From the NCBI RefSeq assembly GCF_013299165.1, contig NZ_JAAFKD010000014.1, positions 62,001 to 126,000 of the forward strand: a stretch of 64,000 bases of DNA, given 5' to 3'. A model generated the notes under the pieces. That model was not told the DNA's origin. It worked only from the letters and a program-made list of their open reading frames with translations, and did no database searches. The position numbers were made by a program, and so were the translations under genes. The DNA is from Microcoleus sp. bin38.metabat.b11b12b14.051. Lineage in GTDB: Bacteria; Cyanobacteriota; Cyanobacteriia; Cyanobacteriales; Microcoleaceae. Shown in pieces: positions 1 to 64,000 of the stretch. Positions within the stretch are counted from its first letter, which is position 1. Every line of letters starts with the position of its first letter.

Positions 1-233
1 CCGCCCCGGGGGCCAAAGGGGGAAGTGTAGGCTTCAAAACTTTCGACGGGAAAAGAGGCTTCCTGCCACATATTACCCGTGGCTAATTTGCTTGGTAAAC
101 CTGACTGAGCCTTGACTAACTGCTGCTGCAAATAAGGGCTAATCACTACGATACAAAGCGAAAGAGTTAACAGTAGTATCTGTCTAAGCCGAAAAAAGCG
201 TTTTACTGCGATCGGGCTTGTAGAGTCTTGCAC
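1..233 (-). CDS. N-terminal part of a secreted, probable M23 peptidase (runs off window)
   Basis: Open frame on the minus strand from a GTG at 233, running past base 1, so only about 77 residues are visible. A likely ribosome binding site (AGGAG) lies 12 bases upstream of the GTG. The protein has a basic start (KRFFRLRQ), a hydrophobic helix at about residues 20-35 and a probable signal-peptide end near VKAQS, so export is expected. The last visible residues, FEAYTSPFGPRG, resemble the beginning of LytM/M23 zinc endopeptidase domains, which typically open with a SPFG-R motif. The catalytic His and Asp residues lie outside the window, so the family call rests on a short motif and on general resemblance to cyanobacterial M23 proteins. 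Confidence 0.5.
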   Translation of the reverse strand, partial: MQDSTSPIAVKRFFRLRQILLLTLSLCIVVISPYLQQQLVKAQSGLPSKLATGNMWQEASFPVESFEAYTSPFGPRG

Positions 234-535
234 GATTTCTTTAACTCCTGAAAGTTTAATGTACTGGCGAATGTGCGTTGTCTGTTGTGCCAATTCGCTG
301 CAAGATTGCCTCGCGTGCTCTACCCACTAGCGAATCAGTTGACCAACGTGTATCTTACCCTATGCACAACTTGTGTCAAGGCTCCGGGTTAAATGCTGGG
401 GGGTAACGGACAATTATTTGCCAGCCGAATTTGTGCTGCGGTTGAATTCGATCGGGCTTTTGCTTGACACTATAGTGTAGTCCGGGATTTTGGATGCCGT
501 CTGAAATCTCAAATTCATAACACACAGATCAAGCA
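234..535. other. Intergenic region with weak promoter-like sequence
   Basis: No convincing gene. A TTGACA hexamer at 464-469, followed by the small palindrome CACTATAGTG, is the best promoter candidate for the membrane protein starting at 536, but no good -10 sits at standard distance. Nothing else stands out. Confidence 0.25.
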
Positions 536-919
536 ATGCTTACCGAAATTTTTCCTTTTAGTTTTGCGATCGACGCAACTGCGATCGCCGGTGCGTCACT
601 ATGGTCTTTAGCCCTGTATTGGGGTCTGTCACCCATCACAGAATGGATAATCCTGCAACTCAACCGCTGGATGAATTTTGCCGAAAGATCCCTCTATACC
701 TCCCAAGAAGAGTTTGAGAGAACCAAGCAAGCCAGAGAAGCTCAAAATGCCTTTTACGCTTCGCTGCTGAGTATTCTGCCCTTTTTGATTGTGGGTGGAT
801 TGTGCAATTGGGGCGTCGAATTATCGTTGGGCACCAGTTGGGCGGTATCTATGGGGACGATCGCCTGTATTGGCGGTGGTGTCTACGAACTAGGGCGCCG
901 AGACGGTGAAGAGTCTTAG
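536..919 (+). CDS. Small conserved-looking membrane protein of unknown function
   Basis: A 127-residue protein that I do not recognise as a named family. It shows three likely membrane segments, at about residues 14-32, 73-91 and 99-117, separated by a charged segment (FERTKQAREAQN, about 61-72) that is probably cytoplasmic. It ends in the polar tail GRRDGEES. The ATG follows TTGACA at 464 by about 70 bases and has no strong ribosome binding site. It contains HIP1-type GCGATCG words like its neighbours, so there is no sign of recent transfer. It stands alone between a divergent peptidase gene and recQ. Confidence 0.7.
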   Translation: MLTEIFPFSFAIDATAIAGASLWSLALYWGLSPITEWIILQLNRWMNFAERSLYTSQEEFERTKQAREAQNAFYASLLSILPFLIVGGLCNWGVELSLGTSWAVSMGTIACIGGGVYELGRRDGEES

Positions 920-1170
920 GGAATTTTAGATTTTGGATTTTGGATTACTCAAGAGAGATTTGGAGATTTGCCAGCGTATAGAATAGAATTATTCCTCTCT
1001 CTCTTCTCTTTCTCTGCGTTCTCTGTGTTCTCTGCGGTTAAATCAATCCGATACAAATGGAATTGAGATGAAACAAAGAATCTCAAAACATTGCAACACT
1101 GTTGAAAGTAGGGTACGTCAGGAATGAAAATCTTTGCTAAACATAGATCAGAATTTTGCTGACGCACTCT
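920..1170. repeat. Spacer with AT heptamers, an ACCGCAGAG-type repeat and a GTAGGGTACGTCAG inverted repeat
   Basis: Immediately after the stop are TTTTAGA/TTTTGGA heptamers (925-948). Bases 995-1040 are, on the minus strand, the ACCGCAGAGAACACAGAGAA element that recurs near 18893, 19056, 24571, 24690 and 40747. Bases 1109-1171 begin GTAGGGTACGTCAG and end CTGACGCACTCTAC, an imperfect inverted repeat like those at 13198 and 41593. Short minus-strand frames here are repeat translations rather than genes. Confidence 0.6.
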
Positions 1171-1215
1171 ACGGACTCAGGTATAATTGACAGGTCTGAT
1201 TTGGGGATAAACCAA

Positions 1216-2664
1216 ATGAAATACCAACCAGAACCAAAATTATTAAATCAAGCCCGCGCCGCCTTCAAACAAATCTGGGGATACGACGACTTTCGACCAC
1301 CGCAAGGAGAAATAGTTAGCAGTTTATTAGCCGGAAAAGATACAATGATCATTATGCCGACTGGTGGCGGCAAATCTATTTGTTTTCAATTGCCAGCTTT
1401 GTTACAAACAGGCTTAACTTTGGTAGTTTCGCCGTTAGTCGCGCTGATGGAAAATCAAGTGCAAGAATTGCGCGATCGCAATTTACCCGCTTCCATCCTC
1501 CACAGTCAACTACCTGTACAGCAACGACAGCAAACTATGCAATCGCTGCAACAAAATAAATTGAGATTGCTGTACCTGTCTCCCGAAACATTACTCAGCA
1601 AACCTGTTTGGCAAATTATCAGTCAGCCGCACATACCAATCAACGGTTTAATCTTAGATGAAGCTCACTGTTTAGTTCAATGGGGTGATACTTTCCGCCC
1701 AGCTTACCGCCGTTTGGGAACAGTGCGGCCGGCTTTGTTGAAATCTAAGCCGGAAAACAGCAAAATTGCGATCGCCGCTTTCACAGCTACAGCCAACCCG
1801 GAAGCCCAGCAAACAATCAAAAAAGTCTTGCAACTGCACAAGCCGGAAGCATTTTTGCTGAGTCCATACCGTTCTAATCTGCACCTGCAAGTGCAAACTG
1901 TCTGGACACCCAGAGGACGAAAACAACAGTTATTAAATTTTATCAAAGCTCGACGCAAAGAAGCAGGTTTAGTCTACGTCCGCACGAGAAAAGATAGCGA
2001 AAATTTGGCGAATTTGCTGGGAGATGCAGGTTACAAAACCGCAGCCTATCATGCAGGTTTGAGTGCAGAATCGCGCAGAAAAATAGAAACTGCTTGGCTG
2101 AATAACGATCTTAAATTTGTTGTTTGTAGCTCAGCGTTTGGTATGGGAATTAACAAGTCGGATGTGCGGTGGGTTGTTCACTTTCAAGCACCTTTGCTAT
2201 TATCAGAATACATTCAAGAAATTGGTAGAGGCGGACGCGACGGCAAATTATCGATCGCCCTGACGTTGATTAGCGAACCGACGGGTTTGCTTTATCCCGA
2301 TGACAAACAAAGAGCACAATTTTTTCAAGATAAACTGCGATCGCAATTTCGAGAAGCCCAGAAGTTGGCGAAACAACTCCCAGCTAAGGGCGATGTAGAT
2401 GCTGTGTCGCGGGAATTTCCCGAAAGTGCGATCGCCCTTTCAATTTTGCACAGCAGCGGACAGTTAAAATGGGAAGATCCTTTTAATTATGCGATCGACA
2501 AATCCGCACAGCAAACAGGTGGTAAACAAAACTTTAGCGCCGCCGCAGAAATGGCAAAATATCTCAAACATCGGGAGTGCAGATGGCAATTTTTGCTGCA
2601 AGCTTTTGGCTTTACCAAGGAAGCTACATCAATGCGGTGTGGCCACTGCGATAATTGTAGGTAA
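1216..2664 (+). CDS. recQ: RecQ-family ATP-dependent DNA helicase
   Basis: A 482-residue 3'-5' SF2 DNA helicase of the RecQ family, acting in recombinational repair and stalled-fork processing. Visible motifs in order: motif 0 FRPPQGEIV (about 26-34), Walker A MPTGGGKS (about 47-54), the DEAH box in LDEAHC (about 148), FTATA, and motif VI QEIGRGGRDG (about 334). A C-terminal RecQ zinc-binding region ends in CGHCDNC. The chain stops there, so the winged-helix and HRDC domains of E. coli RecQ (609 residues) are missing or minimal, as in the short RecQ class. I prefer the ATG at 1216 because it leads into the usual RecQ N-terminus; an upstream in-frame ATG at 1156 adds 20 residues overlapping the repeat-rich spacer. 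Confidence 0.9.
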   Translation: MKYQPEPKLLNQARAAFKQIWGYDDFRPPQGEIVSSLLAGKDTMIIMPTGGGKSICFQLPALLQTGLTLVVSPLVALMENQVQELRDRNLPASILHSQLPVQQRQQTMQSLQQNKLRLLYLSPETLLSKPVWQIISQPHIPINGLILDEAHCLVQWGDTFRPAYRRLGTVRPALLKSKPENSKIAIAAFTATANPEAQQTIKKVLQLHKPEAFLLSPYRSNLHLQVQTVWTPRGRKQQLLNFIKARRKEAGLVYVRTRKDSENLANLLGDAGYKTAAYHAGLSAESRRKIETAWLNNDLKFVVCSSAFGMGINKSDVRWVVHFQAPLLLSEYIQEIGRGGRDGKLSIALTLISEPTGLLYPDDKQRAQFFQDKLRSQFREAQKLAKQLPAKGDVDAVSREFPESAIALSILHSSGQLKWEDPFNYAIDKSAQQTGGKQNFSAAAEMAKYLKHRECRWQFLLQAFGFTKEATSMRCGHCDNCR

Positions 2665-2695
2665 AATTGTCAATTTTACTTAAAAATGTTAGGAT

Positions 2696-3058
2696 AAAAG
2701 AGAAGACGGCGGTTGAAACCGCTGCTATACAAACGATGTCCGCCTCCGCGGACTGAAGAGGATAACGTAATTTTAACGCCTTCGTCTTCAACCCCTCTGA
2801 GCTCGGGTTTTGTCTGTGTCGGCGCGGTTTCAACCGCCGTCTTCAACCCGCGGAGGCGAGTTTTGTCTGTGTCGGCGCGGTTTCAACCGCCGTCTTCAAC
2901 CCGCGGAGGCGAGTTTTGTCTGTGTCGGCGCGGTTTCAACCGCCGTCTTCAACCCCTCTGAGCTCGGGTTTTGTCTGTGTCGGCGCGGTTTCAACCGCCG
3001 TCTTCAACCCGCGGAGGCGGGTTTTGTCTGTGTCGGCGCGGTTTCAACCGCCCTCCGA
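2696..3058. repeat. Tandem 53-55 bp GC-rich palindromic repeats
   Basis: At least five units begin TTTTGTCTGTGTCGGCGCGG, at 2808, 2861, 2914, 2969 and 3022, giving periods of 53, 53, 55 and 53 bp. Each contains the short palindrome CGGTTTCAACCG. Two unit variants alternate, one with GCGGAGGCG and one with CTCTGAGCTCGG. An inverted, divergent unit occupies about 2702-2765. The family recurs at 37182-37440, 37745-37860, 38063-38085 and 39700-39935. The arginine-rich frames read through the array in this window are artefacts of the repeat. Confidence 0.85.
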
Positions 3059-3106
3059 TATTTGCGTAATTCTTGCTTAATAAAGGCAAAAAACAGTAAA
3101 AAATAA

Positions 3107-4072
3107 ATGATAGAAACAGAGACTGCGACACAGATGTACACAGTAGAAAATACGGAGGAATTTAACCAGAATAATGTTACTCAGCGATTAGATATTTGGC
3201 TGTCCAACCAAATACCAGATTTGTCCCGATCGCGAATCCAAACTCTCATATCACAAGGCAACGTCAAAGTCAACGACGAAACCTGCACCTCAAAAAAAAT
3301 ATCAGTCAAAACGGGCGATCGCATCCACATCACTTTACCCGACGCCCAGCCCACAAAATTAGCAGCCCAAGCAATTCCCCTCTCTATCCTTTACGAAGAC
3401 GACAGCCTAATTATCATCAACAAACCCGCCGGATTAGTCGTCCATCCAGCCGCCGGACATCAAGACGGCACCTTAGTCAACGCCCTGTTAGCCCACTGTC
3501 CCCTCGCAGAAATCGGTGGCGTTCAACGGCCCGGAATCGTCCACAGATTAGACAAAGATACAACAGGTGCGATCGCGATCGCCAAAACCGACATTGCCCA
3601 CCAAAACCTGCAAGCCCAACTCAAAACCAAAACCGCCCGCCGCGAATATTTAGGCATAGTTTACGGAGTTCCCAGCGCCGAAACAGGTACAATAGACCTA
3701 CCCATCGGCAGGCATCCCACAGACCGCAAAAAAATGGGTATAGTACCAGAAGAAAAAGGTGGCCGCCCCTCTGTTACTCACTGGACAATCAAAGAAAGAC
3801 TCGGCAACTATTGCTTAATCCACTATCAACTAGAAACCGGCCGCACCCATCAAATTCGCGTCCACACAGCCGAAATCAAACATCCGATTGTCGGCGATCC
3901 CATGTACAGTTCCAACCGTTCTATCGGCGTCAATTTAACCGGACAAGCCCTCCACGCATGGCGGCTACAATTGCAGCATCCGTTAACTGGAGAGTTGATT
4001 GAGGCGATCGCACCTTTACCCGATCAATTCAACACCCTGCTCAAAATATTGCGCCTGCGAGCCCATATTTGA
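3107..4072 (+). CDS. RluA/RluD-family 23S rRNA pseudouridine synthase
   Basis: A 321-residue enzyme that isomerises uridine to pseudouridine in RNA. An S4 RNA-binding domain lies at about residues 25-80 (RLDIWLSNQIPDLSRSRIQTLISQ). The RluA catalytic domain follows, with VHRLDKDTTG at about 145-154; the Asp is the family's catalytic nucleophile. TGRTHQIRVH, characteristic of the family, follows near 246. Length and domain order fit RluD, which modifies helix 69 of 23S rRNA, but other RluA paralogues look similar, so no symbol is given. The first ATG (3107) is used; MYTVEN at 3134 is an alternative. The gene lies immediately downstream of the GC-rich repeat array, so its promoter must lie within or very close to repeat DNA. 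Confidence 0.88.
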   Translation: MIETETATQMYTVENTEEFNQNNVTQRLDIWLSNQIPDLSRSRIQTLISQGNVKVNDETCTSKKISVKTGDRIHITLPDAQPTKLAAQAIPLSILYEDDSLIIINKPAGLVVHPAAGHQDGTLVNALLAHCPLAEIGGVQRPGIVHRLDKDTTGAIAIAKTDIAHQNLQAQLKTKTARREYLGIVYGVPSAETGTIDLPIGRHPTDRKKMGIVPEEKGGRPSVTHWTIKERLGNYCLIHYQLETGRTHQIRVHTAEIKHPIVGDPMYSSNRSIGVNLTGQALHAWRLQLQHPLTGELIEAIAPLPDQFNTLLKILRLRAHI

Positions 4073-4642
4073 TATCATGTCCTGTCAATTACCCGCAATA
4101 AAGGTTCGTAGTGAGGACTTTAGTCCTTCTTTCTGAATAAACTAAAGGTTCGTAGTGAGGACTTTAGTCCTTCTTTCTAAAGACAGTAAAGGTTCGTAGT
4201 GAGGACTTTAGTCCTTCTTTCTGAATAAAATAAAGGTTCATAGTGAGGACTTTAGTCCTTCTTTCTGAATAAAATCAAGGTTCGTAGTGAGGAATTTAGT
4301 CCTTCTTTCTGAATAAAATCAAGGTTCGTAGTGAGGAATTTAGTCCTTCTTTCTGAGGACAATAAAGGTTCGTACTTGATGCGGAAACTATTTTAAAATT
4401 ATCCGCGTTTATCGGCGTTAATCTGCCTGACATCTGCGGTTTTTATATCAAGTAAAGATTTATGCAATGAGTCTATTGCTCGCTGCCCAACTTCCCTCAA
4501 AAAATTATGAGTCGTGAGTTTTGGATTCCGAGTTTAGTCAAAAACTCAAACCTCAAAACTCAAGACTCAAAACTCTCTCAGCTTAAAAACTGATAGATTC
4601 AGTGCATCGTCCGACACCAACAATAGCACCAAGCAGCATCAA
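4073..4642. repeat. Six 44-bp direct repeats plus a dispersed ~85-bp element
   Basis: AAGGTTCGTAGTGAGGA starts at 4101, 4145, 4189, 4233, 4277 and 4321 with an exact 44-bp period, and a truncated seventh copy starts at 4365. Each unit carries the palindrome AGGACTTTAGTCCT or its AATT variant. Bases about 4390-4475 are the reverse complement of a related element at about 53905-53985 (ACCGCAGATGTC followed by GATAAACGC). A heptamer-like stretch (AAACTCAAAACTC) sits at 4535-4575. No gene is supported. Confidence 0.85.
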
Positions 4643-5398
4643 TTAGCGGCGAGGAACCATCGTGGCAATATTGATATTAGCCAGAGACACGCGCTGCGGC
4701 GGAGTAGCAGGCATAGGCATATTGCGAGCCATACCCAAATAATTGGACGGATCGCCAGCCTTCGCTTGTTGTTCTTGAGGAACAAAACGGCGAACGCTTG
4801 TCTGCCAGATGATTTGCGGGAAGCCGAGCTGCGAGCGGTGGTACTCACTGTAGCGGGGCGTTTTCAGGTTGAAAGGAGTTTCCCCTCCTACTCGCTGAGG
4901 CAAAATTCGGCGCTGTTGGTAAGGTACTGTATCGTAGCCGAACTTTTCCAGGTACTCACTGCTATTGAGCAATTCGTCAATAAATCCTTGAGTCCCCTTA
5001 GTTGCTATGACGATCGACCAAGCAATCTTTTCGCGATCGCTGTAGACATCCCGGCCCAAAATGCGCTGCACGCACATTTCCACAAACCGGTAGTTGCTGT
5101 TAGTTTGGTAATTCCGTTCCAAGAAAGGAGCCGAAGTCGCCAAACCGCGAATGAAATCCCGCACAGTAATTTGGCCGAACTTGAGTTGCGACTCCAAAGA
5201 CTTTTGGCGGTTGCTCTTGAGGATTTGGTGTTCGCTGTAAATCTGACGATATGCAGCCCAAATCAAATTTTCCATGTCCCCGGACGAGAGCACATTTTCA
5301 GTTGTGAAAACTCTGGGCTGCTCGTCGCCCCCTAGTTCATAACCAGCAACGCGCTGGTTTTGGCTCTTGGGGGCGTAGCTTAATAAAGGAAGCGCCAC
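4643..5398 (-). CDS. cpcG: Phycobilisome rod-core linker polypeptide CpcG
   Basis: A 251-residue linker that attaches phycocyanin rods to the allophycocyanin core of the phycobilisome on the thylakoid surface. The N-terminus [17 protein letters not shown] is typical of CpcG, and residues about 15-175 form a PBS linker domain ([20 protein letters not shown], then [24 protein letters not shown]). The C-terminal ~70 residues are basic and lack a hydrophobic helix, which argues for a conventional CpcG1 rather than the membrane-anchored CpcG2/CpcL type. The start is a GTG at 5398, with GGAG about 9 bases upstream. It lies 325 bp downstream of the cpcS-type gene on the same strand, so joint transcription is possible but uncertain. 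Confidence 0.93.
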
Positions 5399-5723
5399 GT
5401 TAAAATCTCCGTTATCTCAAATTTTTGAAATAGTTGACACCGCGAGCTGCCAGCATAACGATACAACTAACCAACATACAGATTAGGGGATTCCCGCAAT
5501 CTAAATCCGATTTTCCTGAATTTTTGCAACAATCTGTAACATTTGTTGACTTTGAAAGAAGGAAGAAGGAAGAGGGAAGAAGGAAGAAGGAAGAAAGAGG
5601 GATCGTTCCCCAAAAGTGGCTCTATCGGCCCATAAGCGAGGCTCTGCCTCGTCAAACGGGAGGCAGAGCCTCCGTCAGAGCATTCCCAGGCAGATCCTGG
5701 GAACGAGCCTGGAAGCTTATAAA
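5399..5723. repeat. Spacer with GGAAGAA heptamers and two hairpin repeats
   Basis: Bases 5558-5600 are a GGAAGAA heptamer array. Bases 5639-5706 hold two palindromic modules: GAGGCTCTGCCTC pairing with GAGGCAGAGCCTC, and ATTCCCAGG paired with CCTGGGAA. On the minus strand this lies between the lyase gene and cpcG. The hairpins could attenuate transcription, but they look like dispersed repeats rather than U-tailed terminators. Confidence 0.65.
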
Positions 5724-6320
5724 TTACCAGCCCAGGGCTGAGTAAAACTCGCTAGCAACCGGTTCCTTCTTGGCGGCTGGAGCCGTTGCATCCGAGTCGG
5801 GTTCTACCCGAACTTCCGTACAAAAAGTTGATGTGCTGAAACCGCCAAAGCGCTTTACCGCACTTGTCCGCATCCGCACGTTCGGATTCGGAAACCAAAA
5901 ACGCTCGATCGAACTCATGGTCTCATATTCCGTAATCAGCAGCAGCGCATCCTCATCATCCATCTCAAAACGGCCAGCCACCGGGGTAATTTCCGCATAG
6001 CCCCGTTCCCGCAACATCAAACCCTGCCGCGGATTTTCAGGATCGGGTACGATCGCGAATACAGTAGAACCCTTATGATTCTCATCATCCTTATCCCACG
6101 CCATCGTGCCGTGCCAAGTCACAAAAGCTCCTCCCGCAGCCCGACTCGGATCGACATCGTGCATCTGGCAAATTTCAGCCACGCGATCGTCATTTGCGGC
6201 CAGCGCCGTTACCTGAATATTTGAATCCCCAATCTCCGCTTGGCGAAAAGCGAGGTGGTGAGTGCTGCGCTGCGATCGCCACTGCCCTGCACTGCTCTCA
6301 AAAAACTCCATTGCATCCAT
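5724..6320 (-). CDS. cpcS: CpcS/CpeS-type phycobiliprotein chromophore lyase
   Basis: A 198-residue lipocalin-fold lyase that attaches phycocyanobilin (or a related bilin) to the conserved Cys-82/84 site of phycobiliproteins. Recognition rests on the N-terminal block MEFFESSAGQWRSQRSTHHLAFRQ and on the conserved centre with GTMAWD, LMLRERGYAE and ERFWFPNPNVRMRTS. The C-terminus has a short Ala/Lys/Pro linker before SEFYSALGW. The ATG at 6320 is preceded by AAGGAG at about 9 bases; ATG at 6311 would also fit. It is divergent from nblA and upstream of cpcG on the same strand. CpcS and CpeS subtypes cannot be separated by eye, so the exact acceptor protein is uncertain. Confidence 0.88.
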   Translation of the reverse strand: MDAMEFFESSAGQWRSQRSTHHLAFRQAEIGDSNIQVTALAANDDRVAEICQMHDVDPSRAAGGAFVTWHGTMAWDKDDENHKGSTVFAIVPDPENPRQGLMLRERGYAEITPVAGRFEMDDEDALLLITEYETMSSIERFWFPNPNVRMRTSAVKRFGGFSTSTFCTEVRVEPDSDATAPAAKKEPVASEFYSALGW

Positions 6321-6430
6321 ACAAACTAGCTCCTTAGGCTTAGGCTTCCCGGTTTTTACGCTTTTTTATGATAAAGCTACCCCCACTTAGATGTACTTTT
6401 GCTGCACAAATTAGTTTCAAAATGTCTACT

Positions 6431-6460
6431 TTGGACATATTGTCAAGCAGATGTTATGAT
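6431..6460 (+). promoter_or_regulatory. Candidate nblA promoter
   Basis: TTGGAC (6431-6436) and TATGAT (6455-6460) are separated by 18 bases in the 237-bp cpcS-nblA divergent spacer, about 98 bases before the nblA start. A small inverted repeat, ATGTC with GACAT, covers 6422-6438 over the -35. This arrangement would suit a nutrient-responsive regulator, but no consensus NtcA site was found. Confidence 0.35.
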
Positions 6461-6557
6461 AGTTTACAATAGAGGGAACACAACAAAGCCTGCAAAACGT
6501 CATTCCGATCTATCGGATCTCGATCGATCTCAAGTAACAAACTGGAGGAGCGATTTT

Positions 6558-6728
6558 ATGGATATGCCTACAACCAGCCTCAGCATAGAACAGCAGTTTA
6601 AATTGCAAGTATTGCGCGAACAAGTCAAAACCTTGAGCCAAGACCAAGCTCAGGAATACCTGCTAGAAGTGATGCGGCAAAACATGGTCAAAGAAAACCT
6701 GTTAAAGTATTGGATGAAGAAAATGTGA
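6558..6728 (+). CDS. nblA: NblA phycobilisome degradation protein
   Basis: A 56-residue adaptor that binds phycobiliproteins and delivers phycobilisomes to Clp protease during nutrient starvation, causing bleaching. The sequence LSIEQQFKLQVLREQV followed by QEYLLEVMRQNMVKENL is the standard helical NblA core. The ATG at 6558 is chosen because GGAGGAG at 6544-6550 lies 7 bases upstream and the length matches the family; a longer in-frame reading from 6399 would add 53 unrelated residues. It is divergent from the lyase gene and lies next to the phosphate transporter operon, consistent with a role in starvation, although shared control is not shown. Confidence 0.95.
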   Translation: MDMPTTSLSIEQQFKLQVLREQVKTLSQDQAQEYLLEVMRQNMVKENLLKYWMKKM

Positions 6729-6810
6729 ACCGCTCTAAAACTTCTTCCAACAAAAATCAGCAACTTGTATCTGCAAAAAGTACGATCGAGCTTTTAAACA
6801 TAAAACCCAG

Positions 6811-6840
6811 AATCCCGATTTCTTAGAGAAGCCGGGATTC
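6811..6840. repeat. Hairpin between convergent nblA and pstB
   Basis: AATCCCG (6811-6817) pairs with CGGGATT (6833-6839) around a 15-base loop. No U-tract follows on either strand, so a terminator role is possible but weakly supported. The sequence resembles the AGAAACCGGGTTTCT modules inside the 191-bp elements near 37 and 38 kb. Confidence 0.4.
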
Positions 6841-6876
6841 TTCAGTAGCGACACGCCCTACCGAGACACTCGCAAA

Positions 6877-7674
6877 TCAACCAAAACGGCCGCTCACATA
6901 ATCCATCGTAGACTCTTCCTTCGGATTTTGGAAAATCACCTCAGTCCTGTCACACTCCACCAGATAACCAAACCGCTTACCATCCTCAGAAAGTTTAGCA
7001 TTGAAAAAAGCAGTCAAGTCAGAAACCCGAGTAGCTTGCTGCATATTGTGAGTAACAATCACAATCGTATACTTCTCCTTCAGTTCCCGCATCAACTCCT
7101 CAATCTTAATCGTCGAAATCGGGTCAAGAGAAGCGCAAGGTTCATCCATCAATACTACATCAGGATTAATCGCGATCGCCCGAGCAATACACAAACGCTG
7201 CTGCTGGCCGCCCGAAAGCGAAAAACCACTTTGCTTCAGCTTATCCTTCACCTCATCCCACAAATAAGCTTGGCTGAGCGATTTTTCCACCAGCTCATCC
7301 ATATCACCCTTATAATTATTCACCCTCGCGCCGTAAGCAATATTGTCATAAATCGACTTCGGGAAAGGATTCGGCTTTTGAAACACCATCCCAATCTTGC
7401 GGCGCACTTCCACAGCATCAATATCAGGATCATAAAGATTTTGACCATGATAATCAATCCGGCCCTCTAAACGAAAACCATTAACCAAATCATTGAGGCG
7501 GTTAAAACATCGCAAAATCGTACTTTTGCCGCAACCAGACGGCCCGATTAAAGCAGTAATCTGATTTTTAGGAATCTCCAGACAAACATTTTTTACCGCG
7601 TGAAAAGCGCCGTAAAAAATATTGATATTCTCAGTCCGTAAAACAGTTTCAGTCTTATTTTCCAAGTGCATCAT
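6877..7674 (-). CDS. pstB: Phosphate ABC transporter ATP-binding protein PstB
   Basis: A 265-residue ATPase that energises high-affinity phosphate import through PstC-PstA. It shows Walker [10 protein letters not shown] (about 43-51), the PstB-typical [14 protein letters not shown] block, the signature SLSGGQQQR, Walker B VLMDEP and the H-loop VTHNM. Full length for PstB. It begins with tandem ATGs at 7672-7674 and 7669-7671. It is the last gene of pstS-C-A-B and lies 94 bp after pstA; that gap includes a CAACAGT-type heptamer array at 7739-7768 immediately downstream of the pstA stop. Whether pstB is co-transcribed across the array is unknown. Confidence 0.96.
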
Positions 7675-7738
7675 ACAGTTAATACTCCAATCGATTTTTA
7701 CAAATGACCAATTACAAATTACTTACAAATGACCAACC

Positions 7739-7768
7739 ATCAACAGTCAACAGTCAACTGTCAACTGA
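7739..7768. repeat. CAACAGT/CAACTGT heptamer array in pstA-pstB spacer
   Basis: About four 7-bp units of CAACAGT/CAACTGT lie immediately downstream of the pstA stop. The same heptamer family forms the long array at 27488-27658 and the short one at 31126-31158. Confidence 0.8.
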
Positions 7769-8662
7769 CTAATAAACCTTTTGACGAGTTGCCCAACGAG
7801 ACAGAATACTCGTCAGCAAAACCATCAACACCAAAATCAAAGATGCCGCCCAAGCCAACTCTTTCTGCGCCTTAAAAGGAACCGTTGCAAAGTTGTAAAC
7901 CAAAACCGAAAGACTCGGAGTTGGCTTATCAAATCCAGCCGGCCAAAAAGGCGAATTCAGCGCCGTGAAAATCAAAGGAGCCGTTTCACCAGCAGCGCGA
8001 GCAACTGCCAGCGTCACACCAGTTAAAATCGCCGGAATAGCCGCAGGCAAAACTACCTGCAACACCGTTTGATAATTAGAAGCCCCTACACCAACTGACG
8101 CCCATCTAATATCCTGCGGGACGATTTGTAGAGCTTCGTCAGTAGTTCGTACAATTGTTGGTAACATCAGCACAGCCAACGCTGCACCCCCTGCAATTGC
8201 CGAAAAACCTCCCATATTCACCACGAACAAACCGTAGGCAAAAACCCCTGCAATAATCGATGGAACTCCGCTGAGGACATTAGTCGCAAAGCGCACCCAG
8301 CGAGCGACTTCGCCGCTGCTGAACTCTGACAAATAAACGGCGGCCAATACGCCAAAAGGAACAGCAATTAAAGCAGCAATTCCTACGGTCATTAATGTAC
8401 CGAGCATTGCATTAGCGATGCCGCCTCCCGATAGTCCAGGCGGAGGTGGCAATTTGGTAAATAAGTCTAAATTTAGGCGATTAAAACCCTGTATTGTTAC
8501 GTAGGAAAGCACTGCGAATAAAGGCAGCAAAGTGATAGCCATACAAGCTCCAGCTATTGCAGTCATTGCTAGATTTAGCAGCGCTCTAGGGCTATTTTTG
8601 ACTTTCTTTAAGCTGCCGACTTTCTGTTCTAAAGAATTCTCGTCAGAGACGGGAGTTGACAT
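7769..8662 (-). CDS. pstA: Phosphate ABC transporter permease PstA
   Basis: A 297-residue inner-membrane permease forming the phosphate channel with PstC. There are six likely membrane segments, and the loop typical of the family lies around DEALQIVPQDIRWASVGVGAS, followed by AARAAGETAPLIFTA-like residues (seen as AVARAAGETAPLIF). The ATG at 8662 is preferred over a TTG ten codons upstream, which would begin 4 bases after the pstC stop. The close spacing (34 bp to pstC) indicates co-transcription. Confidence 0.95.
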   Translation of the reverse strand: MSTPVSDENSLEQKVGSLKKVKNSPRALLNLAMTAIAGACMAITLLPLFAVLSYVTIQGFNRLNLDLFTKLPPPPGLSGGGIANAMLGTLMTVGIAALIAVPFGVLAAVYLSEFSSGEVARWVRFATNVLSGVPSIIAGVFAYGLFVVNMGGFSAIAGGAALAVLMLPTIVRTTDEALQIVPQDIRWASVGVGASNYQTVLQVVLPAAIPAILTGVTLAVARAAGETAPLIFTALNSPFWPAGFDKPTPSLSVLVYNFATVPFKAQKELAWAASLILVLMVLLTSILSRWATRQKVY

Positions 8663-8696
8663 AAAATAAAGCTCTGTAGGAAATTGCGGCAAACTT

Positions 8697-9653
8697 TTAG
8701 TTGTACTTGGCTCTTACTTGGGAAACAATCCACTCTGCCAAAACATTAACAATCAGCGTCATAATAAACAAAATTATTCCGGTGTACATCAGAGCAGACA
8801 CTTGCAATCCCGAAGCTTCGGCAAATTGATTTGCCATTAAAGAAGCAATAGTATTTGCAGGAGCTAGCACGGAAGCACTTAACTGATTGGAATTGCCAAT
8901 TAACAGAGTGGCTGCCATTGTTTCTCCCATCGCGCGGCCCAAGCCGAGCATGATTCCGCCGACAATCCCGGAAAAAGCTGCTGGTACGAGGACTCTAAAA
9001 ATTGTTGTCCAGCGAGTTGCTCCCAAACCTAGAGATGCTTGTCGCAATTCGGGCGGGAGACTGGCTAAAGAGTCGCGGGAGATAGCAGTAATAATGGGCA
9101 AAGTCATAATTCCCAGGATTACTCCGGCGGGTAACATTCCCGGCCCAACTGGCGGAGTGCTGAAAATTGGCAGCCATCCGAAGTTACCGTTGAGAAACTT
9201 TCCGATGCTGGTAAGTATGGGAATCAATACAGCAATTCCCCACAAACCGTAGACGACGCTCGGAATAGCGGCTAAAAGTTCTACTAAAAAAACTAAAGCT
9301 GTACGTACTGGCAGCGGTAAAAAGTCTTCGCTCAAAAAGATGGCAGTCCCTACTCCTAATGGTACTGCAATTAGGAGCGCGATCGCCGAACTGACGATCG
9401 TCCCATAAATCATCGGCAGCGCACCGTACTCATCTTTAACCGGATTCCAAGCACTGCTAAACAGAAAGCCCAAACCGTACTGTTGCATAGCTGGCAAGGC
9501 TCTGTAAGCAACGGTGAGCGCGATTATCAACAAAATTACACCAACTCCTATTCCCAAAATCCTAGTCAGCCAGATAAAGCCTTTGTCTAAGGACTTTTCT
9601 ATGGGAGAGCGAGAACGGCTCTCCAATTGAGCACTATTGTTATCTGAAGTCAT
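8697..9653 (-). CDS. pstC: Phosphate ABC transporter permease PstC
   Basis: A 318-residue permease partner of PstA. It has a cytoplasmic N-terminus, a first membrane segment at about residues 30-50 (LGIGVGVILLIIALTVAY), a broad extracytoplasmic loop and five further segments. The family motif GLGRAMGETMA is near residue 240. ATG 9653 is chosen because GAGGA lies 9 bases upstream; a TTG two codons earlier is the alternative. It is separated from pstS by 395 bp containing two direct repeats and a heptamer array, so pstC may have its own promoter. Confidence 0.95.
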   Translation of the reverse strand: MTSDNNSAQLESRSRSPIEKSLDKGFIWLTRILGIGVGVILLIIALTVAYRALPAMQQYGLGFLFSSAWNPVKDEYGALPMIYGTIVSSAIALLIAVPLGVGTAIFLSEDFLPLPVRTALVFLVELLAAIPSVVYGLWGIAVLIPILTSIGKFLNGNFGWLPIFSTPPVGPGMLPAGVILGIMTLPIITAISRDSLASLPPELRQASLGLGATRWTTIFRVLVPAAFSGIVGGIMLGLGRAMGETMAATLLIGNSNQLSASVLAPANTIASLMANQFAEASGLQVSALMYTGIILFIMTLIVNVLAEWIVSQVRAKYN

Positions 9654-10048
9654 ACACAAAAATCCTCAACAATATTAAGGAAAAATAGTCTTTTTAGTAG
9701 GGTTCAATGCACACAGCACCTGACCTGAAGCTAATTATATAGGGTTCAATGCACACTGCACCTTAACTGAACCTGAGCAGGAAAAACTGAGAAGGAACTA
9801 GAGAAATGAACAGGCATCCTGCCTGTTCCACAAGGAGGAAGAAAAGAAAAGAAAAGACAAGTGTTGACAACTGATGCACTGATTCTTATCTAAAATAAGG
9901 GCGGGTTGATTAATCCCCTGACTTTTTAGCAAATATTTATGGCAAAACTCGCCCCTACAGAAATATTTGTTTATTCTTTCTTCCTTCTTCCTTCTTCCTT
10001 CTTCCTTCTTCCTTCTTCCTTCTTCCTTCTTCCTTCTTCCCTCAATTA
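9654..10048. repeat. pstS-pstC spacer: direct repeats, palindrome and GGAAGAA heptamers
   Basis: AGGGTTCAATGCACAC occurs at 9699 and again at 9741, a 42-bp period. GAACAGGCATCCTGCCTGTTC at 9809-9829 is a palindromic module related to those in chlD (58.5 kb) and at 60.55 kb. Bases 9976-10041 are a heptamer array (GGAAGAA on the minus strand) that stops about 8 bp short of the pstS stop codon. No gene is supported. Confidence 0.8.
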
Positions 10049-11233
10049 CTATTTGCCAATCTCAATCTTGTAGTCGGGGCTGATGCCATCGGCTGCCAAA
10101 GCAACTTTTTCTTTGACGGTTTGGGGCAGAGGAACATAGCCCAATTCTGCACTAACTTTTTGACCTTCGGTTAAGCCGTATTCTACCATTGCCTCGATGG
10201 CTTTAGCTTTGTTGGGGTCAGCAACTTTTTTGGGGACGAGCATCCAAGAGTAGGTGACAATTGGATAGGATTCAGCACCTTCGGGGTCTTCGATAAATGC
10301 TCGCAGGTTTTCGGGTAGGGGAACAGTTGCTAAAGCTTTAGAAGCTGAATCGTCTGTAGGTGTGACAAAGCTGCCTGCTTTGTTTTGCAAAGATGCAAAT
10401 TTGACATTGTTGTTTTTGGCGTAGCCGTATTCTATGTAGCCGATGCTGCCGACGGTTTGCAAGATTTGGGCTGTGACGCCTTCGTTGCCTTTTGCACCAA
10501 TAAAAGTACCAGTTTTGGGCCACTCTACTGTTTTGCCGTCGCCTACTGCTGTTTTCCAGTCGGGGCTGATGGCACTCAGGTGTTTGGTGAAGACGGCAGT
10601 TGTGCCGCTACCGTCGGAACGGTGGACGACGGTGATGGCTTGGTCTGGCAATTTAGCGCCTGGGTTTGCTGCGGCAATTTTGGGGTCGTTCCATTTGGTA
10701 ATTTTACCTTGGAAGATTTCTGAGTAAACGTCTCTGGGTAGTTTGAGTTCGGGTACGTCTGGGAGGTTGTAGCCGATGACGATGCTGCCGGCTGTCATTG
10801 GCAACAAAAGGACGCCTTTGTCTGCTGGAACTTTGGCGATTTCGTCGTCTTTCATGGCGGTGTCGCTGGCACCAAAGTCTACTGTGCCTTTGGTGAATTG
10901 TTCGACTCCAGCGCCACTACCTACTGATTGATAGTTGATTTGTACTTTGGAGTTGATTTTGTTGAAGTCTTGAAACCAACGCTGATATAAGGGCGCGGGG
11001 AATGATGCGCCTGCTGCTGTGATGGCTACGTCTGAGGCTAGGGCGAGTTTGGTGTTGGCTGCTGGGGCTGCAACGGGGGCTGCGCTGGGGGAGGCGGCGG
11101 TGTCGCCGGGGCTGGGGCTGCTACTGGTTGTGCTGCTGCCGCCGCCGCAAGCTGTTAAGCTCAGAGCGATCGCCATTGCGGAAATTGCGGTAGTCAGACG
11201 GTTTGAATTAATCAAGTTGATACGAAAAAGCAT
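10049..11233 (-). CDS. pstS: Phosphate-binding lipoprotein PstS
   Basis: A 394-residue periplasmic phosphate-binding component of the Pst importer. It has a signal peptide with lipobox LTACGG (about residues 27-32), a Ser/Ala/Pro-rich linker, then the PstS domain with AAGASFPAPLYQRWF, GSGAGVEQF, FGASD and VHRSDGSGTT, which together bind phosphate. ATG 11233 is used because it gives a normal signal peptide; a non-ATG start at 11290 would add a non-signal N-terminus. It is followed by pstC, pstA and pstB. Pho-box-like repeats lie 57-102 bases upstream of this start. Confidence 0.95.
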   Translation of the reverse strand: MLFRINLINSNRLTTAISAMAIALSLTACGGGSSTTSSSPSPGDTAASPSAAPVAAPAANTKLALASDVAITAAGASFPAPLYQRWFQDFNKINSKVQINYQSVGSGAGVEQFTKGTVDFGASDTAMKDDEIAKVPADKGVLLLPMTAGSIVIGYNLPDVPELKLPRDVYSEIFQGKITKWNDPKIAAANPGAKLPDQAITVVHRSDGSGTTAVFTKHLSAISPDWKTAVGDGKTVEWPKTGTFIGAKGNEGVTAQILQTVGSIGYIEYGYAKNNNVKFASLQNKAGSFVTPTDDSASKALATVPLPENLRAFIEDPEGAESYPIVTYSWMLVPKKVADPNKAKAIEAMVEYGLTEGQKVSAELGYVPLPQTVKEKVALAADGISPDYKIEIGK

Positions 11234-11289
11234 AGGTATACGAAATTTGCGATCGTTATACAGGTGTCCCGCACCAGCATATCGCGCCA

Positions 11290-11335
11290 AAGTAAAGGTT
11301 AGGTTAAGAATCTTTACATTTAATCACATTTTAAG
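11290..11335 (-). promoter_or_regulatory. Candidate Pho (SphR) box upstream of pstS
   Basis: Read on the minus strand, octamers CTTAAAAT (11335-11328), ATTAAATG (11324-11317), CTTAACCT (11308-11301) and CTTTACTT (11297-11290) form two pairs with 11-base spacing. CTTAACCT fits the cyanobacterial Pho consensus PyTTAAPyPyT/A, which occurs as direct repeats with 3-base gaps. The position upstream of pstS supports phosphate-starvation control, but binding is inferred only. Confidence 0.6.
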
Positions 11336-11667
11336 ATTAATATTATTAATCAATCAAATCGATTGATGAGCTTGACAGATGTCATATGATAATATTTCGC
11401 TGATAAATTGGTAGAAAAATAAGTATTCGATTTTGACGATCGCGCAAAAGTCCCGATTAGGCGATCGGCAGATCGAGACTTGAGAACCATAAAACCCTAC
11501 AATGGTGGTTGTTTTGACAAGGTGCTAGTATGGAGAACTTAAAAGCTGCGGGCATTCCAGCTTGCATCTGACGAACACCATGTGACGAACATTGTTTGAT
11601 GATACAGAAACCGCCCTGACGGTTAAAACGCTCTCGTATTGCACAAGCATCAAAAGTCGATCGCAAC
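11336..11667. other. Spacer between divergent pstS and bioY; no gene seen
   Basis: An inverted repeat (AATCAATC with GATTGAT) lies around 11348-11364, next to the Pho-box candidate. The remainder up to the heptamer array shows no supported gene, RNA or terminator. Confidence 0.35.
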
Positions 11668-11751
11668 TTCCTTCTTCTTTCTTCCTTCTTCCTTCTTCCT
11701 TCTTCCTTCTTCCTTCTTCCTTCTTCCTTCTTCCTTCTTCCTTCTTCCTTC
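11668..11751. repeat. CTTCTTC heptamer array ending 6 bp before bioY
   Basis: About twelve copies of a 7-bp unit (CTTCTTC/CTTCCTT phases) run without a break from 11668 to 11751, and the bioY ATG is at 11758. The same unit occurs in this orientation or the reverse at 5558, 9976, 19803, 45826 and 55332. Confidence 0.9.
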
Positions 11752-11757
11752 GTTATA

Positions 11758-12336
11758 ATGCCTGCTCCTATCGAATTAATCTGGGCTGTTATTGGTTTGC
11801 TCCTAACGATAGGAGGTACTTTTTTGCCTGCATCTGTGACAATGCCGATCGGGTTTTGGGACGATCGCGGACTTCAGGCGTACTCTTTAGGTGTTACTTA
11901 TCAAATTGGAGCCGTCTTGCTCGTAGGCTGCATGGGTGGCAAAAATGCTGCTGCTCTCTCACAAATTGCCTATTTGGTATTAGGATTGACTTTGTGGCCA
12001 GTTTTTGCTCAAGGTGGCGGCATCGGCTATCTCAAAGAAGCGAGTTTTGGCTATTTGCTGGGTTTTGTGCCTGGTGCTTGGGTGTGCGGCTGGGTGGCTT
12101 TTAAGGTGGCTTCGCGGTTGGAATCGATGGCTTTTAGTTGTTTATGTGGTTTATTTACAGTTCACGCGATCGGCTTAATTTATCTGATTTTTAGTTACTT
12201 GCTGATTCCGGGGAAAAAAATACCTTTATTCGATGAAATTCTGAAATATTCGGTTTATCCCATGCCGGGACAATTGGCTGTAGTTTGTGCGATCGCACTT
12301 CTGTCATTTACTTTGCGCCGCTTGATGTTTTATTAA
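11758..12336 (+). CDS. bioY: BioY-family biotin transporter S component
   Basis: A 192-residue integral membrane protein with about six helices, matching the BioY substrate-binding component of ECF biotin transporters. The segment GGGIGYLKEASFGYLLGFVPGAWVCGWV covers the family-typical region (GYLLGF-P-AW). It lies upstream of lspA, an association I recall from cyanobacteria. The ATG follows directly after a heptamer array (CTTCCTTCGTTATA then ATG), with no recognisable ribosome binding site, so translation initiation is unusual or the mRNA start lies within the array. No dedicated EcfAT genes are visible nearby. Confidence 0.82.
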   Translation: MPAPIELIWAVIGLLLTIGGTFLPASVTMPIGFWDDRGLQAYSLGVTYQIGAVLLVGCMGGKNAAALSQIAYLVLGLTLWPVFAQGGGIGYLKEASFGYLLGFVPGAWVCGWVAFKVASRLESMAFSCLCGLFTVHAIGLIYLIFSYLLIPGKKIPLFDEILKYSVYPMPGQLAVVCAIALLSFTLRRLMFY

Positions 12337-12642
12337 TTAGTCATTGGGCATTGGGCATTGGGCATTGGGCATTGGGCATTGGTCATTGGTCATTAGTCAT
12401 TAGTCATTGGTCATTGGTCATTGGTCATTGGTCATTGGTCATTTGTCATTTGTCATTTGTCATTGGAGGTTATGGCGGAAAGCATCCAAGGTACAGAGTC
12501 CCCGGATTGATTCGTGGTGTCAATTCTTGAATTCTCCAATCTAAAATCGATATTGGGTTATACTGTTATTGCACAACGAGAGAGTCATCTCGCTGCGGCC
12601 AATAAATAAATATCCGATGCCCTATCTTCTATTCCCTAATCC
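12337..12642. repeat. CATTGGG/CATTGGT heptamer array between bioY and lspA
   Basis: Bases 12342-12466 hold about 17 copies of a 7-bp unit drifting from CATTGGG through CATTGGT and CATTAGT to CATTTGT. A second CATTGGG array lies inside the FAD oxidoreductase gene at 19587. The remaining ~175 bases before lspA show no gene. Confidence 0.88.
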
Positions 12643-13152
12643 ATGCGTTTTAAAAGAAATCCCTTGTTCTGGGTTGCTGCTATTATCAGTTTGGTTTTAG
12701 ACCACTTGACTAAGTTTTGGGTGGTGCAAAATTTTGACTTGACGGTTCCCCCGCAGACTCAGCCGCTGTTACCGGGGATATTTCACTTCACCTATGTTGT
12801 TAATACCGGTGCAGCTTTTAGTTTGTTTAGCAATGGCGGGGCTATTTGGTTGCGGTGGCTGTCTTTGGGCGTGAGTGTGGGATTGATGGTGCTGGCTTGG
12901 TTCGGGCCGCGAATTAACCGCTGGGAACAAGCTGGGTACGGTTTGATTTTGGGTGGGGCGTTGGGTAACGGAATCGATCGATTTGTTTTGGGCCACGTTG
13001 TAGATTTTATCGATTTTCGGATCATTCGTTTCCCTGTGTTTAATCTAGCCGATGTGTTTATTAATGCTGGGATTATCTGTTTGCTGATTGCGACTTTTCA
13101 CGGTGCACCGCCACCGAGAAACCGAGATGATAGCGATTCAATTTCAGAGTAA
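12643..13152 (+). CDS. lspA: Lipoprotein signal peptidase II
   Basis: A 169-residue membrane aspartyl protease that removes signal peptides from prolipoproteins after lipidation. It has four membrane helices and the conserved motifs VNTGAAFS (about 49-56), GGALGNGIDR with GHVVDFID (about 105-127) and the second catalytic Asp block FNLADVFINAG (about 134-144). Full length for LspA. Its substrates in this window would include PstS, Ycf48 and the NrtA/CmpA-like protein. It follows bioY after a 306-bp spacer filled mainly by heptamers. Confidence 0.95.
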   Translation: MRFKRNPLFWVAAIISLVLDHLTKFWVVQNFDLTVPPQTQPLLPGIFHFTYVVNTGAAFSLFSNGGAIWLRWLSLGVSVGLMVLAWFGPRINRWEQAGYGLILGGALGNGIDRFVLGHVVDFIDFRIIRFPVFNLADVFINAGIICLLIATFHGAPPPRNRDDSDSISE

Positions 13153-13197
13153 TAGTATTTTTATCGTGGTTGTTTGCACTCTGCTGGCGATAACACA

Positions 13198-13258
13198 GGT
13201 GCGTCGCTATGAGATTGTCGATTTTTTGGGGAGATAGTTGAATAGCGACGCACCCTAC
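13198..13258. repeat. 57-bp element with 13-bp terminal inverted repeats (copy 1)
   Basis: GGTGCGTCGCTAT at 13198-13210 is perfectly inverted as ATAGCGACGCACC at 13242-13254, around a core starting GAGATTGTCGATTT, and is followed by CTAC. Related copies are at 41593-41649 (inverted) and 41824-41879. Confidence 0.85.
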
Positions 13259-13350
13259 GGCTAAACTTGACGCACCATACAATAACTTTATCTTTCGTAA
13301 TGCCTTAAAATGAGGTAGAAACAGATATATTCTTAAAGCTCAACTTGCCT

Positions 13351-15006
13351 GTGACTCCTAATCCATTTGCCCAAGAACGCCTGCTATTTGCCCCAGCAAC
13401 CCCCGATGCTGATGCTATTCCGACTATTTTTGCATTTCCCAACGAGTACACGGTGGGGATTACCAGTCTCGGCTATCAGATAGTATGGGCAACTTTGGCT
13501 GTGCGATCGGATCTTGAAGTCAGCCGTTTATTTACTGATATTCGCGAACAACTTCCCCGACATCCAGAATTACTGGGATTTTCGCTTTCTTGGGAACTTG
13601 ATTATGTAAATATTCTCAATTTATTGGAATCTCTAGAAATTCCGATTTGGTCGTCAAAACGAACTGATAACCATCCAATAGTATTCGGTGGCGGCCCGGT
13701 GCTTACGGCTAATCCTGAACCTTTTGCAGATTTTTTTGATGTAATTTTGCTCGGAGATGGCGAACATCTCATTGATAATTTTATTGATGCTTGTAAAGAA
13801 GTTCGTAGCGCCGATAGACAAACTAAATTACGGCATTTAGCCCAAGTTCCGGGGGTTTATGTTCCCAGTTTATACGAAGTAACTTATCTGGATGCAACTG
13901 CGGGGATTAAATCGATTCAACCTGTGAGCTCTGCAATTCCTAGTATGGTGGAAAAACAGACTTATCGCGGTAATACTTTGTCTGCTTCTACTGTGGTGAC
14001 AGAAAAGGCGGCTTGGGAAAATATTTATATGGTAGAAGTGGTGCGAAGTTGTCCAGAAATGTGCCGTTTTTGTTTGGCAAGTTATCTAACTTTACCATTT
14101 AGAACTGCGAGTTTGGAGGATTCGCTAATTCCGGCGATCGATCGCGGTTTAGCTGTGACTAATCGTTTGGGTTTGTTGGGTGCTTCGGTGACTCAGCACC
14201 CGGAATTTGAAGTTTTATTAGATCATTTGAATCATCCGAAATATGACGGCGTGCGGCTGAGTCTTTCTTCGGTACGGACGAATACAGTGACAGTAAAACT
14301 CGCAGAAATATTGACAAAAAGAGATAGCAAATCGATTACAATTGCTGTGGAAAGTGGGAGCGTTCGCCTCCGTAAAATAGTCAACAAAAAACTCACAAAT
14401 GAGGAAATTATCGAAGCTGCTATCAATGCTAAAGCTGGGGGCTTAAAAGGGATTAAACTTTACGGAATGGCGGGAATTCCTGGGGAAGAGATGGAGGATT
14501 TGGAGGAGACTGTGGCGATGATGAAAGCGATCAGAAAAGCTGTTCCTGGTTTGCGATTGACTCTGGGATGCAGCACTTTTGTGCCGAAATCTCACACTCC
14601 TTTTCAGTGGTTTGGTGTGAACAAAGATGCGGAGAAGAGACTGAAGTTTCTAGATAAAGAGATGCGGAAGTTGGGTTTAGAATTTAGACCTGAAAGCTAT
14701 AACTGGTCGGTAATTCAGGGTTTGCTATCGAAGGGCGATCGTAGATTATCTCGGCTATTAGAATTAGTCCGGCATTACGGCGATACTTTGGGCAGTTATC
14801 GGCGGGCTTTTAAGGAGTTGCGCGGACAGTTACCGGAGATGGATTTTTATGTTTTTCAAGAGTGGGAATTGGATCGAATTTTGCCTTGGAGTCATTTGAA
14901 AGGGCCGCTACCAGAGGCGACTTTGAAGAAGCATTTGGCTGAGGCGATGACTCATACAACGCGACAGCAAGATAAAGGATGTGAGAATTCATTAAGTCCG
15001 GTTTAG
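13351..15006 (+). CDS. Radical SAM protein with B12-binding-like N-terminal domain
   Basis: A protein of about 551 residues with an N-terminal Rossmann-like region resembling cobalamin-binding domains (LGFSLSWELDYVNIL, FGGGPVLTANPEPFADFFDVILLGDGE) and a radical SAM core. The 4Fe-4S motif is CPEMCRFC (C-x3-C-x2-C), followed by SLSSVRTNTV, IAVESGSVRLRKIVNKKLT and KLYGMAGIPGEEMED, all normal for the barrel. It is a conserved cyanobacterial type whose substrate I cannot name. The classical DxHxxG cobalamin-His motif was not found, so cobalamin binding may be base-off or absent. The start is a GTG at 13351, with TTG 13345 as an alternative; neither has a clear ribosome binding site. Confidence 0.8.
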   Translation: MTPNPFAQERLLFAPATPDADAIPTIFAFPNEYTVGITSLGYQIVWATLAVRSDLEVSRLFTDIREQLPRHPELLGFSLSWELDYVNILNLLESLEIPIWSSKRTDNHPIVFGGGPVLTANPEPFADFFDVILLGDGEHLIDNFIDACKEVRSADRQTKLRHLAQVPGVYVPSLYEVTYLDATAGIKSIQPVSSAIPSMVEKQTYRGNTLSASTVVTEKAAWENIYMVEVVRSCPEMCRFCLASYLTLPFRTASLEDSLIPAIDRGLAVTNRLGLLGASVTQHPEFEVLLDHLNHPKYDGVRLSLSSVRTNTVTVKLAEILTKRDSKSITIAVESGSVRLRKIVNKKLTNEEIIEAAINAKAGGLKGIKLYGMAGIPGEEMEDLEETVAMMKAIRKAVPGLRLTLGCSTFVPKSHTPFQWFGVNKDAEKRLKFLDKEMRKLGLEFRPESYNWSVIQGLLSKGDRRLSRLLELVRHYGDTLGSYRRAFKELRGQLPEMDFYVFQEWELDRILPWSHLKGPLPEATLKKHLAEAMTHTTRQQDKGCENSLSPV

Positions 15007-15016
15007 TAAATTAGAT

Positions 15017-15022
15017 TATAAT
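15017..15022 (+). promoter_or_regulatory. -10 box six bases before higB start
   Basis: A perfect TATAAT lies 6 bases before the toxin ATG at 15029, so transcription would start at about the start codon and give a leaderless message. No clear -35 was found. Confidence 0.45.
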
Positions 15023-15028
15023 AGTCTC

Positions 15029-15337
15029 ATGCGTGTCATTAGCCGAAAACGACTAAAAGAATTTTGGGAAACACACCCCAATGCTGAAACAAGTCTGTTG
15101 CTGTGGTATCAGCGTAGTTGTGATGCTGAATGGCAAAGTTTAGTAGATACGCATAAAGTATTTCCTTCGGCTGATTTAGTCGGTAACTTTATGGTATTTA
15201 ATATTGGTGGTAATAACTATCGATTAATTACTTTTATCGATTATGAATACCAGATAGTGTTTGTCCGCTGTGTTTTAACTCATGCAGAATATGATAAGGA
15301 GAACTGGAAAAATGACAACTGGTTTAAAAACTCCTAG
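15029..15337 (+). CDS. higB: HigB-type toxin (mRNA interferase)
   Basis: A 102-residue protein of the HigB toxin family, a ribosome-dependent mRNA endonuclease in host-inhibition type II toxin-antitoxin pairs. Typical features are the N-terminal VISRKRLKEFW, WYQRSCDAEWQS, FNIGGNNYRLITFIDY and the C-terminal VLTHAEYDKENW. It is followed by an antitoxin with a Cro/C1-like domain that overlaps its end by 26 bp, in the toxin-first order usual for hig modules. The start ATG has no leader; a TATAAT sits 6 bases before it. Confidence 0.9.
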   Translation: MRVISRKRLKEFWETHPNAETSLLLWYQRSCDAEWQSLVDTHKVFPSADLVGNFMVFNIGGNNYRLITFIDYEYQIVFVRCVLTHAEYDKENWKNDNWFKNS

Positions 15338-15725
15338 TAGCTACTACATTGAGATCATCACGACTTTTCCACCGCGTCCAATTACTTGTGAAGCTGAGTT
15401 GATTGCTACACAAAATCGGATTGATTCTATTGTGAATCGGAGAACTCTCACGCAAGACGATCGAGATTACTTAAATGTGCTGGGTACACTTGTTTATGAT
15501 TACGAACAAAAACATGAGCCAATGCCAGTTTTGCAAGGTATTAAACTACTGAAAGCGTTGATGATTGAAGACAATATTCAAGAAAAAGATTTGATTGATA
15601 TTTTTGAATCCGAGTCTTGGGTATCTGAGGTAATGAATGGAAAGCGGGAATTGACGGTGAGTCAAATTCAAAAGTTAGCTAAGTTTTTTCATCTTTCCCC
15701 TGTGGCATTTCTTGAGTATAATTAG
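15312..15725 (+). CDS. higA: HigA-type antitoxin with helix-turn-helix
   Basis: A 137-residue antitoxin that neutralises HigB and probably represses the module. The N-terminal half is variable; the central part resembles the HigA/YgjM type (EHEPMPVLQG-like, seen as KHEPMPVLQGIKLLKALMIED). A Cro/C1-type helix-turn-helix follows at about residues 85-130 (LIDIFESESWVSEVMNGKRELTVSQIQKLAKFFHLSP). ATG 15312 is chosen for its AAGGAGAA site about 11 bases upstream and its overlap with the toxin, which suggests translational coupling. A longer in-frame start at 15282 is unlikely. Confidence 0.9.
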   Translation: MTTGLKTPSSYYIEIITTFPPRPITCEAELIATQNRIDSIVNRRTLTQDDRDYLNVLGTLVYDYEQKHEPMPVLQGIKLLKALMIEDNIQEKDLIDIFESESWVSEVMNGKRELTVSQIQKLAKFFHLSPVAFLEYN

Positions 15726-15755
15726 TTGCAAGTATACTGGGATGTCTAACCCAGC

Positions 15756-15761
15756 TATAAT
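15756..15761 (+). promoter_or_regulatory. -10 box six bases before second toxin start
   Basis: TATAAT at 15756-15761 is again exactly 6 bases before an ATG (15768), the same geometry as at higB, which suggests a leaderless message for the second toxin-antitoxin module. Confidence 0.45.
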
Positions 15762-15767
15762 ATAGTT

Positions 15768-16112
15768 ATGCCAGAAGTCCAACCCAAGGAAATTAAGCGT
15801 TATATCACCTCCGACGGCAGAGTACCTTTCGCTGAGTGGTTTGATTCCTTCAAAGATGCCAATACTCAAGCCAAAATTAGATCTAGGTTAAATCGGGTTA
15901 TTACTGGCAATTTTGGAGACTATCGTTCAGTTGGAGAAGGAGTGTGCGAACTCAGAATAGACTATGGCCCTGGTTTTAGAATCTATTTTGGGCAAGTAGG
16001 AACAACAATTGTGATTCTTCTCTGCGGTGGAGATAAAAGCACTCAAAGCCGAGATATCCGCCAAGCAAAAGAATACTGGACAGATTATAATAGGAGTGAA
16101 AGCAATGACTAA
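15768..16112 (+). CDS. RelE/ParE-like addiction module killer protein
   Basis: A 114-residue toxin of the phage-derived Gp49/HigB-like subgroup of the RelE/ParE superfamily (addiction module killer protein type). Recognisable blocks are YITSDGRVPFAEWFDSFKD, KIRSRLNRVITGNFGDYRSVGEGVCELRIDYGPGFRIYFG and LLCGGDKSTQSRDIRQAKEYW, which are the core of this family. It forms a pair with the overlapping downstream gene and lies only 42 bp after the higBA module, so two addiction modules are stacked in tandem. Toxicity is inferred from family membership. Confidence 0.9.
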   Translation: MPEVQPKEIKRYITSDGRVPFAEWFDSFKDANTQAKIRSRLNRVITGNFGDYRSVGEGVCELRIDYGPGFRIYFGQVGTTIVILLCGGDKSTQSRDIRQAKEYWTDYNRSESND

Positions 16113-16458
16113 AAGTATCCCGGATCATCCGTTTTTGATTGAATCTCTCAGAAAAGATCCGGCATTATCAGCCGCCTACATAACTGCGACAATTGAAGAA
16201 GAAAACCCGGAACCTCAACTGCTGAAACAGGCACTCACCGATGTAGCAGAAGCTTTGGGTCAACCCAAAATGACTCCAGAAGAATATGAATTGCACTTGA
16301 AACAACTGGATGAATTGCTGTCACATCAAGGCAGTGATACGATTTATAATCTGGGAACTTGGCTGAATGCTTTGGGATTGAAACTAACTGTTGCTGTTTG
16401 TACTGATACAGAGGATAATACTGTAAATGCTGAAATTCCAGCGGAATTAACTGTTTAG
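16105..16458 (+). CDS. Antitoxin partner of the killer protein, with atypical DNA-binding region
   Basis: A 117-residue protein that overlaps the toxin by 8 bp. Its ends match the addiction-module antidote family: PQLLKQALTDVAEALGQ near the middle and LGTWLNALGLKLTVAV near the C-terminus. Between them, family members normally have a clear helix-turn-helix (a GM-x-x-x-A-x-x-x-G-L-x-R type pattern). Here that stretch reads KMTPEEYELHLKQLDELLSH, which is not an obvious helix-turn-helix. It may therefore neutralise without binding DNA, or bind differently. ATG 16105 is supported by AGGAG about 8 bases upstream. Confidence 0.78.
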   Translation: MTKSIPDHPFLIESLRKDPALSAAYITATIEEENPEPQLLKQALTDVAEALGQPKMTPEEYELHLKQLDELLSHQGSDTIYNLGTWLNALGLKLTVAVCTDTEDNTVNAEIPAELTV

Positions 16459-16471
16459 CGCAATTCAAAAA

Positions 16472-16933
16472 ATGCCCAATTTTAAATACTCGTCTCTGAT
16501 TGATGCCACCGTTGAAACAGTCTGGAAATTTTACGAAAAGCCGGATATTCTGCAACTTTTGACTCCGCCTTGGCAACCGGTAAAAATCATTCGCCGCGAA
16601 GGTGGACTTGGTGTCGGCGCTGTATCAGAATTTCGCTTGTTATTGGGGCCGATTCCGGTAAAATGGGTGGCGACTCACACTGAGTGCGAACAATATCGCT
16701 TGTTTGTGGACGAACAAACTGAGGGGCCGATGGCAAGTTGGACTCACCGACACGAGTTTACCACAGAAAATGGTCAGACTAGATTAACGGATGCGATCGC
16801 CTTTTCGATACCGGGCGGCCCGATTGTCGATTTGTTGTTAGGTTGGTGGGTAGAAATGCGCTTAACAGATATGTTTCGCTACCGCCACGAAGTTACAAAA
16901 AGAGAGTGCGAAAAAGATGGAAACAACGGCTGA
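16472..16933 (+). CDS. SRPBCC-family (START/cyclase-like) protein
   Basis: A 153-residue protein with the helix-grip SRPBCC fold, which provides a hydrophobic ligand pocket. The pattern FKYSSLIDATVETVWKFYEKPDILQLLTPP at the N-terminus is the family entry, followed by VGAVSEFRLLLGPIPVKW, WTHRHEF and a C-terminal helix (LTDMFRYRHEVTKR). Proteins of this type in cyanobacteria are often labelled cyclase/dehydrase or cell-division inhibitor; no function can be assigned. It starts 13 bp after the antitoxin and overlaps the next gene by 17 bp. Confidence 0.8.
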   Translation: MPNFKYSSLIDATVETVWKFYEKPDILQLLTPPWQPVKIIRREGGLGVGAVSEFRLLLGPIPVKWVATHTECEQYRLFVDEQTEGPMASWTHRHEFTTENGQTRLTDAIAFSIPGGPIVDLLLGWWVEMRLTDMFRYRHEVTKRECEKDGNNG

Positions 16934-17105
16934 ATATTATTGTGCTTTTTGCGGCGAACCGAGTACAACTTTTGTTGATATCAGCGCAGGTATGGAGCAA
17001 TCTTACATCGAAGATTGTCAAGTTTGCTGTCGCCCGAATGTTCTGTATGTCAGAATAGATGAAGATACGCTCGATATTGAAATAGACACAGACTATCAAG
17101 AATAA
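16917..17105 (+). CDS. CPXCG-motif cysteine-rich small protein
   Basis: A 62-residue protein of the CPXCG family, recognised by CAFCGEPSTTFVDISAG at the N-terminus and the second cysteine cluster EDCQVCCRPN, with an acidic C-terminus. The four spaced cysteines probably bind zinc. Its function is unknown. It overlaps the end of the SRPBCC gene by 17 bp in another frame, so the two are probably translated from one message. Confidence 0.85.
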   Translation: METTAEYYCAFCGEPSTTFVDISAGMEQSYIEDCQVCCRPNVLYVRIDEDTLDIEIDTDYQE

Positions 17106-17109
17106 TTGA

Positions 17110-17862
17110 TTATGAAAATGTAGGAATTAGATTTGTAGCTGATTTTGTAGAATTCATGAATTTTGCAGCGGCTGCTTGCACGAAAGCCTGAAAAATTCGA
17201 GAGTTTATTGAACATTTTGGTGACATCTCTGGGTGCCACTGCACTGCTATCATCCAAGGATGATTTTGGTGCTCCATTGCTTCTACTAAAGTGTCAGGTG
17301 CATCGGCTACAATTTCCCAATCGGATGTTACTTTCCGCACTGCTTGATGATGCCAGGAAACAACTGTTGTGGAAGTTGTTCCCATGATTTTTGCGAGCCG
17401 ACTGTTTGGCTCAATTTCAATGCTATGCTCGATCGCACGTGGGGGAATGCCCGATCCGTGACTAACCTCCATACCGTAAGCATCCGGTACGTGAATCACC
17501 AAACTGCCACCGCTAGCTACGTTCAGGATTTGCATTCCGCGACAAATCCCCAACACAGGTATATCCGCCTTGAAAGCTAGCTTGGCTAAGCTTAATTCAA
17601 AGTTATCACGTTCTGCGTTAACCGAGTAAACTGTGCGATCGAGCAAACCGCCATAAAGTTCTGGATTGATATCTCCACCACCGGAAAAAATCAAACCATC
17701 TACGGCATCAAAAATACTAGCCGGATTTAATTGATTAGGCGGCAGTAAAATCGGAATGCCACCTGCTGCCTGCACTGCATCAATATAAGATCCGTTGAGG
17801 CAATATTCACCTGCTTGACTGCGGTTGTAAGTTGTGATGCCAATGATGGGATATTTTTTCAT
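17110..17862 (-). CDS. Class I glutamine amidotransferase, peptidase C26 (PuuD-like)
   Basis: A 250-residue hydrolase resembling gamma-glutamyl-gamma-aminobutyrate hydrolase. Evidence: GITTYNRS at the start, GLIFSGGGDINPELYGG, the nucleophile elbow VLGICRGMQILN with the catalytic Cys, and the His-Glu pair in VAVQWHPEM. WHHQAV (about 175) is also family-typical. PuuD acts in putrescine degradation, but close relatives hydrolyse other gamma-glutamyl compounds, so the substrate is open. It converges with the CPXCG gene, the stops being 4 bp apart. Palindromic repeats begin upstream of its start. Confidence 0.88.
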   Translation of the reverse strand: MKKYPIIGITTYNRSQAGEYCLNGSYIDAVQAAGGIPILLPPNQLNPASIFDAVDGLIFSGGGDINPELYGGLLDRTVYSVNAERDNFELSLAKLAFKADIPVLGICRGMQILNVASGGSLVIHVPDAYGMEVSHGSGIPPRAIEHSIEIEPNSRLAKIMGTTSTTVVSWHHQAVRKVTSDWEIVADAPDTLVEAMEHQNHPWMIAVQWHPEMSPKCSINSRIFQAFVQAAAAKFMNSTKSATNLIPTFS

Positions 17863-17894
17863 TTGCTACAGAGTGGCAGATAATTATTTATATT

Positions 17895-18138
17895 GGACTT
17901 TAGTCCGCAAGAAGGACTGAAGTCCTCACTACAAACTTATTTTAGAGGTTCGATCGTTCGGACTTTAGTCCGCAAGAAGGACTGAAGTCCTCACTACAAA
18001 CTTATTTTAGAGGTTCGATCGTTCGGACTTTAGTCCGCAAGAAGGACTGAAGTCCTCACTACAAACTTATTTTAGAGGTTCGATCGTTCGGACTTTAGTC
18101 CGCAAGAAGGACTGAAGTCCTCACTACAAACTTATTTT
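17895..18138. repeat. Four 65-bp direct repeats with palindromic core
   Basis: GGACTTTAGTCCGCAAGAAGG begins at 17895, 17960, 18025 and 18090, an exact 65-bp period. Each unit contains GGACTTTAGTCC and later GGACTGAAGTCCTCACTAC, and the joining piece is GAGGTTCGATCGTTC. It belongs to the same family as the arrays at 4101 and 23108. Confidence 0.9.
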
Positions 18139-18176
18139 AATTCCTAGATTAAACCGAGCAGTGTCGGCACTGCTGT

Positions 18177-18836
18177 CTAATTGGTAACAGTTTTAGAATC
18201 AGTTGCTGGCAATGGTGGGCGCGTGCACAGATAAGCCAACGGGCCAAACAACGGCACTAATGTTACCGCCCAAAATGCTGTAGAATTTTGCATTCCTCGG
18301 CGCGCCATATCATCGGCTAATAAGGCAGGAAATACCAGAGAAAGCATACAAAAATCTAAACTCATGACGTGGATAAAACGGCTGGTTTGCCACTGCTGAA
18401 CAAAATCAGACCAATCGCCTTTTGTCAAGCCAGAAGCAACTAACGCCGCAGCGCCTAATGTTAGGACAATCCCAGTAAATCGGGAGTCTAATATTTTTAA
18501 GAATATATTTTTATTTCCAGCAAATTCTGGATTCGGTTCGCGGAGGGCTAAATAAGGCAGTAAGGCAAATGCGCCGACACCGAATGATAAAGTGGCAAAA
18601 ATCCATGCTCGTATTTTCTGCCCTCTACCGTCGGCGAATAAGACGCAACTGTAGATGAGCGGCCAGACTCCCATGATGTTGAATAAGGCTACAATTAAGG
18701 GGTTGATGTCTGCTACTTTGCCTGTGGAAAGGTTGGTAATTAGTGTGATGGTGTCAGGGCTGTCGGGTGGTGCAAATACAAAGGCGTAGGTGCTGAAGGC
18801 AATCCAAAGTAGCCAAAATCCAATTTTTCTCGACAT
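18177..18836 (-). CDS. Multi-spanning membrane protein of unknown function
   Basis: A 219-residue protein with about six membrane segments, at roughly residues 5-24, 45-68, 78-97, 118-138, 150-170 and 187-205. Acidic and polar loops such as PPDSPDTITLITNLS and PNPEFAGNKN separate them. No motif allows naming. It ends in a polar tail (PATDSKTVTN). It begins 41 bases before the duplicated segment that starts at 18878, so its promoter region has been changed by that duplication. Confidence 0.7.
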   Translation of the reverse strand: MSRKIGFWLLWIAFSTYAFVFAPPDSPDTITLITNLSTGKVADINPLIVALFNIMGVWPLIYSCVLFADGRGQKIRAWIFATLSFGVGAFALLPYLALREPNPEFAGNKNIFLKILDSRFTGIVLTLGAAALVASGLTKGDWSDFVQQWQTSRFIHVMSLDFCMLSLVFPALLADDMARRGMQNSTAFWAVTLVPLFGPLAYLCTRPPLPATDSKTVTN

Positions 18837-18877
18837 AGTTATTTTTTTATTTTGGTATTAGTATAGCAATTTTAAAT

Positions 18878-19047
18878 GATTTTGGATTTTTTAACCGCAG
18901 AGGGCGCAGAGGGCGCAGAGGAAGAGAAGAGGAGATTAGATTTGAATGTATTACTATTTGGTATTGTTGGTTTTGGGCAGATTAGTGAATTGTTGCATGA
19001 ATTGGCGATCGATCCAATCTTTCCAGTACCACAGTAATGCTGATTTT
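18878..19047 (-). repeat. Duplicated copy of the 3' end of the FAD oxidoreductase gene
   Basis: This segment matches 19042-19213 almost base for base, apart from a 5-base indel and few substitutions. On the minus strand it encodes the same last ~28 residues as the adjacent gene (ALLWYWKDWIDRQFMQQF then NLPKTNNTK and a stop), with Ser changed to Thr, but it has no start. Each copy includes an ACCGCAGAGGGCGCAGAG repeat downstream of the stop, so gene tail and repeat were duplicated together. Confidence 0.85.
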
Positions 19048-19122
19048 GGATTTTTTAACCGCAGAGGGCGCAGAGTACGCGGAGGAAGAGTAGAGGAGAG
19101 ATGATTAGATTTGAATGTATTG

Positions 19123-20367
19123 TTATTTGGTATTGTTGGTTTTGGGCAGATTACTGAATTGTTGCATGAATTGGCGATCGATCCAATCTTTCCAGTACCA
19201 CAGTAATGCTGATTCCCACATCCACGTGCCGCGAGATGCGATCGCTCTTTTATTCCCGGTACCGATTAAGCCTAAATATTTTTCCTGTGGTACAAAGGGT
19301 TTCAGCGGTTGTGCTAGTAAAAAGTGTTGCAAATTTTCAAACAGCGGTTTGCCCTGACGCACGGCAAATACGCCTGCTTTGGGACGGGGATGGTTAATCA
19401 TGGTGGCGATGTCTCCAGCCCCGAATACGTTGGGGTGAGAGGCTGATTGCAGGTAATGGTTGACTTGCATAAATCCGTTTGAGTCGATCGCTAAACCTGA
19501 TTCTCCGATCCAATGGGCGGCGGATGCTTGTGTTACCCAAAAAATGCGATCGCACTCCATGTTCAAACCCGATTTACAGTATATTTGGGCATTGGGCATT
19601 GGGCATTGGGCATTGGGCATTGGGCATTGGGCATTGGATGCTATTTCAATCATTTCTTGGTTTTCTATCGCACGGACTTTTTCCATTAAATGTACTTTAA
19701 TGCCACGAGTAATCAGAATTTCTTTGAGGCGATGACGTACTCTATAGTTATGTCCCGGCATCAATTCAGCACCGCTATGAAACAAGTGAATTTCTAATCC
19801 GTCTTCCTTCTTCCTTCTTCCTTCTTCCTTCTTCCTTCTTCCCTCTTCTTTCGCAAAACGAGATTGCATATTTAATGCCAATTCTACGCCGCCTGCACCG
19901 CCACCGACAATGGCAATCCGCACGGGTTTTTCTGGCTGATTTTGTTGTTCAGCAATTAACTGATTCCAGTTAGCTAAAAATTCCGGTACAGGCTTAGCGG
20001 GAATTGCGTATTCTGCCGCACCCGGTACTGATAGAGTGGCGGGAGTGCTGCCGATATCCACAGACAGCACGTCAAAGTTAATTGGAGGGATGGTTTGACA
20101 AATTACTAAATTTTTGTTAAAGTCGATCGCGATCGCCCGATCGACCAATATTTGACATCCGGCAAATTCCGCGAGCGATCGCAAATCGATGTGACATTCA
20201 TCATAATCGTAAAATCCGGCAACGTGTCCCGGCAACATTCCCGAATAAGGCGCGTGCACTACGTCGCTAATCAGAGTCAACCGCACGGAGGGCAGCGGTT
20301 TGAGACCAAACATTTTCAATACAATAGCATGACTGTGACCGCCACCAATTAAGACTAAATCTTTCAC
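19123..20367 (-). CDS. FAD-dependent pyridine nucleotide-disulfide oxidoreductase with two in-frame repeat insertions
   Basis: A protein of about 414 residues resembling NDH-2/SQR-like flavoproteins and the oxidoreductase module found N-terminal to SelD. It has the FAD-binding VLIGGGHSHA at the start, PYSGMLPGHVAGFY, a second nucleotide site IAIVGGGAGGVELAL, and the FAD-contact region NVFGAGDIATM. After the second site it carries a charged stretch made of GRRKKEE units (from 19803-19850), and later NAQCPMP units (from 19587-19637). Both are heptanucleotide arrays read in frame, and related enzymes should lack them. The start is uncertain: GTG 20367 gives a normal N-terminus, while an in-frame start at 20484 adds 39 residues. 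It is probably a membrane-associated quinone or NAD(P)H oxidoreductase. Confidence 0.8.
   Translation of the reverse strand: MKDLVLIGGGHSHAIVLKMFGLKPLPSVRLTLISDVVHAPYSGMLPGHVAGFYDYDECHIDLRSLAEFAGCQILVDRAIAIDFNKNLVICQTIPPINFDVLSVDIGSTPATLSVPGAAEYAIPAKPVPEFLANWNQLIAEQQNQPEKPVRIAIVGGGAGGVELALNMQSRFAKEEGRRKKEEGRRKKEDGLEIHLFHSGAELMPGHNYRVRHRLKEILITRGIKVHLMEKVRAIENQEMIEIASNAQCPMPNAQCPMPNAQIYCKSGLNMECDRIFWVTQASAAHWIGESGLAIDSNGFMQVNHYLQSASHPNVFGAGDIATMINHPRPKAGVFAVRQGKPLFENLQHFLLAQPLKPFVPQEKYLGLIGTGNKRAIASRGTWMWESALLWYWKDWIDRQFMQQFSNLPKTNNTK
19587..19637. repeat. Intragenic CATTGGG heptamer array
   Basis: Seven copies of GCATTGG/CATTGGG lie inside the FAD oxidoreductase. On the coding strand they read as repeated NAQCPMP. 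The same heptamer forms the intergenic array at 12342. Confidence 0.9.
19803..19850. repeat. Intragenic CTTCTTC heptamer array
   Basis: About seven copies of the heptamer are read on the coding strand as repeated GRRKKEE, giving a highly charged loop just after the second nucleotide-binding motif. Confidence 0.9.
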
Positions 20368-20640
20368 AATTACAGATGTTCGATCGAAATATCTCAGCAC
20401 CGATATTGTACAACACTTCCACTTCGGGAGGCAGCGCTGTCCGGTCAGGAGAGCTGGTGGCGTGTAATGAAGATTGGCCAGCACTTTGACAAAATGCTCT
20501 CACTCACCCCCTGCATCACAGATTTACAGCGATTGTGCGATCGTACATTCAGCACAAATGGCTGTAGACTGTAGAGCGAGCAAATTTTATCACCAACTTA
20601 TGCTGGGGTGTGTTTGATAGCTAACTCACCATTCACAATT

Positions 20641-21963
20641 ATGACATTACGGATGATTCCTCGCAGTTGGTCGCGATCGATTAAACGCCTGTTCCCACTG
20701 CTGTTTGCCCTCTCATTCATTATAGTATTGCTGGGTAATTATGCGATCAGGGCGATCGCCCAACAACCCCGCCAAGAAATTCGCGGAGTTTGGATGACAA
20801 CAAATGACAAAGACATCCTCAGAGATAGGCGCAAAGTAGCCGAGGCTGTCAGCCAATTAAAGCGATTAAATTTTAACACCATTTATCCCGTAGTCTGGAA
20901 CTCTGGCTATGCAATGTATCCCAGCCCAGTCGCCCAGCAAAGAGATATTCAACCCTTTGTTTATAGAGGGTTAGACGGACAAGATATGATCGGAGATTTA
21001 ATCGCTCAAGCCCACCGCCAAGGCTTGCTAGTAATTCCTTGGTTTGAGTTTGGTTTCATGACTCCTCCTACCTCAGAATTAGCATTAAATAATCCCGATT
21101 GGCTCACACAAAAACAAGACGGTAGCCAAACATCAAATGGGGCAGGTGGCGAAGTAGTTTGGCTCAATCCATTTCATCCCGAAGTGCAGAAATTTATTAC
21201 TGAACTTGTACTAGAAATCACCACACAATACAACGCCGACGGCATTCAATTCGACGATCACATGAGTTTGCCATCAGAATTTGGCTATGACGAATATACA
21301 GTCGCTTTGTATACTAAAGAAACAAAAAAAGCACCTCCAACCGATTCTCAAGATCCAGCCTGGGTGAAATGGCGGGCTAATAAAATTACGGCGTTTATGT
21401 CGCAACTAAATCAAGCCGTCAAAGCAGCAAAACCCAATGCAATTTTCTCAATTTCTCCCAATTACTACGAATTTGCTTACAAATATCACCTGCAAGATTG
21501 GCTGGCTTGGGTGCGTTTGGATATTGCCGATGAACTAATTGTGCAAGTGTACCGTCCCAATTTAGAATCATTTGTGGACAAGATTAACCGTCCAGAAATG
21601 CGAGAAGCACAGCAAAAGATTCCCACCGGAGTTGGGATTATGACAGGTTTGAGAAATCGCCGAGTACCAATGCAGCAAATTCAATCCCAGGTACGGGCTG
21701 TCCAAGAATACGGCTTAGGTGCTGCTTTCTTTTATTACGAAAGCTTGTGGGAAGATGCACCTGAACCAATTGCAGATAGACTTTCTCAATTTAGTGCTTT
21801 CTTCCCATCTTCTGCATTCCGCACAGCACTACAAATACCCAGACGCGCCGCAACTTTTCCTCCGCCACCCCCAGCCAAACCAGATCCCAAAGCTAAGCCA
21901 AATCAACCTACAAAAAATAGCCCACCTTCGCCATCACCCTCACCAACCACATCAAAAAAGTAA
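20641..21963 (+). CDS. GH10-like glycosyl hydrolase (GHL10/DUF187 type), exported
   Basis: A 440-residue protein with an N-terminal signal/anchor helix (about 14-37, LFPLLFALSFIIVLLGNYAI) and a TIM-barrel-like domain of the GHL10 family: EIRGVWMTTND, LNFNTIYPVVWN, PWFEFGFM, DGIQFDDH and VYRPNLESF. The Asp pair in FDDH and the Glu of WFEFG are plausible active-site residues. Relatives act on polysaccharides, possibly cell-wall or extracellular glycans; the substrate is unknown. The C-terminal ~40 residues are Pro/Ser/Lys-rich and disordered. ATG 20641 fits the signal peptide better than 20608. Confidence 0.85.
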   Translation: MTLRMIPRSWSRSIKRLFPLLFALSFIIVLLGNYAIRAIAQQPRQEIRGVWMTTNDKDILRDRRKVAEAVSQLKRLNFNTIYPVVWNSGYAMYPSPVAQQRDIQPFVYRGLDGQDMIGDLIAQAHRQGLLVIPWFEFGFMTPPTSELALNNPDWLTQKQDGSQTSNGAGGEVVWLNPFHPEVQKFITELVLEITTQYNADGIQFDDHMSLPSEFGYDEYTVALYTKETKKAPPTDSQDPAWVKWRANKITAFMSQLNQAVKAAKPNAIFSISPNYYEFAYKYHLQDWLAWVRLDIADELIVQVYRPNLESFVDKINRPEMREAQQKIPTGVGIMTGLRNRRVPMQQIQSQVRAVQEYGLGAAFFYYESLWEDAPEPIADRLSQFSAFFPSSAFRTALQIPRRAATFPPPPPAKPDPKAKPNQPTKNSPPSPSPSPTTSKK

Positions 21964-22130
21964 AAAGTAGATGTGTGCTGTGCTACAGCTTACCGTGATA
22001 AGCTGGTCTTGGTCTAATTTCAACCATCTTGTTTTTTGAATCTGTTGTGGGGCGTTGCTCCTAGCCCGCCCGAAAAGAAAAATTAAATTTAAATGTAGAA
22101 CAGGTTATCAATCATTAATCATCAATAAAA

Positions 22131-23111
22131 ATGCCAACAAATCAACAAATTGTACTACCAAAAATGGGCTGCGGTACATGGGCCTGGGGAAACCGACTGC
22201 TTTGGGGTTACGATGAAAGTATGGACGCGGAATTACAAGCCGTGTTCAATCTTTCTGTTAATAATGGTGTCACTTTATTTGATACAGGTGATTCCTACGG
22301 AACCGGGAAATTAAACGGACGCAGCGAGCAACTTTTGGGGCAGTTTTCTCAACAATATCAAGGTGCAAATCAAGATAATATTTGTATTGCAACAAAACTA
22401 GCTGCTTATCCTTGGAGACTCACCCGAAAATCCATGATATCGGCTGGAAAAGCCTCGGCTGCACGCCTCGGAAAGAATGTGGATTTGGTGCAAATGCACT
22501 GGTCTACGGCTAATTATGCCCCTTGGCAAGAGGGGGCTCTTTTGGACGGTTTGGCTGACCTTTACGAGCAAGGATTGGTCAAGGGAGTGGGTTTATCTAA
22601 TTACGGGCCGAAACGATTGAAATGGGTGCATCAAAGATTTAGTTCGCGCCAAGTTCCAATTGTTACTTTACAAGTGCAATATTCGCTACTTTCTACCTAT
22701 CCGGTGACTGAACTCGGATTGAAAGATGTTTGCGATGAATTGGGTATTAAATTGATTGCTTACAGTCCTTTAGCTTTGGGTTTGCTGACTGGTAAATATT
22801 CTGAAAATGGTATACTTCCTAAGGGTATTCGAGGTTTGGCTTGCAAGCAGTTATTGCCGGGAATGCAATTACTTTTGGATTGTTTGCGAGAAATAGCGAC
22901 ATTCAGAAATAAGACTGTTTCGCAGGTAGCAATCAATTGGTGTATCTGTAAAGAAACTATTCCGATTCCTGGAGCTAAATCTGCGGCGCAAGCGATGGAT
23001 AATATTGGTGCTTTGGGCTGGAAGTTGGACTCGGGGGAGGTTGCGGAATTGGATAAGGTGGCGGCGAGTGTAGATAAGAAAATGGTGCAGAATATCTTTC
23101 AAACGAGATAA
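22131..23111 (+). CDS. Aldo/keto reductase
   Basis: A 326-residue NAD(P)H-dependent reductase with the family tetrad visible: Asp and Tyr in FDTGDSYGTG (about 49-56), Lys in IATKLA and His in LVQMHWS. VGLSNYGPKRL and the cofactor-binding end VSQVAINWCICKETIPIPGAKSAAQ also match. It resembles plant and cyanobacterial aldo/keto reductases whose physiological substrate is often unknown. ATG 22131 follows an AT-rich leader without a strong ribosome binding site. Large palindromic repeats begin almost at its stop codon. Confidence 0.9.
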   Translation: MPTNQQIVLPKMGCGTWAWGNRLLWGYDESMDAELQAVFNLSVNNGVTLFDTGDSYGTGKLNGRSEQLLGQFSQQYQGANQDNICIATKLAAYPWRLTRKSMISAGKASAARLGKNVDLVQMHWSTANYAPWQEGALLDGLADLYEQGLVKGVGLSNYGPKRLKWVHQRFSSRQVPIVTLQVQYSLLSTYPVTELGLKDVCDELGIKLIAYSPLALGLLTGKYSENGILPKGIRGLACKQLLPGMQLLLDCLREIATFRNKTVSQVAINWCICKETIPIPGAKSAAQAMDNIGALGWKLDSGEVAELDKVAASVDKKMVQNIFQTR

Positions 23112-23320
23112 CCAGGTTCGTAGTGAGGACTTCAGTCCGCAAACAAGAAGGACTGAAGTCCTCACTACGAACCCATAGATAACCAGGTTCGTAGTGAGGA
23201 CTTCAGTCCGCAAACAAGAAGGACTGAAGTCCTCACTACGAACCTATAAATAACCAGGTTCGTAGTGAGGACTTCAGTCCGCAAACAAGAAGGACTGAAG
23301 TCCTCACTACGAACCTATGA
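23108..23320. repeat. Three 71-bp units, each a near-perfect long hairpin
   Basis: ATAACCAGGTTCGTAGTGAGG starts at 23108, 23179 and 23250. In each unit a 23-base arm beginning GTTCGTAGTGAGGACTTCAG is perfectly inverted after an 11-base loop (GCAAACAAGAA). The array fills the space between the convergent aldo/keto reductase and amidohydrolase genes and could act as a bidirectional terminator block. Confidence 0.92.
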
Positions 23321-23326
23321 AGAAAG

Positions 23327-24538
23327 TTAATTGCAAAATTGTTCTACGCAGCGCACAAACATTTCTACACCCATCCCTAGCGCAGTTTCATCAAAATCAA
23401 AGCGCGGGTGATGGTGCGGGTAAGCTAAGTTTTTCTCGGGATTTGCCGAGCCCAAGAAGAAATAGCAACCGGGGACTTCTTGTAAAAAGAATGACATATC
23501 CTCGCCGCCCATTGTTTGACATTCCGGTACTATTCCCGCAGGAGTTTCTACAACGGATTCGGCTACGCTACGTACTAAGTCAGCCATGCTGGAATCGTTG
23601 ATGACTGGCGGGTAAAGCGCGCAATAATCGAGTTTATAAGTTGCGCCGTGACTTTGACAAATTCCGCGAATTACTTGTTCGATGCGCTGAGTGAAATAAC
23701 CTTGATATATTGGATTGAAATAGCGCACTGTGCCGCCGATGTGGGCGGTGTCGGCGATGACGTTGTGGGTGTGCCCTGCGTGGAATTTGCCTACTGTAAC
23801 TACGGCGGAGTCGATCGGGTTAATGTTTCGTGCGACAATTGCCTGTAGGGCGCTGACTATTTGGGCTGTAACGACGATCGCATCTACAGTCTGATGTGGC
23901 ATTCCACCATGCCCGCCTTTGCCAAAAATCGTGCAGTCAAAAACTTCTACAGCCGCCATCAGCGCGCCACTGCGGACGCCTACAGTGCCTAAAGGTAGAT
24001 TGTTCCACAAATGCAAGCCGACGATCGCCTCAACATCAGGATTCTGCAAAACTCCCGCATCAATCATCGGTTTTGCGCCGCCCGGGCCTTCTTCGGCGGG
24101 CTGAAAGATGAATTTTACCTTACCCGAAAAGCTGTGTTTGTGTTTGGCGAGATAGCAGACTGTCCCAAGGGCGATCGCAGTATGACCGTCATGACCGCAA
24201 GCGTGCATAATACCATCATGCTGCGATCGATAATCCACCTCATTTTCCTCTTGAATCGGCAAAGCATCCATATCCGCCCGAATTGCCAAAACTCGCCCCG
24301 GTTTCCCACTGTCGATAGTTGCGACAACACCCGTTTTAGCAATATTAGTTTGATGCTCAATCCCCCATTCCTGCAACTTTTGCGAGACAAACTGCGCCGT
24401 TAAATTCTCATCAAAACTCAACTCCGGTTTTTGGTGCAAGCGGCGCCGCCATTCCACTAGCTGAGGCTGCAAACTTCTAATCTCCAATCGTAATTGAGAT
24501 AAATCGACATCAGTTAAATTCGGCACAGTAGAAACCAT
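23327..24538 (-). CDS. M20-family amidohydrolase (N-acyl-amino acid hydrolase type)
   Basis: A 403-residue metallohydrolase of the M20D group (aminoacylase/IAA-amino acid hydrolase-like). Metal ligands are visible in MHACGHDGHTA, the catalytic Glu pair in QPAEEGPGGAKPMIDAG, the dimerisation-domain motif GKGGHGGMPHQTVDAI and the late ligand block HHHPRFDFDE. Full length. Such enzymes cleave amide-linked N-acyl or amino-acid conjugates in the cytoplasm; the natural substrate is unknown. ATG 24538 is used. Its stop lies only a few bases from the palindrome array. Confidence 0.92.
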   Translation of the reverse strand: MVSTVPNLTDVDLSQLRLEIRSLQPQLVEWRRRLHQKPELSFDENLTAQFVSQKLQEWGIEHQTNIAKTGVVATIDSGKPGRVLAIRADMDALPIQEENEVDYRSQHDGIMHACGHDGHTAIALGTVCYLAKHKHSFSGKVKFIFQPAEEGPGGAKPMIDAGVLQNPDVEAIVGLHLWNNLPLGTVGVRSGALMAAVEVFDCTIFGKGGHGGMPHQTVDAIVVTAQIVSALQAIVARNINPIDSAVVTVGKFHAGHTHNVIADTAHIGGTVRYFNPIYQGYFTQRIEQVIRGICQSHGATYKLDYCALYPPVINDSSMADLVRSVAESVVETPAGIVPECQTMGGEDMSFFLQEVPGCYFFLGSANPEKNLAYPHHHPRFDFDETALGMGVEMFVRCVEQFCN

Positions 24539-24754
24539 GTTTTTTTAAATTATGAACAACTTGTAAAACTCTCTCCTTTCTTTCTCTGCGCTCTCTGTGT
24601 TCTCTGTGGTAAAAAAAATCTTATTCAACAATCAAATGTAAATGCTATATCAATCCTATCTGAGTTGTGCCGGAGATTTTTTTTGATTAACCGCAGAGGG
24701 CGCAGAGTACGCAGAGGATGAGAAGAATGAGCAAGAGAGGTGTTGAGAATAGGG
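24539..24754. repeat. Spacer with two ACCGCAGAG-type repeats in opposite orientation
   Basis: Bases 24571-24612 hold the repeat on the minus strand (CTCTGCGCTCTCTGTGTTCTC) and 24690-24725 hold it on the plus strand (ACCGCAGAGGGCGCAGAG). No gene is seen. Confidence 0.75.
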
Positions 24755-25462
24755 TTATTTGGAAGCTGTAGAAACTAAATTAACTCCTGGTAATAAGCGT
24801 TCTAAATCTAATCCTGAAGCTGATGCCGCTAATTTTGTCAGGTCATTTGGGTCATCTAAATATGGCAAAGTACCTAACACTGGCATTTGAGTCAAAGACT
24901 GGATTAAATCGATCGGCGCCAAATCGGCAATTTCTTGTTCCGAACAAGCTTGCACGCAATTGAGGACAATGCCTCTAAGCTGAAAGCCTGTGTGTCTGGC
25001 GAGGGCAACGTTTGCTACAGCTTGCCCGATCGCGCCCAACCTCACAGGTACCACCAAAACACCCCTCAAACGCCAATCTCGCGCAATATCCGCCACCGTC
25101 AGTTCCCGGGTTACAGGCGAACCCAGTCCTCCCAAAGCCTCGACCAACACAAAATCCTTGCGCTCAGTGAGGCTTTGCAGGGCCGTCCAGACCTTTTCAA
25201 GTTCGATATGTCTCCCCTCACGTTCCGCAGCCACCGGCGGTGCTAAAGGCGCGCTAAAGTGCAGAGGATTGAGTTCTTCGGGGGATTGGTCGAGGGTAAA
25301 CAAACGGGTGTAGAGTTCGCGATCGCCCGTGCCGGTTTGCAACAGCTTCATAATTCCTAAACTGCGATCGGGAAAATACATTTGCCAATAAGCAGCCAGA
25401 GCGCTGGTCAAAACAGTTTTGCCCGCGTCGGTATCAGTTCCAGCAATCAGCAGCGAGTTCAT
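24755..25462 (-). CDS. bioD: Dethiobiotin synthetase
   Basis: A 235-residue ATP-dependent carboxylase that closes the ureido ring of dethiobiotin in biotin synthesis. The P-loop GTDTDAGKT (about 7-15) and the Lys-containing block [11 protein letters not shown] mark Bio[23 protein letters not shown] corresponds to the EGAGG-like region, with ALGG here. GIVLNCV and [10 protein letters not shown] complete the fold. ATG 25462 is used; a TTG two codons upstream is possible. The substitution of EGAGG by EALGG is common enough in cyanobacterial BioD that I do not consider it a loss of function. Confidence 0.88.
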
Positions 25463-25520
25463 TGGCAAATAGCGAATAAGTAATTGGCTTCAACTTTAGT
25501 CTAGGGGAATTTTGCCAGAA

Positions 25521-27218
25521 CTAGGGTGAAGGCGAGGGTGCGGGAGTTGGTGCAGGCTCCGGTGACGGCGCGGGAGTTGGCGCGGGATCCGGCGACGGTG
25601 CGGGAGTTGGTGCAGGTTCCGGCGAGGGCGCGGGAGTCGGTGCAGGAGTCGGTGCAGGTGCGGGAGTTGGTGCTGGGGTAGGTTTGGGAGTCGGTGAAGG
25701 TGCGGGAGTTGGTGCGGGAGTCGGTGAAGGTGCCGGAGCCGGTGCTGGGGTAGGTTTGGGCGTAGGTTTGGGCGTAGGTTTGGGCGTAGGGGTAGGTTTG
25801 GGCGTTGGTGTTGGTTCCGGCACAGGCGCTGGGCTTGGTTCCGGCACAGGCGCTGGGCTTGGTTCCGGCACAGGCGCTGGGCTTGGTTCCGGCAAAGGTG
25901 CTGGGCTTGGTTCCGGCAAAGGTTCTGGGCTTGGTTCCGGCAAAGGTGCTGGGCTTGGTTCCGGTACAGGTGCTGGAGTTGGTAGTGGACTTAGTTCTGG
26001 GCTTGGGCTTGGTAAAGGTTCTGGGTTTGGTATTGGCGTTAGTCTCGGCGTCGGATTTATGATGACTGGTGGTGGCGCTGTGGGAGTAGGTTTGGGCGTC
26101 GGTTTGTTGAGAAATGAGCCTACTAATGCCCAGGAACCAAACCCTGTCAAGATGACTAAGCCTGTTAGCAGTCCGATCGCAGCAGCGGGATTATCCCACA
26201 AAGAGCCACCAGCCGCCTCAATTAGCGGATCTGGCTGGTTTTGCGGGCCGGGACTCAGGGGCACCATCGGCTCGGACTCGGGTGGCCGGCCCACGGCTAC
26301 CGTTGCGATTAGCGAAGCATTTGACGGCACGACTGCTGACGCGGGTGGTGCAGTGGGGACGTTAGATTGAGGGTTAGGATTAGTTTGGGTGTCGAGTGCT
26401 TGGGCGACTTCGCTGACAGATTGATATCGATCGCCCGGAGAGCGATTTAACATCCGATTCAACACCAAAGCCAAACCCGGGCTTACCTGCACTCGCTGCT
26501 GCCAATTCCACTGTAGCGTTGTTTGATCCAGCAATTCCTGCGGTTCTTTGCCCGTCAGCAGGACGATCGCCGTTACAGCTAAAGCATACAGGTCACTGCT
26601 CGCCGTAGCGCGTCCGCTTTGTAACTGTTCCATCGGCGCGTAGCCAATTTTACCCACAGTTGTCGCATGGGCTGTGCCTTCGGGAGACTGCACCTTGGTG
26701 GCGAGTTCCTTCACCACTCCAAAGTCAATCAGTACCGGCAACTTGTCCATTTCTCGGCGGATAATATTTTCTGGCGAGATGTCGCGGTGGATGATGCCCC
26801 GGGCGTGGATGTGAGCCAGTACCGGCAGCATTTGCCTTATAAATACTAAAACTTCGGCTTCGCTGAAGGTGCTACCTGTGGAAGTGCGATCGAGCAAAAG
26901 TTCGCGGTAAGTCATCCCTTCCACGTAATCCTGCACCAAAAACAAACGTTGATTTTCTTCAAATATTGCCCGAAACTGGGGAATTTGCGGGTGGGCAATT
27001 TGGTAAAGTATAGCCGCCTCTCTTTGAAACAATTCCTTCGATTTTTCCAAAACGTAAGGCCCGCTTTGCATTGGAATCAATTCCTTCAGGGCGCAGCGTT
27101 CTTTAAACCGCCCTTCATCTTCTACTAAATAAGTCCGGCCAAATCCCCCTTGACCTAAAATACTTACCAAGCGGTAGCGGTTTTGTAGTAGAGTTCCAAT
27201 AGCAATAGGTGGCTGCAT
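25521..27218 (-). CDS. Ser/Thr protein kinase with membrane anchor and long Pro-rich repeat tail
   Basis: A 565-residue Hanks-type kinase. The catalytic domain (about 15-275) has a G-loop [17 protein letters not shown] with the ATP-binding Lys, [11 protein letters not shown] (about 140) and the DFG in [10 protein letters not shown] (about 163), so it looks active. A linker follows, then a single membrane segment at about 343-365 ([19 protein letters not shown]). The outer tail of about 190 residues consists of Pro-Glu-Pro-Ser-Pro-Ala-Pro type repeats that shift to Pro-Thr-Pro-Lys. The extended tail could span the periplasm or wall. The antisense glycine-rich frame over the tail is a by-product of the codon repeat. 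Confidence 0.92.
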
Positions 27219-27487
27219 AAGTTTAAGTAGAAACTGTTAAATAATAGGCGATCGATCGCAGACTTAGAATTCTAGGTCTTTAATGCCCCAGAGTTTACTT
27301 CACTGTCTGTAGTTCCCAGTCCCGACCAAAGTTAGCATTTTACATTTTTTTTGAGCAACTTTGAGAAATTTGGTTTTTTCCAGGTCAACGAGGGGTAAAC
27401 TCCCTCTGGTTGCTTTGCGATCGACCCCTAAAACCCGTCCGCAAAGCCAAACCCCAGAAGATTTACCACTAAATTCTCCCTCCTGAC
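27219..27487. other. Spacer between kinase and heptamer array
   Basis: No supported gene. A 66-codon minus-strand frame covers 27300-27500 but lacks a ribosome binding site and any recognised family, and it starts inside the heptamer array, so it was not called. Confidence 0.4.
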
Positions 27488-27658
27488 TGCCAACTGCCAA
27501 CAGTCAACAGTCAACAGTCAACTGTCAACCACCAACTGCCAACTGCCAACTGTCAACCGTCAACTGCCAACAGTCAACAGTCAACAGTCAACAGTCAACC
27601 GCCAACAGTCAACCGCCAACCGCCAACCGCCAACAGTCAACCGCCAACAGTCAACTGT
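27488..27658. repeat. Long CAACAGT/CAACTGC/CAACCGC heptamer array
   Basis: About 24 units of 7 bp with two variable positions (CAACAGT, CAACTGC, CAACCGC, CAACTGT) run up to and into the 3' end of the YqeY-family gene, whose TGA stop (27651-27653) and last codons lie in the array. Confidence 0.9.
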
Positions 27659-28109
27659 TAAGCTTTGCCTTCACCATGTCTTGAATTCTGTTACCATCAG
27701 CTTTGCCCTTAAGCTGCTGCATCGCCTTGCCCATCACCTTGCCCATATCTTTAGCAGAAGTAGCGCCCACCGACGCAATCACCTCGTCAACCACTTGACT
27801 CACCTCTTCGTCTGACATCTGCGCCGGCAAATACTCTTCCAGAATTGCCAACTCCGCCTCCTCTTGTGCCACTAAGTCCTCGCGGCCACCTTTGCGGTAT
27901 TGGTCGATCGAATCCCGGCGCTGTTTGGCTATTTGCATCAAAATTTCCAATTCATGAGCTTCTGTCAGCGTCTCTTGTCCCGAAGGACGCAGGCTGACTT
28001 CTTTTTCGAGAATAACTTTTTTGATGCCGCGAACAGTTTCCAAGCGAACTTTGTCCTTCGACTTCATCGCTGCTTTGATTTCTGCGTCAATCCGTTCTCT
28101 TAAGCTCAT
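27651..28109 (-). CDS. GatB/YqeY domain protein
   Basis: A 152-residue helical protein of the YqeY family, related to the tRNA-binding tail of GatB. Family landmarks are RIDAEIKAAMKSKDKVRLETVRGIKKVI at the N-terminus, LMQIAKQRRDSIDQYRKGGREDLVAQEEAELAILEEYLP and the C-terminal ASVGATSAKDMGKVMGKAMQQLKGKADG. Its role is unproven; an aminoacyl-tRNA-related function is usually suggested. The final residues LNS and the stop come from the adjacent heptamer array, so the protein's C-terminus depends on repeat sequence. Confidence 0.9.
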   Translation of the reverse strand: MSLRERIDAEIKAAMKSKDKVRLETVRGIKKVILEKEVSLRPSGQETLTEAHELEILMQIAKQRRDSIDQYRKGGREDLVAQEEAELAILEEYLPAQMSDEEVSQVVDEVIASVGATSAKDMGKVMGKAMQQLKGKADGNRIQDMVKAKLNS

Positions 28110-28521
28110 CGATTTCTACCTTGCTTTGCCTGATCTCAAAAATCAGGAGTATGCTTCCGATTCTTAACTTTTTTACAGTATTTTGCAAGTTTATTGCCTG
28201 TTGGTGGTGTTTCGATCGTCTTGAACCCGGAGGGCTTGGGCCGCACACCGAATTTGGGGCGGCTGCACTTGGAGTCTCCGCCCCAAACAGACTGTAGCCA
28301 TAATTTTTAGACAAACAGCCACAAGTGCGATCGTACTTCTGACTGTCCACAGCCTGCCATAAACTCTGTTTATCGGACATATTTGTGCAAGTCCTATTCA
28401 GTTCGCCTAACTTAACACTTCCTGCCCCCCCGAAAGTTAAATCTCTTCAAATATAGGCTGAACATTTCTAATTTCCGATGGTAAGATAGCGGTTAAATAA
28501 ACGTCTTGCAAGAGGCCTGCT
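28110..28521. other. Divergent spacer between yqeY-type gene and prs, with a strong hairpin
   Basis: TTTGGGGCGG (28253-28262) pairs perfectly with CCGCCCCAAA (28278-28287) around a 15-base loop. There is no U-tract, so a terminator is unlikely. No gene was accepted; a 97-codon minus-strand frame spanning the hairpin overlaps the YqeY start and lacks similarity. The prs promoter must lie near 28480-28510. Confidence 0.5.
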
Positions 28522-29514
28522 GTGATCCGTTCTGCTACTTTACCGCTTCCGCTTCCCGAGCCGCCGGTTTCCGCTCACGACCGTCTGCGGCTGTTCTCCG
28601 GTTCTGCTAACGTTCCCCTCGCCCAAGAGGTGGCTCGCTATTTGGGGATCGATTTGGGGCCGATGGTTCGCAAGCGGTTCGCTGATGGGGAACTCTACGT
28701 TCAAATTCAAGAATCGATTCGGGGTTGCGATGTTTACTTAATTCAGCCTACTTGCTGTCCGGTGAACGATCGCCTCATGGAATTACTAATTATGATCGAT
28801 GCTTGTCGTCGCGCTTCGGCAAGACAAGTTACTGCCGTGATTCCCTACTATGGTTATGCTAGGGCCGATCGCAAAACAGCCGGCAGAGAGTCAATTACTG
28901 CCAAGTTAGTAGCTAATTTGATTACTGAAGCCGGAGCAAATCGCATTTTGGGTATGGATTTGCACTCGGCTCAGATTCAAGGTTATTTTGACATTCCCTT
29001 CGATCATGTTTACGGTTCGCCAGTGCTTTTAGATTATCTCGCGAGCAAGCAGTTGACAGATATTGTTGTGGTTTCGCCGGATGTTGGCGGAGTTGCTAGG
29101 GCGAGAGCTTTTGCCAAAAAGCTTGGCGATGCTCCCCTAGCAATTATTGACAAGCGCCGCCAAGCTCACAACGTCGCCGAAGTGATGAACCTCATCGGGG
29201 ATGTTAGAGGCAAAACAGCCGTGTTAGTGGACGATATGATCGATACTGCGGGCACGATTTGCGAAGGTGCGAGATTGTTACGCCGCGAAGGTGCGAGACA
29301 GGTATATGCTTGTGCTACTCATGCAGTTTTTTCGCATCCGGCGATCGAGCGTTTGTCTAGCGGAGTCTTAGAAGAAGTAATTGTTACAAATACAATTCCC
29401 GTACCTGAAGAGAACCGATTCAAGCAGTTGACGGTGCTTTCGGTAGCAAATTTGCTGGGCGAAACTATTTGGCGGATTCACGAAGATAGTTCTGTTAGCA
29501 GTATGTTCCGCTAA
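28522..29514 (+). CDS. prs: Ribose-phosphate pyrophosphokinase
   Basis: A 330-residue enzyme that makes PRPP from ribose 5-phosphate and ATP for purine, pyrimidine, His, Trp and NAD synthesis. Evidence: RLFSGSANVPLAQEVARYLG, KRFADGELYVQIQESIRG, IPYYGYARADRK (ATP binding), MDLHSAQIQGYFDIP, and the PRPP-binding loop VLVDDMIDTAGT. The N-terminal ~20 residues are a Pro-rich extension typical of cyanobacterial versions. The start is GTG 28522. A good intrinsic terminator follows at 29548. Confidence 0.96.
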   Translation: MIRSATLPLPLPEPPVSAHDRLRLFSGSANVPLAQEVARYLGIDLGPMVRKRFADGELYVQIQESIRGCDVYLIQPTCCPVNDRLMELLIMIDACRRASARQVTAVIPYYGYARADRKTAGRESITAKLVANLITEAGANRILGMDLHSAQIQGYFDIPFDHVYGSPVLLDYLASKQLTDIVVVSPDVGGVARARAFAKKLGDAPLAIIDKRRQAHNVAEVMNLIGDVRGKTAVLVDDMIDTAGTICEGARLLRREGARQVYACATHAVFSHPAIERLSSGVLEEVIVTNTIPVPEENRFKQLTVLSVANLLGETIWRIHEDSSVSSMFR

Positions 29515-29547
29515 GTAGAAAAGGCACTTGTTCAATATTTGTTTTAA

Positions 29548-29580
29548 GGTGCGTTAACCAGAGTGTAACGCACCATTTTT
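29548..29580 (+). terminator. Intrinsic terminator after prs
   Basis: GGTGCGTTA (29548-29556) pairs with TAACGCACC (29566-29574) around a 9-base loop, followed by ATTTTT. It sits 34 bases after the prs stop. The arms also resemble the ends of the 57-bp GGTGCGTC elements. Confidence 0.7.
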
Positions 29581-29585
29581 CAATT

Positions 29586-29650
29586 GGTTCGTAGTGAAGA
29601 CTTTAGTCCTATCAATTTTCCGATGACTAAAGTCCGCACGATCGAACCAA
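29586..29650. repeat. Single degenerate copy of the GTTCGTAGTGA palindrome
   Basis: GGTTCGTAGTGAAGACTTTAG begins at 29586. An inverted arm ACTAAAGTCCGCACGATCGAACC ends at about 29648, so this is a solitary, imperfect member of the family found in tandem at 4101, 17895 and 23108. Confidence 0.75.
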
Positions 29651-29787
29651 TTTTATGATGTTTATTTGATCGGACTGAGCATTATCGGAACAAGTAATGG
29701 TAAAATTCTATCTTGTTGTCTCAGATGTGCGAGCTTTTCATATTCTAGAGATGTCTCGCCAAAACAATGGGTAAATAGGGAAAAACT

Positions 29788-31044
29788 ATGAAACATTCAC
29801 TGGTACGAGCAGCGGCCGCCTTTGTCGGTTCAGCAATTTTAACACTCGGGGCGATCGCTCCAGCGAAAGCATATACTTTTGACGAAAGCCAAATTAACCA
29901 AGATCGAGTAATTGCGATCGCCCAACCCCGCGGTTTAGGCGGCTACCAACTGTTAATTGTAGAACAAGTCACAGACAGACGCAAGTGCTGGAGCGAAAGC
30001 GGCTCTAATCCCGTGACAGTCGATCCGTTATTAGTTACCTTTGATTTCACCGGCATTTGCGGTCGGGCCACCGACAGCAACGGCTTTTCTATCCGCATGG
30101 CCGGCACCGATTTAGCATTAAAATACAGCCTAATTTTGCAAAATATTGATGGCAATATTTTACTAATGGGAATTCCCGTCGATCCCAACGATCAACCCAT
30201 CGTCATCGGCCGCACAAACGGCGACACAAACGGCTTTATGAAAATCACCCTCGATCCAGCTTGGCGCTTCACCAAAAGAGCTTATCAAGGCAAAGTATTA
30301 GGTCACTTTTATTTAACTAGCAGTCAACCCGCACCAGGAACAACTGGAAATACCGGCGGAAATACCGGCGGAAATACCGGCGGGAATACTGGCGGAAATA
30401 CTGGCGGGAATACTGGCGGAAATACTGGCGGAAATACCGGCGGAAATACATTCGGAGATATTGCTACCGATATCTACGCTTCCGAAATAAAAGAAGCTGT
30501 AGCGCTAGGATTTGTCGCCGGCTTTGCTCAAGATAATACCTTTCGGCCACAACTTGCCGTTACCAGAGAACAATTAGTATCTTTAGTATTGGAATCTTTA
30601 AAAGGAATCCCAGGTGCTAATATCACATTTCCTAGCAATGTTTCTACCCGTCCCTATAGCGACGTTGATAGCACCAGATGGAGTGCCGGAAAAGTTAAAT
30701 TTGCGCGGGAAAATAAAATAGTTAGTGGCTATACAGATGGCACTTTTAAACCGATGCAATCAGTGACTCGCGCTGAATTGATGGCGGTGCTGCGAAGAGC
30801 AGGAGAATTTGGTTTATCTGCGCGGGGAAAGCAGCCGGAATTAGTTTCAGATCGGCCGCAGCAAGGTTTTTCGGATACTCAGAATCATTGGGCTGCTGCT
30901 ATTATTACTCAAATGTCTGGTTATTGTAGTGTAGCTTCGCCTCTCAACGAAGTTGGAACTCGTTTTGCTCCCGATGATTCTGCAAAGCGGAATTACGCGG
31001 CGGCGGCTACTTTGCGGATGCTGAAATGCGTTAAAGCTCAATAG
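29788..31044 (+). CDS. Secreted DUF3747 plus S-layer homology domain protein
   Basis: A 418-residue exported protein. A signal peptide covers about residues 1-29 (cleavage after APAKA). A DUF3747-like domain follows (about 30-185: VIAIAQPRGLGGYQLLIVEQ, KCWSE, VDPLLVTFDFTGICGRATDSNG). Next comes a GNTG linker built from 12-bp repeats at 30343-30452 (about residues 187-222), then SLH repeats (IYASEIKEAVALGFVAGF, FRPQLAVTREQLVSLVLE, KVKFARENKIVSGYTDGTFKPMQSVTRAELMAVLRRA). SLH domains anchor proteins to the wall or outer-membrane interface, so an envelope role is likely. The ATG follows AGGGAAAAACT. Confidence 0.88.
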   Translation: MKHSLVRAAAAFVGSAILTLGAIAPAKAYTFDESQINQDRVIAIAQPRGLGGYQLLIVEQVTDRRKCWSESGSNPVTVDPLLVTFDFTGICGRATDSNGFSIRMAGTDLALKYSLILQNIDGNILLMGIPVDPNDQPIVIGRTNGDTNGFMKITLDPAWRFTKRAYQGKVLGHFYLTSSQPAPGTTGNTGGNTGGNTGGNTGGNTGGNTGGNTGGNTGGNTFGDIATDIYASEIKEAVALGFVAGFAQDNTFRPQLAVTREQLVSLVLESLKGIPGANITFPSNVSTRPYSDVDSTRWSAGKVKFARENKIVSGYTDGTFKPMQSVTRAELMAVLRRAGEFGLSARGKQPELVSDRPQQGFSDTQNHWAAAIITQMSGYCSVASPLNEVGTRFAPDDSAKRNYAAAATLRMLKCVKAQ

Positions 31045-31125
31045 AATCATTGTAGGGTGCGTCACAGAAGCGAATGCAAAATAATTGGGATTTTCCCAAG
31101 AGACGCGCCCTATACTAAGTGGACA

Positions 31126-31158
31126 TCTGTCAACTGTCAACTGTCAACTGTCAACTGT
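31126..31158. repeat. CAACTGT heptamer array
   Basis: Four to five CAACTGT units end exactly at the xisI stop codon. A GTAGGGTGCGTCAC module at 31053-31066 pairs loosely with GACGCGCCCTATAC at 31083. Confidence 0.8.
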
Positions 31159-31494
31159 TTAAGCTACACCATAATCAGTATACGGTCGTTTGTATGGCGG
31201 TTGCAATCCCAAAACGATATCCTCTCTTGACACTCCCATTTCAACTAATTCTTTCGCAGGATCTTGGTCGGTCAAATTTTGCTGAAGCCAGATTTTTCCA
31301 TCTTTGATGTCAATGTGAATGATGCTTCGATAAATTCGGTTAAGGTGTTCCCAGCCGACATTCATCCACTGATAATGATCTCGTTCTGTGTCGCAGATAA
31401 GTTGCACTTCGACTTCATCATTAGAAACATCTTCTTCGGCATAACGGGTGATTAATGTCTGAACGTATTGACGATATTGAGCTAGTTTGTCCAT
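31159..31494 (-). CDS. xisI: XisI-family protein
   Basis: A 111-residue protein of the XisI family, first described as a factor controlling excision of the fdxN element in Anabaena. The whole length matches the family: YRQYVQTLITRYAEED near the start, VEVQLICDTERDHYQWMNVGWE, RIYRSIIHIDIKDGKIWLQQNLTD and the C-terminal GVSREDIVLGLQPPYKRPYTDYGVA. It is usually encoded with XisH immediately upstream; here the 188 bases upstream contain no XisH and the next gene is unrelated. No excision element is visible, so the function is unclear. Confidence 0.92.
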   Translation of the reverse strand: MDKLAQYRQYVQTLITRYAEEDVSNDEVEVQLICDTERDHYQWMNVGWEHLNRIYRSIIHIDIKDGKIWLQQNLTDQDPAKELVEMGVSREDIVLGLQPPYKRPYTDYGVA

Positions 31495-31682
31495 TGCACA
31501 ATTACCTCATTTTTTGAATCGTATACGATTAGAAATACCTGATATCGCGTAACTACAAATTTTAGCGAAATTACAGTATATTGTCAATCATTAAAATACT
31601 AATTTTCTCAATAATTTTGAGTAAATGCGGACTGAAGTCCGCACTACGAACCAGGTTTGTAGTGAGGACTTTAGTCCGCAGA
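31495..31682. other. Spacer with a degenerate palindromic repeat
   Basis: The xisI upstream region contains the inverted repeat TCGTATACGA at 31518-31527, a possible operator. Bases 31625-31680 hold a GGACTGAAGTCCGCACTACGA / GTAGTGAGGACTTTAGTCC family member adjacent to the next gene's stop. No xisH is found. Confidence 0.5.
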
Positions 31683-32582
31683 TTACTTGTTTCCCGACTC
31701 GATTTCCTTGGCTTTCTTCTTTGATGACTTTTTAGGAGTTTTTGGAACCGGGATTGTTTCTGACTCAGGTTGTGGGATTTCTGCGGTGGATTTGCACAAT
31801 TCATTCAACAATTTCTGCTGAGATTCGAGCTCATTTAGCCGATTTGATGCTGTTTCTAATATTTGTTTTCCCTGTCGGGCTTGGATGGTGGTTTTATTTG
31901 CGATCGCATCCAGCAACACAAAAACTGATACAATTTGCCAAATATCCATATCGTCGCCGATAACAGCGCACTCAGACACAATTTTGCCATTGGCTGGGGC
32001 GTGGATTCCTAAGCCGGAAGCTTGAATCAACGGCTGCATTTCTGTTATGCTTAACTCTGCAAGGTCGCTAATTTGATGTTCGAGTGAGACTAACTCTGCT
32101 AAATTTGGTAAGTTGAGCGATTCTGCGGGTAAAGCATCGAACCCGAAGGTGAGAGTTTGATTTAATGGATCGGAGATGGCGTAAATTGATTGGATTTGCG
32201 ATCGACTAACTGCACCTTTTTCTACAAAATCTTGACCTTGGGGCGCGATCGTAATTCTACCATGATCCGCGACATCCAAAATATCCAAATTAACCAAATT
32301 CGTCGCCGCAGTCTTCACAAAAACCTGATCCAACCCCAGCAAATCGGCTAATTCCTGCAAAGTCGGCGCGGGATCGAACTCCACACCAGCCCGCAAAATG
32401 AACTCTTCTAACACATTAAACTCGCGCGGTTCACTAATCGCGACTTCCAGCGGAGTTTGGCGGATAGCAAAGCGGAATTGACGCGCCGCCAACACTGACA
32501 AGCCAGGGTTTTCTTGCTCAATTTGTGCCGCTAGCGAAGTTAAATTCGAGTCAATTTGTTTAGTTGAGGATGCTAGCAACAT
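31683..32582 (-). CDS. Unknown protein with winged-helix-like region, partner of the SF1 helicase
   Basis: A 299-residue protein I do not recognise. Residues about 50-110 read like a small winged helix (FNVLEEFILRAGVEFDPAPTLQELADLLGLDQVFVKTAATNLVNLDILDV), with TLQELADLLGLDQVFVKTAA as the helix-turn-helix. The middle contains mixed strand/helix sequence (CAVIGDDMDIWQIVSVFVLLDAIANKT). A coiled-coil-like helix (ARQGKQILETASNRLNELESQQKLLNEL) and a Lys-rich tail (KTPKKSSKKKAKEIESGNK) end it. Its start overlaps the helicase stop by 23 bp, so the two genes are translationally coupled and probably act together, for example in nucleic-acid recognition. Confidence 0.75.
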   Translation of the reverse strand: MLLASSTKQIDSNLTSLAAQIEQENPGLSVLAARQFRFAIRQTPLEVAISEPREFNVLEEFILRAGVEFDPAPTLQELADLLGLDQVFVKTAATNLVNLDILDVADHGRITIAPQGQDFVEKGAVSRSQIQSIYAISDPLNQTLTFGFDALPAESLNLPNLAELVSLEHQISDLAELSITEMQPLIQASGLGIHAPANGKIVSECAVIGDDMDIWQIVSVFVLLDAIANKTTIQARQGKQILETASNRLNELESQQKLLNELCKSTAEIPQPESETIPVPKTPKKSSKKKAKEIESGNK

Positions 32583-35500
32583 CTACAAAACCTCCGCAAT
32601 GACGCACCGTTTTTGAAACTTCCTGATACATTTTTCCCACAGTACCTGTTTGTTGGGTAAATAAATCGTGACAGCCGACAACTATCAGCAATTCCTGGGC
32701 GCGCGAAAAAGCCACATTCACCCGTTCCGGTTCCTTAGCAAATCCAATATCGCCCCTAACATTATTACATACTGTGCTGACGATAATTACAGGTCTTTCC
32801 ATGCCTTGAAATATGTCAACCGTACCAGTACGAATGCTCAAAGATGGGAATCTTTCGGAGGCGATTCTATCTTTAATTGCATTCAATTGAGCACCGTAAA
32901 AAGTAATGATTCCGATTTCCTTCGGTGGTTCACCCTGTACCATTTTAGGCCGCCAAGCGGTTTCCATCTGTTCGCACAAAAGCTCGATCGCATCTATCTC
33001 CTTGACATTCAACCGCGAAGTACCCTGTTTCCCCTCTTCAAACCCTTGTCCCACGGGCGTTTTCACCCACAGGATGTGATTGTGTTCTTTAATGATCTCA
33101 CCTGTGAGATGGTGCGCGCGCCTCGTGTCTGCTTCCAAAATCCCGCAATTGAGCTTTTGCTGGTAAAACTGATTGATTGCGCCCATGATTTGCGGGTGCA
33201 TTCGGTATTGAGTTGTCAGCATTTTTTTGATACCGTCGCCTGCATTTTCAAACAATATTTTGAACAGCGATTCTTTGATAAAGCTAAGTTCATCTCCCGT
33301 ACAACCAATATCTTCGGCGATATCATCGATTGTACTTTGATTAAACATTGGCGGTAATTGTCTGTGATCGCCCACTAATACTAATTTTCTGCCCTTCAAA
33401 GCCGGAATTAATAATTCTGGCGGAGTGCATTTGCTCACTTCGTCAATGATGACTGCATCAAAGCTGGGAAAGTTTTTGCTAAAATCGAAACTCGCAGCTT
33501 GTACGCAGGTAATGCCGATGACGTTCGCATTGTCAATATAAATTTGTTTTAAATCGTTGCGGTCTTTCTCTGAGGGATTGCGGAGTTTTTCAATCCAATC
33601 TGTGACTAAGTTTTGAGAACGATTGAGGGCTGTTTCTTCTCGTTCTAATTCCCGCTGCCAATGTTTGAATATACGCTTGATTTTGCTTAAAAAATCTACG
33701 TTAAATAATCCCGTAATCGGGACTTCTATCTGGTATTTAGTCGGGATATTTTGCCATGCTGATTCCCACCAACTTCTCTCTCCGATTAATTCTGGCGCGG
33801 GTTGTTGCTGTTGAAGTTGAGCCGTAATTTCGCTTAATTCTGTTTGCAGTTGTGCGAGTTGCTGTTGGGAAGCTGTGGCGGCAATTTGCAGGGGGGATAA
33901 TTGCTCATCAAGAGTAGTTTTGATGACTTCCAAAATGCAGAATGGATGTAATTCAGTAATGGATTTCTCAAGTTGAATAATGCTACTTTTCCAAACGTCA
34001 ACTTGTTTGACAAACTGCTGCGGTTGTTCCCAAATATTCGACTTCTGCGCGAGATATTGTTCGGCTAAAATCCTCAACTTTTCTGGTACATTTGGTAATG
34101 CGACAATTGCTTGCAATAGATTCGTAACTTCGCTAATTTTTAAGTTGGCTGCTTGCTGCGCTGTTTCTACCTGAAGTTGGGCGGCGGATATTTGCTGCTG
34201 GCTGACGGTTTGACCTATTTTATCTAATAATTGTTGCTGTTTAATTAGTTGTTGTTCGGTTTCGGTTTTTAGGGGAACTATGCACTGGCGGGCGTTTCCG
34301 AGGATGCTGTGCAGCAATTCTTTGACTAGGCGATCGCAAGTTGCCTGGATTTGAGTTGGCTGCAAGGCTTCACTGTAAAATTGTTGGATGTTAGCTAAGA
34401 AAGTGCTGGCTTTGTCGATGATAAATTTGCGTTGACTGGCACTAATTTGGGAATAGCTGGCGAAGTCTCTGGCTAATTGTTGCCATTGTGCGCGATCGCC
34501 CACAGTGAGCACGATCGGCGTTTGACTCAAATTTAGGTGCAAAAACTCGCTAAACCGGAATTGTTGCCCTTGAATGTCCTTAAAACCTGCGTTGGCTTCG
34601 TGGGATAGGGCTTGTCGCAACCGATCCAGATCAGGTAAACTGACTTTACACTTCGGCGGGACGATCGGCATTTTGAGCTGACGGGCAATTTTCAAAAGTC
34701 CTGCGGGCAATTCTACCATATCATCCGTGAGCATCGCGCCCGTTTCCCAGCAAGCTTTCACGACTTCATACAATCCCGTATCCGCCGTCTCAATCCATCC
34801 CGCAACGGCGACAACAACGGCGGCAATTTCGGCTTTTCGCAGTTCCAAATTACTGATTTTCTGTTCGAGATTGTGGCGGTGTGTCTGATTTTGCTTGTCG
34901 CCCAATTGTAGCTGATTGACTGCATCCGATAACTGGCGCGACATCCGCAACGATTCCGCAACCCCTGACATAGCGTGACAAGCTTCCTCAGCGCGATCGC
35001 AAGCCGTCTTAAATTCCGATATTTGCGCTGCTACAGTTTCCCGCAACCAAACCGCAATCCCAAACGCGCCGCACGTCGGGCGATCGAATCCTATTTGAAT
35101 AGTATGATTCACGCAAATCCGCACATTCGCCATAAAGTTTTCAACTAAAACATTATCTTCAGAATAAGGTTTTAGTTTCGGCATAAACTCGGCAACTTCC
35201 GAAGATTCCCAGTTAATCTCCGGCGCAGATAGCAGATTAGCCAGCCCATCAAATAAAAATGCAATCTCACTTTTTGCGGTTAAACTTTCTTGATACGCTG
35301 CTGATTGCGCGGTCAACTTTTCCTCAATATCTGCTTTCCCGTCGTGCAGATGTTTTTGTTCTTTAAAAAAAGCTCTTTCAGCAGCAAAGTAGGCATTAAA
35401 TCTGTCGAAATCTGCCAACAACTGCCGCAAAGATGTCACATTAACTTGACGCTGCGATAGCTTTTGTTCGCAATCAATCGCCGTATTTTGCAGCCAAGTG

Positions 35501-36864
35501 CCGATCGCATTTTCTTCCAAAAACGGCTGGCCTTCCTCCTGTACCTTATGGGCTTTTCCCTTCCGCAAAGCCCGAATCGCCGGATTGTGCACCAGCCTAC
35601 TCAAAGCATTATCAACGGCTAAATTAGCTTGGGAAGCAATCAGAGTTTTCCCACCCTGACGCGCAATTTGATAGCAAATTTCGGCAATCACCGTCGTTTT
35701 CCCGGTTCCCGGCGGGCCTTGAATTAGAATTAAATCCCGCGCCGAAAGCACCATTTCTACGGCGGCGAGTTGATCATCATTAGCATTGCGATTTAATAAG
35801 TCTTCCCGATCCAACTTAACCAGCTTGTCGGGAATTCTCGCCTGGGAAGAGTCGAATATAAACTCGCTTAAATAGGGATTTTGAGCGCGCCCATCTGTCA
35901 GCATTTTTAAAGCTTTCTTTTTGCGATCGATCTGACTGATATCGCCCGCCGCCTCGAAATACAAAAATCCTTGTTTGGGTAGTTGATATCTGCCACCCGC
36001 CAGGCGATCGCCCAAATCAACATCTAACTTAATCCGTAACTTACCACGATCGAACTCAATTTCGGCAATACTACCCAAAGTCTCGCCGTCACGCCCGCTT
36101 CTGCTTCCGGGCGGCGAATCAAACAAAATAATGTCTTCATTTCTGGCTTGTTTCAGCCTTTCGCGAAAGTCGCCGATTTGTAAGGGATTCTCATCGTAGC
36201 CGTCAAGAGTTGCCGAATTGCGATCGATTTCAAAAGTAACGATTTTGAAGCCAGAATCATAGTTGTGCGCGCGGAAAGGTACGCAAAATTGACGCGCTTC
36301 GGCGATGCGTTTTTCCACATTCAAGAAAGTGTGCCAAACTTTTAATTGTTCGGTACTCGGTATGTGTCTATCGTTCCAGAATGGCATTTGTTGAATGCGG
36401 GCGATCGACTTTGCAGGAATTGGCGATCTACTTTTCGGCAAAAGTCGCAACTGTACCGGCAAAGCATATCCATCTTTTCTACCTCTCGGAGTCGCTACCA
36501 ATCCAGCATCCAGCAGTTTTAAGCCACCGATTCCATCTTCTATGCGTACAGTTGCTAACAATCGTAAAGTGCGATCGGCTTTTTGCAACAATTCGGGTAA
36601 TTCACAATCATCTCGATCCGTAGCAAGCACCAATTCCCAGATTTCCTCTTCCGAAAATCTCTCATTTACCTTTTGGCGCCGCACGTAGAAAAGACTCGGA
36701 GATTGGCCGGCTATTTCCGACATTACAACTTCCGCCCGATCTCTGCATTCCCAATCGCAATATTTCGCTAAAGCCGCGTCTCCTTCAACTTGGCCAATAA
36801 ACTTACTAATTGTGCGATCGCCACTAAATTTATATCCCCAATCTTCTGTTACTAAAGATGGCAT
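32560..36864 (-). CDS. Very large SF1 (Upf1/DNA2-like) helicase with ~700-residue insertion
   Basis: A 1434-residue protein. Residues 1-350 are an N-terminal region of unknown fold. Walker A is IQGPPGTGKT (381-390), followed by ASQANLAVDNALSRL (motif Ia). Walker B and motif II, FDAVIIDEVSKCTPPELL, come only at about 1135, then LVGDHRQLPPMF (motif III), TTQYRMHPQIMGAIN (motif IV), TVDIFQGMERPVIIVS (motif V) and VNVAFSRAQELLIVVG (motif VI, about 1390). The DE and QYRMH motifs place it in the Upf1/DNA2 branch of SF1B. The ~700-residue segment between motifs Ia and II is rich in Gln/Leu/Glu heptads (QLQTELSEITAQLQQQ), suggesting long coiled coils. The substrate may be RNA or DNA. It forms an operon with the downstream winged-helix-like gene. 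Confidence 0.88.
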   Translation of the reverse strand: MPSLVTEDWGYKFSGDRTISKFIGQVEGDAALAKYCDWECRDRAEVVMSEIAGQSPSLFYVRRQKVNERFSEEEIWELVLATDRDDCELPELLQKADRTLRLLATVRIEDGIGGLKLLDAGLVATPRGRKDGYALPVQLRLLPKSRSPIPAKSIARIQQMPFWNDRHIPSTEQLKVWHTFLNVEKRIAEARQFCVPFRAHNYDSGFKIVTFEIDRNSATLDGYDENPLQIGDFRERLKQARNEDIILFDSPPGSRSGRDGETLGSIAEIEFDRGKLRIKLDVDLGDRLAGGRYQLPKQGFLYFEAAGDISQIDRKKKALKMLTDGRAQNPYLSEFIFDSSQARIPDKLVKLDREDLLNRNANDDQLAAVEMVLSARDLILIQGPPGTGKTTVIAEICYQIARQGGKTLIASQANLAVDNALSRLVHNPAIRALRKGKAHKVQEEGQPFLEENAIGTWLQNTAIDCEQKLSQRQVNVTSLRQLLADFDRFNAYFAAERAFFKEQKHLHDGKADIEEKLTAQSAAYQESLTAKSEIAFLFDGLANLLSAPEINWESSEVAEFMPKLKPYSEDNVLVENFMANVRICVNHTIQIGFDRPTCGAFGIAVWLRETVAAQISEFKTACDRAEEACHAMSGVAESLRMSRQLSDAVNQLQLGDKQNQTHRHNLEQKISNLELRKAEIAAVVVAVAGWIETADTGLYEVVKACWETGAMLTDDMVELPAGLLKIARQLKMPIVPPKCKVSLPDLDRLRQALSHEANAGFKDIQGQQFRFSEFLHLNLSQTPIVLTVGDRAQWQQLARDFASYSQISASQRKFIIDKASTFLANIQQFYSEALQPTQIQATCDRLVKELLHSILGNARQCIVPLKTETEQQLIKQQQLLDKIGQTVSQQQISAAQLQVETAQQAANLKISEVTNLLQAIVALPNVPEKLRILAEQYLAQKSNIWEQPQQFVKQVDVWKSSIIQLEKSITELHPFCILEVIKTTLDEQLSPLQIAATASQQQLAQLQTELSEITAQLQQQQPAPELIGERSWWESAWQNIPTKYQIEVPITGLFNVDFLSKIKRIFKHWQRELEREETALNRSQNLVTDWIEKLRNPSEKDRNDLKQIYIDNANVIGITCVQAASFDFSKNFPSFDAVIIDEVSKCTPPELLIPALKGRKLVLVGDHRQLPPMFNQSTIDDIAEDIGCTGDELSFIKESLFKILFENAGDGIKKMLTTQYRMHPQIMGAINQFYQQKLNCGILEADTRRAHHLTGEIIKEHNHILWVKTPVGQGFEEGKQGTSRLNVKEIDAIELLCEQMETAWRPKMVQGEPPKEIGIITFYGAQLNAIKDRIASERFPSLSIRTGTVDIFQGMERPVIIVSTVCNNVRGDIGFAKEPERVNVAFSRAQELLIVVGCHDLFTQQTGTVGKMYQEVSKTVRHCGGFVDVASILN

Positions 36865-36866
36865 AC

Positions 36867-36902
36867 TTTGATTTTAGATTTTGGATTTTAGATTTTAGAT
36901 TG
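36867..36902. repeat. TTTTAGA/TTTTGGA heptamers upstream of helicase start
   Basis: Four to five units of ATTTTAG/ATTTTGG lie 3 bases before the helicase ATG, leaving no ribosome binding site visible. Similar units occur at 925-948. Confidence 0.7.
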
Positions 36903-36917
36903 GATTTAAGATTAGCA

Positions 36918-37108
36918 TATAGAACCCATTTGAGATCTATTCTGCGTAAATCTCAGAAACCGGGTTTCTCTCGGTATTTCTCGTGACCAACCCAAAAACT
37001 CGTAGAAACCCGGTTTCTTGCCCCGCGCGTAAATCTCAGAAACCGGGTTAATCTCGGTATTTCTCGTCACCCAACCCAAAAACTCAAAGATGTCAAATCG
37101 GTTCTATA
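36918..37108. mobile_element. 191-bp terminal-inverted-repeat element, copy 1 (MITE-like)
   Basis: It begins TATAGAACCCATTTGA and ends TCAAATCGGTTCTATA, a 16-base terminal inverted repeat with one mismatch. It contains no coding capacity. The interior holds two ~80-bp direct repeats starting GCGTAAATCTCAGAAACCGG at 36944 and 37027, which include AGAAACCGGGTTTCT palindromes. It is nearly identical to 37872-38062. Its ends carry TATA on both sides. Confidence 0.88.
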
Positions 37109-37471
37109 GATTCGTAGGGTGTGCATCGCCCACCAATTGAATTTGTAGGTGTGCATCGCACCGGTTAAGCACCGGTTAAGAAGACCCGGCGGTTAGAAAC
37201 CGCGTCTACACAGACGAAACCCGCCTCCGCGGGTTGAAGACGAAGACCGGGCAATAAAAATCACGTTACCTTCTTCAGAAGACCCGGCGGTTAGAAACCG
37301 CGTCTACACAGACGAAACCCGCCTCCGCGGGTTGAAGACGAAGACGATAAAAATCTTGTCACCTTCTTCAGTCCGCGGAGGCGGACATTGTTTGTGTAGA
37401 CGCGGTTTCAACCGCCGTCGCGGAGGCGATGCACCCAACGGGCGTCTGTGTTTGCACAATCAAATTAAAAG
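37109..37471. repeat. GC-rich palindromic repeats between element copy 1 and tRNA-His
   Basis: Two long units, each with GGCGGTTAGAAACCGCGTC, ACACAGACGAAACCCGCC and CGCGGGTTGAAGACG modules, start at about 37182 and 37282. An oppositely oriented unit with CAGTCCGCGGAGGCGGACA and GACGCGGTTTCAACCGCCGTC lies at 37370-37420. It is the same family as 2696-3058. Confidence 0.85.
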
Positions 37472-37545
37472 GGCGAATGATGGGAATTGAACCCACGAAT
37501 GGTGGTACCACAAACCACTGCCTTAACCACTTGGCTACACTCGCC
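37472..37545 (-). tRNA. tRNA-His (GTG)
   Basis: A complete cloverleaf on the minus strand. The acceptor G-1 to G7 (GGCGAGTG) pairs with CATTCGCC, including the extra G-1:C73 pair diagnostic for tRNA-His. The anticodon stem GTGGT/ACCAC encloses loop TTGTGGT with anticodon GTG, and the T arm is GTGGGTTCAATTCCCAT. CCA is not encoded. It lies between the two 191-bp elements and is flanked by GC-rich repeats. Confidence 0.96.
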
Positions 37546-37871
37546 ATAACGTTTCTAACTATAGCACTATATTCCAGCACAAGTCTAGGGGTAAAGCAAA
37601 AATATTTTTCAGCCTCCCTGAACCAGACCGATCGCTTGCGCTTCAAATTCCCAATACAGCGTGAGTTTAGCACAATAGTCGGTTTGGGCGATCGTCTTCG
37701 TTGGCCTAGCCTCCGGCGGGCTTCGCCAACAGCAATAATTCCGCGCCCCAGAAAACCGGGGGGTTAAAACCGCTTCTTGTCAAACACTCACGCGGACTTC
37801 CCGGGTTGAAGACCAGGCGGTTAAAATAACATTATCTTCTTTAGAGACCGCAGGCGAGTGGAAATCGTTTG
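37546..37871. repeat. tRNA upstream region and degenerate GC-rich repeats
   Basis: Bases 37546-37680 are the likely tRNA promoter region with no gene. From about 37695 to 37871 there are decayed copies of the GC-rich palindrome (GGGGTTAAAACCGC, GGGTTGAAGACCAGGCGG), ending in ATCGTTTG where element copy 2 interrupts. Confidence 0.6.
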
Positions 37872-38062
37872 TATAGAACCCATTTGAGATCTATTCTGCG
37901 TAAATCTCAGAAACCGGGTTTCTCTCGGTATTTCTCGTGACCAACCCAAAAACTCGTAGAAACCCGGTTTCTTGCCCCGGGCGTAAATCTCAGAAACCGG
38001 GTTAATCTAGGTATTTCTCGTCACCCAACCCAAAAACTCAAAGATGTCAAATGGGTTCTATA
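37872..38062. mobile_element. 191-bp terminal-inverted-repeat element, copy 2, inserted in a GC-rich repeat
   Basis: The 16-base termini TATAGAACCCATTTGA and TCAAATGGGTTCTATA are perfectly inverted. The left flank ATCGTTTG and right flank GACGCGGTTTCAACCGCC join up as an ordinary member of the GC-rich family (compare 39889-39925, ATCGTTTGTGTAGACGCGG), so this copy sits inside that repeat with a TA or TATA duplication. That is the pattern left by IS630/Tc1-type transposition. Confidence 0.88.
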
Positions 38063-38173
38063 GACGCGGTTTCAACCGCCATCTGCATCTGCATGAATTC
38101 CGTCTTCCTTCTCCTCTTGTTCCTTAGTACCCTAGCGCCTTCGCGGTTCGTTTAAAAAAAATCCCAAATCAAT

Positions 38174-39691
38174 ATGAGTTACTGCGTAAATCCAGAATGT
38201 CAAAAACCCGAAAACCCCAACACCGCAGAACTTTGCTTAAACTGTGGCTTTAATCTGTTATTGAGACAGCGGTATCGCCCAATTCAAGTCTTAGGTAAAG
38301 GCGGATTCGGCAAAACTTTCCTTGCCATTGATGAAGACATTCCATCACAACCACGCTGCGCTGTCAAGCAATTTTATTTTCATGACCGCGATCCCGAAAT
38401 CTTCAAGAAAGCTGTTGAATTATTCCACCAAGAAGCAGTCCGTTTAGACGAATTGGGAAAACACCCGCAAATTCCCACATTATTAGCAGCTTTTGAACAA
38501 GAAAGTCATATTTATTTAGTTCAAGAGTTTATAGATGGGCCGACTCTCAAGCAAGAATTAGACCAGAGTGTCTGCGATGAAAATCAAATTTGGCAACTGC
38601 TGCAAGACCTATTACCCGTGCTGCAATTCATCCACGACAAGCGCGTCATTCACCGCGATGTCAAACCGGAAAATATTATCCGCCGCCTGTCCGACAACAA
38701 ACTCGTATTAATCGATTTTGGCATTGCCAAATTGCTGACTGATTCAGCTTTACTCCGTTCAGCAACCCTCATCGGAAGTCAAGATTATGTCGCCCCCGAA
38801 CAAATGCGCGGTAAAGTATTTCCTGCTAGCGACCTTTACAGTTTAGGTGTTACTTGCATTCGCCTGATGACGCAGGTTCCGCCGTTGGATATGTATGATT
38901 ATAAAACCGAGCGCTGGTACTGGCGAGAGTTTCTCCCCAAAGGTACGACTATTAGGGCCGATTTAGGTGAAATTTTAGATAAATTGCTGCACACTCATCT
39001 TGCTCAGCGCTACAGTTTTGCCGAGGAAGTTTTGCAAGATATTAAGGCAGTTTTAGATGTGCGCGATCCTGATTCTGTTTCGCAAGAAAATCCGATAGTT
39101 CTTAATCTCATTGATACCAAAATAATTTCTTATTTAAAAGTGCTTCCAGCTACTGAGTATCCAGTTTTAGCACCGAAATTAGTCGCCAATTACGCAGAAA
39201 CTGTTTCCTCATCTGCGATTTCAGATTTTGATTTTACCATGATTTCAGCAGCGGGAGTTGATTATACCAAACTGCGGTATTTTTTGTCAACAAAAAAGTG
39301 GAAAGAAGCCGATCGCGAAACTTGGGCTGTAATGTGTCAGTGTCTGTCGCTGACACCGGGAACTCAGCTAGAAGTCAGCCAAATTTATAAGTTACCATGC
39401 GAAGATTTGCAAACAGTCGATCGCCTGTGGCTGCACTACAGTCAAGGTCGGTTTGGCTTCAGCGTCCAAAAGCAAATCTACGAAAGTGTCAAGGGAGATT
39501 ATGTCAGATTTTGCGATCGGGTAAACTGGCCAACATACAATTCAACTACCAGTCCAGGAAAAGTTAAATTTACTCAGCAAGCACCAATCGGACACCTCCC
39601 ATATCGCAGTTGGGTAGGCGGCATTCAGTGGCTGCGGCACCTCGATGCCCTGTCAGCAAAATTAACCGAATGCGACAAGAATTGTAGTTGA
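38174..39691 (+). CDS. Ser/Thr protein kinase with N-terminal zinc ribbon and C-terminal GUN4 domain
   Basis: A 505-residue protein. The first ~26 residues have a four-Cys ribbon (CVNPECQKPENPNTAELCLNC). The kinase domain (about 33-300) has VLGKGGFGKTF, CAVKQF, VIHRDVKPENI and LIDFGIAKL, so it looks active. The C-terminal ~140 residues match GUN4: DYTKLRYFLSTKKWKEADRETWAVM, LPCEDLQTVDRLWLHYSQGRFGFSVQKQIY and the end RSWVGGIQWLRHL. GUN4 binds porphyrins and stimulates Mg-chelatase, so this kinase may sense tetrapyrroles; that is an inference. Siroheme genes lie immediately downstream. No membrane segment is seen. Confidence 0.93.
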   Translation: MSYCVNPECQKPENPNTAELCLNCGFNLLLRQRYRPIQVLGKGGFGKTFLAIDEDIPSQPRCAVKQFYFHDRDPEIFKKAVELFHQEAVRLDELGKHPQIPTLLAAFEQESHIYLVQEFIDGPTLKQELDQSVCDENQIWQLLQDLLPVLQFIHDKRVIHRDVKPENIIRRLSDNKLVLIDFGIAKLLTDSALLRSATLIGSQDYVAPEQMRGKVFPASDLYSLGVTCIRLMTQVPPLDMYDYKTERWYWREFLPKGTTIRADLGEILDKLLHTHLAQRYSFAEEVLQDIKAVLDVRDPDSVSQENPIVLNLIDTKIISYLKVLPATEYPVLAPKLVANYAETVSSSAISDFDFTMISAAGVDYTKLRYFLSTKKWKEADRETWAVMCQCLSLTPGTQLEVSQIYKLPCEDLQTVDRLWLHYSQGRFGFSVQKQIYESVKGDYVRFCDRVNWPTYNSTTSPGKVKFTQQAPIGHLPYRSWVGGIQWLRHLDALSAKLTECDKNCS

Positions 39692-39694
39692 AAT

Positions 39695-40006
39695 TGCTAG
39701 AAAACCGGGCGGTTAGTTGAAGAAGACAAGGCGGTTAGAAACCGCGTCTACACAAACACTCACGCGCCTCCGCGGGTTGAAGAAGACAGGGCGGTTAGAA
39801 ACCGCGTCTACACAAACACTCACGCGCCTCCGCGGGTTGAATACCGGGCGGTTTCAACCGCACGTCTGATCTTATCTTCAGTCCGCGGAGGCGGACATCG
39901 TTTGTGTAGACGCGGTTTCAACCGCCGTCTAATCTGCCTGATCTCACGCACCCTCTGGTGTTATAATTATTTGAAATCATCATCGAACATAAACATCACA
40001 TCCATA
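39695..40006. repeat. GC-rich palindromic repeats between kinase and chelatase genes
   Basis: Two nearly identical tandem units (GGCGGTTAGAAACCGCGTC, ACACAAACACTCACGCGCC, CCGCGGGTTGAAGAAGAC) start at about 39729 and 39789. A third, differently oriented unit ends at 39931. The remaining ~75 bases before the chelatase start must hold its promoter. Confidence 0.85.
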
Positions 40007-40747
40007 TTGAAATTGCGATCGACCTATTTATTAGTTTCCCACGGCAGCCGCGACCCCAGACCCCAACTAGGTTTGGAAAATCTAAGTCAACTGCTGTCTC
40101 AAAAATTGCCTGACTCGTTCTCCGCAGTAGCCACCGCTACCCTAGAACTCGGCCCCGCGCCACTCCACGAACAAATTAGCAATTTTGGGGAACATACCCT
40201 TTCCCTCGGACTGACAGAATTGCAAATTCTCCCTGTATTTCTATTACCGGGAGTTCATGTCGCCGACGACATCCCGACAGAGGTGGAAATTGCCCAAAAA
40301 ACTTTTGGTTCCAAACTAAAAATAGAAGTGCGCCCGCATTTAGGTACTCAAGCAGCAGGCTTAACAAACTTGCTAAAAACTCAGATGCAAGCAGTAGCTT
40401 TTCTCCCCAATTTGTTATCGCCAAAATGGATTTTACTATCCCACGGTAGCCGCCGCCCCGGAGGTAACTCGACAGTTGAAGAAATCGCCAGCCAACTCAG
40501 TGCAGAGACAGCTTATTGGTCGGTAAAGCCGAGTTTGTCAGAACAAATCGACAATTTAGTTCGCGGTGGACAGCAGCAAATAGGAATTGTGCCATACTTC
40601 TTGTTTAATGGAGGAATTACAGATGCGATCGCCAAAAATGTCGATCAGCTACAGCAGCAATTTCCCACAGCAGAGCTTCATCTCGCAAATCCTCTAGGCG
40701 CAAGTGTAGAATTAGCAGACTTAATTCATAATTTAATTCAAAAATGA
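40007..40747 (+). CDS. Sirohydrochlorin chelatase (CbiX/SirB-like)
   Basis: A protein of about 246 residues with two chelatase-like halves, each starting with an LLVSHGSR motif (residues about 8-15, and again near 148 as WILLSHGSRRPGG). The His in SHGS is the metal-insertion residue known for the family. It would insert Fe2+ (siroheme) or Co2+ into sirohydrochlorin; cobA just downstream supports siroheme or corrin synthesis. There is no ATG: the start is probably TTG 40007 or TTG 40013, since upstream in-frame codons are translated repeat. It is separated from cobA by 38 bp occupied by a dispersed repeat. Confidence 0.85.
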   Translation: MKLRSTYLLVSHGSRDPRPQLGLENLSQLLSQKLPDSFSAVATATLELGPAPLHEQISNFGEHTLSLGLTELQILPVFLLPGVHVADDIPTEVEIAQKTFGSKLKIEVRPHLGTQAAGLTNLLKTQMQAVAFLPNLLSPKWILLSHGSRRPGGNSTVEEIASQLSAETAYWSVKPSLSEQIDNLVRGGQQQIGIVPYFLFNGGITDAIAKNVDQLQQQFPTAELHLANPLGASVELADLIHNLIQK

Positions 40748-40775
40748 ACCGCAGAGACACAGAAGACGTAAAGGA
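40747..40775. repeat. ACCGCAGAGACACAGAAGACG repeat between chelatase and cobA
   Basis: This is a member of the ACCGCAGAG family seen at 995, 18893, 19056, 24571 and 24690. It fills most of the short gap between the two genes and creates an in-frame ATG at 40744 that extends the cobA frame. Confidence 0.7.
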
Positions 40776-40785
40776 ATCCAGAAAA

Positions 40786-41562
40786 ATGTCTTTAGGTAAA
40801 GTGTATTTAGTAGGTGCAGGCCCCGGAGATCCGGGCTTGATGACTTTAAAGGGAAAAGCTCTGTTAGAGTGTGCAGATGTGGTGATTTACGACGCCTTAG
40901 TCAGCCCTCAAATTTTGGCAGTCATCAACCCCCAAGCAGAACGAATCGATGCCGGCAAACGCAAAGGGCGTCACTCGTTAATGCAGGACGAAACTACTCA
41001 GCTAATGATCGAAAAAGCTCAAGATAATGCGATCGTAGTTCGTCTCAAAGGCGGCGATCCATTTATTTTCGGGCGCGGCGGCGAAGAAATGGAAGATTTG
41101 GTCAAAGCTGGAGTTTCTGTAGAAGTTGTACCCGGTGTCACTTCTGGGATTGCGGCCCCGGCTTATGCGGGAATTCCTCTGACACATCGATCGTACAGTT
41201 CGTCAGTCACCTTTGTCACCGGCCACGAATCAGCGGGAAAATATCGGCCAGAGGTAAATTGGCAGGCGATCGCCCGTGGCTCCGAAACCATTGTAGTATA
41301 CATGGGAATCCACAATTTACCTTATATAGTCGGCGAATTAACAGCAGCCGAATTGAGTGCAGAAACGCCCATAGCCTTAGTGCGCTGGGGAACGCGCCCG
41401 GAACAAGAAGAATTGATCGGCACTTTGAGTACAATTGTAGAGCAAGTTGAGGCCGCTGGATTTTCCGCACCTGCGATCGCCGTAATCGGAAATGTCGTCA
41501 ATTTGCACTCAATATTGTCAGGCTGTCGGCCTGTTTCCCAGATTGTAAAATCAGCGGAATAA
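40786..41562 (+). CDS. cobA: Uroporphyrinogen-III C-methyltransferase
   Basis: A 258-residue SAM-dependent enzyme that methylates C2 and C7 of uroporphyrinogen III to precorrin-2, the entry to siroheme and B12. Motifs: [18 protein letters not shown] at the start, [30 protein letters not shown] and [22 protein letters not shown]. The single-domain length matches CobA rather than the fused CysG. ATG 40786 is chosen because it gives the normal N-terminus, with AAGGA about 12 bases upstream. The ATG at 40744, which overlaps the chelatase stop, would add 14 residues translated from a dispersed repeat. Confidence 0.95.
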
Positions 41563-41927
41563 TTGGGGCAGAATCTACGGAAGTAGTTGTAGGGTGTGTC
41601 GCCCTTGAAAAATCTCCAAACAAGACAGACAATCTCATAGCGACGCACCTGACAAACACAATTGAGCGTTCGTAGTGTGGACTTTAGTCCGCAACATACT
41701 GCGGACTAAAGTCCACACTACAAACCGTTTGTGTTATGGTAATCGACCGGATGTGATATTATACCAGTTGTCAAAAAAGTGCTACACAACAATTGTTGGT
41801 TTGTTTCCTCAACTATTATTTAAGGTGCGTCGCCATGAGATTGTCGATTTAATTTACGGATTGTTGATGGCGACACACCCTACAAAAGTGGAAAAGAAGG
41901 ACTAAAGTCCTCACTACGAACCTATTT
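41563..41927. repeat. Repeat cluster: two 57-bp TIR elements and palindromic GTTCGTAGTG elements
   Basis: 41593-41649 and 41824-41879 are inverted-orientation copies of the 57-bp element (GGTGCGTCGCCAT ends, core GAGATTGTCGATTT). Between them, 41668-41725 is a nearly perfect hairpin of about 26-bp arms with ends GTTCGTAGTGTGG and CCACACTACAAAC. A further half-palindrome (AAGGACTAAAGTCCTCACTAC) at 41895-41920 abuts the PBP stop codon. No gene is seen. Confidence 0.88.
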
Positions 41928-44180
41928 TCAACGCGCCACCTGCCGCATATATTCTCCCCACAACTGAGCAGCATTTGCACTACCTCCGCCAGTCGGAGAA
42001 TTATCATCATTTCCCAACCAAACTCCTGTCACCATTTGCTCGCTGGGAATATAACCAACAAACCACAAATCTTTATTATCATTAGTTGTGCCTGTTTTTC
42101 CAGCTTCTCCCAACCCCAAAGCAGCACTGCTACCAGTACCTCCCCGGACAACTCCTTGCAGCATATCAGTCATCGTATCCGCTACCCCTTCAGAAACTAA
42201 CTGCCGGTTAGCAACGCCATCTTTTTGATAATCATAAATCACCCGACAACTTTTAAAATCATTTCGATCTTTGCAGTCGCTGCTATCAATAATTCGCTTG
42301 ATTACGTGGGGGCGATTCCCCAAACCCCGATTCGCTAAAACTCCGAACGCACCCGTTAATTGCAATACATTAACTTCACTTTCACCTAATACCAAACCAG
42401 GGGCAGAACGCAGGGGAGATGTAATTCCCAAACGTCTCGCCATCTCCACTACATTGTCTAAACCGACATCTTGGGCGACTCTCAAAGCAACGGGATTTTC
42501 CGACTGTGCTAAACCCCGATACATATCCGCACTACCGCTGGTTCTGGCGCAGCCGTTGTAACTTTGTCCCCCCCAGGAAAGTGGCTCGCAAGAATAAGTT
42601 TTGCTGGCTGGTATGCCGCGTTCTAGGGCGGCTGTATAGGTGAAAATCTTAAATGTAGAACCGGGCTGTCTCAATGCTTGGGTTGCCCGATTAAACTGAC
42701 TTTGCAAGTAATCTACGCCCCCAACTAAAGCTAAGACTTCTCCTGTTTTAGTATTGAGAGTTACGACGGCTCCTTGAGAAAAACCTGCACTCGCTCCCGC
42801 ATTTTCGACGGCATTTTTGAGGGAAGCTTCAGCTACTTTTTGCAGGCTGGGATTCAAGCCTGTTTCTACAATAAAATTCCCTTCTCTGGCTAACTGCTCC
42901 CCCAACAAAAACTCCAATTCGTCAAAGACATAATTGTAGAAATAAGGCGCGATCGTACTTTGGAGGTATTGGCGGGCTTTGGGATTGATGTCAATTCGCG
43001 ATCGCCTCGCGCGATCGGCTTCTTCCTGAGAAACTGTCCCCATCGCGCGCATTCGTTCGATTACCCGATCGCGATACTGCACCGCCAACTGATAATTTTG
43101 AATCGGATTGAAACTGTTTGGCCCGGGCAAAATACCCGCCAAAGTCGCCGCCTCAGACAAACTCAAGTCCTTCGCCGACTTGGCAAAATAAAATCGAGAC
43201 GCATCCTCAAAACCGTAGAGGTCAATTCCCAAAAACACTCGATTTAAATAAGTCAGCAACAGCTCATCTTTGCTGTAATAAGTCTCCAGTTTCAACGCAA
43301 CCACGGCTTCCCGGAACTTGCGTCCCCCCGAATCTTGAGTACCTACATAATCTCGAAACAAACTCCTCGCTAACTGCTGCGTCAAAGTGCTGCCACCTTC
43401 GCGAATTCCTCCCCCGCGAACATTTGTCAATAGCGCCCGCAAAATCCCCAGCGGATCTACCCCTACGTGCCAGTTGTAGCGGCTGTCTTCCGAAGCCAGT
43501 ACCGCCTTGGATAAATAAGGCGAAAAATCCTGCAATTTCTTTAATTCTAAGTGAGCGTTATTCTGAGGAGGACGCAGCGGAGTTTGACCGTCGCGGGCGT
43601 AAACTATCACGGGCCCATTAATGCTTCTCGGTAGAGGCCGTACTTGAAACTTAGTTGATTCAACACCAACCAAAATAGCGATTAGAGTGGTGATTCCGCT
43701 GACACCGTAAAAGCTGTAGCGCAAAAATTCTAAATACCAAGGTGGCGGATCTACGTACTGAACTCTAACGGCGGCGGCGAGTTCCGGTGGGCCTAATGTG
43801 AACACGTCTCCGTGACGCAGGGACATACTTTTAATTCGTCTTTTTCCCCTGTAAATGCCGTTTGTAGAGTCTTCGTCTTTGATTACAAAAGGTGTGCGCC
43901 GTCGAGTATCCCGTGCTAGGGATAGGTGGACGTGACTAACAACGGGGTTGCGAACTACAATATCTGAAGCTTTGGACGATCGACCTAACAAATATCGATC
44001 GCCCAATAGCGGATATACCTCAGCTTTAGCTGCACCCGCATCCTGCACCCAGAGTTCGGGTACTTTGGCATTCGGTTTCAGGGCTAGCTGGTTAAAATTA
44101 ACCTTAGCAATTGTCTGGACTGCTTGGGTAATCGCACCCAAGACGGTTTGAGGTTTGCGGGGCGGCTGCGGTGGGGTCAT
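41928..44180 (-). CDS. FHA domain-class A penicillin-binding protein (PBP1) fusion
   Basis: A 750-residue bifunctional peptidoglycan synthase with an N-terminal cytoplasmic FHA domain. FHA: YLLGRSSKASDIVVRNPVVSHVHLSL and DEDSTNGIY (about 68-125). Membrane segment: about 155-175. Glycosyltransferase 51: AVLASEDSRYNWHVGVD, GGSTLTQQLARSLF and YLNRVFLG. Transpeptidase: RQPGSTFKIF (SxxK), AQSENPVA (SxN) and GKTGTT (KTG), so all active-site motifs are intact. FHA domains bind phosphothreonine, so cell-wall synthesis may be linked to Ser/Thr kinases; two such kinases are in this window. The fusion is known from cyanobacteria. Confidence 0.94.
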   Translation of the reverse strand: MTPPQPPRKPQTVLGAITQAVQTIAKVNFNQLALKPNAKVPELWVQDAGAAKAEVYPLLGDRYLLGRSSKASDIVVRNPVVSHVHLSLARDTRRRTPFVIKDEDSTNGIYRGKRRIKSMSLRHGDVFTLGPPELAAAVRVQYVDPPPWYLEFLRYSFYGVSGITTLIAILVGVESTKFQVRPLPRSINGPVIVYARDGQTPLRPPQNNAHLELKKLQDFSPYLSKAVLASEDSRYNWHVGVDPLGILRALLTNVRGGGIREGGSTLTQQLARSLFRDYVGTQDSGGRKFREAVVALKLETYYSKDELLLTYLNRVFLGIDLYGFEDASRFYFAKSAKDLSLSEAATLAGILPGPNSFNPIQNYQLAVQYRDRVIERMRAMGTVSQEEADRARRSRIDINPKARQYLQSTIAPYFYNYVFDELEFLLGEQLAREGNFIVETGLNPSLQKVAEASLKNAVENAGASAGFSQGAVVTLNTKTGEVLALVGGVDYLQSQFNRATQALRQPGSTFKIFTYTAALERGIPASKTYSCEPLSWGGQSYNGCARTSGSADMYRGLAQSENPVALRVAQDVGLDNVVEMARRLGITSPLRSAPGLVLGESEVNVLQLTGAFGVLANRGLGNRPHVIKRIIDSSDCKDRNDFKSCRVIYDYQKDGVANRQLVSEGVADTMTDMLQGVVRGGTGSSAALGLGEAGKTGTTNDNKDLWFVGYIPSEQMVTGVWLGNDDNSPTGGGSANAAQLWGEYMRQVAR

Positions 44181-44691
44181 ATTTCGCTATGGACTACGAT
44201 CGAGCGATCGGCTCTTGCACCATTCTACTCGCAACTTTTGGCTATTTTCACAATCCGTCCCGCACCAAGAGGCGATTTTGGGAGCAATTTTGGCAGTGGT
44301 GCGAATCCTACAGACACCAAACATCTGGCTTACAGACTCATTTATAGTCTTTCTTAAAAAGATGAGGCCGGCTTATGGTAATTGGTGATTGGTAAGAAAT
44401 CACGACACTAGATGCCCAAGCCCCAGCTTTTCGGTGATTGCCAATTCCGAATTACCTTTTTCCCGATTACCCCAAACCTAACTCATATTTCTGAGAACTA
44501 CGATAAGTTATATGTAAATTTCGGGTGGTGGTGGTCAACCTGAGACTTCCCCGATTCATCACCAAACATCAAATTTGTTCGATCGTCGTGAGGAATGCAA
44601 GCAATTTTCGACTAACAGCCTCAACATAAAACTCAAGTCCGCAGGATCTAACTTTACTATAGTTATGCCAAAAGACAGCTTCTCAATCATA
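44181..44691. other. Spacer without recognised features
   Basis: The PBP upstream region contains a HIP1-rich start and AT-rich sequence with short GTAATTGGTGATTGG-type near-repeats at 44379-44393. Minor frames overlap it but none carries a recognisable family or ribosome binding site. No RNA gene or terminator is convincing. Confidence 0.35.
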
Positions 44692-45279
44692 TTAAACATC
44701 ATCCGGCGCCGGAAATATCCTCGATAAATCAAGACAAAAATCTGGGAAACACAGCATTCCCACCGTTTCATGCGGCAAAACAATTCTTTTCAACCTGTAA
44801 CCAAACCTACCTTGATTATCTTGATACGGATCGTGATAAATTTCTAGGCAATTATCGACTAAATTCAATATCCAGTAATCCGAGATGCCATCTTCAGCAT
44901 AAACCGATAATTTTTCCCTCTGAGCGTAACTCAAAGTCGCACCAGCAATCTCAACTACCAACAAAATATCCGCAGGTTCCGGTGTAGAAGCCAAATAATC
45001 ATCAGCTCGATTGCGAGCAACTACCGCATCCGGCACAGTTTCGCTCTCACCATACAAAATAATCGGTTGTTGTCCCCGCACGATCGCGCGATCGCCCAAA
45101 AGTATAACTAGAGAATCAACCAAATTAGCATAGCAATCCGAGTGGAATGTTGTATTTTGTGGCAGCAGTACGATTTCTCCTCTAATCAACTCTACCCGAT
45201 CGTGCGGTTCAAAAAAACCCAATTCACCCAGGCGGTGATATTCAGCGATAGTAAAGCGTTTTGCAGCAACAGCAGTCAT
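44692..45279 (-). CDS. Uma2-family (DUF820) endonuclease-like protein
   Basis: A 195-residue protein with the PD-(D/E)XK-like fold of the very expanded cyanobacterial Uma2 family. Motifs: FTIAEYHRLGELGFFEPHDRVELIRGEIV, VPDAVVARNRADDY, the acidic block DILLVVEIAGATLSYAQREKLSVYAEDGISDYWILNL (Glu and spaced Lys as expected) and YRLKRIVLPHETV. The usual -PDV- is PDAVVA here. These genes are common, often mobile, and of unknown role. ATG at 45279. It is monocistronic. Confidence 0.88.
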   Translation of the reverse strand: MTAVAAKRFTIAEYHRLGELGFFEPHDRVELIRGEIVLLPQNTTFHSDCYANLVDSLVILLGDRAIVRGQQPIILYGESETVPDAVVARNRADDYLASTPEPADILLVVEIAGATLSYAQREKLSVYAEDGISDYWILNLVDNCLEIYHDPYQDNQGRFGYRLKRIVLPHETVGMLCFPDFCLDLSRIFPAPDDV

Positions 45280-45825
45280 AACTATACAAATATTTCCTAC
45301 TCCTTCCTAATGCTATTCTAACGACCACCAATCCGGAGCGAGTCAAGATTCGAGCGATCGCGCAGCCCGATCCCACACGCAGCCAGCGCCCCCGCATCAT
45401 CTCCAATCAAACTCAACATTAATCATGTTTCCGTCGTTTTAACCGACTTGCTGCTGCGATACTCGTTTTAAACCCGACCCCATGTCGTCCAAGTGCATTA
45501 ATCTGCCAATTAATCTGCTCATTGTCGCAAATTTCCACCCCGCCCAAAAGTTAGCACTGCGATCGTTGCACCAAAATCTTATAAATTTGCTAAATAATCA
45601 ACACTTTCACTCTCACAAATCCGCCTGAGGGCGATCGCGTTCTTAATTGCTGAAGCCCTTGCAGTCTATAGCCTTTCCAGCTCTCATATGAGGTATGTGT
45701 GCTAATTTGGAAAAAGGTAATTGCTTGTGCCTATTGTTCTGGTTTCTGGATGTAAAAACTCGTGATCTCAACCCGAATTCGCAGAATCTCGCCTACCTCA
45801 TCCAGAGCGAGAACCGCTATATATC
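45280..45825. other. Spacer upstream of the Uma2 gene; nothing recognised
   Basis: Mixed AT-rich sequence with HIP1 words. There is no supported coding region, RNA gene or terminator, and short plus-strand frames here have no family resemblance. Confidence 0.35.
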
Positions 45826-45867
45826 CTTCTTCCTTCTTCCTTCTTTCTTCTTCCTTCTTCCTTCTTT
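45826..45867. repeat. CTTCTTC heptamer array downstream of psbJ
   Basis: About five units of the CTTCTTC/CTTCCTT heptamer lie 60 bases after the psbJ stop and next to the hairpin at 45877. Confidence 0.85.
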
Positions 45868-45876
45868 TATAATTAA

Positions 45877-45900
45877 AACCCCCCTTAAAAAAGGGGGGTT
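45877..45900 (-). terminator. Hairpin after psbEFLJ, also a repeat-family member
   Basis: AACCCCCCTT (45878-45887) pairs with AAGGGGGGTT (45891-45900). Read from psbJ on the minus strand it is followed by TTTTAATTATAAAA, so it can serve as an intrinsic terminator. The same CCCCCCTTA-AAGGGGGG palindrome is found twice inside chlD near 59.8 kb, so it may be an adopted mobile repeat. Confidence 0.6.
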
Positions 45901-45928
45901 AGAGGCATAAAAATATGCCAAATTGTCC

Positions 45929-46051
45929 TTACATCGAAGAACCCAAACCGGCATAAGCGCCGTAGAAGAAAAGAGCCAAAATGCTCAGAGCACCGAGGCC
46001 TGCGACAGTAGCTACCAGCCACAATGGAATTCTGCCACTTTCACTAAACAT
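45929..46051 (-). CDS. psbJ: Photosystem II protein PsbJ
   Basis: A 40-residue single-helix thylakoid protein of photosystem II, beginning [20 protein letters not shown] and ending YAGLGSSM. It stabilises electron flow from QA to plastoquinone. It is the last gene of psbE-F-L-J, 70 bp after psbL. It is read directly from the sequence because it is short. Confidence 0.96.
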
Positions 46052-46121
46052 AGCCGTCACCTCACTAATTCACAGCAAAACAAATTCGATCGAACTACAG
46101 ACATCAAACTCGCGTCACCAG

Positions 46122-46244
46122 TTAATTAAAGAAATAACTGGAGAACAAAATACCCAGAGTAAAAATCATCAACAAACCCAAATATAGGGAAGTCCGATTT
46201 AACTCGACGGGCTGCTCGTTGGGATTGGGAACGCGCTCAGGCAT
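46122..46244 (-). CDS. psbL: Photosystem II protein PsbL
   Basis: A 40-residue photosystem II subunit ([20 protein letters not shown] then a helix ending SSYFFN) located at the dimer interface. The sequence is almost invariant among cyanobacteria. It starts 9 bp after the psbF stop, with GGAG about 8 bases before the ATG. Confidence 0.97.
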
Positions 46245-46253
46245 TGTAAACTC

Positions 46254-46391
46254 CTATCGTTGAATAAATTGCATTGCTGCGATCGCGCCCAAAAAGAAAA
46301 TTGTTGGGACACCTAAAGTATGAACTGCCAACCAGCGTACCGTAAAAATCGGATACGAAATCGGCTCATTGTTTGGCGTTCTGCTAGTCAT
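46254..46391 (-). CDS. psbF: Cytochrome b559 beta subunit PsbF
   Basis: A 45-residue subunit that with PsbE binds the cytochrome b559 haem. The axial His is in [20 protein letters not shown]. It starts 20 bp after the psbE stop, in the conserved operon order. Confidence 0.97.
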
Positions 46392-46411
46392 TTTTCCAAC
46401 TCCTTGTTAAA

Positions 46412-46660
46412 TTACTTGGCAATGAACTGATCAACTTGTTTCTTAGCTTCAAAGCGATCCGAGATAATCGGCACTTCTTCGCGCTGCGGTGTGAAATACT
46501 GGTTGGGGCGAGGAGTTCCGAAAGCATCGTAAGCCAAACCCGTTTGCACAAACAGCCATCCAGCAACAAATAAAGCTGGAATGGTGATGCTGTGAATTAC
46601 CCAATAACGGATACTTGTAATAATGTCCCCAAACGGACGTTCTCCAGTTGTACCGGCCAT
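46412..46660 (-). CDS. psbE: Cytochrome b559 alpha subunit PsbE
   Basis: An 82-residue subunit of photosystem II beginning [20 protein letters not shown]. The haem-ligating His lies in [14 protein letters not shown], and the lumenal tail ends [13 protein letters not shown] 46660 is supported by GGAGG 7 bases upstream; an in-frame extension to 46696 is not used. It is the first gene of psbEFLJ and lies 56 bp downstream of ycf48. Confidence 0.97.
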
Positions 46661-46716
46661 GTAGAATCCTCCTTTCAACAACAAATCGACAGACAATCTC
46701 TATTACTATTCTACTA

Positions 46717-47733
46717 TCAAGCAGCTTGCGCTGAACCTTGATATTTCAGTAGAGTACCGCTGGCTCCGATAATAAATCCGCGATCGGGGCCCATAAAGAC
46801 AATCCTGTAAAAATTAGCAGGAACATCTTCAACTTCGCGGTCTTTTTGCCAAGTTTTCCCGCCGTCCAAACTGCACAGCAAATTACCGCCACCACCGGCT
46901 ACCCAAACTTCATTATCAGTTCGGTAAGCCATGTCTAGCAAACCCCAACTCGCCTTGCGATCGGGAAAAAACGGTTTTCCCCAACCTTCAGGATTCGACG
47001 GATCGCTAAACTGAATTTGACCGCCGCGGGCGAGCATCCACAAACGCCCGTCCTTGGTAAAGCCCATATTTTGCAGGCGGCGAGAACTGTTGCGGTTGTG
47101 GGGTTCCCAAGATTCTTGTCCTGGTTTCCACACCGAGTAGAAATTGCCTTTCGAGGATACCGCAACATACTGCCCGTCTTCTGAACGGTTGATATTGCGA
47201 ACTACCCCAAAAGAATCTTGGACGATCGCTTTCCAATTTTTGCCGCCATCAGAAGTCCGGTAAATTGCTCCGACATCCGTCGTCATGTCAGCCGTATTTG
47301 GGCCAATAGCTGCGATCGTACTTGGAGAACCCGGTAACTGAGAGCTCAAAGCAATCCGCGTCCAAGATTTGCCCTCATCGTTCGTGTGGAGCAAAACCGA
47401 AGGCTGGCCGACTATCCAGCCTTCGGAACCCGAAAAACTCACCGACGAGAAACGCGACCTCGGCTCATCAATATCTAGAGCCATCGGCTTCCAGTTAGTC
47501 CCGCCGTCGGTGGTTTCAAACAAAGTCGCCTCCGAACCGACAACCCAGCCGTGGCGATCGTCATTACCCGTAAAGGCAATATCCTGCAAATTAGCGGACG
47601 TCGGCAAGGAAATCACCTGCCAGGGGTTGTAACTCACAGAACCGATCGTGCTGCAACTCGTACAGATGAGTGCAGCCGCCAATAACATTACAATTCGTTG
47701 CCAAAATCTCACAATCGTTTTACTGCAAACCAT
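46717..47733 (-). CDS. ycf48: Photosystem II assembly factor Ycf48/HCF136
   Basis: A 338-residue beta-propeller lipoprotein on the lumenal side that stabilises newly made D1 during photosystem II assembly. The signal peptide has a lipobox (ALICTSC, about residues 17-24). Propeller repeats of the Asp-box type, TTDGGTNWKPM, SDGGKNWKAI and LDGGKTWQKD, are spaced along the chain. The start at 47733 overlaps the end of rubA by 14 bp. Genes rubA-ycf48-psbEFLJ form the conserved photosystem II assembly cluster. Confidence 0.95.
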   Translation of the reverse strand: MVCSKTIVRFWQRIVMLLAAALICTSCSTIGSVSYNPWQVISLPTSANLQDIAFTGNDDRHGWVVGSEATLFETTDGGTNWKPMALDIDEPRSRFSSVSFSGSEGWIVGQPSVLLHTNDEGKSWTRIALSSQLPGSPSTIAAIGPNTADMTTDVGAIYRTSDGGKNWKAIVQDSFGVVRNINRSEDGQYVAVSSKGNFYSVWKPGQESWEPHNRNSSRRLQNMGFTKDGRLWMLARGGQIQFSDPSNPEGWGKPFFPDRKASWGLLDMAYRTDNEVWVAGGGGNLLCSLDGGKTWQKDREVEDVPANFYRIVFMGPDRGFIIGASGTLLKYQGSAQAA

Positions 47734-48055
47734 ACATACTAAGTAACAACAAGAAACCAACGACCAAGCCGCCAAAAATTAGCAAACTTTTCTGACCTTC
47801 AGTCATGCCGTTCACACCGACACCGTAGCGCTGATTTGCCTTAAATCCCGAAACTCCTTCCTGCTGACCGAGGTTTTGAAACATCGGCTTGCGCGCCGCG
47901 CAAACGGGACAGACCCAAGTCATGGGCAAATCTTCAAAAGCCGTGCCCGGGGCAATATCAATTTTAGGATCGCCCTTTTTCGGATTGTAGACGTAGCCGC
48001 AGGCGCGGCACTCGTGCCGGTCAAGGGTTTTAGTCTCAGTGGCTGGATCGCTCAT
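47720..48055 (-). CDS. rubA: Membrane-anchored rubredoxin RubA
   Basis: A 111-residue rubredoxin with two iron-binding CxxC motifs, CRACGYVYNPKKGD and WVCPVCAARK, and a C-terminal membrane helix (SLLIFGGLVVGFLLLLSMYG). It is required for photosystem II (and in some species photosystem I) assembly. ATG at 48055. It is the first gene of the minus-strand cluster and is divergent from ndhC across a 161-bp spacer. Confidence 0.95.
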   Translation of the reverse strand: MSDPATETKTLDRHECRACGYVYNPKKGDPKIDIAPGTAFEDLPMTWVCPVCAARKPMFQNLGQQEGVSGFKANQRYGVGVNGMTEGQKSLLIFGGLVVGFLLLLSMYGLQ

Positions 48056-48216
48056 AGCTCCAAAAGAGTAGGTCAGCTAATCTTAAAATATACATTAAAA
48101 ATTATTGCAGAAAATGTACCGTTAATCTCGATCAACTCGTAATTTTAGCTACCCAAAATCTATATAATGTAAAGACAAGTTACAGAACCCTTTCACAGAG
48201 GCAGTAATCATTCACC

Positions 48217-48579
48217 GTGTTTGCACTTAGCGGCTACGAGTATTTCTTAGGCTTCCTGTTAATTTCGAGCCTAGTGCCTATCCTCGCCCTCACGGCGTCT
48301 AAGGTACTGCGGCCCAAAAGTCGTCCCTACGACCGACGCACTACCTACGAATCTGGCGTCGAGCCGATCGGCGGAGCCTGGATTCAGTTCAACATCCGAT
48401 ATTATATGTTCGCCCTGGTCTTCGTCATCTTCGACGTAGAGACCGTCTTCCTTTACCCTTGGGCGGTTGCTTTCAACCAGCTAGGACTGTTGGCTTTCAT
48501 CGAAGCCTTGTTTTTCATCACGATCCTCGTTATTGCTCTTGTCTATGCGTGGCGCAAAGGAGCCTTAGAATGGTCTTAA
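48217..48579 (+). CDS. ndhC: NDH-1 subunit 3 (NdhC)
   Basis: A 120-residue membrane subunit of the NDH-1 complex for respiration and cyclic electron flow. Typical sequence: [16 protein letters not shown] at the start, [44 protein letters not shown], with the family's Glu/Asp quinone-channel residues. The start is a GTG at 48217. It overlaps ndhK by 10 bp. Confidence 0.96.
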
Positions 48580-49295
48580 GTTCAGATACATCACAAAAAT
48601 CCCTAATTGTCAATCCCGCAGAGCGGCCGCAAGTCACATCCGAACTATCAGAAAACGTCATCCTAACCACGGTTGATGACATCTATAACTGGGCGAGACT
48701 TTCGAGCCTGTGGCCGCTGCTGTACGGCACGGCTTGCTGCTTCATCGAGTTTGCAGCTTTGATCGGATCGCGCTTTGACTTTGACAGATTCGGCTTAGTA
48801 CCGCGATCGAGCCCGCGGCAAGCCGACTTGTTAATCACCGCCGGTACAATTACCATGAAGTACGCCCCCATCTTGGTGCGGCTGTACGAACAAATGCCCG
48901 AGCCCAAATACGTCATCGCCATGGGCGCCTGCACGATCACCGGCGGAATGTTCAGCGTAGACTCCCCCACAGCAGTCAGAGGCGTTGACAAACTGATTCC
49001 CGTAGATGTCTACATCCCCGGCTGTCCTCCCCGTCCCGAAGCGATTATTGACGCAATTATCAAACTGCGTAAAAAAATCGCCAACGACTCGATGCAAGAA
49101 CGTGCAAACTTGCTACCGACTCATCGCTACTACACCAGACCCCACAAAATGAAAGTAGTAGACGACATTTTGGACGGCAAATATTTGTCAATTCCCGGCC
49201 GCATAGCCCCACCCAAGGAATTGACGGAAGCCATGGGAATGCCCGTACCGCCCGCCCTGCTTTCCGTACAAAAACAGGAGGTACCACGTGGCTGA
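48570..49295 (+). CDS. ndhK: NDH-1 subunit K (NdhK)
   Basis: A 241-residue peripheral-arm subunit carrying the N2 4Fe-4S cluster. The Cys pattern is seen in [22 protein letters not shown] and [16 protein letters not shown] 48570 is chosen because AAAGGAG lies upstream and it gives the family N-terminus; a longer frame from 48459 lies inside ndhC. It overlaps ndhC by 10 bp and ndhJ by 8 bp, indicating translational coupling. Confidence 0.96.
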
Positions 49296-49791
49296 GACAG
49301 AATCTGCGATTGTTGAAGCTGGGAAGGTTTCTCAGTGGTTGACTCAGAATGGCTTTGAACACGAAGCTTTAGCGCCCGATAATTTGGGTGTAGAGATACT
49401 AAAGGTCGATCGAGAATTCCTAATTCCGATGTCAACAGCACTGTACGCCTACGGCTTCAATTATATGCAGTGCCAGTGCGCCTACGACCAAGGCCCTGGA
49501 GAATATTTAGTCAGCGTCTACCACTTGGCCAAGCTGACAGATAATGCTTCCCATCCCGAAGAAGTCCGGGTCAAAGTATTCATCCCCCGCTCCGATCCCA
49601 GAGTACCATCAGTCTACTGGATTTGGAAAGCAGCAGATTTCCAAGAACGGGAATCCTACGATATGTACGGCATTATCTACGAAGGACATCCGAATCTGAA
49701 ACGGATTTTGATGAACGAAGATTGGGTAGGCTGGCCGCTGCGGAAAGATTACATTTCCCCCGACTTTTACGAATTGCAAGATGCCTATTAA
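49288..49791 (+). CDS. ndhJ: NDH-1 subunit J (NdhJ)
   Basis: A 167-residue peripheral-arm subunit equivalent to NuoC. Family landmarks: [47 protein letters not shown] and [25 protein letters not shown] start at 49288 with AGGAGGTACCAC just upstream. Last gene of ndhC-K-J; a strong terminator follows at 49956. Confidence 0.96.
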
Positions 49792-49840
49792 GGGATTTTT
49801 GACTTCTTAGGATCGCGAATTAAATAATTTACACAAGTTT

Positions 49841-49889
49841 GTGGGGTGTCTCGCCCGCCCTTTCGGGACGGGCGAGACGCCCATCCCAC
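49841..49889. repeat. GC-rich palindrome after ndhJ
   Basis: GTGGGGTGTCTCGCCCG is inverted as CGGGCGAGACGCCCATCCCAC around CCCTTTCGGGA. It looks like a dispersed palindromic repeat. Confidence 0.7.
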
Positions 49890-49955
49890 AAGAATAAAAG
49901 TGTAAGTTATTAACTTTTCATTCCTTAGCTAAAAAAAATACAGTTGGTTTTTTTT

Positions 49956-49990
49956 TGCACCCACTTCCTTCGGGAGTGGGTGCATTTTTT
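49956..49990 (+). terminator. Strong intrinsic terminator downstream of ndhCKJ
   Basis: TGCACCCACT (49956-49965) pairs perfectly with AGTGGGTGCA (49975-49984) around TCCTTCGGG, followed by TTTTTT. The upstream side has a long T-run as well (A-run on the other strand), so it can work in both directions. Confidence 0.85.
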
Positions 49991-50511
49991 GCGTTTTTTT
50001 ATTTCAGTTGGTAGTGCGGAATTTATTCGGCAGCCCTATAGCGGACTGAAGTCCGCACTACAAACCTTACTACAAACCTTTGGTAGTGCGGTTAATCCGG
50101 ACGCGATATCACAGAGTAACCGTCTCTTCCCATGGCATTTACACAAAATTTCGGAGCTTTTTAACAGACGAAGATGGTAGGGTGCGCCGCCACGAATAAT
50201 CCCTAGCTACCTATCGACAATATAACAAATCCGCACCTTCTCACAACAGTATAATAAACGAACAGGAAATTTATTGTGTAGCAATCTTTTGTCAAAATGG
50301 TATAACCGTATCTTCCCATTGCATTTACACAAAAATTAGTTTCTTTCTAAGACAATACTGTTGACTTAAGACCTTCCTAGGGGTAAAATACGATTAAAAA
50401 TCAACTCTGCGATTGCTTCGTTCCTCTCTTCGGACAATATTAAGTAAACCGTATTGCTTTCTAAGAAACTAAGAAATTAAGAAATAAAAAGAGTATTTAA
50501 TCCGGATTTAG
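49991..50511. repeat. AT-rich spacer with partial repeats
   Basis: Bases 50040-50088 hold degenerate GCGGACTGAAGTCCGCACTAC palindromes. Two related stretches, AACCGTCTCTTCCCATGGCA at 50118 and AACCGTATCTTCCCATTGCA at 50305, each lead into TTTACACAAAA, an imperfect 187-bp-spaced duplication. No gene or RNA is recognised. Confidence 0.55.
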
Positions 50512-50564
50512 AAAACTACTATTATGTATTCAGTACGCCACACGCCTTACATAATAGTAGTTTT
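50512..50564 (-). terminator. Long hairpin terminator downstream of the ABC transporter/USP genes
   Basis: AAAACTACTATTATGTA (50512-50528) pairs perfectly over 17 bases with TACATAATAGTAGTTTT (50548-50564) around a 19-base loop. On the minus strand it ends in TTTTC, 15 bases after the universal-stress-like gene's stop. Confidence 0.75.
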
Positions 50565-50578
50565 GCCTAAGTTCCCGT

Positions 50579-51367
50579 TTAGCGTGCAGGCATAGCTGTA
50601 GCAAACTGCAACTTGCTCAAACTTTCTTCAGGTGCCAAATCCCTCGGATAGCTGAGTTGTTCAGGAATGCCGAGCACGCAGCAGGGAAATTTTTTTCCCA
50701 GTTGCTTGACGAGCGGGTGATTGGCAGAATTGCAGCCCAAAAACAATAAATTTGCTGATTCTAATTCTACGACATTTCTCAATTCTGTGGCTACCCGGCC
50801 GATCCGCAAGTGAGCTTTAAATAAACCGCGCCATTCCTCAGCCAAACAGCGGGCTTGCCACAACAATTTATCTGCTACCTCATACTCATTGTTTCCACAA
50901 AAAATTGCTCGAAAATAAGGCGGATCGATCCAAGTTTCCCGCTGCGATACCGATTGGATTTCCGCAGCAGGCAAAGCGATCGCAGGTGCTGCACACTTCA
51001 GGGCAGATATTTCCTCTAAATCCGATGGTTTTTGCCCGATCGCCCGGGGAGTTTCTACACCCAAACTACAAGTATCTTCGTGATCACTGCTGGGCGATTC
51101 ATCGAGCACGTAGACGACTTGCACCGTGACTTCTTTTGTTGTTACCAAACGAGTTTGATGCGCCATCCACATTGTAATGTCGAGAGCAGTTTGACTTTGA
51201 GGAGAGCTATTGTAACCGACAATAAAGTTGATACCTTTTGTCGTCTTTGTCAATTTTGACTTTTTAGAAATTGGTGCTTTTGGCTCCGGCAGTAACACCA
51301 TTTTTTCCGTTAAGTTTTGGTATCCTAATGCACTTTCAAAACGCGCTAAAATTGTTTTGAGATTCAC
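50579..51367 (-). CDS. Universal-stress-like protein at the end of the ABC transporter operon
   Basis: A 262-residue protein with two half-recognised Usp-like parts: INFIVGYNSSPQSQTALDITMWMA (about 46-70) followed by VTVQVVYVLD, then ADKLLWQARCLAEEWRGLFKAHLRIGRVATELRNVVELESANLLFLGC and ATP-loop-like residues. The middle ~60 residues are unconserved in appearance. Usp proteins bind ATP or adenylates in stress and transport regulation. It begins 46 bp after the transporter ATPase gene on the same strand and is followed by a strong terminator, so it is probably the last gene of that operon. Confidence 0.75.
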   Translation of the reverse strand: MNLKTILARFESALGYQNLTEKMVLLPEPKAPISKKSKLTKTTKGINFIVGYNSSPQSQTALDITMWMAHQTRLVTTKEVTVQVVYVLDESPSSDHEDTCSLGVETPRAIGQKPSDLEEISALKCAAPAIALPAAEIQSVSQRETWIDPPYFRAIFCGNNEYEVADKLLWQARCLAEEWRGLFKAHLRIGRVATELRNVVELESANLLFLGCNSANHPLVKQLGKKFPCCVLGIPEQLSYPRDLAPEESLSKLQFATAMPAR

Positions 51368-51413
51368 AGGCTTGACCTCTCTTAAGTGAACTTTTCTGTG
51401 TCTTCGTCAGGCG

Positions 51414-52256
51414 TTATTCGTCTTGAGTAAAGTAGCGATCGAGAAAATTCAAAGCGTAGTTGCGGAGTTCGTAATATTCCTGAGATTCCCGCAACTCTTG
51501 GCGATCGCGCGGATGGGCAAACGGTACTGCCAAAATCTCGCCGATTGTCGCCGCCGGGCCATTTGTCATCAACACAATGCGATCGGACATATAGATTGCC
51601 TCGTCCACATCGTGGGTAATCATCATTGCAGCTTGTCTGTGCTTTTCCCAAATATCCAGCACCTGCTTTTGCAACTTGCCGCGAGTCAGAGCATCCAGGG
51701 CTCCAAACGGTTCGTCCATTAATAACATCTTCGGGCGAAGTGCGAGAGCTCGCGCAATCCCAACCCGCTGTTTCATGCCCCCTGAAATTTGATCGGGATA
51801 TTTATCTGCTGCTGCTGTTAAGTTTACCATTGCTAGGTGTTCGTTGACAAGGCTAACTTTCTCCGGGCGGTTGAGATTTTGCAAAACTTCATCAACTGCC
51901 AGCCGAATATTTTCCCGCACCGTTAACCAAGGCAGCAATCCGTAGTGCTGGAATACCATCATGCGATCGGCTCCCGGTTTGCGAATTTCCTTGCCTTCGA
52001 GGGTCACGATTCCAGCAGTTTGTTGCTCCAAACCTGCTACTATTTTCAGCAGCGTCGATTTGCCACATCCCGAGTGACCGATTACTGAAATAAATTCGTT
52101 TTCCCCAATACTTAAGTTGATATTTTCCAAAACGCTAAATCCACTACCATCAGCGGTTTTGTACGACTTGGACAAGTTATTTATTTCCAGAAATCCGGTA
52201 AATTTACTGTTAACTTTGTCGTTGGTTGCGTTAGATGTAGAAGTAAATTGAGTCAT
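51414..52256 (-). CDS. NrtD/CmpD-like ABC transporter ATP-binding protein
   Basis: A 280-residue ATPase of the nitrate/bicarbonate/sulfonate-type importer family. Walker A GHSGCGKST (about 60-68), MVFQHYGLLPWLTVRENI, signature ISGGMKQRVGIARAL, Walker B MLLMDEPFGALDALTR and H-loop ITHDVDEAIYMSD are all intact. It is a single-domain form without the substrate-binding fusion of NrtC/CmpC. It is third in the order permease, binding protein, ATPase, Usp-like. Confidence 0.9.
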   Translation of the reverse strand: MTQFTSTSNATNDKVNSKFTGFLEINNLSKSYKTADGSGFSVLENINLSIGENEFISVIGHSGCGKSTLLKIVAGLEQQTAGIVTLEGKEIRKPGADRMMVFQHYGLLPWLTVRENIRLAVDEVLQNLNRPEKVSLVNEHLAMVNLTAAADKYPDQISGGMKQRVGIARALALRPKMLLMDEPFGALDALTRGKLQKQVLDIWEKHRQAAMMITHDVDEAIYMSDRIVLMTNGPAATIGEILAVPFAHPRDRQELRESQEYYELRNYALNFLDRYFTQDE

Positions 52257-52410
52257 GCTATTCTCCTGAAAAATAGTAAAGTGTTAATTTAATTGAACTG
52301 CGACTGCTTAAATCCTCAAATTTCGTCCGGCGGTGGAAACCGACTTTAGCTACTCGCTGTGAGACTTAAGTCTCTGGCGGCATATTAGGAAAAGCCAAAG
52401 CAGTCAAACA

Positions 52411-53838
52411 TTAAGACTGAAAAAAAGATTGAGGGCGATCGGCTCGAATTTCAAAACTCTTCAAATAACCCACCGGATCGCTGGGATCGAATGCTTTTTT
52501 GTCAATAAAAACTTCCGCAGGTTCAATCTTATAATCTTCCTTGGGACAATCGATCGCCATTTCGGCAACAATCTTACGATAAAGGTCGGTTCTCCAAGCT
52601 TTCTTAGCTAATTCATCGGCATTTTTCGGCACCTCCTTAATGTGTCCCCAGCGGGCGGCTTGAGTCATCAACCAAATACTATGAGACTGCCACAAAAAGG
52701 TTGAATGATTTCCCGGTATCTGAGGCAAGTTCTTCGGAATATCAAAGAAAATAGTTGTATCTTCCGATGTTATGGTGCGGTCTTTTTCATCAAACCCACC
52801 ATAATTATATTCCCCAACTATTCCCGGCTTCGTAAATTTGTCGATCGCCCCTTTTTTCGGTTTTGCCCCCGTAAACGATCGCTCCGTCAGCAGTGCTGCT
52901 ATTTCACTGCGATTTTCCGGCTTGCTGCAAAACTGACAAGCTTCCACCATCGCCTTAACCAGCGAGTAATAAGTCTTCGGGTTTTCGTCAATGAATGATT
53001 GCATGACTCCCAAAACGCGATCGGGATGTCCCAACCAAACTTCCTTGCCTTGCGCGAAGGTAAAACCCACTCCCAAATTGCCTGTAATTGCCCGCGTATT
53101 CCAAGGTTCAGCTACCATGTAAGCCTGCATCGCACCAATTCTCATGTTCGTCACCATCTGCGGCGGCGGCACAATAATTACCCGAAATTCTTTGAACGGA
53201 TCGATACCCGCAGCCGCCGATATATAGCGGACAAAGTATTCGTAAATCGCCGAACTCAAGACAACTGCCCAAACCTTGTTTTCCGGTGGTTGACTGTCAA
53301 AAAAGGCGCGAAATTGTTTGCCAAATTCTTCAAAATTGCCGTTGTATTCATGCCACGGGCGCAAACCGAAATCCCACATCGCTTTGTTCATCGTCATCCC
53401 GTTACCGTGGCGGTGGATTGTCATGGCCGCGCACAGGGGTGCGTGGCGCGCTCCTTCGGCCCCAATGCGGGCGTTGGTGACGGCACCGGATACGACTGGC
53501 GAGGCGTCGAGGCGCCCGAAAATCAGGCCGTCGCGGGAGGTTGCCCAGCTTGCTTCGCGGTTGAGTTTGACGTTTAAGCCGTATTTACGGAAAAATCCTT
53601 TCTTCCAGGCGATCGCAAATGGTGCACAATCGTTAACGGGTACGTATCCTATGGTGAGATTGGGTTTTTCTAAGGTTTGGGAATTGACGATCGGCTGCAC
53701 AGCTTCGGCTTCTTCAGTGAGTCCTTTTGCCGATCGATCCGCGTTTATTCCACAACCCGATAAAGCCATTCCCGCCGCCGCCGCCCCCATTCCTTGCAAA
53801 AACTCTCGGCGCTTCCATTCATTAAATGTGTTATTCAT
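52411..53838 (-). CDS. NrtA/CmpA-family substrate-binding lipoprotein
   Basis: A 475-residue oxyanion-binding protein. The N-terminus combines a twin-arginine motif (KRREFLQGMG) and a lipobox (ALSGC), so it is exported folded and lipid-anchored. The NrtA/CmpA core is recognised from LTIGYVPVNDCAPFAIAWKKGFF, MTIHRHGNGMTMNK, GAMQAYMVAEPWNTRAI and HSIWLMTQAARWG. Nitrate, bicarbonate and cyanate binders share this fold, and substrate cannot be assigned by eye; no nitrate reductase, cyanase or carbonic anhydrase gene is near. The gene lies between permease and ATPase rather than first. Confidence 0.9.
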   Translation of the reverse strand: MNNTFNEWKRREFLQGMGAAAAGMALSGCGINADRSAKGLTEEAEAVQPIVNSQTLEKPNLTIGYVPVNDCAPFAIAWKKGFFRKYGLNVKLNREASWATSRDGLIFGRLDASPVVSGAVTNARIGAEGARHAPLCAAMTIHRHGNGMTMNKAMWDFGLRPWHEYNGNFEEFGKQFRAFFDSQPPENKVWAVVLSSAIYEYFVRYISAAAGIDPFKEFRVIIVPPPQMVTNMRIGAMQAYMVAEPWNTRAITGNLGVGFTFAQGKEVWLGHPDRVLGVMQSFIDENPKTYYSLVKAMVEACQFCSKPENRSEIAALLTERSFTGAKPKKGAIDKFTKPGIVGEYNYGGFDEKDRTITSEDTTIFFDIPKNLPQIPGNHSTFLWQSHSIWLMTQAARWGHIKEVPKNADELAKKAWRTDLYRKIVAEMAIDCPKEDYKIEPAEVFIDKKAFDPSDPVGYLKSFEIRADRPQSFFQS

Positions 53839-54052
53839 ATTTAATTCTCAATCCCTAATCTCTAAATGTCCGCGAGCGAAAGCCATGAGGTTTTAGCTAA
53901 TAGACTTCTTGCATAAATGTTTGATTGATATGTCAACCGCAGATGTCTGGCAGATAAACACAGATAAACGCAGATAATTTCAAGATTGGAAAGCGACTTT
54001 TACAAGAAGTCTAATGACTAATGACTGCTGACTGATGACTCTTGATTCTTGA
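53839..54052. repeat. Permease-binding protein spacer with dispersed element and heptamers
   Basis: About 53905-53985 matches the reverse complement of 4390-4475 (shared ACCGCAGATGTC, GGCAGAT, GATAAACGC and GCATAAAT blocks). Bases 54012-54052, continuing into the permease stop region, are degenerate TAATGAC/TGACTAA heptamers. Confidence 0.7.
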
Positions 54053-54901
54053 CTAATGACTCTCGATCGATCGATGCGTTACCAATTCCTGAATTTTGCC
54101 AACTGCCCAATCCAGCAGCAATCCAGTTAAACCAATTACAAACACCGCTAAAAATACCGAACTTAGATTTAAACGGCTCCACTCATCCCACACAAAAAAG
54201 CCAATTCCTACACCACCAGTCAGCATTTCCACTGCCACAATCACCAGCCAAGCAATCCCCAAACTAATCCGCAAACCAGTAAAAATGTAGGGCAAACTCG
54301 CAGGCAAAATTATCTTGGTAATCCGTCTCCAGCGCGGCATTTCCAATACTCGCGCCACATCCAGATAATCCTTGGAAACGCTAGAGACTCCTAAAGCTGT
54401 GTTGATAATTGTCGGCCACAAAGACGTAATAAATATGACAAAAATTGCTGACGGTTCTGCTAAATTAAAGATTGATAGAGCGATCGGCAGCCAAGCCAGC
54501 GGCGACACCGGTTTAAAGATTTGAATCAGCGGGTTGAGCGCCATCATCGCCGGTTTCGACATCCCGATCAGAAATCCCAGGGGAATCGCCACAACTGCGC
54601 CCAACCCAAATCCTAGCAACACCCGTCGCAAACTCGCCAGCAGCAGCCAACCAATGCCTAAATCTCCGGGCCCGCGCTGGTAAAATGGATGCAATATGTA
54701 ATCTAAATTAGCGATTAATGCTTGATATGGAGTGGGAATTAAATCGCTTTTGAAGCTGGCAACAATCCACCACAAACCAAATATCCCCAAAAAACCTAAC
54801 GCCGGCAGCAATACATTATCTCTAATAATAACGGGTTTTGCTCGTTTCCATGCTGCTTGTCCGGCAACGGCGATCGCAGCTAAATTAAGTTGTACTGACA
54901 T
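54053..54901 (-). CDS. NrtB/CmpB-like ABC transporter permease
   Basis: A 282-residue permease of the BPD_transp type with about six membrane segments and the EAA-like loop AGVSSVSKDYLDVARVLEM-PRWRRITKIILPASLPYIFTGLRI (here LGVSSVSKDYL). It is the first gene of the operon; usually nrtA/cmpA precedes the permease. The ATG is at 54901. Its stop lies at the edge of a degenerate heptamer tract. Confidence 0.9.
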   Translation of the reverse strand: MSVQLNLAAIAVAGQAAWKRAKPVIIRDNVLLPALGFLGIFGLWWIVASFKSDLIPTPYQALIANLDYILHPFYQRGPGDLGIGWLLLASLRRVLLGFGLGAVVAIPLGFLIGMSKPAMMALNPLIQIFKPVSPLAWLPIALSIFNLAEPSAIFVIFITSLWPTIINTALGVSSVSKDYLDVARVLEMPRWRRITKIILPASLPYIFTGLRISLGIAWLVIVAVEMLTGGVGIGFFVWDEWSRLNLSSVFLAVFVIGLTGLLLDWAVGKIQELVTHRSIESH

Positions 54902-55331
54902 TTAATTCTCCTTCAGAGTCAGGGCAGGTACAAGAATCTTGAACAATACCAACCTGAGACACTGACGAAGCCAAACCATCTTATTCAGAAAGTTGGCTTT
55001 TCAGTCTCTTCTCAATGCCTGCGAAGTTAGCTGACGGGCTAGGACTGAGAGATGTCCTTCTCTAAAGACTTCAAAGTTAATAATTACGCTCAATTTTTAA
55101 CTTGGGCAATTTTTAACTTTACTTGTTAATTCTGTAGAGATTCGCCCCGAAAATTGGTTCCTCCGCTCCAGCCACGCGCTAGGAAAGTGCAACTTGTGCG
55201 ATCGCGCACTGCTGGATTAGGCTTGACTTTATCAGCCAATTTTACTTAACGTATCACGAGCCTCTAATCATGTCAATACTTCTTTAGGAGTAGAGATTGG
55301 CGATCGGGATACTTTAGTATTAGCAACCACC
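54902..55331. other. Regulatory spacer upstream of the transporter operon; no gene
   Basis: I searched for GTA-N8-TAC (NtcA) and found no convincing match. There are short imperfect repeats of TTTTTAACTT at 55095-55125. Otherwise nothing is recognised. Confidence 0.35.
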
Positions 55332-55395
55332 TTTTCTTCCTTCTTCCCTCTTCCTTCTTCCCTCTTCCTTCTTCCCTCTTCCTTCTTCCTTCTTG
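55332..55395. repeat. CTTCTTC/CTTCCCT heptamer array
   Basis: About nine 7-bp units end 3 bases before the stop codon of the permease gene at 55398. It is the same family as 5558, 9976, 11668, 19803 and 45826. Confidence 0.88.
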
Positions 55396-55397
55396 CT

Positions 55398-56735
55398 TCA
55401 AACCAAAAACCGAATAGTTACATAAACAGCCGCAGCAACCAATTGCAAAGCCATCACCGGAAGCCCGTAACGCAGAAAAGTTTGAAAAGAAATCCGGCGC
55501 CCGTGCAGCTCAGAAATTCCCGCAGCCACAATATTAGAAGAAGCTCCTACCAAAGTGCCATTTCCGCCTAAAGTTGCTCCGTACATCATCGCATAAAACA
55601 GCGGTAGTACAGTCGGTGGAAACTGCCCTGCAAAATCTGGATCTAGCACTTGGGCTGGTGCGAGCCCGACATTCACAACATATTGTTTGAGCAGCGGTAC
55701 CATCGCCACCACCAGCGGAATATTTGGCACTACACTCGACATCAAGCCCACAAAAAACAACAGAGTCAAAGAACCCAAAAAGATATTTTTACCTAAAATA
55801 GCTGCTAAAAATCCCGACATCCCAGCGATGACTCCGGTTTTTTCTAGACCACCAATCAGCACAAATATCGACATGAAAAATAGCAGCGTACTCCAATCTA
55901 AATCCCGCAAAATATTGGTGACAGAATCTATTTTGGAATGGTGAGCCAAGAGCATTGATAAAGCTGCTCCCAATAAAGCAACGGCTGCCGGTGAAATTGG
56001 GACTGGCAACGACTCTCCCACTACAAAAAATGTCAGCACGAAAGTGATAATTAAGCCGCCCACCACTAAGATTCGCGGGTGATTGATTTTTGGGTGCGGC
56101 AAATTTTCCAAATTATCTAATTCTTTGTGCCAGATTTCGGGGAACATCCAAGGCAGCATAACTAAGATGACTCCTACGGCAATTGCCCCACCTAAACTTA
56201 ACTTTAACAGGTAATCTGCAAAGCTCATGTTAATCGCATCGCCGACTATGAATGTCGCCGGATCTCCCACGATTGTCAGCAAACCTGAACTGTTAGCAAC
56301 AAATACCATTAAAATCAGCAGCGGCACAAAATCTACACCGACTTCTTGTGCCATTGGCGGAATTAACGGTGCTAGCAGCATGACTGTAGTGGCATTTGGC
56401 AAAACTGCACAAATCGGGGTAGTAATTGCGACAATTCCCAGTAGGAGATTTTTGCCTTTGCCTTTAGCTAATAGCACCATTTGAGTTGCTAAGTAATCGA
56501 ATACTTTGGTAGGCTCAAATGCTCTCACCATAACCATGACTCCGAAAAATAAGCCTAGGGTTCCATGACTACGACTGATATATTCGATCGCATCCTTTAA
56601 CGTCATCACGTGGGTGAAAACCAGAATCAGGGCTCCCAGAAATGCCGCAACAGTTAGGTGTATCCATTCTGTAATTACTAAAAAAATTACACCGATAAAT
56701 GTTGCAGCAGCGATCGCAGCTTGCACGTTTTCCAT
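55398..56735 (-). CDS. ArsB/NhaD-type ion transporter
   Basis: A 445-residue permease of the ion-transporter superfamily (ArsB/NhaD/P-protein branch) with about 11-12 membrane helices. Typical regions are AVLPNATTVMLLAPLI (about 115-130), FVANSSGLLTIVGDPATFIVG, SVVPNIPLVVAMVPLL and TLGGNGTLVGASSNIVAAG, the last two forming the inverted-repeat transport motifs. Candidate substrates are Na+/H+, arsenite or dicarboxylate; the NxT-VG-P signatures favour the NhaD/ArsB group but cannot settle the ion. It stands alone, with a heptamer array touching its stop. Confidence 0.85.
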   Translation of the reverse strand: MENVQAAIAAATFIGVIFLVITEWIHLTVAAFLGALILVFTHVMTLKDAIEYISRSHGTLGLFFGVMVMVRAFEPTKVFDYLATQMVLLAKGKGKNLLLGIVAITTPICAVLPNATTVMLLAPLIPPMAQEVGVDFVPLLILMVFVANSSGLLTIVGDPATFIVGDAINMSFADYLLKLSLGGAIAVGVILVMLPWMFPEIWHKELDNLENLPHPKINHPRILVVGGLIITFVLTFFVVGESLPVPISPAAVALLGAALSMLLAHHSKIDSVTNILRDLDWSTLLFFMSIFVLIGGLEKTGVIAGMSGFLAAILGKNIFLGSLTLLFFVGLMSSVVPNIPLVVAMVPLLKQYVVNVGLAPAQVLDPDFAGQFPPTVLPLFYAMMYGATLGGNGTLVGASSNIVAAGISELHGRRISFQTFLRYGLPVMALQLVAAAVYVTIRFLV

Positions 56736-56977
56736 TTAGTCCCCTGACAATATTAAAACTTAAAAATTTAAAACTCTCGGTTTGATGGATTCTACTATTT
56801 TATGGCTATTCTGTCAATAAGTTTAAGTGCTCTTTTTGGTAGCAGAAAGCTGAAATGCAGTCAGAGAGAGAGTTGTGTCACAGGGTTAAAATCACGTTAA
56901 AACTATTTCTTTTAGCAGGGGCTCGATGGCCGGAAGTTTGGTATGGCGGTCGGGCGATCGCTCCACTACAATGAAGC

Positions 56978-58228
56978 ATGGGCAATATCTGCCAACTTCA
57001 CCCCCACGCAGGCATTATGGACTACAGCCAACTGCTCGCCGACAAAACTGACACTATCCTCAAAAACTGGATTGAAGCAGTACGCTTGGATCGGAAAATT
57101 GAAACCGCTGACACCCTACCGCACTCTGCGATCGAAAATCACATCCCTCGCCTGCTGGAGGCGATGGCCACAGTGCTTTCCCAATATCAAAATAGTGAAA
57201 TTGGTATCATTATTAAAGCCAGTTTAGAACATGGCTTCCTCAGAGCAGAACAAGGCTACGATCCCGCAGAAGTAGCGCGGGAATACCATTTATTACGTCA
57301 AGTGATATTTGCCAACTTAGAAGTAGAATTGCTAGCAGGAACAACAACAGAAGTAGTCAGAGCTTTTAGGCTCATAGATTCGGTAGTAGATGAAGCTATT
57401 GCTCAGTGTTTTAACAGTTATGTTTCCCAGCGATTGAGCGAACTGCAAAAAATTAAAAGTCAGTTAAAACTCACGAATCAAGAACTAAATCGGCTAGTCT
57501 GTGCTAACCAAGAAAATCTCTCCTATTTTGCTCACGAACTCAAAACACCTCTCAACTCAATCATCGGTTATTCAGAGCTATTTTTGCGAAAAGGAAAGGC
57601 GCAATCCCAAATCAAAGATACCCTTCCCGGCATCGAACAAATCGAGCGAGTATTGCGTAACGGCCGACAATTACTGCGCCTGATTAACGACGCCCTCGAA
57701 CTTTCCCGCGCCGATGCCGGAAAAATTCAACTTCAACTGAGACGAACTAATGTACAATCTATAATTAATACAGTAGTAGAAGTGATGCAGCCAATGGCTG
57801 ATGCTAAGGGATTAAAGCTCGCTGTTACAACTGACTGCTGCCCTACAGAAGTAATCTCCGACGGACAGCGCCTGCAACAAATTGTCACCAACCTGCTGAG
57901 CAATGCCATTCGCTACACAGAATCTGGTAGGATTGAATTAAGTTGCTACCAAGCTGGAGAAGCAAATTGGGCGATCGCCATTACAGATACCGGCATCGGC
58001 ATTGCCCCCGAAGATACCAACCGCATCTTTGACCCCTTCTTTCAAGCCGGAGCAGAAACAGGCAAACAGCACTTTCCCCCCGACAGCACCGGCCTAGGAT
58101 TAGCCATAGTATCGCGGCTCGTTACACTGCTGCAAGGCAAAATCGAGCTAGAATCAGAAATCGGAGTCGGCTCAACTTTTACCGTGATTCTCCCCTTAGA
58201 AGTTAAAATACTTCAAGCCGTAAGCTAA
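56978..58228 (+). CDS. Sensor histidine kinase with RsbRD-like N-terminal domain
   Basis: A soluble kinase of about 416 residues. The N-terminal ~150 residues (MDYSQLLADKTDTILKNWIEAV, GFLRAEQGYDPAEVAREYHLLRQVI) resemble the RsbRD N-terminal helical sensor domain. A short coiled coil (ELQKIKSQLKLTNQELNRL) leads to the HisKA box FAHELKTPLNSIIGYSE (phosphorylatable His about 190). HATPase_c has NLLSNAIRYT, DTGIGIAPED and GLGLAIVSRL. No membrane segment or receiver domain is seen, so it signals to a separate regulator. The start may be 57017 (MDYSQ); 56978 adds 13 residues. It ends 42 bp before chlD on the same strand. Confidence 0.9.
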   Translation: MGNICQLHPHAGIMDYSQLLADKTDTILKNWIEAVRLDRKIETADTLPHSAIENHIPRLLEAMATVLSQYQNSEIGIIIKASLEHGFLRAEQGYDPAEVAREYHLLRQVIFANLEVELLAGTTTEVVRAFRLIDSVVDEAIAQCFNSYVSQRLSELQKIKSQLKLTNQELNRLVCANQENLSYFAHELKTPLNSIIGYSELFLRKGKAQSQIKDTLPGIEQIERVLRNGRQLLRLINDALELSRADAGKIQLQLRRTNVQSIINTVVEVMQPMADAKGLKLAVTTDCCPTEVISDGQRLQQIVTNLLSNAIRYTESGRIELSCYQAGEANWAIAITDTGIGIAPEDTNRIFDPFFQAGAETGKQHFPPDSTGLGLAIVSRLVTLLQGKIELESEIGVGSTFTVILPLEVKILQAVS

Positions 58229-58270
58229 ACATTAAGTTCAAATTCTAAGATCCGAAATTCCGAAAATCCT

Positions 58271-60523
58271 ATGCCCGCAGCCAACCTTAGCCCTTCCAGC
58301 ACAGCCTTTCCCCTCACCGCCGTAGTCGGCCAAGAAGCAATCAAATTAGCCCTACTTTTAGCAGCAGTCGATCCCGGATTGGGAGGAGTTGCGATCGCAG
58401 GTCGTCGCGGTACCGCAAAATCAGTAATGGCCCGCGCCTTGCATTCCCTACTTCCACCAATTGAAATTATTAAAGACTCTTTTTGCAACGCCGAACCAGA
58501 TGAACTCCTAGTGGAACAAGCATCTTACCTGTTACCAGAAAATAACGGGCAAGATGCCAGTTCCACAGTAGAAAATAACGGGCAAGATGCCAGTTCCACA
58601 GTAGAAAATAACGGGCAAGATGCCAGTTCCACAGTAGAAAATAACGGGCAAGATGCCAGTTCCCAAAATACTAATTTTCCAGATACTGAAATAATTGCTA
58701 CACCATTTATTCAAATTCCATTAGGCGTCACAGAAGACAGACTCTTAGGTTCCGTCGATGTCGAACAATCAGTAAGATTCGGTCAAACAGTATTTCAACC
58801 AGGACTTTTGGCCCAAGCAAATCGAGGCGTACTTTATGTAGATGAAATCAACCTCCTCGATGACAATATTTCTAACCAATTGCTGACAGTATTAACCGAA
58901 GGTCGCAACCAAATAGAGCGCGAAGGCATTAGCTTCCAACACCCCTGCAAACCTCTATTTGTTGCCACCTATAACCCCGAAGAAGGCCCTCTTAGAGAAC
59001 ATTTGCTCGATCGCATCGCGATCGTCCTTTCAGCCGACGCAGCCCTCGAACTACAAGAAAGAGTCTATGCAGTAGAACAAGCTTTATCCTACTCCAGCTC
59101 CCCCGAACAATTCCTCAACCAATACGCCGAAGACACAGACAACCTCAAAACCCAAATCATCCTCGCCAGAGAATGGCTAAAAGATGTCACTATCAGTCGC
59201 GAACAAATAGCTTACCTAGTAGAAGAAGCCATCCGCGGCGTAGTTCAAGGACATCGCGCTGAAATCTTCGCAGTCCGAGTCGCCAAAGCCGCCGCCGCCA
59301 TTGAAGGACGCACAGAAGTTAACGCCGAAGACCTCCGCCGCGCCGTAGAATTAGTCATCGTACCCCGCGCCACCGTCATCCAAACTCCCCCAGACGAAAA
59401 CTCACCTCCTCCTCCCCCGCCACCACCGCCACAAAAGCAGCAGTCAGAACAAGAACAAGACGAACCCGAAAACGAACAAGAAGACGAAGAAGACCAAGAA
59501 GATGAAGACAAACCCGAACCTGAAGAAGAACCAGAAAAAGATACCATTCCCGAAGAATTTCTATTCGACCCCGAAGGCGTAATTCTCGACCCCGACGTGC
59601 TATTCTTCGCCCAATCCGCCAACCGCCAAGGCAAATCGGGCAGTAGAACCACCATTTTCTCCGAAGATAGAGGCCGTTATGTCAAGCCAGTATTGCCCAA
59701 AGGCCCCGTGCGCCGCATCGCCGTTGACGCGACTCTCCGGGCGGCCGCACCCTACCAAAAAGCACGCCGCGACAGGAATTCAAACCCCCCCCAACCCCCC
59801 CTTACCAAGGGGGGGCAAGAGGCGAGTCAACCCCCCCTTAGTAAGGGGGGGCAAGAGGCGAGTCAGCGCCGGGTATTTGTGGAACAGGGAGACATTCGGG
59901 CGAAGCGCTTGGCCAGAAAAGCTGGGGCTTTAGTCGTCTTTGTTGTCGATGCTTCCGGTTCCATGGCCCTCAACCGGATGCAGTCGGCTAAAGGTGCAGT
60001 CATGCAGCTACTCACCGAAGCTTATCAAAGTCGTGACCAAGTGGCGCTCATTCCCTTTCGCGGAGAACAAGCGGAAGTATTGTTACCGCCAACTCGCTCG
60101 ATAGCCTTAGCCCGCAAGCGTTTGGAAAGACTACCTTGCGGCGGTGGTTCGCCCCTCGCCCACGGTTTGACTCAGGCGGTGCGTGTGGGAGTTAACGCGC
60201 GGCAGTCTGGAGATATCGGTCAAGTGGCGATTGTTGCGATTACTGACGGACGCGGTAATATTCCTTTGGCTCGTTCTTTGGGCGAACCGATTTTAGATGG
60301 CGAAAAGCCGGATATTAAGAAGGAATTGTTAGAAATTGCTGCCAAAATTCGCGGTTTGGGAATGCAGTTGTTGGTGATTGATACTGAGAGTAAGTTTATC
60401 TCGACTGGTTTTGCGAAGGAATTGGCTAAGACTTCTGGCGGCAAATACTATCATTTGCCGAAAGCATCTGAACAGTCGATCGCAGCTATGACTAAAAATG
60501 CTCTGCGCGACGCGATCGGCTAA
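58271..60523 (+). CDS. chlD: Magnesium chelatase subunit D with two in-frame repeat insertions
   Basis: A 750-residue ChlD, the AAA+/integrin-I subunit of Mg-chelatase for chlorophyll synthesis. AAA+ region: [24 protein letters not shown] (44-51), [13 protein letters not shown] and [22 protein letters not shown] Pro run and acidic linker follow (about 378-425), then the VWA domain with MIDAS DASGSM (about 560). At residues about 90-133 it carries four copies of an 11-residue unit [11 protein letters not shown], and at about 505-530 [22 protein letters not shown]. Both are dispersed palindromic DNA repeats read in frame. The first lies in the AAA+ domain between conserved blocks, so it must be tolerated as a loop. 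Confidence 0.95.
58538..58660. repeat. 33-bp repeats inserted in chlD (family 1)
   Basis: Units beginning GAAAATAACGGGCAAGATGC start at 58538, 58571, 58604 and 58637. The core, on the minus strand GGAACTGGCATCTTGCCCGTT, is the same family as GTGGCACAGGCATCTTGCC at 60557 and GAACAGGCATCCTGCCTGTTC at 9809. The 33-bp period keeps the reading frame. Confidence 0.92.
59784..59856. repeat. Palindromic CCCCCCTTA-AAGGGGGG repeats inserted in chlD (family 2)
   Basis: Two tandem units (CCCCCCTTACCAAGGGGGGG and CCCCCCTTAGTAAGGGGGGG, each followed by CAAGAGGCGAGTCA) lie between the linker and the VWA domain. The same palindrome occurs after psbJ at 45877. Confidence 0.9.
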
Positions 60524-60556
60524 AATCCTTAAATAGAGATTCACCAGCCTGGATTG

Positions 60557-60748
60557 TGGCACAGGCATCTTGCCTGTGGCCTAAACTGTGGCACAGGCAT
60601 CTTGCCTGTGGCCTAAACTGTGGCACAGGCATCTTGCCTGTGGCCTAAACTGTGGCACAGGCATCTTGCCTGTGGCCTAAACTGTGGCACAGGCATCTTG
60701 CCTGTGGCCTAAACTGTGGCACAGGCATCTCGCCTGCGGGGCCCTTAA
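60557..60748. repeat. Six 32-bp direct repeats after chlD
   Basis: GTGGCACAGGCATCTTGCCT starts at 60557, 60589 and then every 32 bp, six times. The last copy is diverged (ATCTCGCCTGCGGGG). It is the same palindrome family as insertion 1 inside chlD, here outside the gene and out of frame length (32 rather than 33 bp). Confidence 0.92.
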
Positions 60749-60778
60749 CAATCACAAACTCTGATTTTTGTCACCACT

Positions 60779-61105
60779 CTAACTTTTAACTCTCGCTCTG
60801 CGGCGAGTCACCACCAGCGAACCCGCCACCAAACTCAATCCCCCCAACATTGAAGGCTCAGGAATTTTTACCGGCAGAGGCACCCGATTTACCGTTATCG
60901 GAATCGGGGTAGGAGTAGTTGTAGCTTGCCGGGGTTGACCGGTCTGAGCCAGCAGCAAATTTTGGGAACCCAGCGATGGAGCAGCAGTATGAACGGCCCG
61001 GACATTAGCTGCAAGGGCAGCTTCACCGCCGGAAATAACGGCGGCCGCAGCTAATACAATCCCGGCGGCCGATGGCAGTAATTTGCGAGCAAAAAAGGTG
61101 GGCAT
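60779..61105 (-). CDS. Small exported PEP-CTERM protein
   Basis: A 108-residue protein with a signal peptide (FARKLLPSAAGIVLAAAAVISGGEAALAAN, about 5-34) and a C-terminal PEP-CTERM-type sorting signal: the PEP motif in KIPEPSMLGGL, a short hydrophobic helix (SLVAGSLVV) and a basic tail (TRRRARVKS). The middle is low-complexity, Thr/Pro-rich. Such proteins are processed by an exosortase and often belong to the extracellular matrix. No exosortase gene is in the window. Confidence 0.8.
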   Translation of the reverse strand: MPTFFARKLLPSAAGIVLAAAAVISGGEAALAANVRAVHTAAPSLGSQNLLLAQTGQPRQATTTPTPIPITVNRVPLPVKIPEPSMLGGLSLVAGSLVVTRRRARVKS

Positions 61106-61683
61106 GAGACATTACCTGTTTGGCATTTTGTCGAGCGAACTCAATCTCTCGATCTTTACTTTTTTTTGCATTCCCTGTCTGAGCTACCTTAGCAACTAAC
61201 TGAACAGATTTCCGATTTTCAATTTAAAATTTAAGATTTTTGATTTTTGATTATTTGAGTTTGCTGTCTTTAGTTACAACTCAGTCACCAATCTAAAATT
61301 TAAAATCAACTCCTACCCTGCTTAGAGCATAGAGTCATCAATCCCAAATCCTAAATCCCAAAGTCCCCATAGATTGACCTGTGCTATCTCTAATTCGATC
61401 GAGTTTTCGCTAGCCGCTCGCCACAGGTAGCGCCGACCGTTTCACCTCAATTATAGCGCCCTCTGCCAGCTTCAACGCTGCAACAGGACGATCGTCCCCA
61501 GACAATGACAGCACAGCAAAGATTTACTTGTACGCCGTTGATCATAAACAATCACTTCCTGCATGGGAGTGATTTCACCCCCGTTCTTTATCAAATCTTT
61601 AAACTATTCCAAGTTTTGTCAACAAACTGTAAAGTTTGTCAAAATAGAGATAGCAAATCTCAGCCAAAAATAGGTAAATCCTC
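61106..61683. other. Spacer between PEP-CTERM gene and BI-1 gene
   Basis: AT-rich heptamer-like sequence (AAATTTAAGATTTTTGATTTT) lies at about 61221-61250 and a related short stretch (CAATCCCAAATCCTAAATCC) near 61339. The last ~150 bases before the GTG at 61684 probably hold the promoter. No gene or RNA is supported. Confidence 0.4.
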
Positions 61684-62412
61684 GTGAGTAACACCAGCAA
61701 CTTCCGCGAAGCCGTGCGCGAGGCCAAAAACCACGCGCTGGTAGGCCCCAACGTCATCGCTAACGCCCTCCCCTTCGTGGGTGGCGGACTCGTCTTAACC
61801 GCTGTCGGCACCTACGGCGGGCTCGGAGTCATCCGCAACTATCCCGCAATCTTCTTTCCGACGTTTATTGGCGCGATCGTCCTAGAATTAATCCTATTCT
61901 TCGTCGCCAGAGCCGCCGCCGAACAAAACAACAAAAATACCGCCTTGCCCCTGTTGGCAACCTACAGCCTGCTTTCTGGCTACACCCTCAGCGGATTGGT
62001 GTTTACAGCCCTCAGAACCCAAGGCGTCGGCATCGGCGGCATCGGTTTCGCAGCCCTCGGCTGTGGCATTACTTTCATCGCCGCCCGCCAAATTGGCTCT
62101 AACTTGTCGGAAGCAGACGGCATGGCTCTCACCAAAACCATCAGTTTAGGTGTGATTGCTTTGTTAGTCGCTGTTGGCGGTCAATTTCTGCTGTCGCTGT
62201 TCGGTGTCTACACCCCAACCTGGTTAGAAATAGGCATTTCTGGCATTGGCGTGTTTATATTTGCTGGCGCTGCGATCGTCGATTTTTACATCTTACCCCG
62301 CAGCTACCGCGACGACGAGTATTTGCCCGCCGCTCTGTCGATGTACTTGACCTACGTCAACTTGTTCATCTTCATTCTGCGTCTGATGATTGCTCTCAAC
62401 GGTCGCGATTAA
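61684..62412 (+). CDS. Bax inhibitor-1/YccA-family membrane protein
   Basis: A 242-residue protein with seven likely membrane helices. The family is recognised from SLLSGYTLSGLVFTAL, a run of Gly-rich helices (GIGGIGFAALGCGITF), GIGVFIFAGAAIVDFY and the C-terminal AALSMYLTYVNLFIFILRLMIALNGRD, with paired Asp residues typical of the BI-1 pore. Members are pH-sensitive Ca2+ leak channels or modulators of membrane proteolysis; the role in cyanobacteria is unknown. The start is a GTG at 61684. A strong intrinsic terminator follows. Confidence 0.88.
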   Translation: MSNTSNFREAVREAKNHALVGPNVIANALPFVGGGLVLTAVGTYGGLGVIRNYPAIFFPTFIGAIVLELILFFVARAAAEQNNKNTALPLLATYSLLSGYTLSGLVFTALRTQGVGIGGIGFAALGCGITFIAARQIGSNLSEADGMALTKTISLGVIALLVAVGGQFLLSLFGVYTPTWLEIGISGIGVFIFAGAAIVDFYILPRSYRDDEYLPAALSMYLTYVNLFIFILRLMIALNGRD

Positions 62413-62437
62413 TCCTTGAAAGTTTAGCTTAAAAAAG

Positions 62438-62475
62438 AACCGCAGCCCGATCGACATTCGGCTGCGGTTTTTTTA
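62438..62475 (+). terminator. Intrinsic terminator after the BI-1 gene
   Basis: AACCGCAGCC pairs with GGCTGCGGTT around about 12 bases, followed by TTTTTTA. It lies 26 bases after the stop codon. Confidence 0.9.
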
Positions 62476-62663
62476 TTAAGATTTGCAACCAAGATCGCGA
62501 TCGTCGCCTCCTCTGTCCATATCATAAACACAACTTATATCAGGCCGGCAGGCGGCAGGCAGGAGCTATAATTTTACTTTTGAACCGATCAATCAAAAAT
62601 TTTATCATCTCATGCTGTCGAGCGCAATTTCAAAATTAATCACAAATCAATTGGATAAAACTC

Positions 62664-64000
62664 ATGTACTTAAAATACGAAGATATCAGGAGAGTCAGCG
62701 TAGAAATTACTTCTAGGTGCAATGCCGCTTGTCCCCAGTGTCCGCGCACTGGCAATCCGATTTTACCCGCAGCAGAATTAAAGATTGCAGATATTGAGAG
62801 AATTTTTCCCAAAGAATTTTGCTCTCAATTAGATTTGGTCTATATGTGCGGCAACTACGGGGATGCTATGACTAGCAATACCACAATTCCGGCGATCGAG
62901 TATTGGCACCGCATGGGAGTTCCTCAAATATGCCTGTACACCAACGGTAGCGGACGCAACCCCGACTGGTGGCGCACCCTGGCACAGACAATGACAGGAG
63001 AACACGATAGCGTAACTTTTAGTATCGACGGATTGGCCGATACTAACAGCATTTACCGCCAAAATACCAACTGGGACAGGATAATGGAATCAGTTAATGC
63101 CTTTATCCAAGCTGGCGGAAAAGCAGTCTGGCACTACTTGATATTTGAACACAACCAACACCAAGTAGAAGCAGCCAGGGATTTAGCCAAACAATTAGGA
63201 TTTATAGATTTTGTCCCCAAAGCTACCTCTCGTTTTGTGGCGCAAGAAATATATAACAGACAGTCTCAAAATCAAGAATATCAACAACAACAACAGGCAC
63301 AAACTTCCCCGGTAGAGGCACAAAGCGATCGCCCAAACCAACCAGAACCCGATGTATCATCCCGCCAAAATCAAGAAATCGCAGCCGTTGAATTGCACCG
63401 ACAAGCCGAGACCTATTTAACCGCAGGGAATCTGTCAGAAGCAATATCGGCTTGCCAACAAGCCCTAAAAATTCAACCTAATTTTGCAGCAGCCTGCAAA
63501 ACTTTAGGGAATGCTTTCCAACGTATAGGGCGGTTGCAATCAGCAGCAGACTGCTATACAAACGCACTCAGAATTCAGCCTGATTTCGCAGAAGTTTATG
63601 CAAATGTAGCGAGTCTTTACGCTCAACAGCAACAGTGGCAGCCAGCTACATTTTACTACAAAAAAGCGATCGCCCTCAAACCAGATTTTGCCGGCGCTTA
63701 TCGCAATTTGGCTAAAGTATTGACCGAGTTGGGACAATCAGAACAAGCAAATCAGGCTTGGTATCGCGCAGTAGCCCTCGAAATTCCTCAAGTACCCCCT
63801 CAAACTCAACATCTCCCCTCAAAGCCAAAAAGCCCAGACCTCCAACCACCATCCCTAGAACAATATCAAAATCCAGACGGAGAGCAGTTTATCAAAGTTG
63901 TAGAAAGCTACGGCGACTTAAACAATTACTACCGCAATGTAGAAATTAGCTGTCAAACTCAAGCCAGCAAAGATATTTTCATTTCTTTTGAAGCCGAACT
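62664..64000 (+). CDS. Radical SAM protein with internal TPR block (runs off window)
   Basis: An open frame from ATG 62664 to the window end, at least 445 residues. The N-terminal radical SAM core has the cluster motif CNAACPQC (C-x3-C-x2-C, about 19-26), then VYMCGNYGDAM, LYTNGSGRNPDWW and FSIDGLADTNSIYRQNTNWDRIMES. After FIDFVPKATSRF (about 190) comes a Gln-rich linker, then about three to four TPR units (AEAISACQQALKIQPNFAAACKTLG-like, seen as LSEAISACQQALKIQPNF, ADCYTNALRIQPDFAEVY and YKKAIALKPDFAGAYRNL). The final visible part, VEISCQTQASKDIFISFEAEL, resembles the start of a SPASM-type auxiliary cluster domain. If so, the TPRs are inserted between the SAM core and the auxiliary domain. 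The substrate is unknown. Confidence 0.85.
   Translation, partial: MYLKYEDIRRVSVEITSRCNAACPQCPRTGNPILPAAELKIADIERIFPKEFCSQLDLVYMCGNYGDAMTSNTTIPAIEYWHRMGVPQICLYTNGSGRNPDWWRTLAQTMTGEHDSVTFSIDGLADTNSIYRQNTNWDRIMESVNAFIQAGGKAVWHYLIFEHNQHQVEAARDLAKQLGFIDFVPKATSRFVAQEIYNRQSQNQEYQQQQQAQTSPVEAQSDRPNQPEPDVSSRQNQEIAAVELHRQAETYLTAGNLSEAISACQQALKIQPNFAAACKTLGNAFQRIGRLQSAADCYTNALRIQPDFAEVYANVASLYAQQQQWQPATFYYKKAIALKPDFAGAYRNLAKVLTELGQSEQANQAWYRAVALEIPQVPPQTQHLPSKPKSPDLQPPSLEQYQNPDGEQFIKVVESYGDLNNYYRNVEISCQTQASKDIFISFEAE

Follow-up and report, generated by a model that had tools for sequence, protein, structure and literature searches.

The best-known examples of protein-coding palindromes come from reduced intracellular bacteria, in which weak selection could account for them. 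In 2008, Elhai reportedly described small mobile repeats of cyanobacteria. Among described systems, the closest to the locus studied here are the RPEs, which are protein-coding palindromes of Rickettsia, and the protein-coding palindromes of Wolbachia and Methanocaldococcus (Ogata 2000, 2002, 2005; Suyama 2005), reviewed in PMC2229807, PMC10969869 and PMC2996958. As these three reviews describe them, RPEs are dispersed palindromes of ~100-150 bp that also occur in frame in unrelated conserved genes, in non-structured segments, and a host enzyme that carries one can stay active, as in the case of guanylate kinase. REP and REPIN sequences are described as short hairpins in inverted pairs, with many copies per genome (Bertels and Rainey, PMC3116915), and GTAG REPs are known in cyanobacteria according to the account of GTAG/CGTC REPs in PMC3733652. 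Cyanobacterial MITEs on record include Nezha and MITEs that inactivate mcy genes (PMC3733652, PMC10969869). Mobile repeats inside cyanobacterial genes are also known, in the form of MITEs within Synechococcus genes of unknown function (described in PMC10969869).

The locus considered here is a chlD gene in the window, by which we mean the whole 64,000-nucleotide stretch of DNA that was analysed. The host genome comprises 7.07 Mb in 64 contigs, and the closest named relatives, as judged by ChlD, belong to Microcoleus and Tychonema. The gene, identified by a profile match to NCBIfam TIGR02031 (781 bits, cut-off 500), carries palindromic repeats of two unrelated families, here called A and B. The features are as follows.

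58271-60523, + strand: chlD, an ORF of 750 aa, magnesium chelatase subunit D
58511-58566, no strand given: imperfect 56-bp palindrome, a decayed + copy of A followed by the first - copy of A, the remnant of an inverted pair
58537-58663, + strand: site 1, four tandem 33-bp family-A units, in frame, inside the AAA+ domain
58537-58569, 58570-58602, 58603-58635 and 58636-58663, + strand: the single units of site 1, with an 11-aa reading frame
59792-59827 and 59828-59863, + strand: site 2, two 36-bp family-B units, extending over 59786-59865 with the outer C-rich arm
60555-60736, + strand: six 32-bp family-A units 3' of the chlD stop codon, in the opposite orientation to site 1
9811-9825, + strand: single family-A copy with one mismatch in the 11-bp core, between the ORFs 8697-9659 and 10049-11290

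At site 1 the period is 33 bp (3.8 copies, 100% matches at the DNA level), the fourth unit being truncated to 28 of its 33 bp. The two units of site 2 are 94% alike over 59792-59863, and the site encodes 26 residues between the acidic/proline linker and the VWA domain. The array 3' of the gene has a 32-bp period (5.7 copies, 99% matches), and the A units inside the gene run the opposite way (25 nt, 88% complementary). An earlier note on this DNA had described four A units and two B units in frame in chlD, six A units right after the gene and a single A copy in the pst spacer. The first two descriptions are borne out by tandem-repeat periods of 33 and 36 bp in the gene and by the array that follows it. 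The third stands as regards the copy itself, while the name of the spacer rests on our reading of ORFs 8697-9659 and 10049-11290 as putative pstC and pstS. The earlier observation is therefore confirmed, and its interpretation is partly supported.

By sequence alignment, site 1 falls between two blocks that match ChlI 6l8d (chain 13-81 and 108-325), and site 2 falls before the block that matches the BchD VWA domain 2x31. The role of the encoded ChlD segments as linkers, as the earlier note has it, is putative. The AlphaFold model of ChlD is poor overall (mean pLDDT 47, pTM 0.30). Its lowest-pLDDT stretches include both inserts, and no secondary structure is predicted at either of them; the low values agree with disorder and prove little. 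Trypsin is predicted from the sequence to yield one ~89-residue peptide (69-157) around site 1, which makes the tryptic-peptide check of the earlier note a poor one. On the - strand, the site-2 palindrome overlaps with one terminator-like site; a terminator reading was rejected, as such sites are no commoner than in shuffles (4 found, 4.5 expected). Rfam returned sub-threshold microRNA models only, the best with an E of 0.039, far below gathering scores.

Both families are found throughout the genome. The family-A core GGCATCTTGCC has 200 matches and the family-B core CCCCCCTTANNAAGGGGGG has 175, against none for either reversed control; exact B palindromes score once per strand, which means that there are fewer than 175 B places. 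The family-A unit reads TTGTGGAACRGGCATCTTGCCYGTTCC, and family B consists of nested C-rich and G-rich stems around TTANNAA. A third palindrome family, GGGCGGGCACRGGGGCACCGCCC, occupies 51 sites in the same genome (≤2 mismatches; control 0). Repeat units measure 27-40 bp and the inverted pair 56 bp. Chance similarity was ruled out by reversed-pattern and codon-shuffle controls (1000 shuffles, added outgroups). The exact A core occurs at least once in 74 of 80 genomes of the order, in many of them only a handful of times, near the control. Family A is abundant in parts of the genus Microcoleus and patchy outside it. For instance, the core was counted 573 times in Tychonema bourrellyi and 465 times in Microcoleus vaginatus HSN003. 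The counts are 48, 20 and 8 in Scytonema NIES-4073, Scytonema hyalinum and Scytonema RU_4_4, 6 in Brasilonema, and 3 and 4 in two Planktothrix.

The window also holds other repeats. Tandem arrays of a further palindrome, GTTCGTAGTGAGGACTTTAGTCC, lie at 4097-4374, 17895-18139 and 23108-23318, with other copies elsewhere in the window, and at 45879-45897 there is another palindrome that resembles B, departs from the B pattern at 3 positions and has a longer loop (CCCCCCTTAAAAAAGGGGGG). Tandem arrays of GC-rich 53-bp and 60-bp units at 2783-3052 and 39716-39841 are similar by eye. An in-frame array of 12, 24, 30 and 72-bp units at 25531-26043 encodes a 13-residue stretch. Heptanucleotide tandem repeats (TTCCTTC, ATTGGTC, CAACAGT) occur at 9974-10040, 11667-11751, 12336-12466, 27498-27655 and 55334-55399; we take these to be of the kind known as STRR in cyanobacteria.

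We examined 113 A and 108 B copies, taken around the first 100 listed places of each family and in the window, after leaving out duplicates and copies less than 300 nt from the end of a stretch. Copies were counted as in-gene by a rule of our own (spanning ORF ≥200 aa, codon score ≥0.1). By this rule 26 of the 113 A copies (23%) and 47 of the 108 B copies (44%) lie in genes, compared with 1201 of 1898 random positions (63%). Both families are depleted in genes relative to random positions, as expected if most gene hits are purged. There were 33 host ORFs other than ChlD, and all 20 that we chose for Pfam matched known families, including methionine synthase, P-type ATPase, NAD synthase, an anthranilate-synthase-type enzyme, RtcB, LigA, urease alpha, CysS, MutL, TopA and ChlH. 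In-frame copies were found in homologues of CysS, TopA, LigA, MutL, NadE, MetH, TrpE and ChlH, which supports the earlier note in that the repeats lie in frame in other core genes too. Read from the sequences, dispersed palindromes in frame in chlD and other core genes encode stretches of strain-variable length. The CysS insert has no counterpart residues in the solved homologue 8qhp. In LigA (L166, 1310-3679), ~127 residues precede the CELKIDG motif, compared with 10 in the solved 2owo, and the TopA insert sits in a short variable stretch. The structure alignment of MutL was too patchy for use. The ~127-residue segment of LigA contains two B units, which are 71 bp from each other and use different frames.

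Selection for frame, which the earlier note had suggested from the 33-bp period inside the gene and the 32-bp period outside it, is upheld by the wider set of arrays. Arrays with multiple-of-3 spacings only account for 14 of 16 in-gene arrays and 3 of 19 outside (Fisher 3e-5), a contrast that is partly circular because the in-gene rule requires an open frame, and whose counts are not independent because the repeat copies are related. All six A frames are open, so A arrays could show other spacings. Over codon-score cut-offs from 0.08 to 0.15 the p value ranges from 3e-5 to 4.5e-3, and stricter codon scores give 10 of 12 in-gene arrays versus 7 of 23 outside (p 0.0045). The exceptions are LigA (71 bp) and L193 (69, 68, 61 and 60). 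The GQDAxST frame takes 9 of the 18 gene-frame uses of in-gene A copies, and PLxKGG frames take 17 of the 27 of in-gene B copies. Together, these data support a constraint on the repeat frame inside genes.

Loop and linker lengths were counted in 120 listed ChlD proteins of 7847 matches (118 for the linker). Among those listed, the loop has 45 aa in 60 proteins, 46 in 43, 57 in 10, 68 in two and 79 in one, with four others. The 79-aa loop, the only one among the 120, is that of this strain, and one of the two 68-aa loops (P0052) has units of another wording. Linkers measure 40 aa in 31 of the 118 listed proteins, 28 in 25, 25 in 20, 21 in 9, 52 in 8, 36 in 6 and 39 in 5, and lengths of 74 and 76 aa occur once each. 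Linkers of 28, 40, 52 and 76 aa mostly correspond to 1, 2, 3 and 5 B-type units, as judged from peptides only. Across the homologues the loop steps by 11 aa and the linker by 12 aa. Two checks proposed in the earlier note were run. The number of units differs among strains; for instance, P0004, whose ChlD is 97% identical, has one A unit and no B. In the alignment of ChlD homologues, with its steps of 11 and 12 aa, the inserts are not, as a whole, ancestral and length-invariant. Within Microcoleus vaginatus (species names as given by the source, units counted in peptides), P0007 and P0008 have two linker units and P0038, P0055, P0058 and P0062 have one.

It is very improbable that these patterns are an artefact of assembly or alignment. 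GC-rich hairpins are difficult to assemble, and several draft ChlD genes are interrupted by a contig break around residues 365-428, within the proline/acidic stretch. However, the periodicity of site 1 is an exact 33 bp and in frame, the length steps are regular across the 120 listed proteins, and related loops and linkers occur in independent assemblies, including the single-contig chromosomes L031 and L092.

The history of site 1 can be followed in the ChlD loop. The 12 residues that precede the four A units represent a decayed A copy of opposite orientation, at about 58511-58536, where it encodes VEQASYLL. The DNA of this inverted pair (58509-58568) folds into a single hairpin (-16.8 kcal/mol, z -8.2), which none of 200 shuffles equalled. 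In the Tychonema loop L035 the left A copy is nearly intact (local score 24/27) and the right copy is clear (18). We tested the loops with 1000 codon shuffles per row and called a sequence A-like if at most 5 of 1000 shuffles were as good, in either orientation. By this measure A-like sequence is present, in one or both orientations, in 20 of 30 Microcoleus-clade loci, and 14 of these have both. The site-1 units correspond to the right half of an inverted pair of greater age; the first pair is no new arrival, and the three extra identical units are recent tandem growth. The earlier note's reading as ongoing spread thus needs amending for chlD, where the tandem growth is recent but the first A pair can be traced in the 20 of 30 loci. 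We read this distribution as one insertion of an A pair early in Microcoleus, which would have decayed later in many lineages. Since 10 of the 30 loops keep no A sequence at the 5/1000 level, we infer, rather than observe, this single ancestral insertion and its decay.

Outside the Microcoleus clade, the loop is A-like in 2 of 26 rows, both from Scytonema (L059 and L074). Their left copies score 1/1000 each, and their right copies 90 and 615 of 1000. The two rows form one clade (100/100), and the sister rows L048 and L049 are without A. The folds of the two loops have z values of -2.5 and -4.0, compared with -0.7 for the empty loop of L049. This is probably a second, independent insertion, of which we are less sure than of the one in Microcoleus. 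The ChlD loop has seen at least three unlike tandem growths, which are the 33-bp units of this strain, 27-bp units in Tychonema and its relatives, and 27-bp units of another wording in L034.

A rival explanation is that the inserts are adaptive parts of ChlD, either tuned linkers and loops or regulatory mRNA hairpins, that were kept and amplified by positive selection. The presence of A-type sequence in the same loop of Microcoleus and two sister Scytonema, the three or more unlike growths there (one 33-bp and two 27-bp wordings) and the preference for one polar A frame would all fit. We nonetheless find this explanation improbable, because the segments are missing, decayed or varied in length in close relatives whose ChlD is open, the same families occur in many unrelated proteins, and copies are under-represented in genes.

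At site 2, the number of B-type units before the VWA domain ranges from 0 to 5 within the genus. A protein tree of 140 ChlD rows had too little signal (6 of 119 branches starred), and DNA trees were used instead; the chlD tree has 32 rows, with repeat columns removed and 5 of 37 loci left out. On this tree the presence of B changes at least four times under a strict DNA pattern and five times under a loose one, and the number of units changes five (strict) or seven (loose) times, all of these changes being unpolarised. The sister rows of this strain are without B, and L039 (three B units) and L047 (none) are sisters at 100/100. The linkers of L035, L041-L043 and L057 have a palindrome of the third family between B-like arms. 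In one MAG (G014, 86% complete), the reading frame of chlD is lost at site 2 (L062, 4331-4400, and L107), where a B unit and a third-family palindrome lie and the ORFs have 464 and 268 aa. This is either a broken allele or an assembly error in hairpins.

Site 2 may have arrived with an allele of another Microcoleus by homologous recombination, or may have been lost in the sister lineages, and we put the chance of this at a little under even. This strain and L039 share a B-bearing linker with an RRDRN flank, which is of the M. vaginatus type, while the sisters have RRQ(K/R)N and no B. The unpolarised shifts in B presence on the tree (at least four under the strict pattern, five under the loose one) also fit exchange or loss. 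However, the RRDRN background is itself polymorphic for B, which is absent from P0080 and P0102, so the flank and the insert are incompletely linked. Gain, loss and allele exchange at this site cannot be told apart by the present data.

The direction of change is clearest in ChlH, where the sequences make a strong case for gain. We compared 26 rows, 4 of 30 loci having been left out (three partial, one paralogue). B is absent in 24 of the 26 rows (24 of 25 relatives), whose sequence here is LPPEQERGVAAG or some other short form. The two exceptions, this strain with one unit and L343 with three, stand in different parts of the tree. The simplest reading would be two B gains at one site; the parsimony is unpolarised with many branches open, and allele exchange could link the two. 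Comparison by eye with the empty allele L318 shows ~38 nt in place of ~11 (net 27) and no sign of a target duplication at the junction. Because host sequence is replaced and no target duplication is visible, "insertion" is a simplification.

Other genes show a similar variety of states. TopA has units in 5 of 26 genomes (L371 and L375 are one genome), with at least five changes of presence, and states occur with C-rich and G-rich arms yet no B hairpin. In CysS (30 loci, L246-L275, from 27 genomes), the repeat site is the loop after the KMSKS stretch, which holds 0 to 4 units of B or the third family, strain by strain, and is empty in four genomes. The third family is read there in two frames, GGHGGTAPT and GAGTGAPPL. 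In NadE, a QDA-type unit was seen by eye in 12 of 29 genomes.

Template switching at existing arms would fit both the ChlH junction and the TopA states. A bolder reading, which we hold tentatively and consider doubtful, is that the Microcoleus ChlD, ChlH, CysS, TopA and NadE loops are standing hot spots. Palindromes of at least three unrelated families would be copied into them repeatedly by template switching at coding sequences with C-rich and G-rich or otherwise quasi-palindromic arms, with host sequence replaced, growth and shrinkage by whole codons and no transposase. If true, this would be a transposase-free route that adds segments to essential proteins of a free-living phototroph.

Families A and B could instead be REP/REPIN or MITE units that a RAYT-type Y1 transposase or a TIR transposase mobilises, with chlD having caught insertions, which we judge unlikely. 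It is true that A copies are frequently in inverted pairs ~31-45 bp apart and that the genome has 10 Y1_Tnp matches. Furthermore, 20 of the 113 A copies lie within 90 bp of the terminal inverted repeat GACCTCTTGCAAAA, which forms a MITE of ~119 bp, so part of family A may move by transposase. However, these 20 are all among the 87 copies outside genes, none of the 26 in-gene copies is near the repeat, and GACCTCTTGCAAAA has no match at 58001-61000. The 10 Y1_Tnp loci (2-3 kb each) include one with an A core and one with a B palindrome, the consensus of the 113 A and 108 B copies has no GTAG/CGTC tag beside the stems, and the ChlH event is a replacement in which target duplication is not visible. 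A TIR transposon as the carrier of the chlD copies was therefore rejected, the terminal repeat being absent there, although it holds for the 20 of 113 A copies. With the A core at 1 of 10 Y1_Tnp loci and the B palindrome at 1 of 10, a Y1/RAYT link is unsupported as well.

The MITE itself (TAGACCTCTTGCAAAA...TTTTGCAAGAGGTCTA) often has an inverted A-hairpin pair inside (L140, L152, L161, L215, L217, L221 and others). We counted 49 of its ends (≤1 mismatch; control 2). By eye the ends of this TIR element are TA-like, and no autonomous copy was found among the 30 loci looked at.

The best-supported reading is that dispersed non-autonomous palindromes are copied, tolerated in frame in variable loops and then expanded in tandem. 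We consider it likely that two unrelated hairpin families, dispersed genome-wide, are kept within genes in variable loops, in frame and reading as polar peptides, and that chlD received its pair early and its additional units recently; copying, slippage and purging would be the processes behind this. The repeats would persist in genes at variable loops where the frame is kept and the peptide read-out is polar. Early in the genus, an inverted pair of A hairpins would have entered the AAA+ loop of ChlD and decayed in many lineages. In this strain, the right half of the pair would have been tandemly duplicated to give four 33-bp units. New copies may arise by template switching or by recombination with another copy, rather than by cut-and-paste transposition, and tandem growth may be slippage promoted by the hairpin. 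Selection would mainly remove events that break frame or structure, the peptide itself being roughly neutral.

Searches of the open-access literature turned up neither a description of in-frame palindromes in cyanobacteria nor any account of the A and B DNA and peptide strings. The present case is the same phenomenon, with copy variation among strains, in a free-living cyanobacterium, in genes for chlorophyll synthesis, tRNA charging, DNA ligation and topoisomerase. The question of whether mobile palindromes create new protein segments becomes testable with culturable strains and assayable enzymes. GQDAxST and PPLxKGG stretches in cyanobacterial proteins of this sort can stem from repeats, and it would be wrong to take them for conserved motifs.

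Several known systems resemble the Microcoleus families in part. As in coding VNTRs, the number of units varies among strains in whole codons, but here the repeating element is a dispersed palindrome of which the genome has many further copies. The likeness to MITEs is that part of family A is internal to a ~119-bp TIR element, whereas the in-gene copies examined have no such terminal repeats and leave the reading frame of known core genes intact. Like the REP/REPIN sequences of the published accounts, family A hairpins occur in inverted pairs with many copies in the genome. Unlike them, the Microcoleus families lack a GTAG/CGTC tag by the stems and are not clearly associated with a Y1 transposase, and a fair proportion of their copies lies in frame in genes rather than outside them. 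The RPEs, as the reviews portray them, share with the Microcoleus families that both are dispersed palindromes found in frame in unrelated conserved genes. The Microcoleus units differ from that portrait in being 27-40 bp long, paired or tandem, and variable in number by strain, with at least three unrelated families in a free-living phototrophic host. Judged against RPEs as described, the Microcoleus repeats appear to work like the protein-coding palindromes of Rickettsia, in a shorter form that also expands in tandem.
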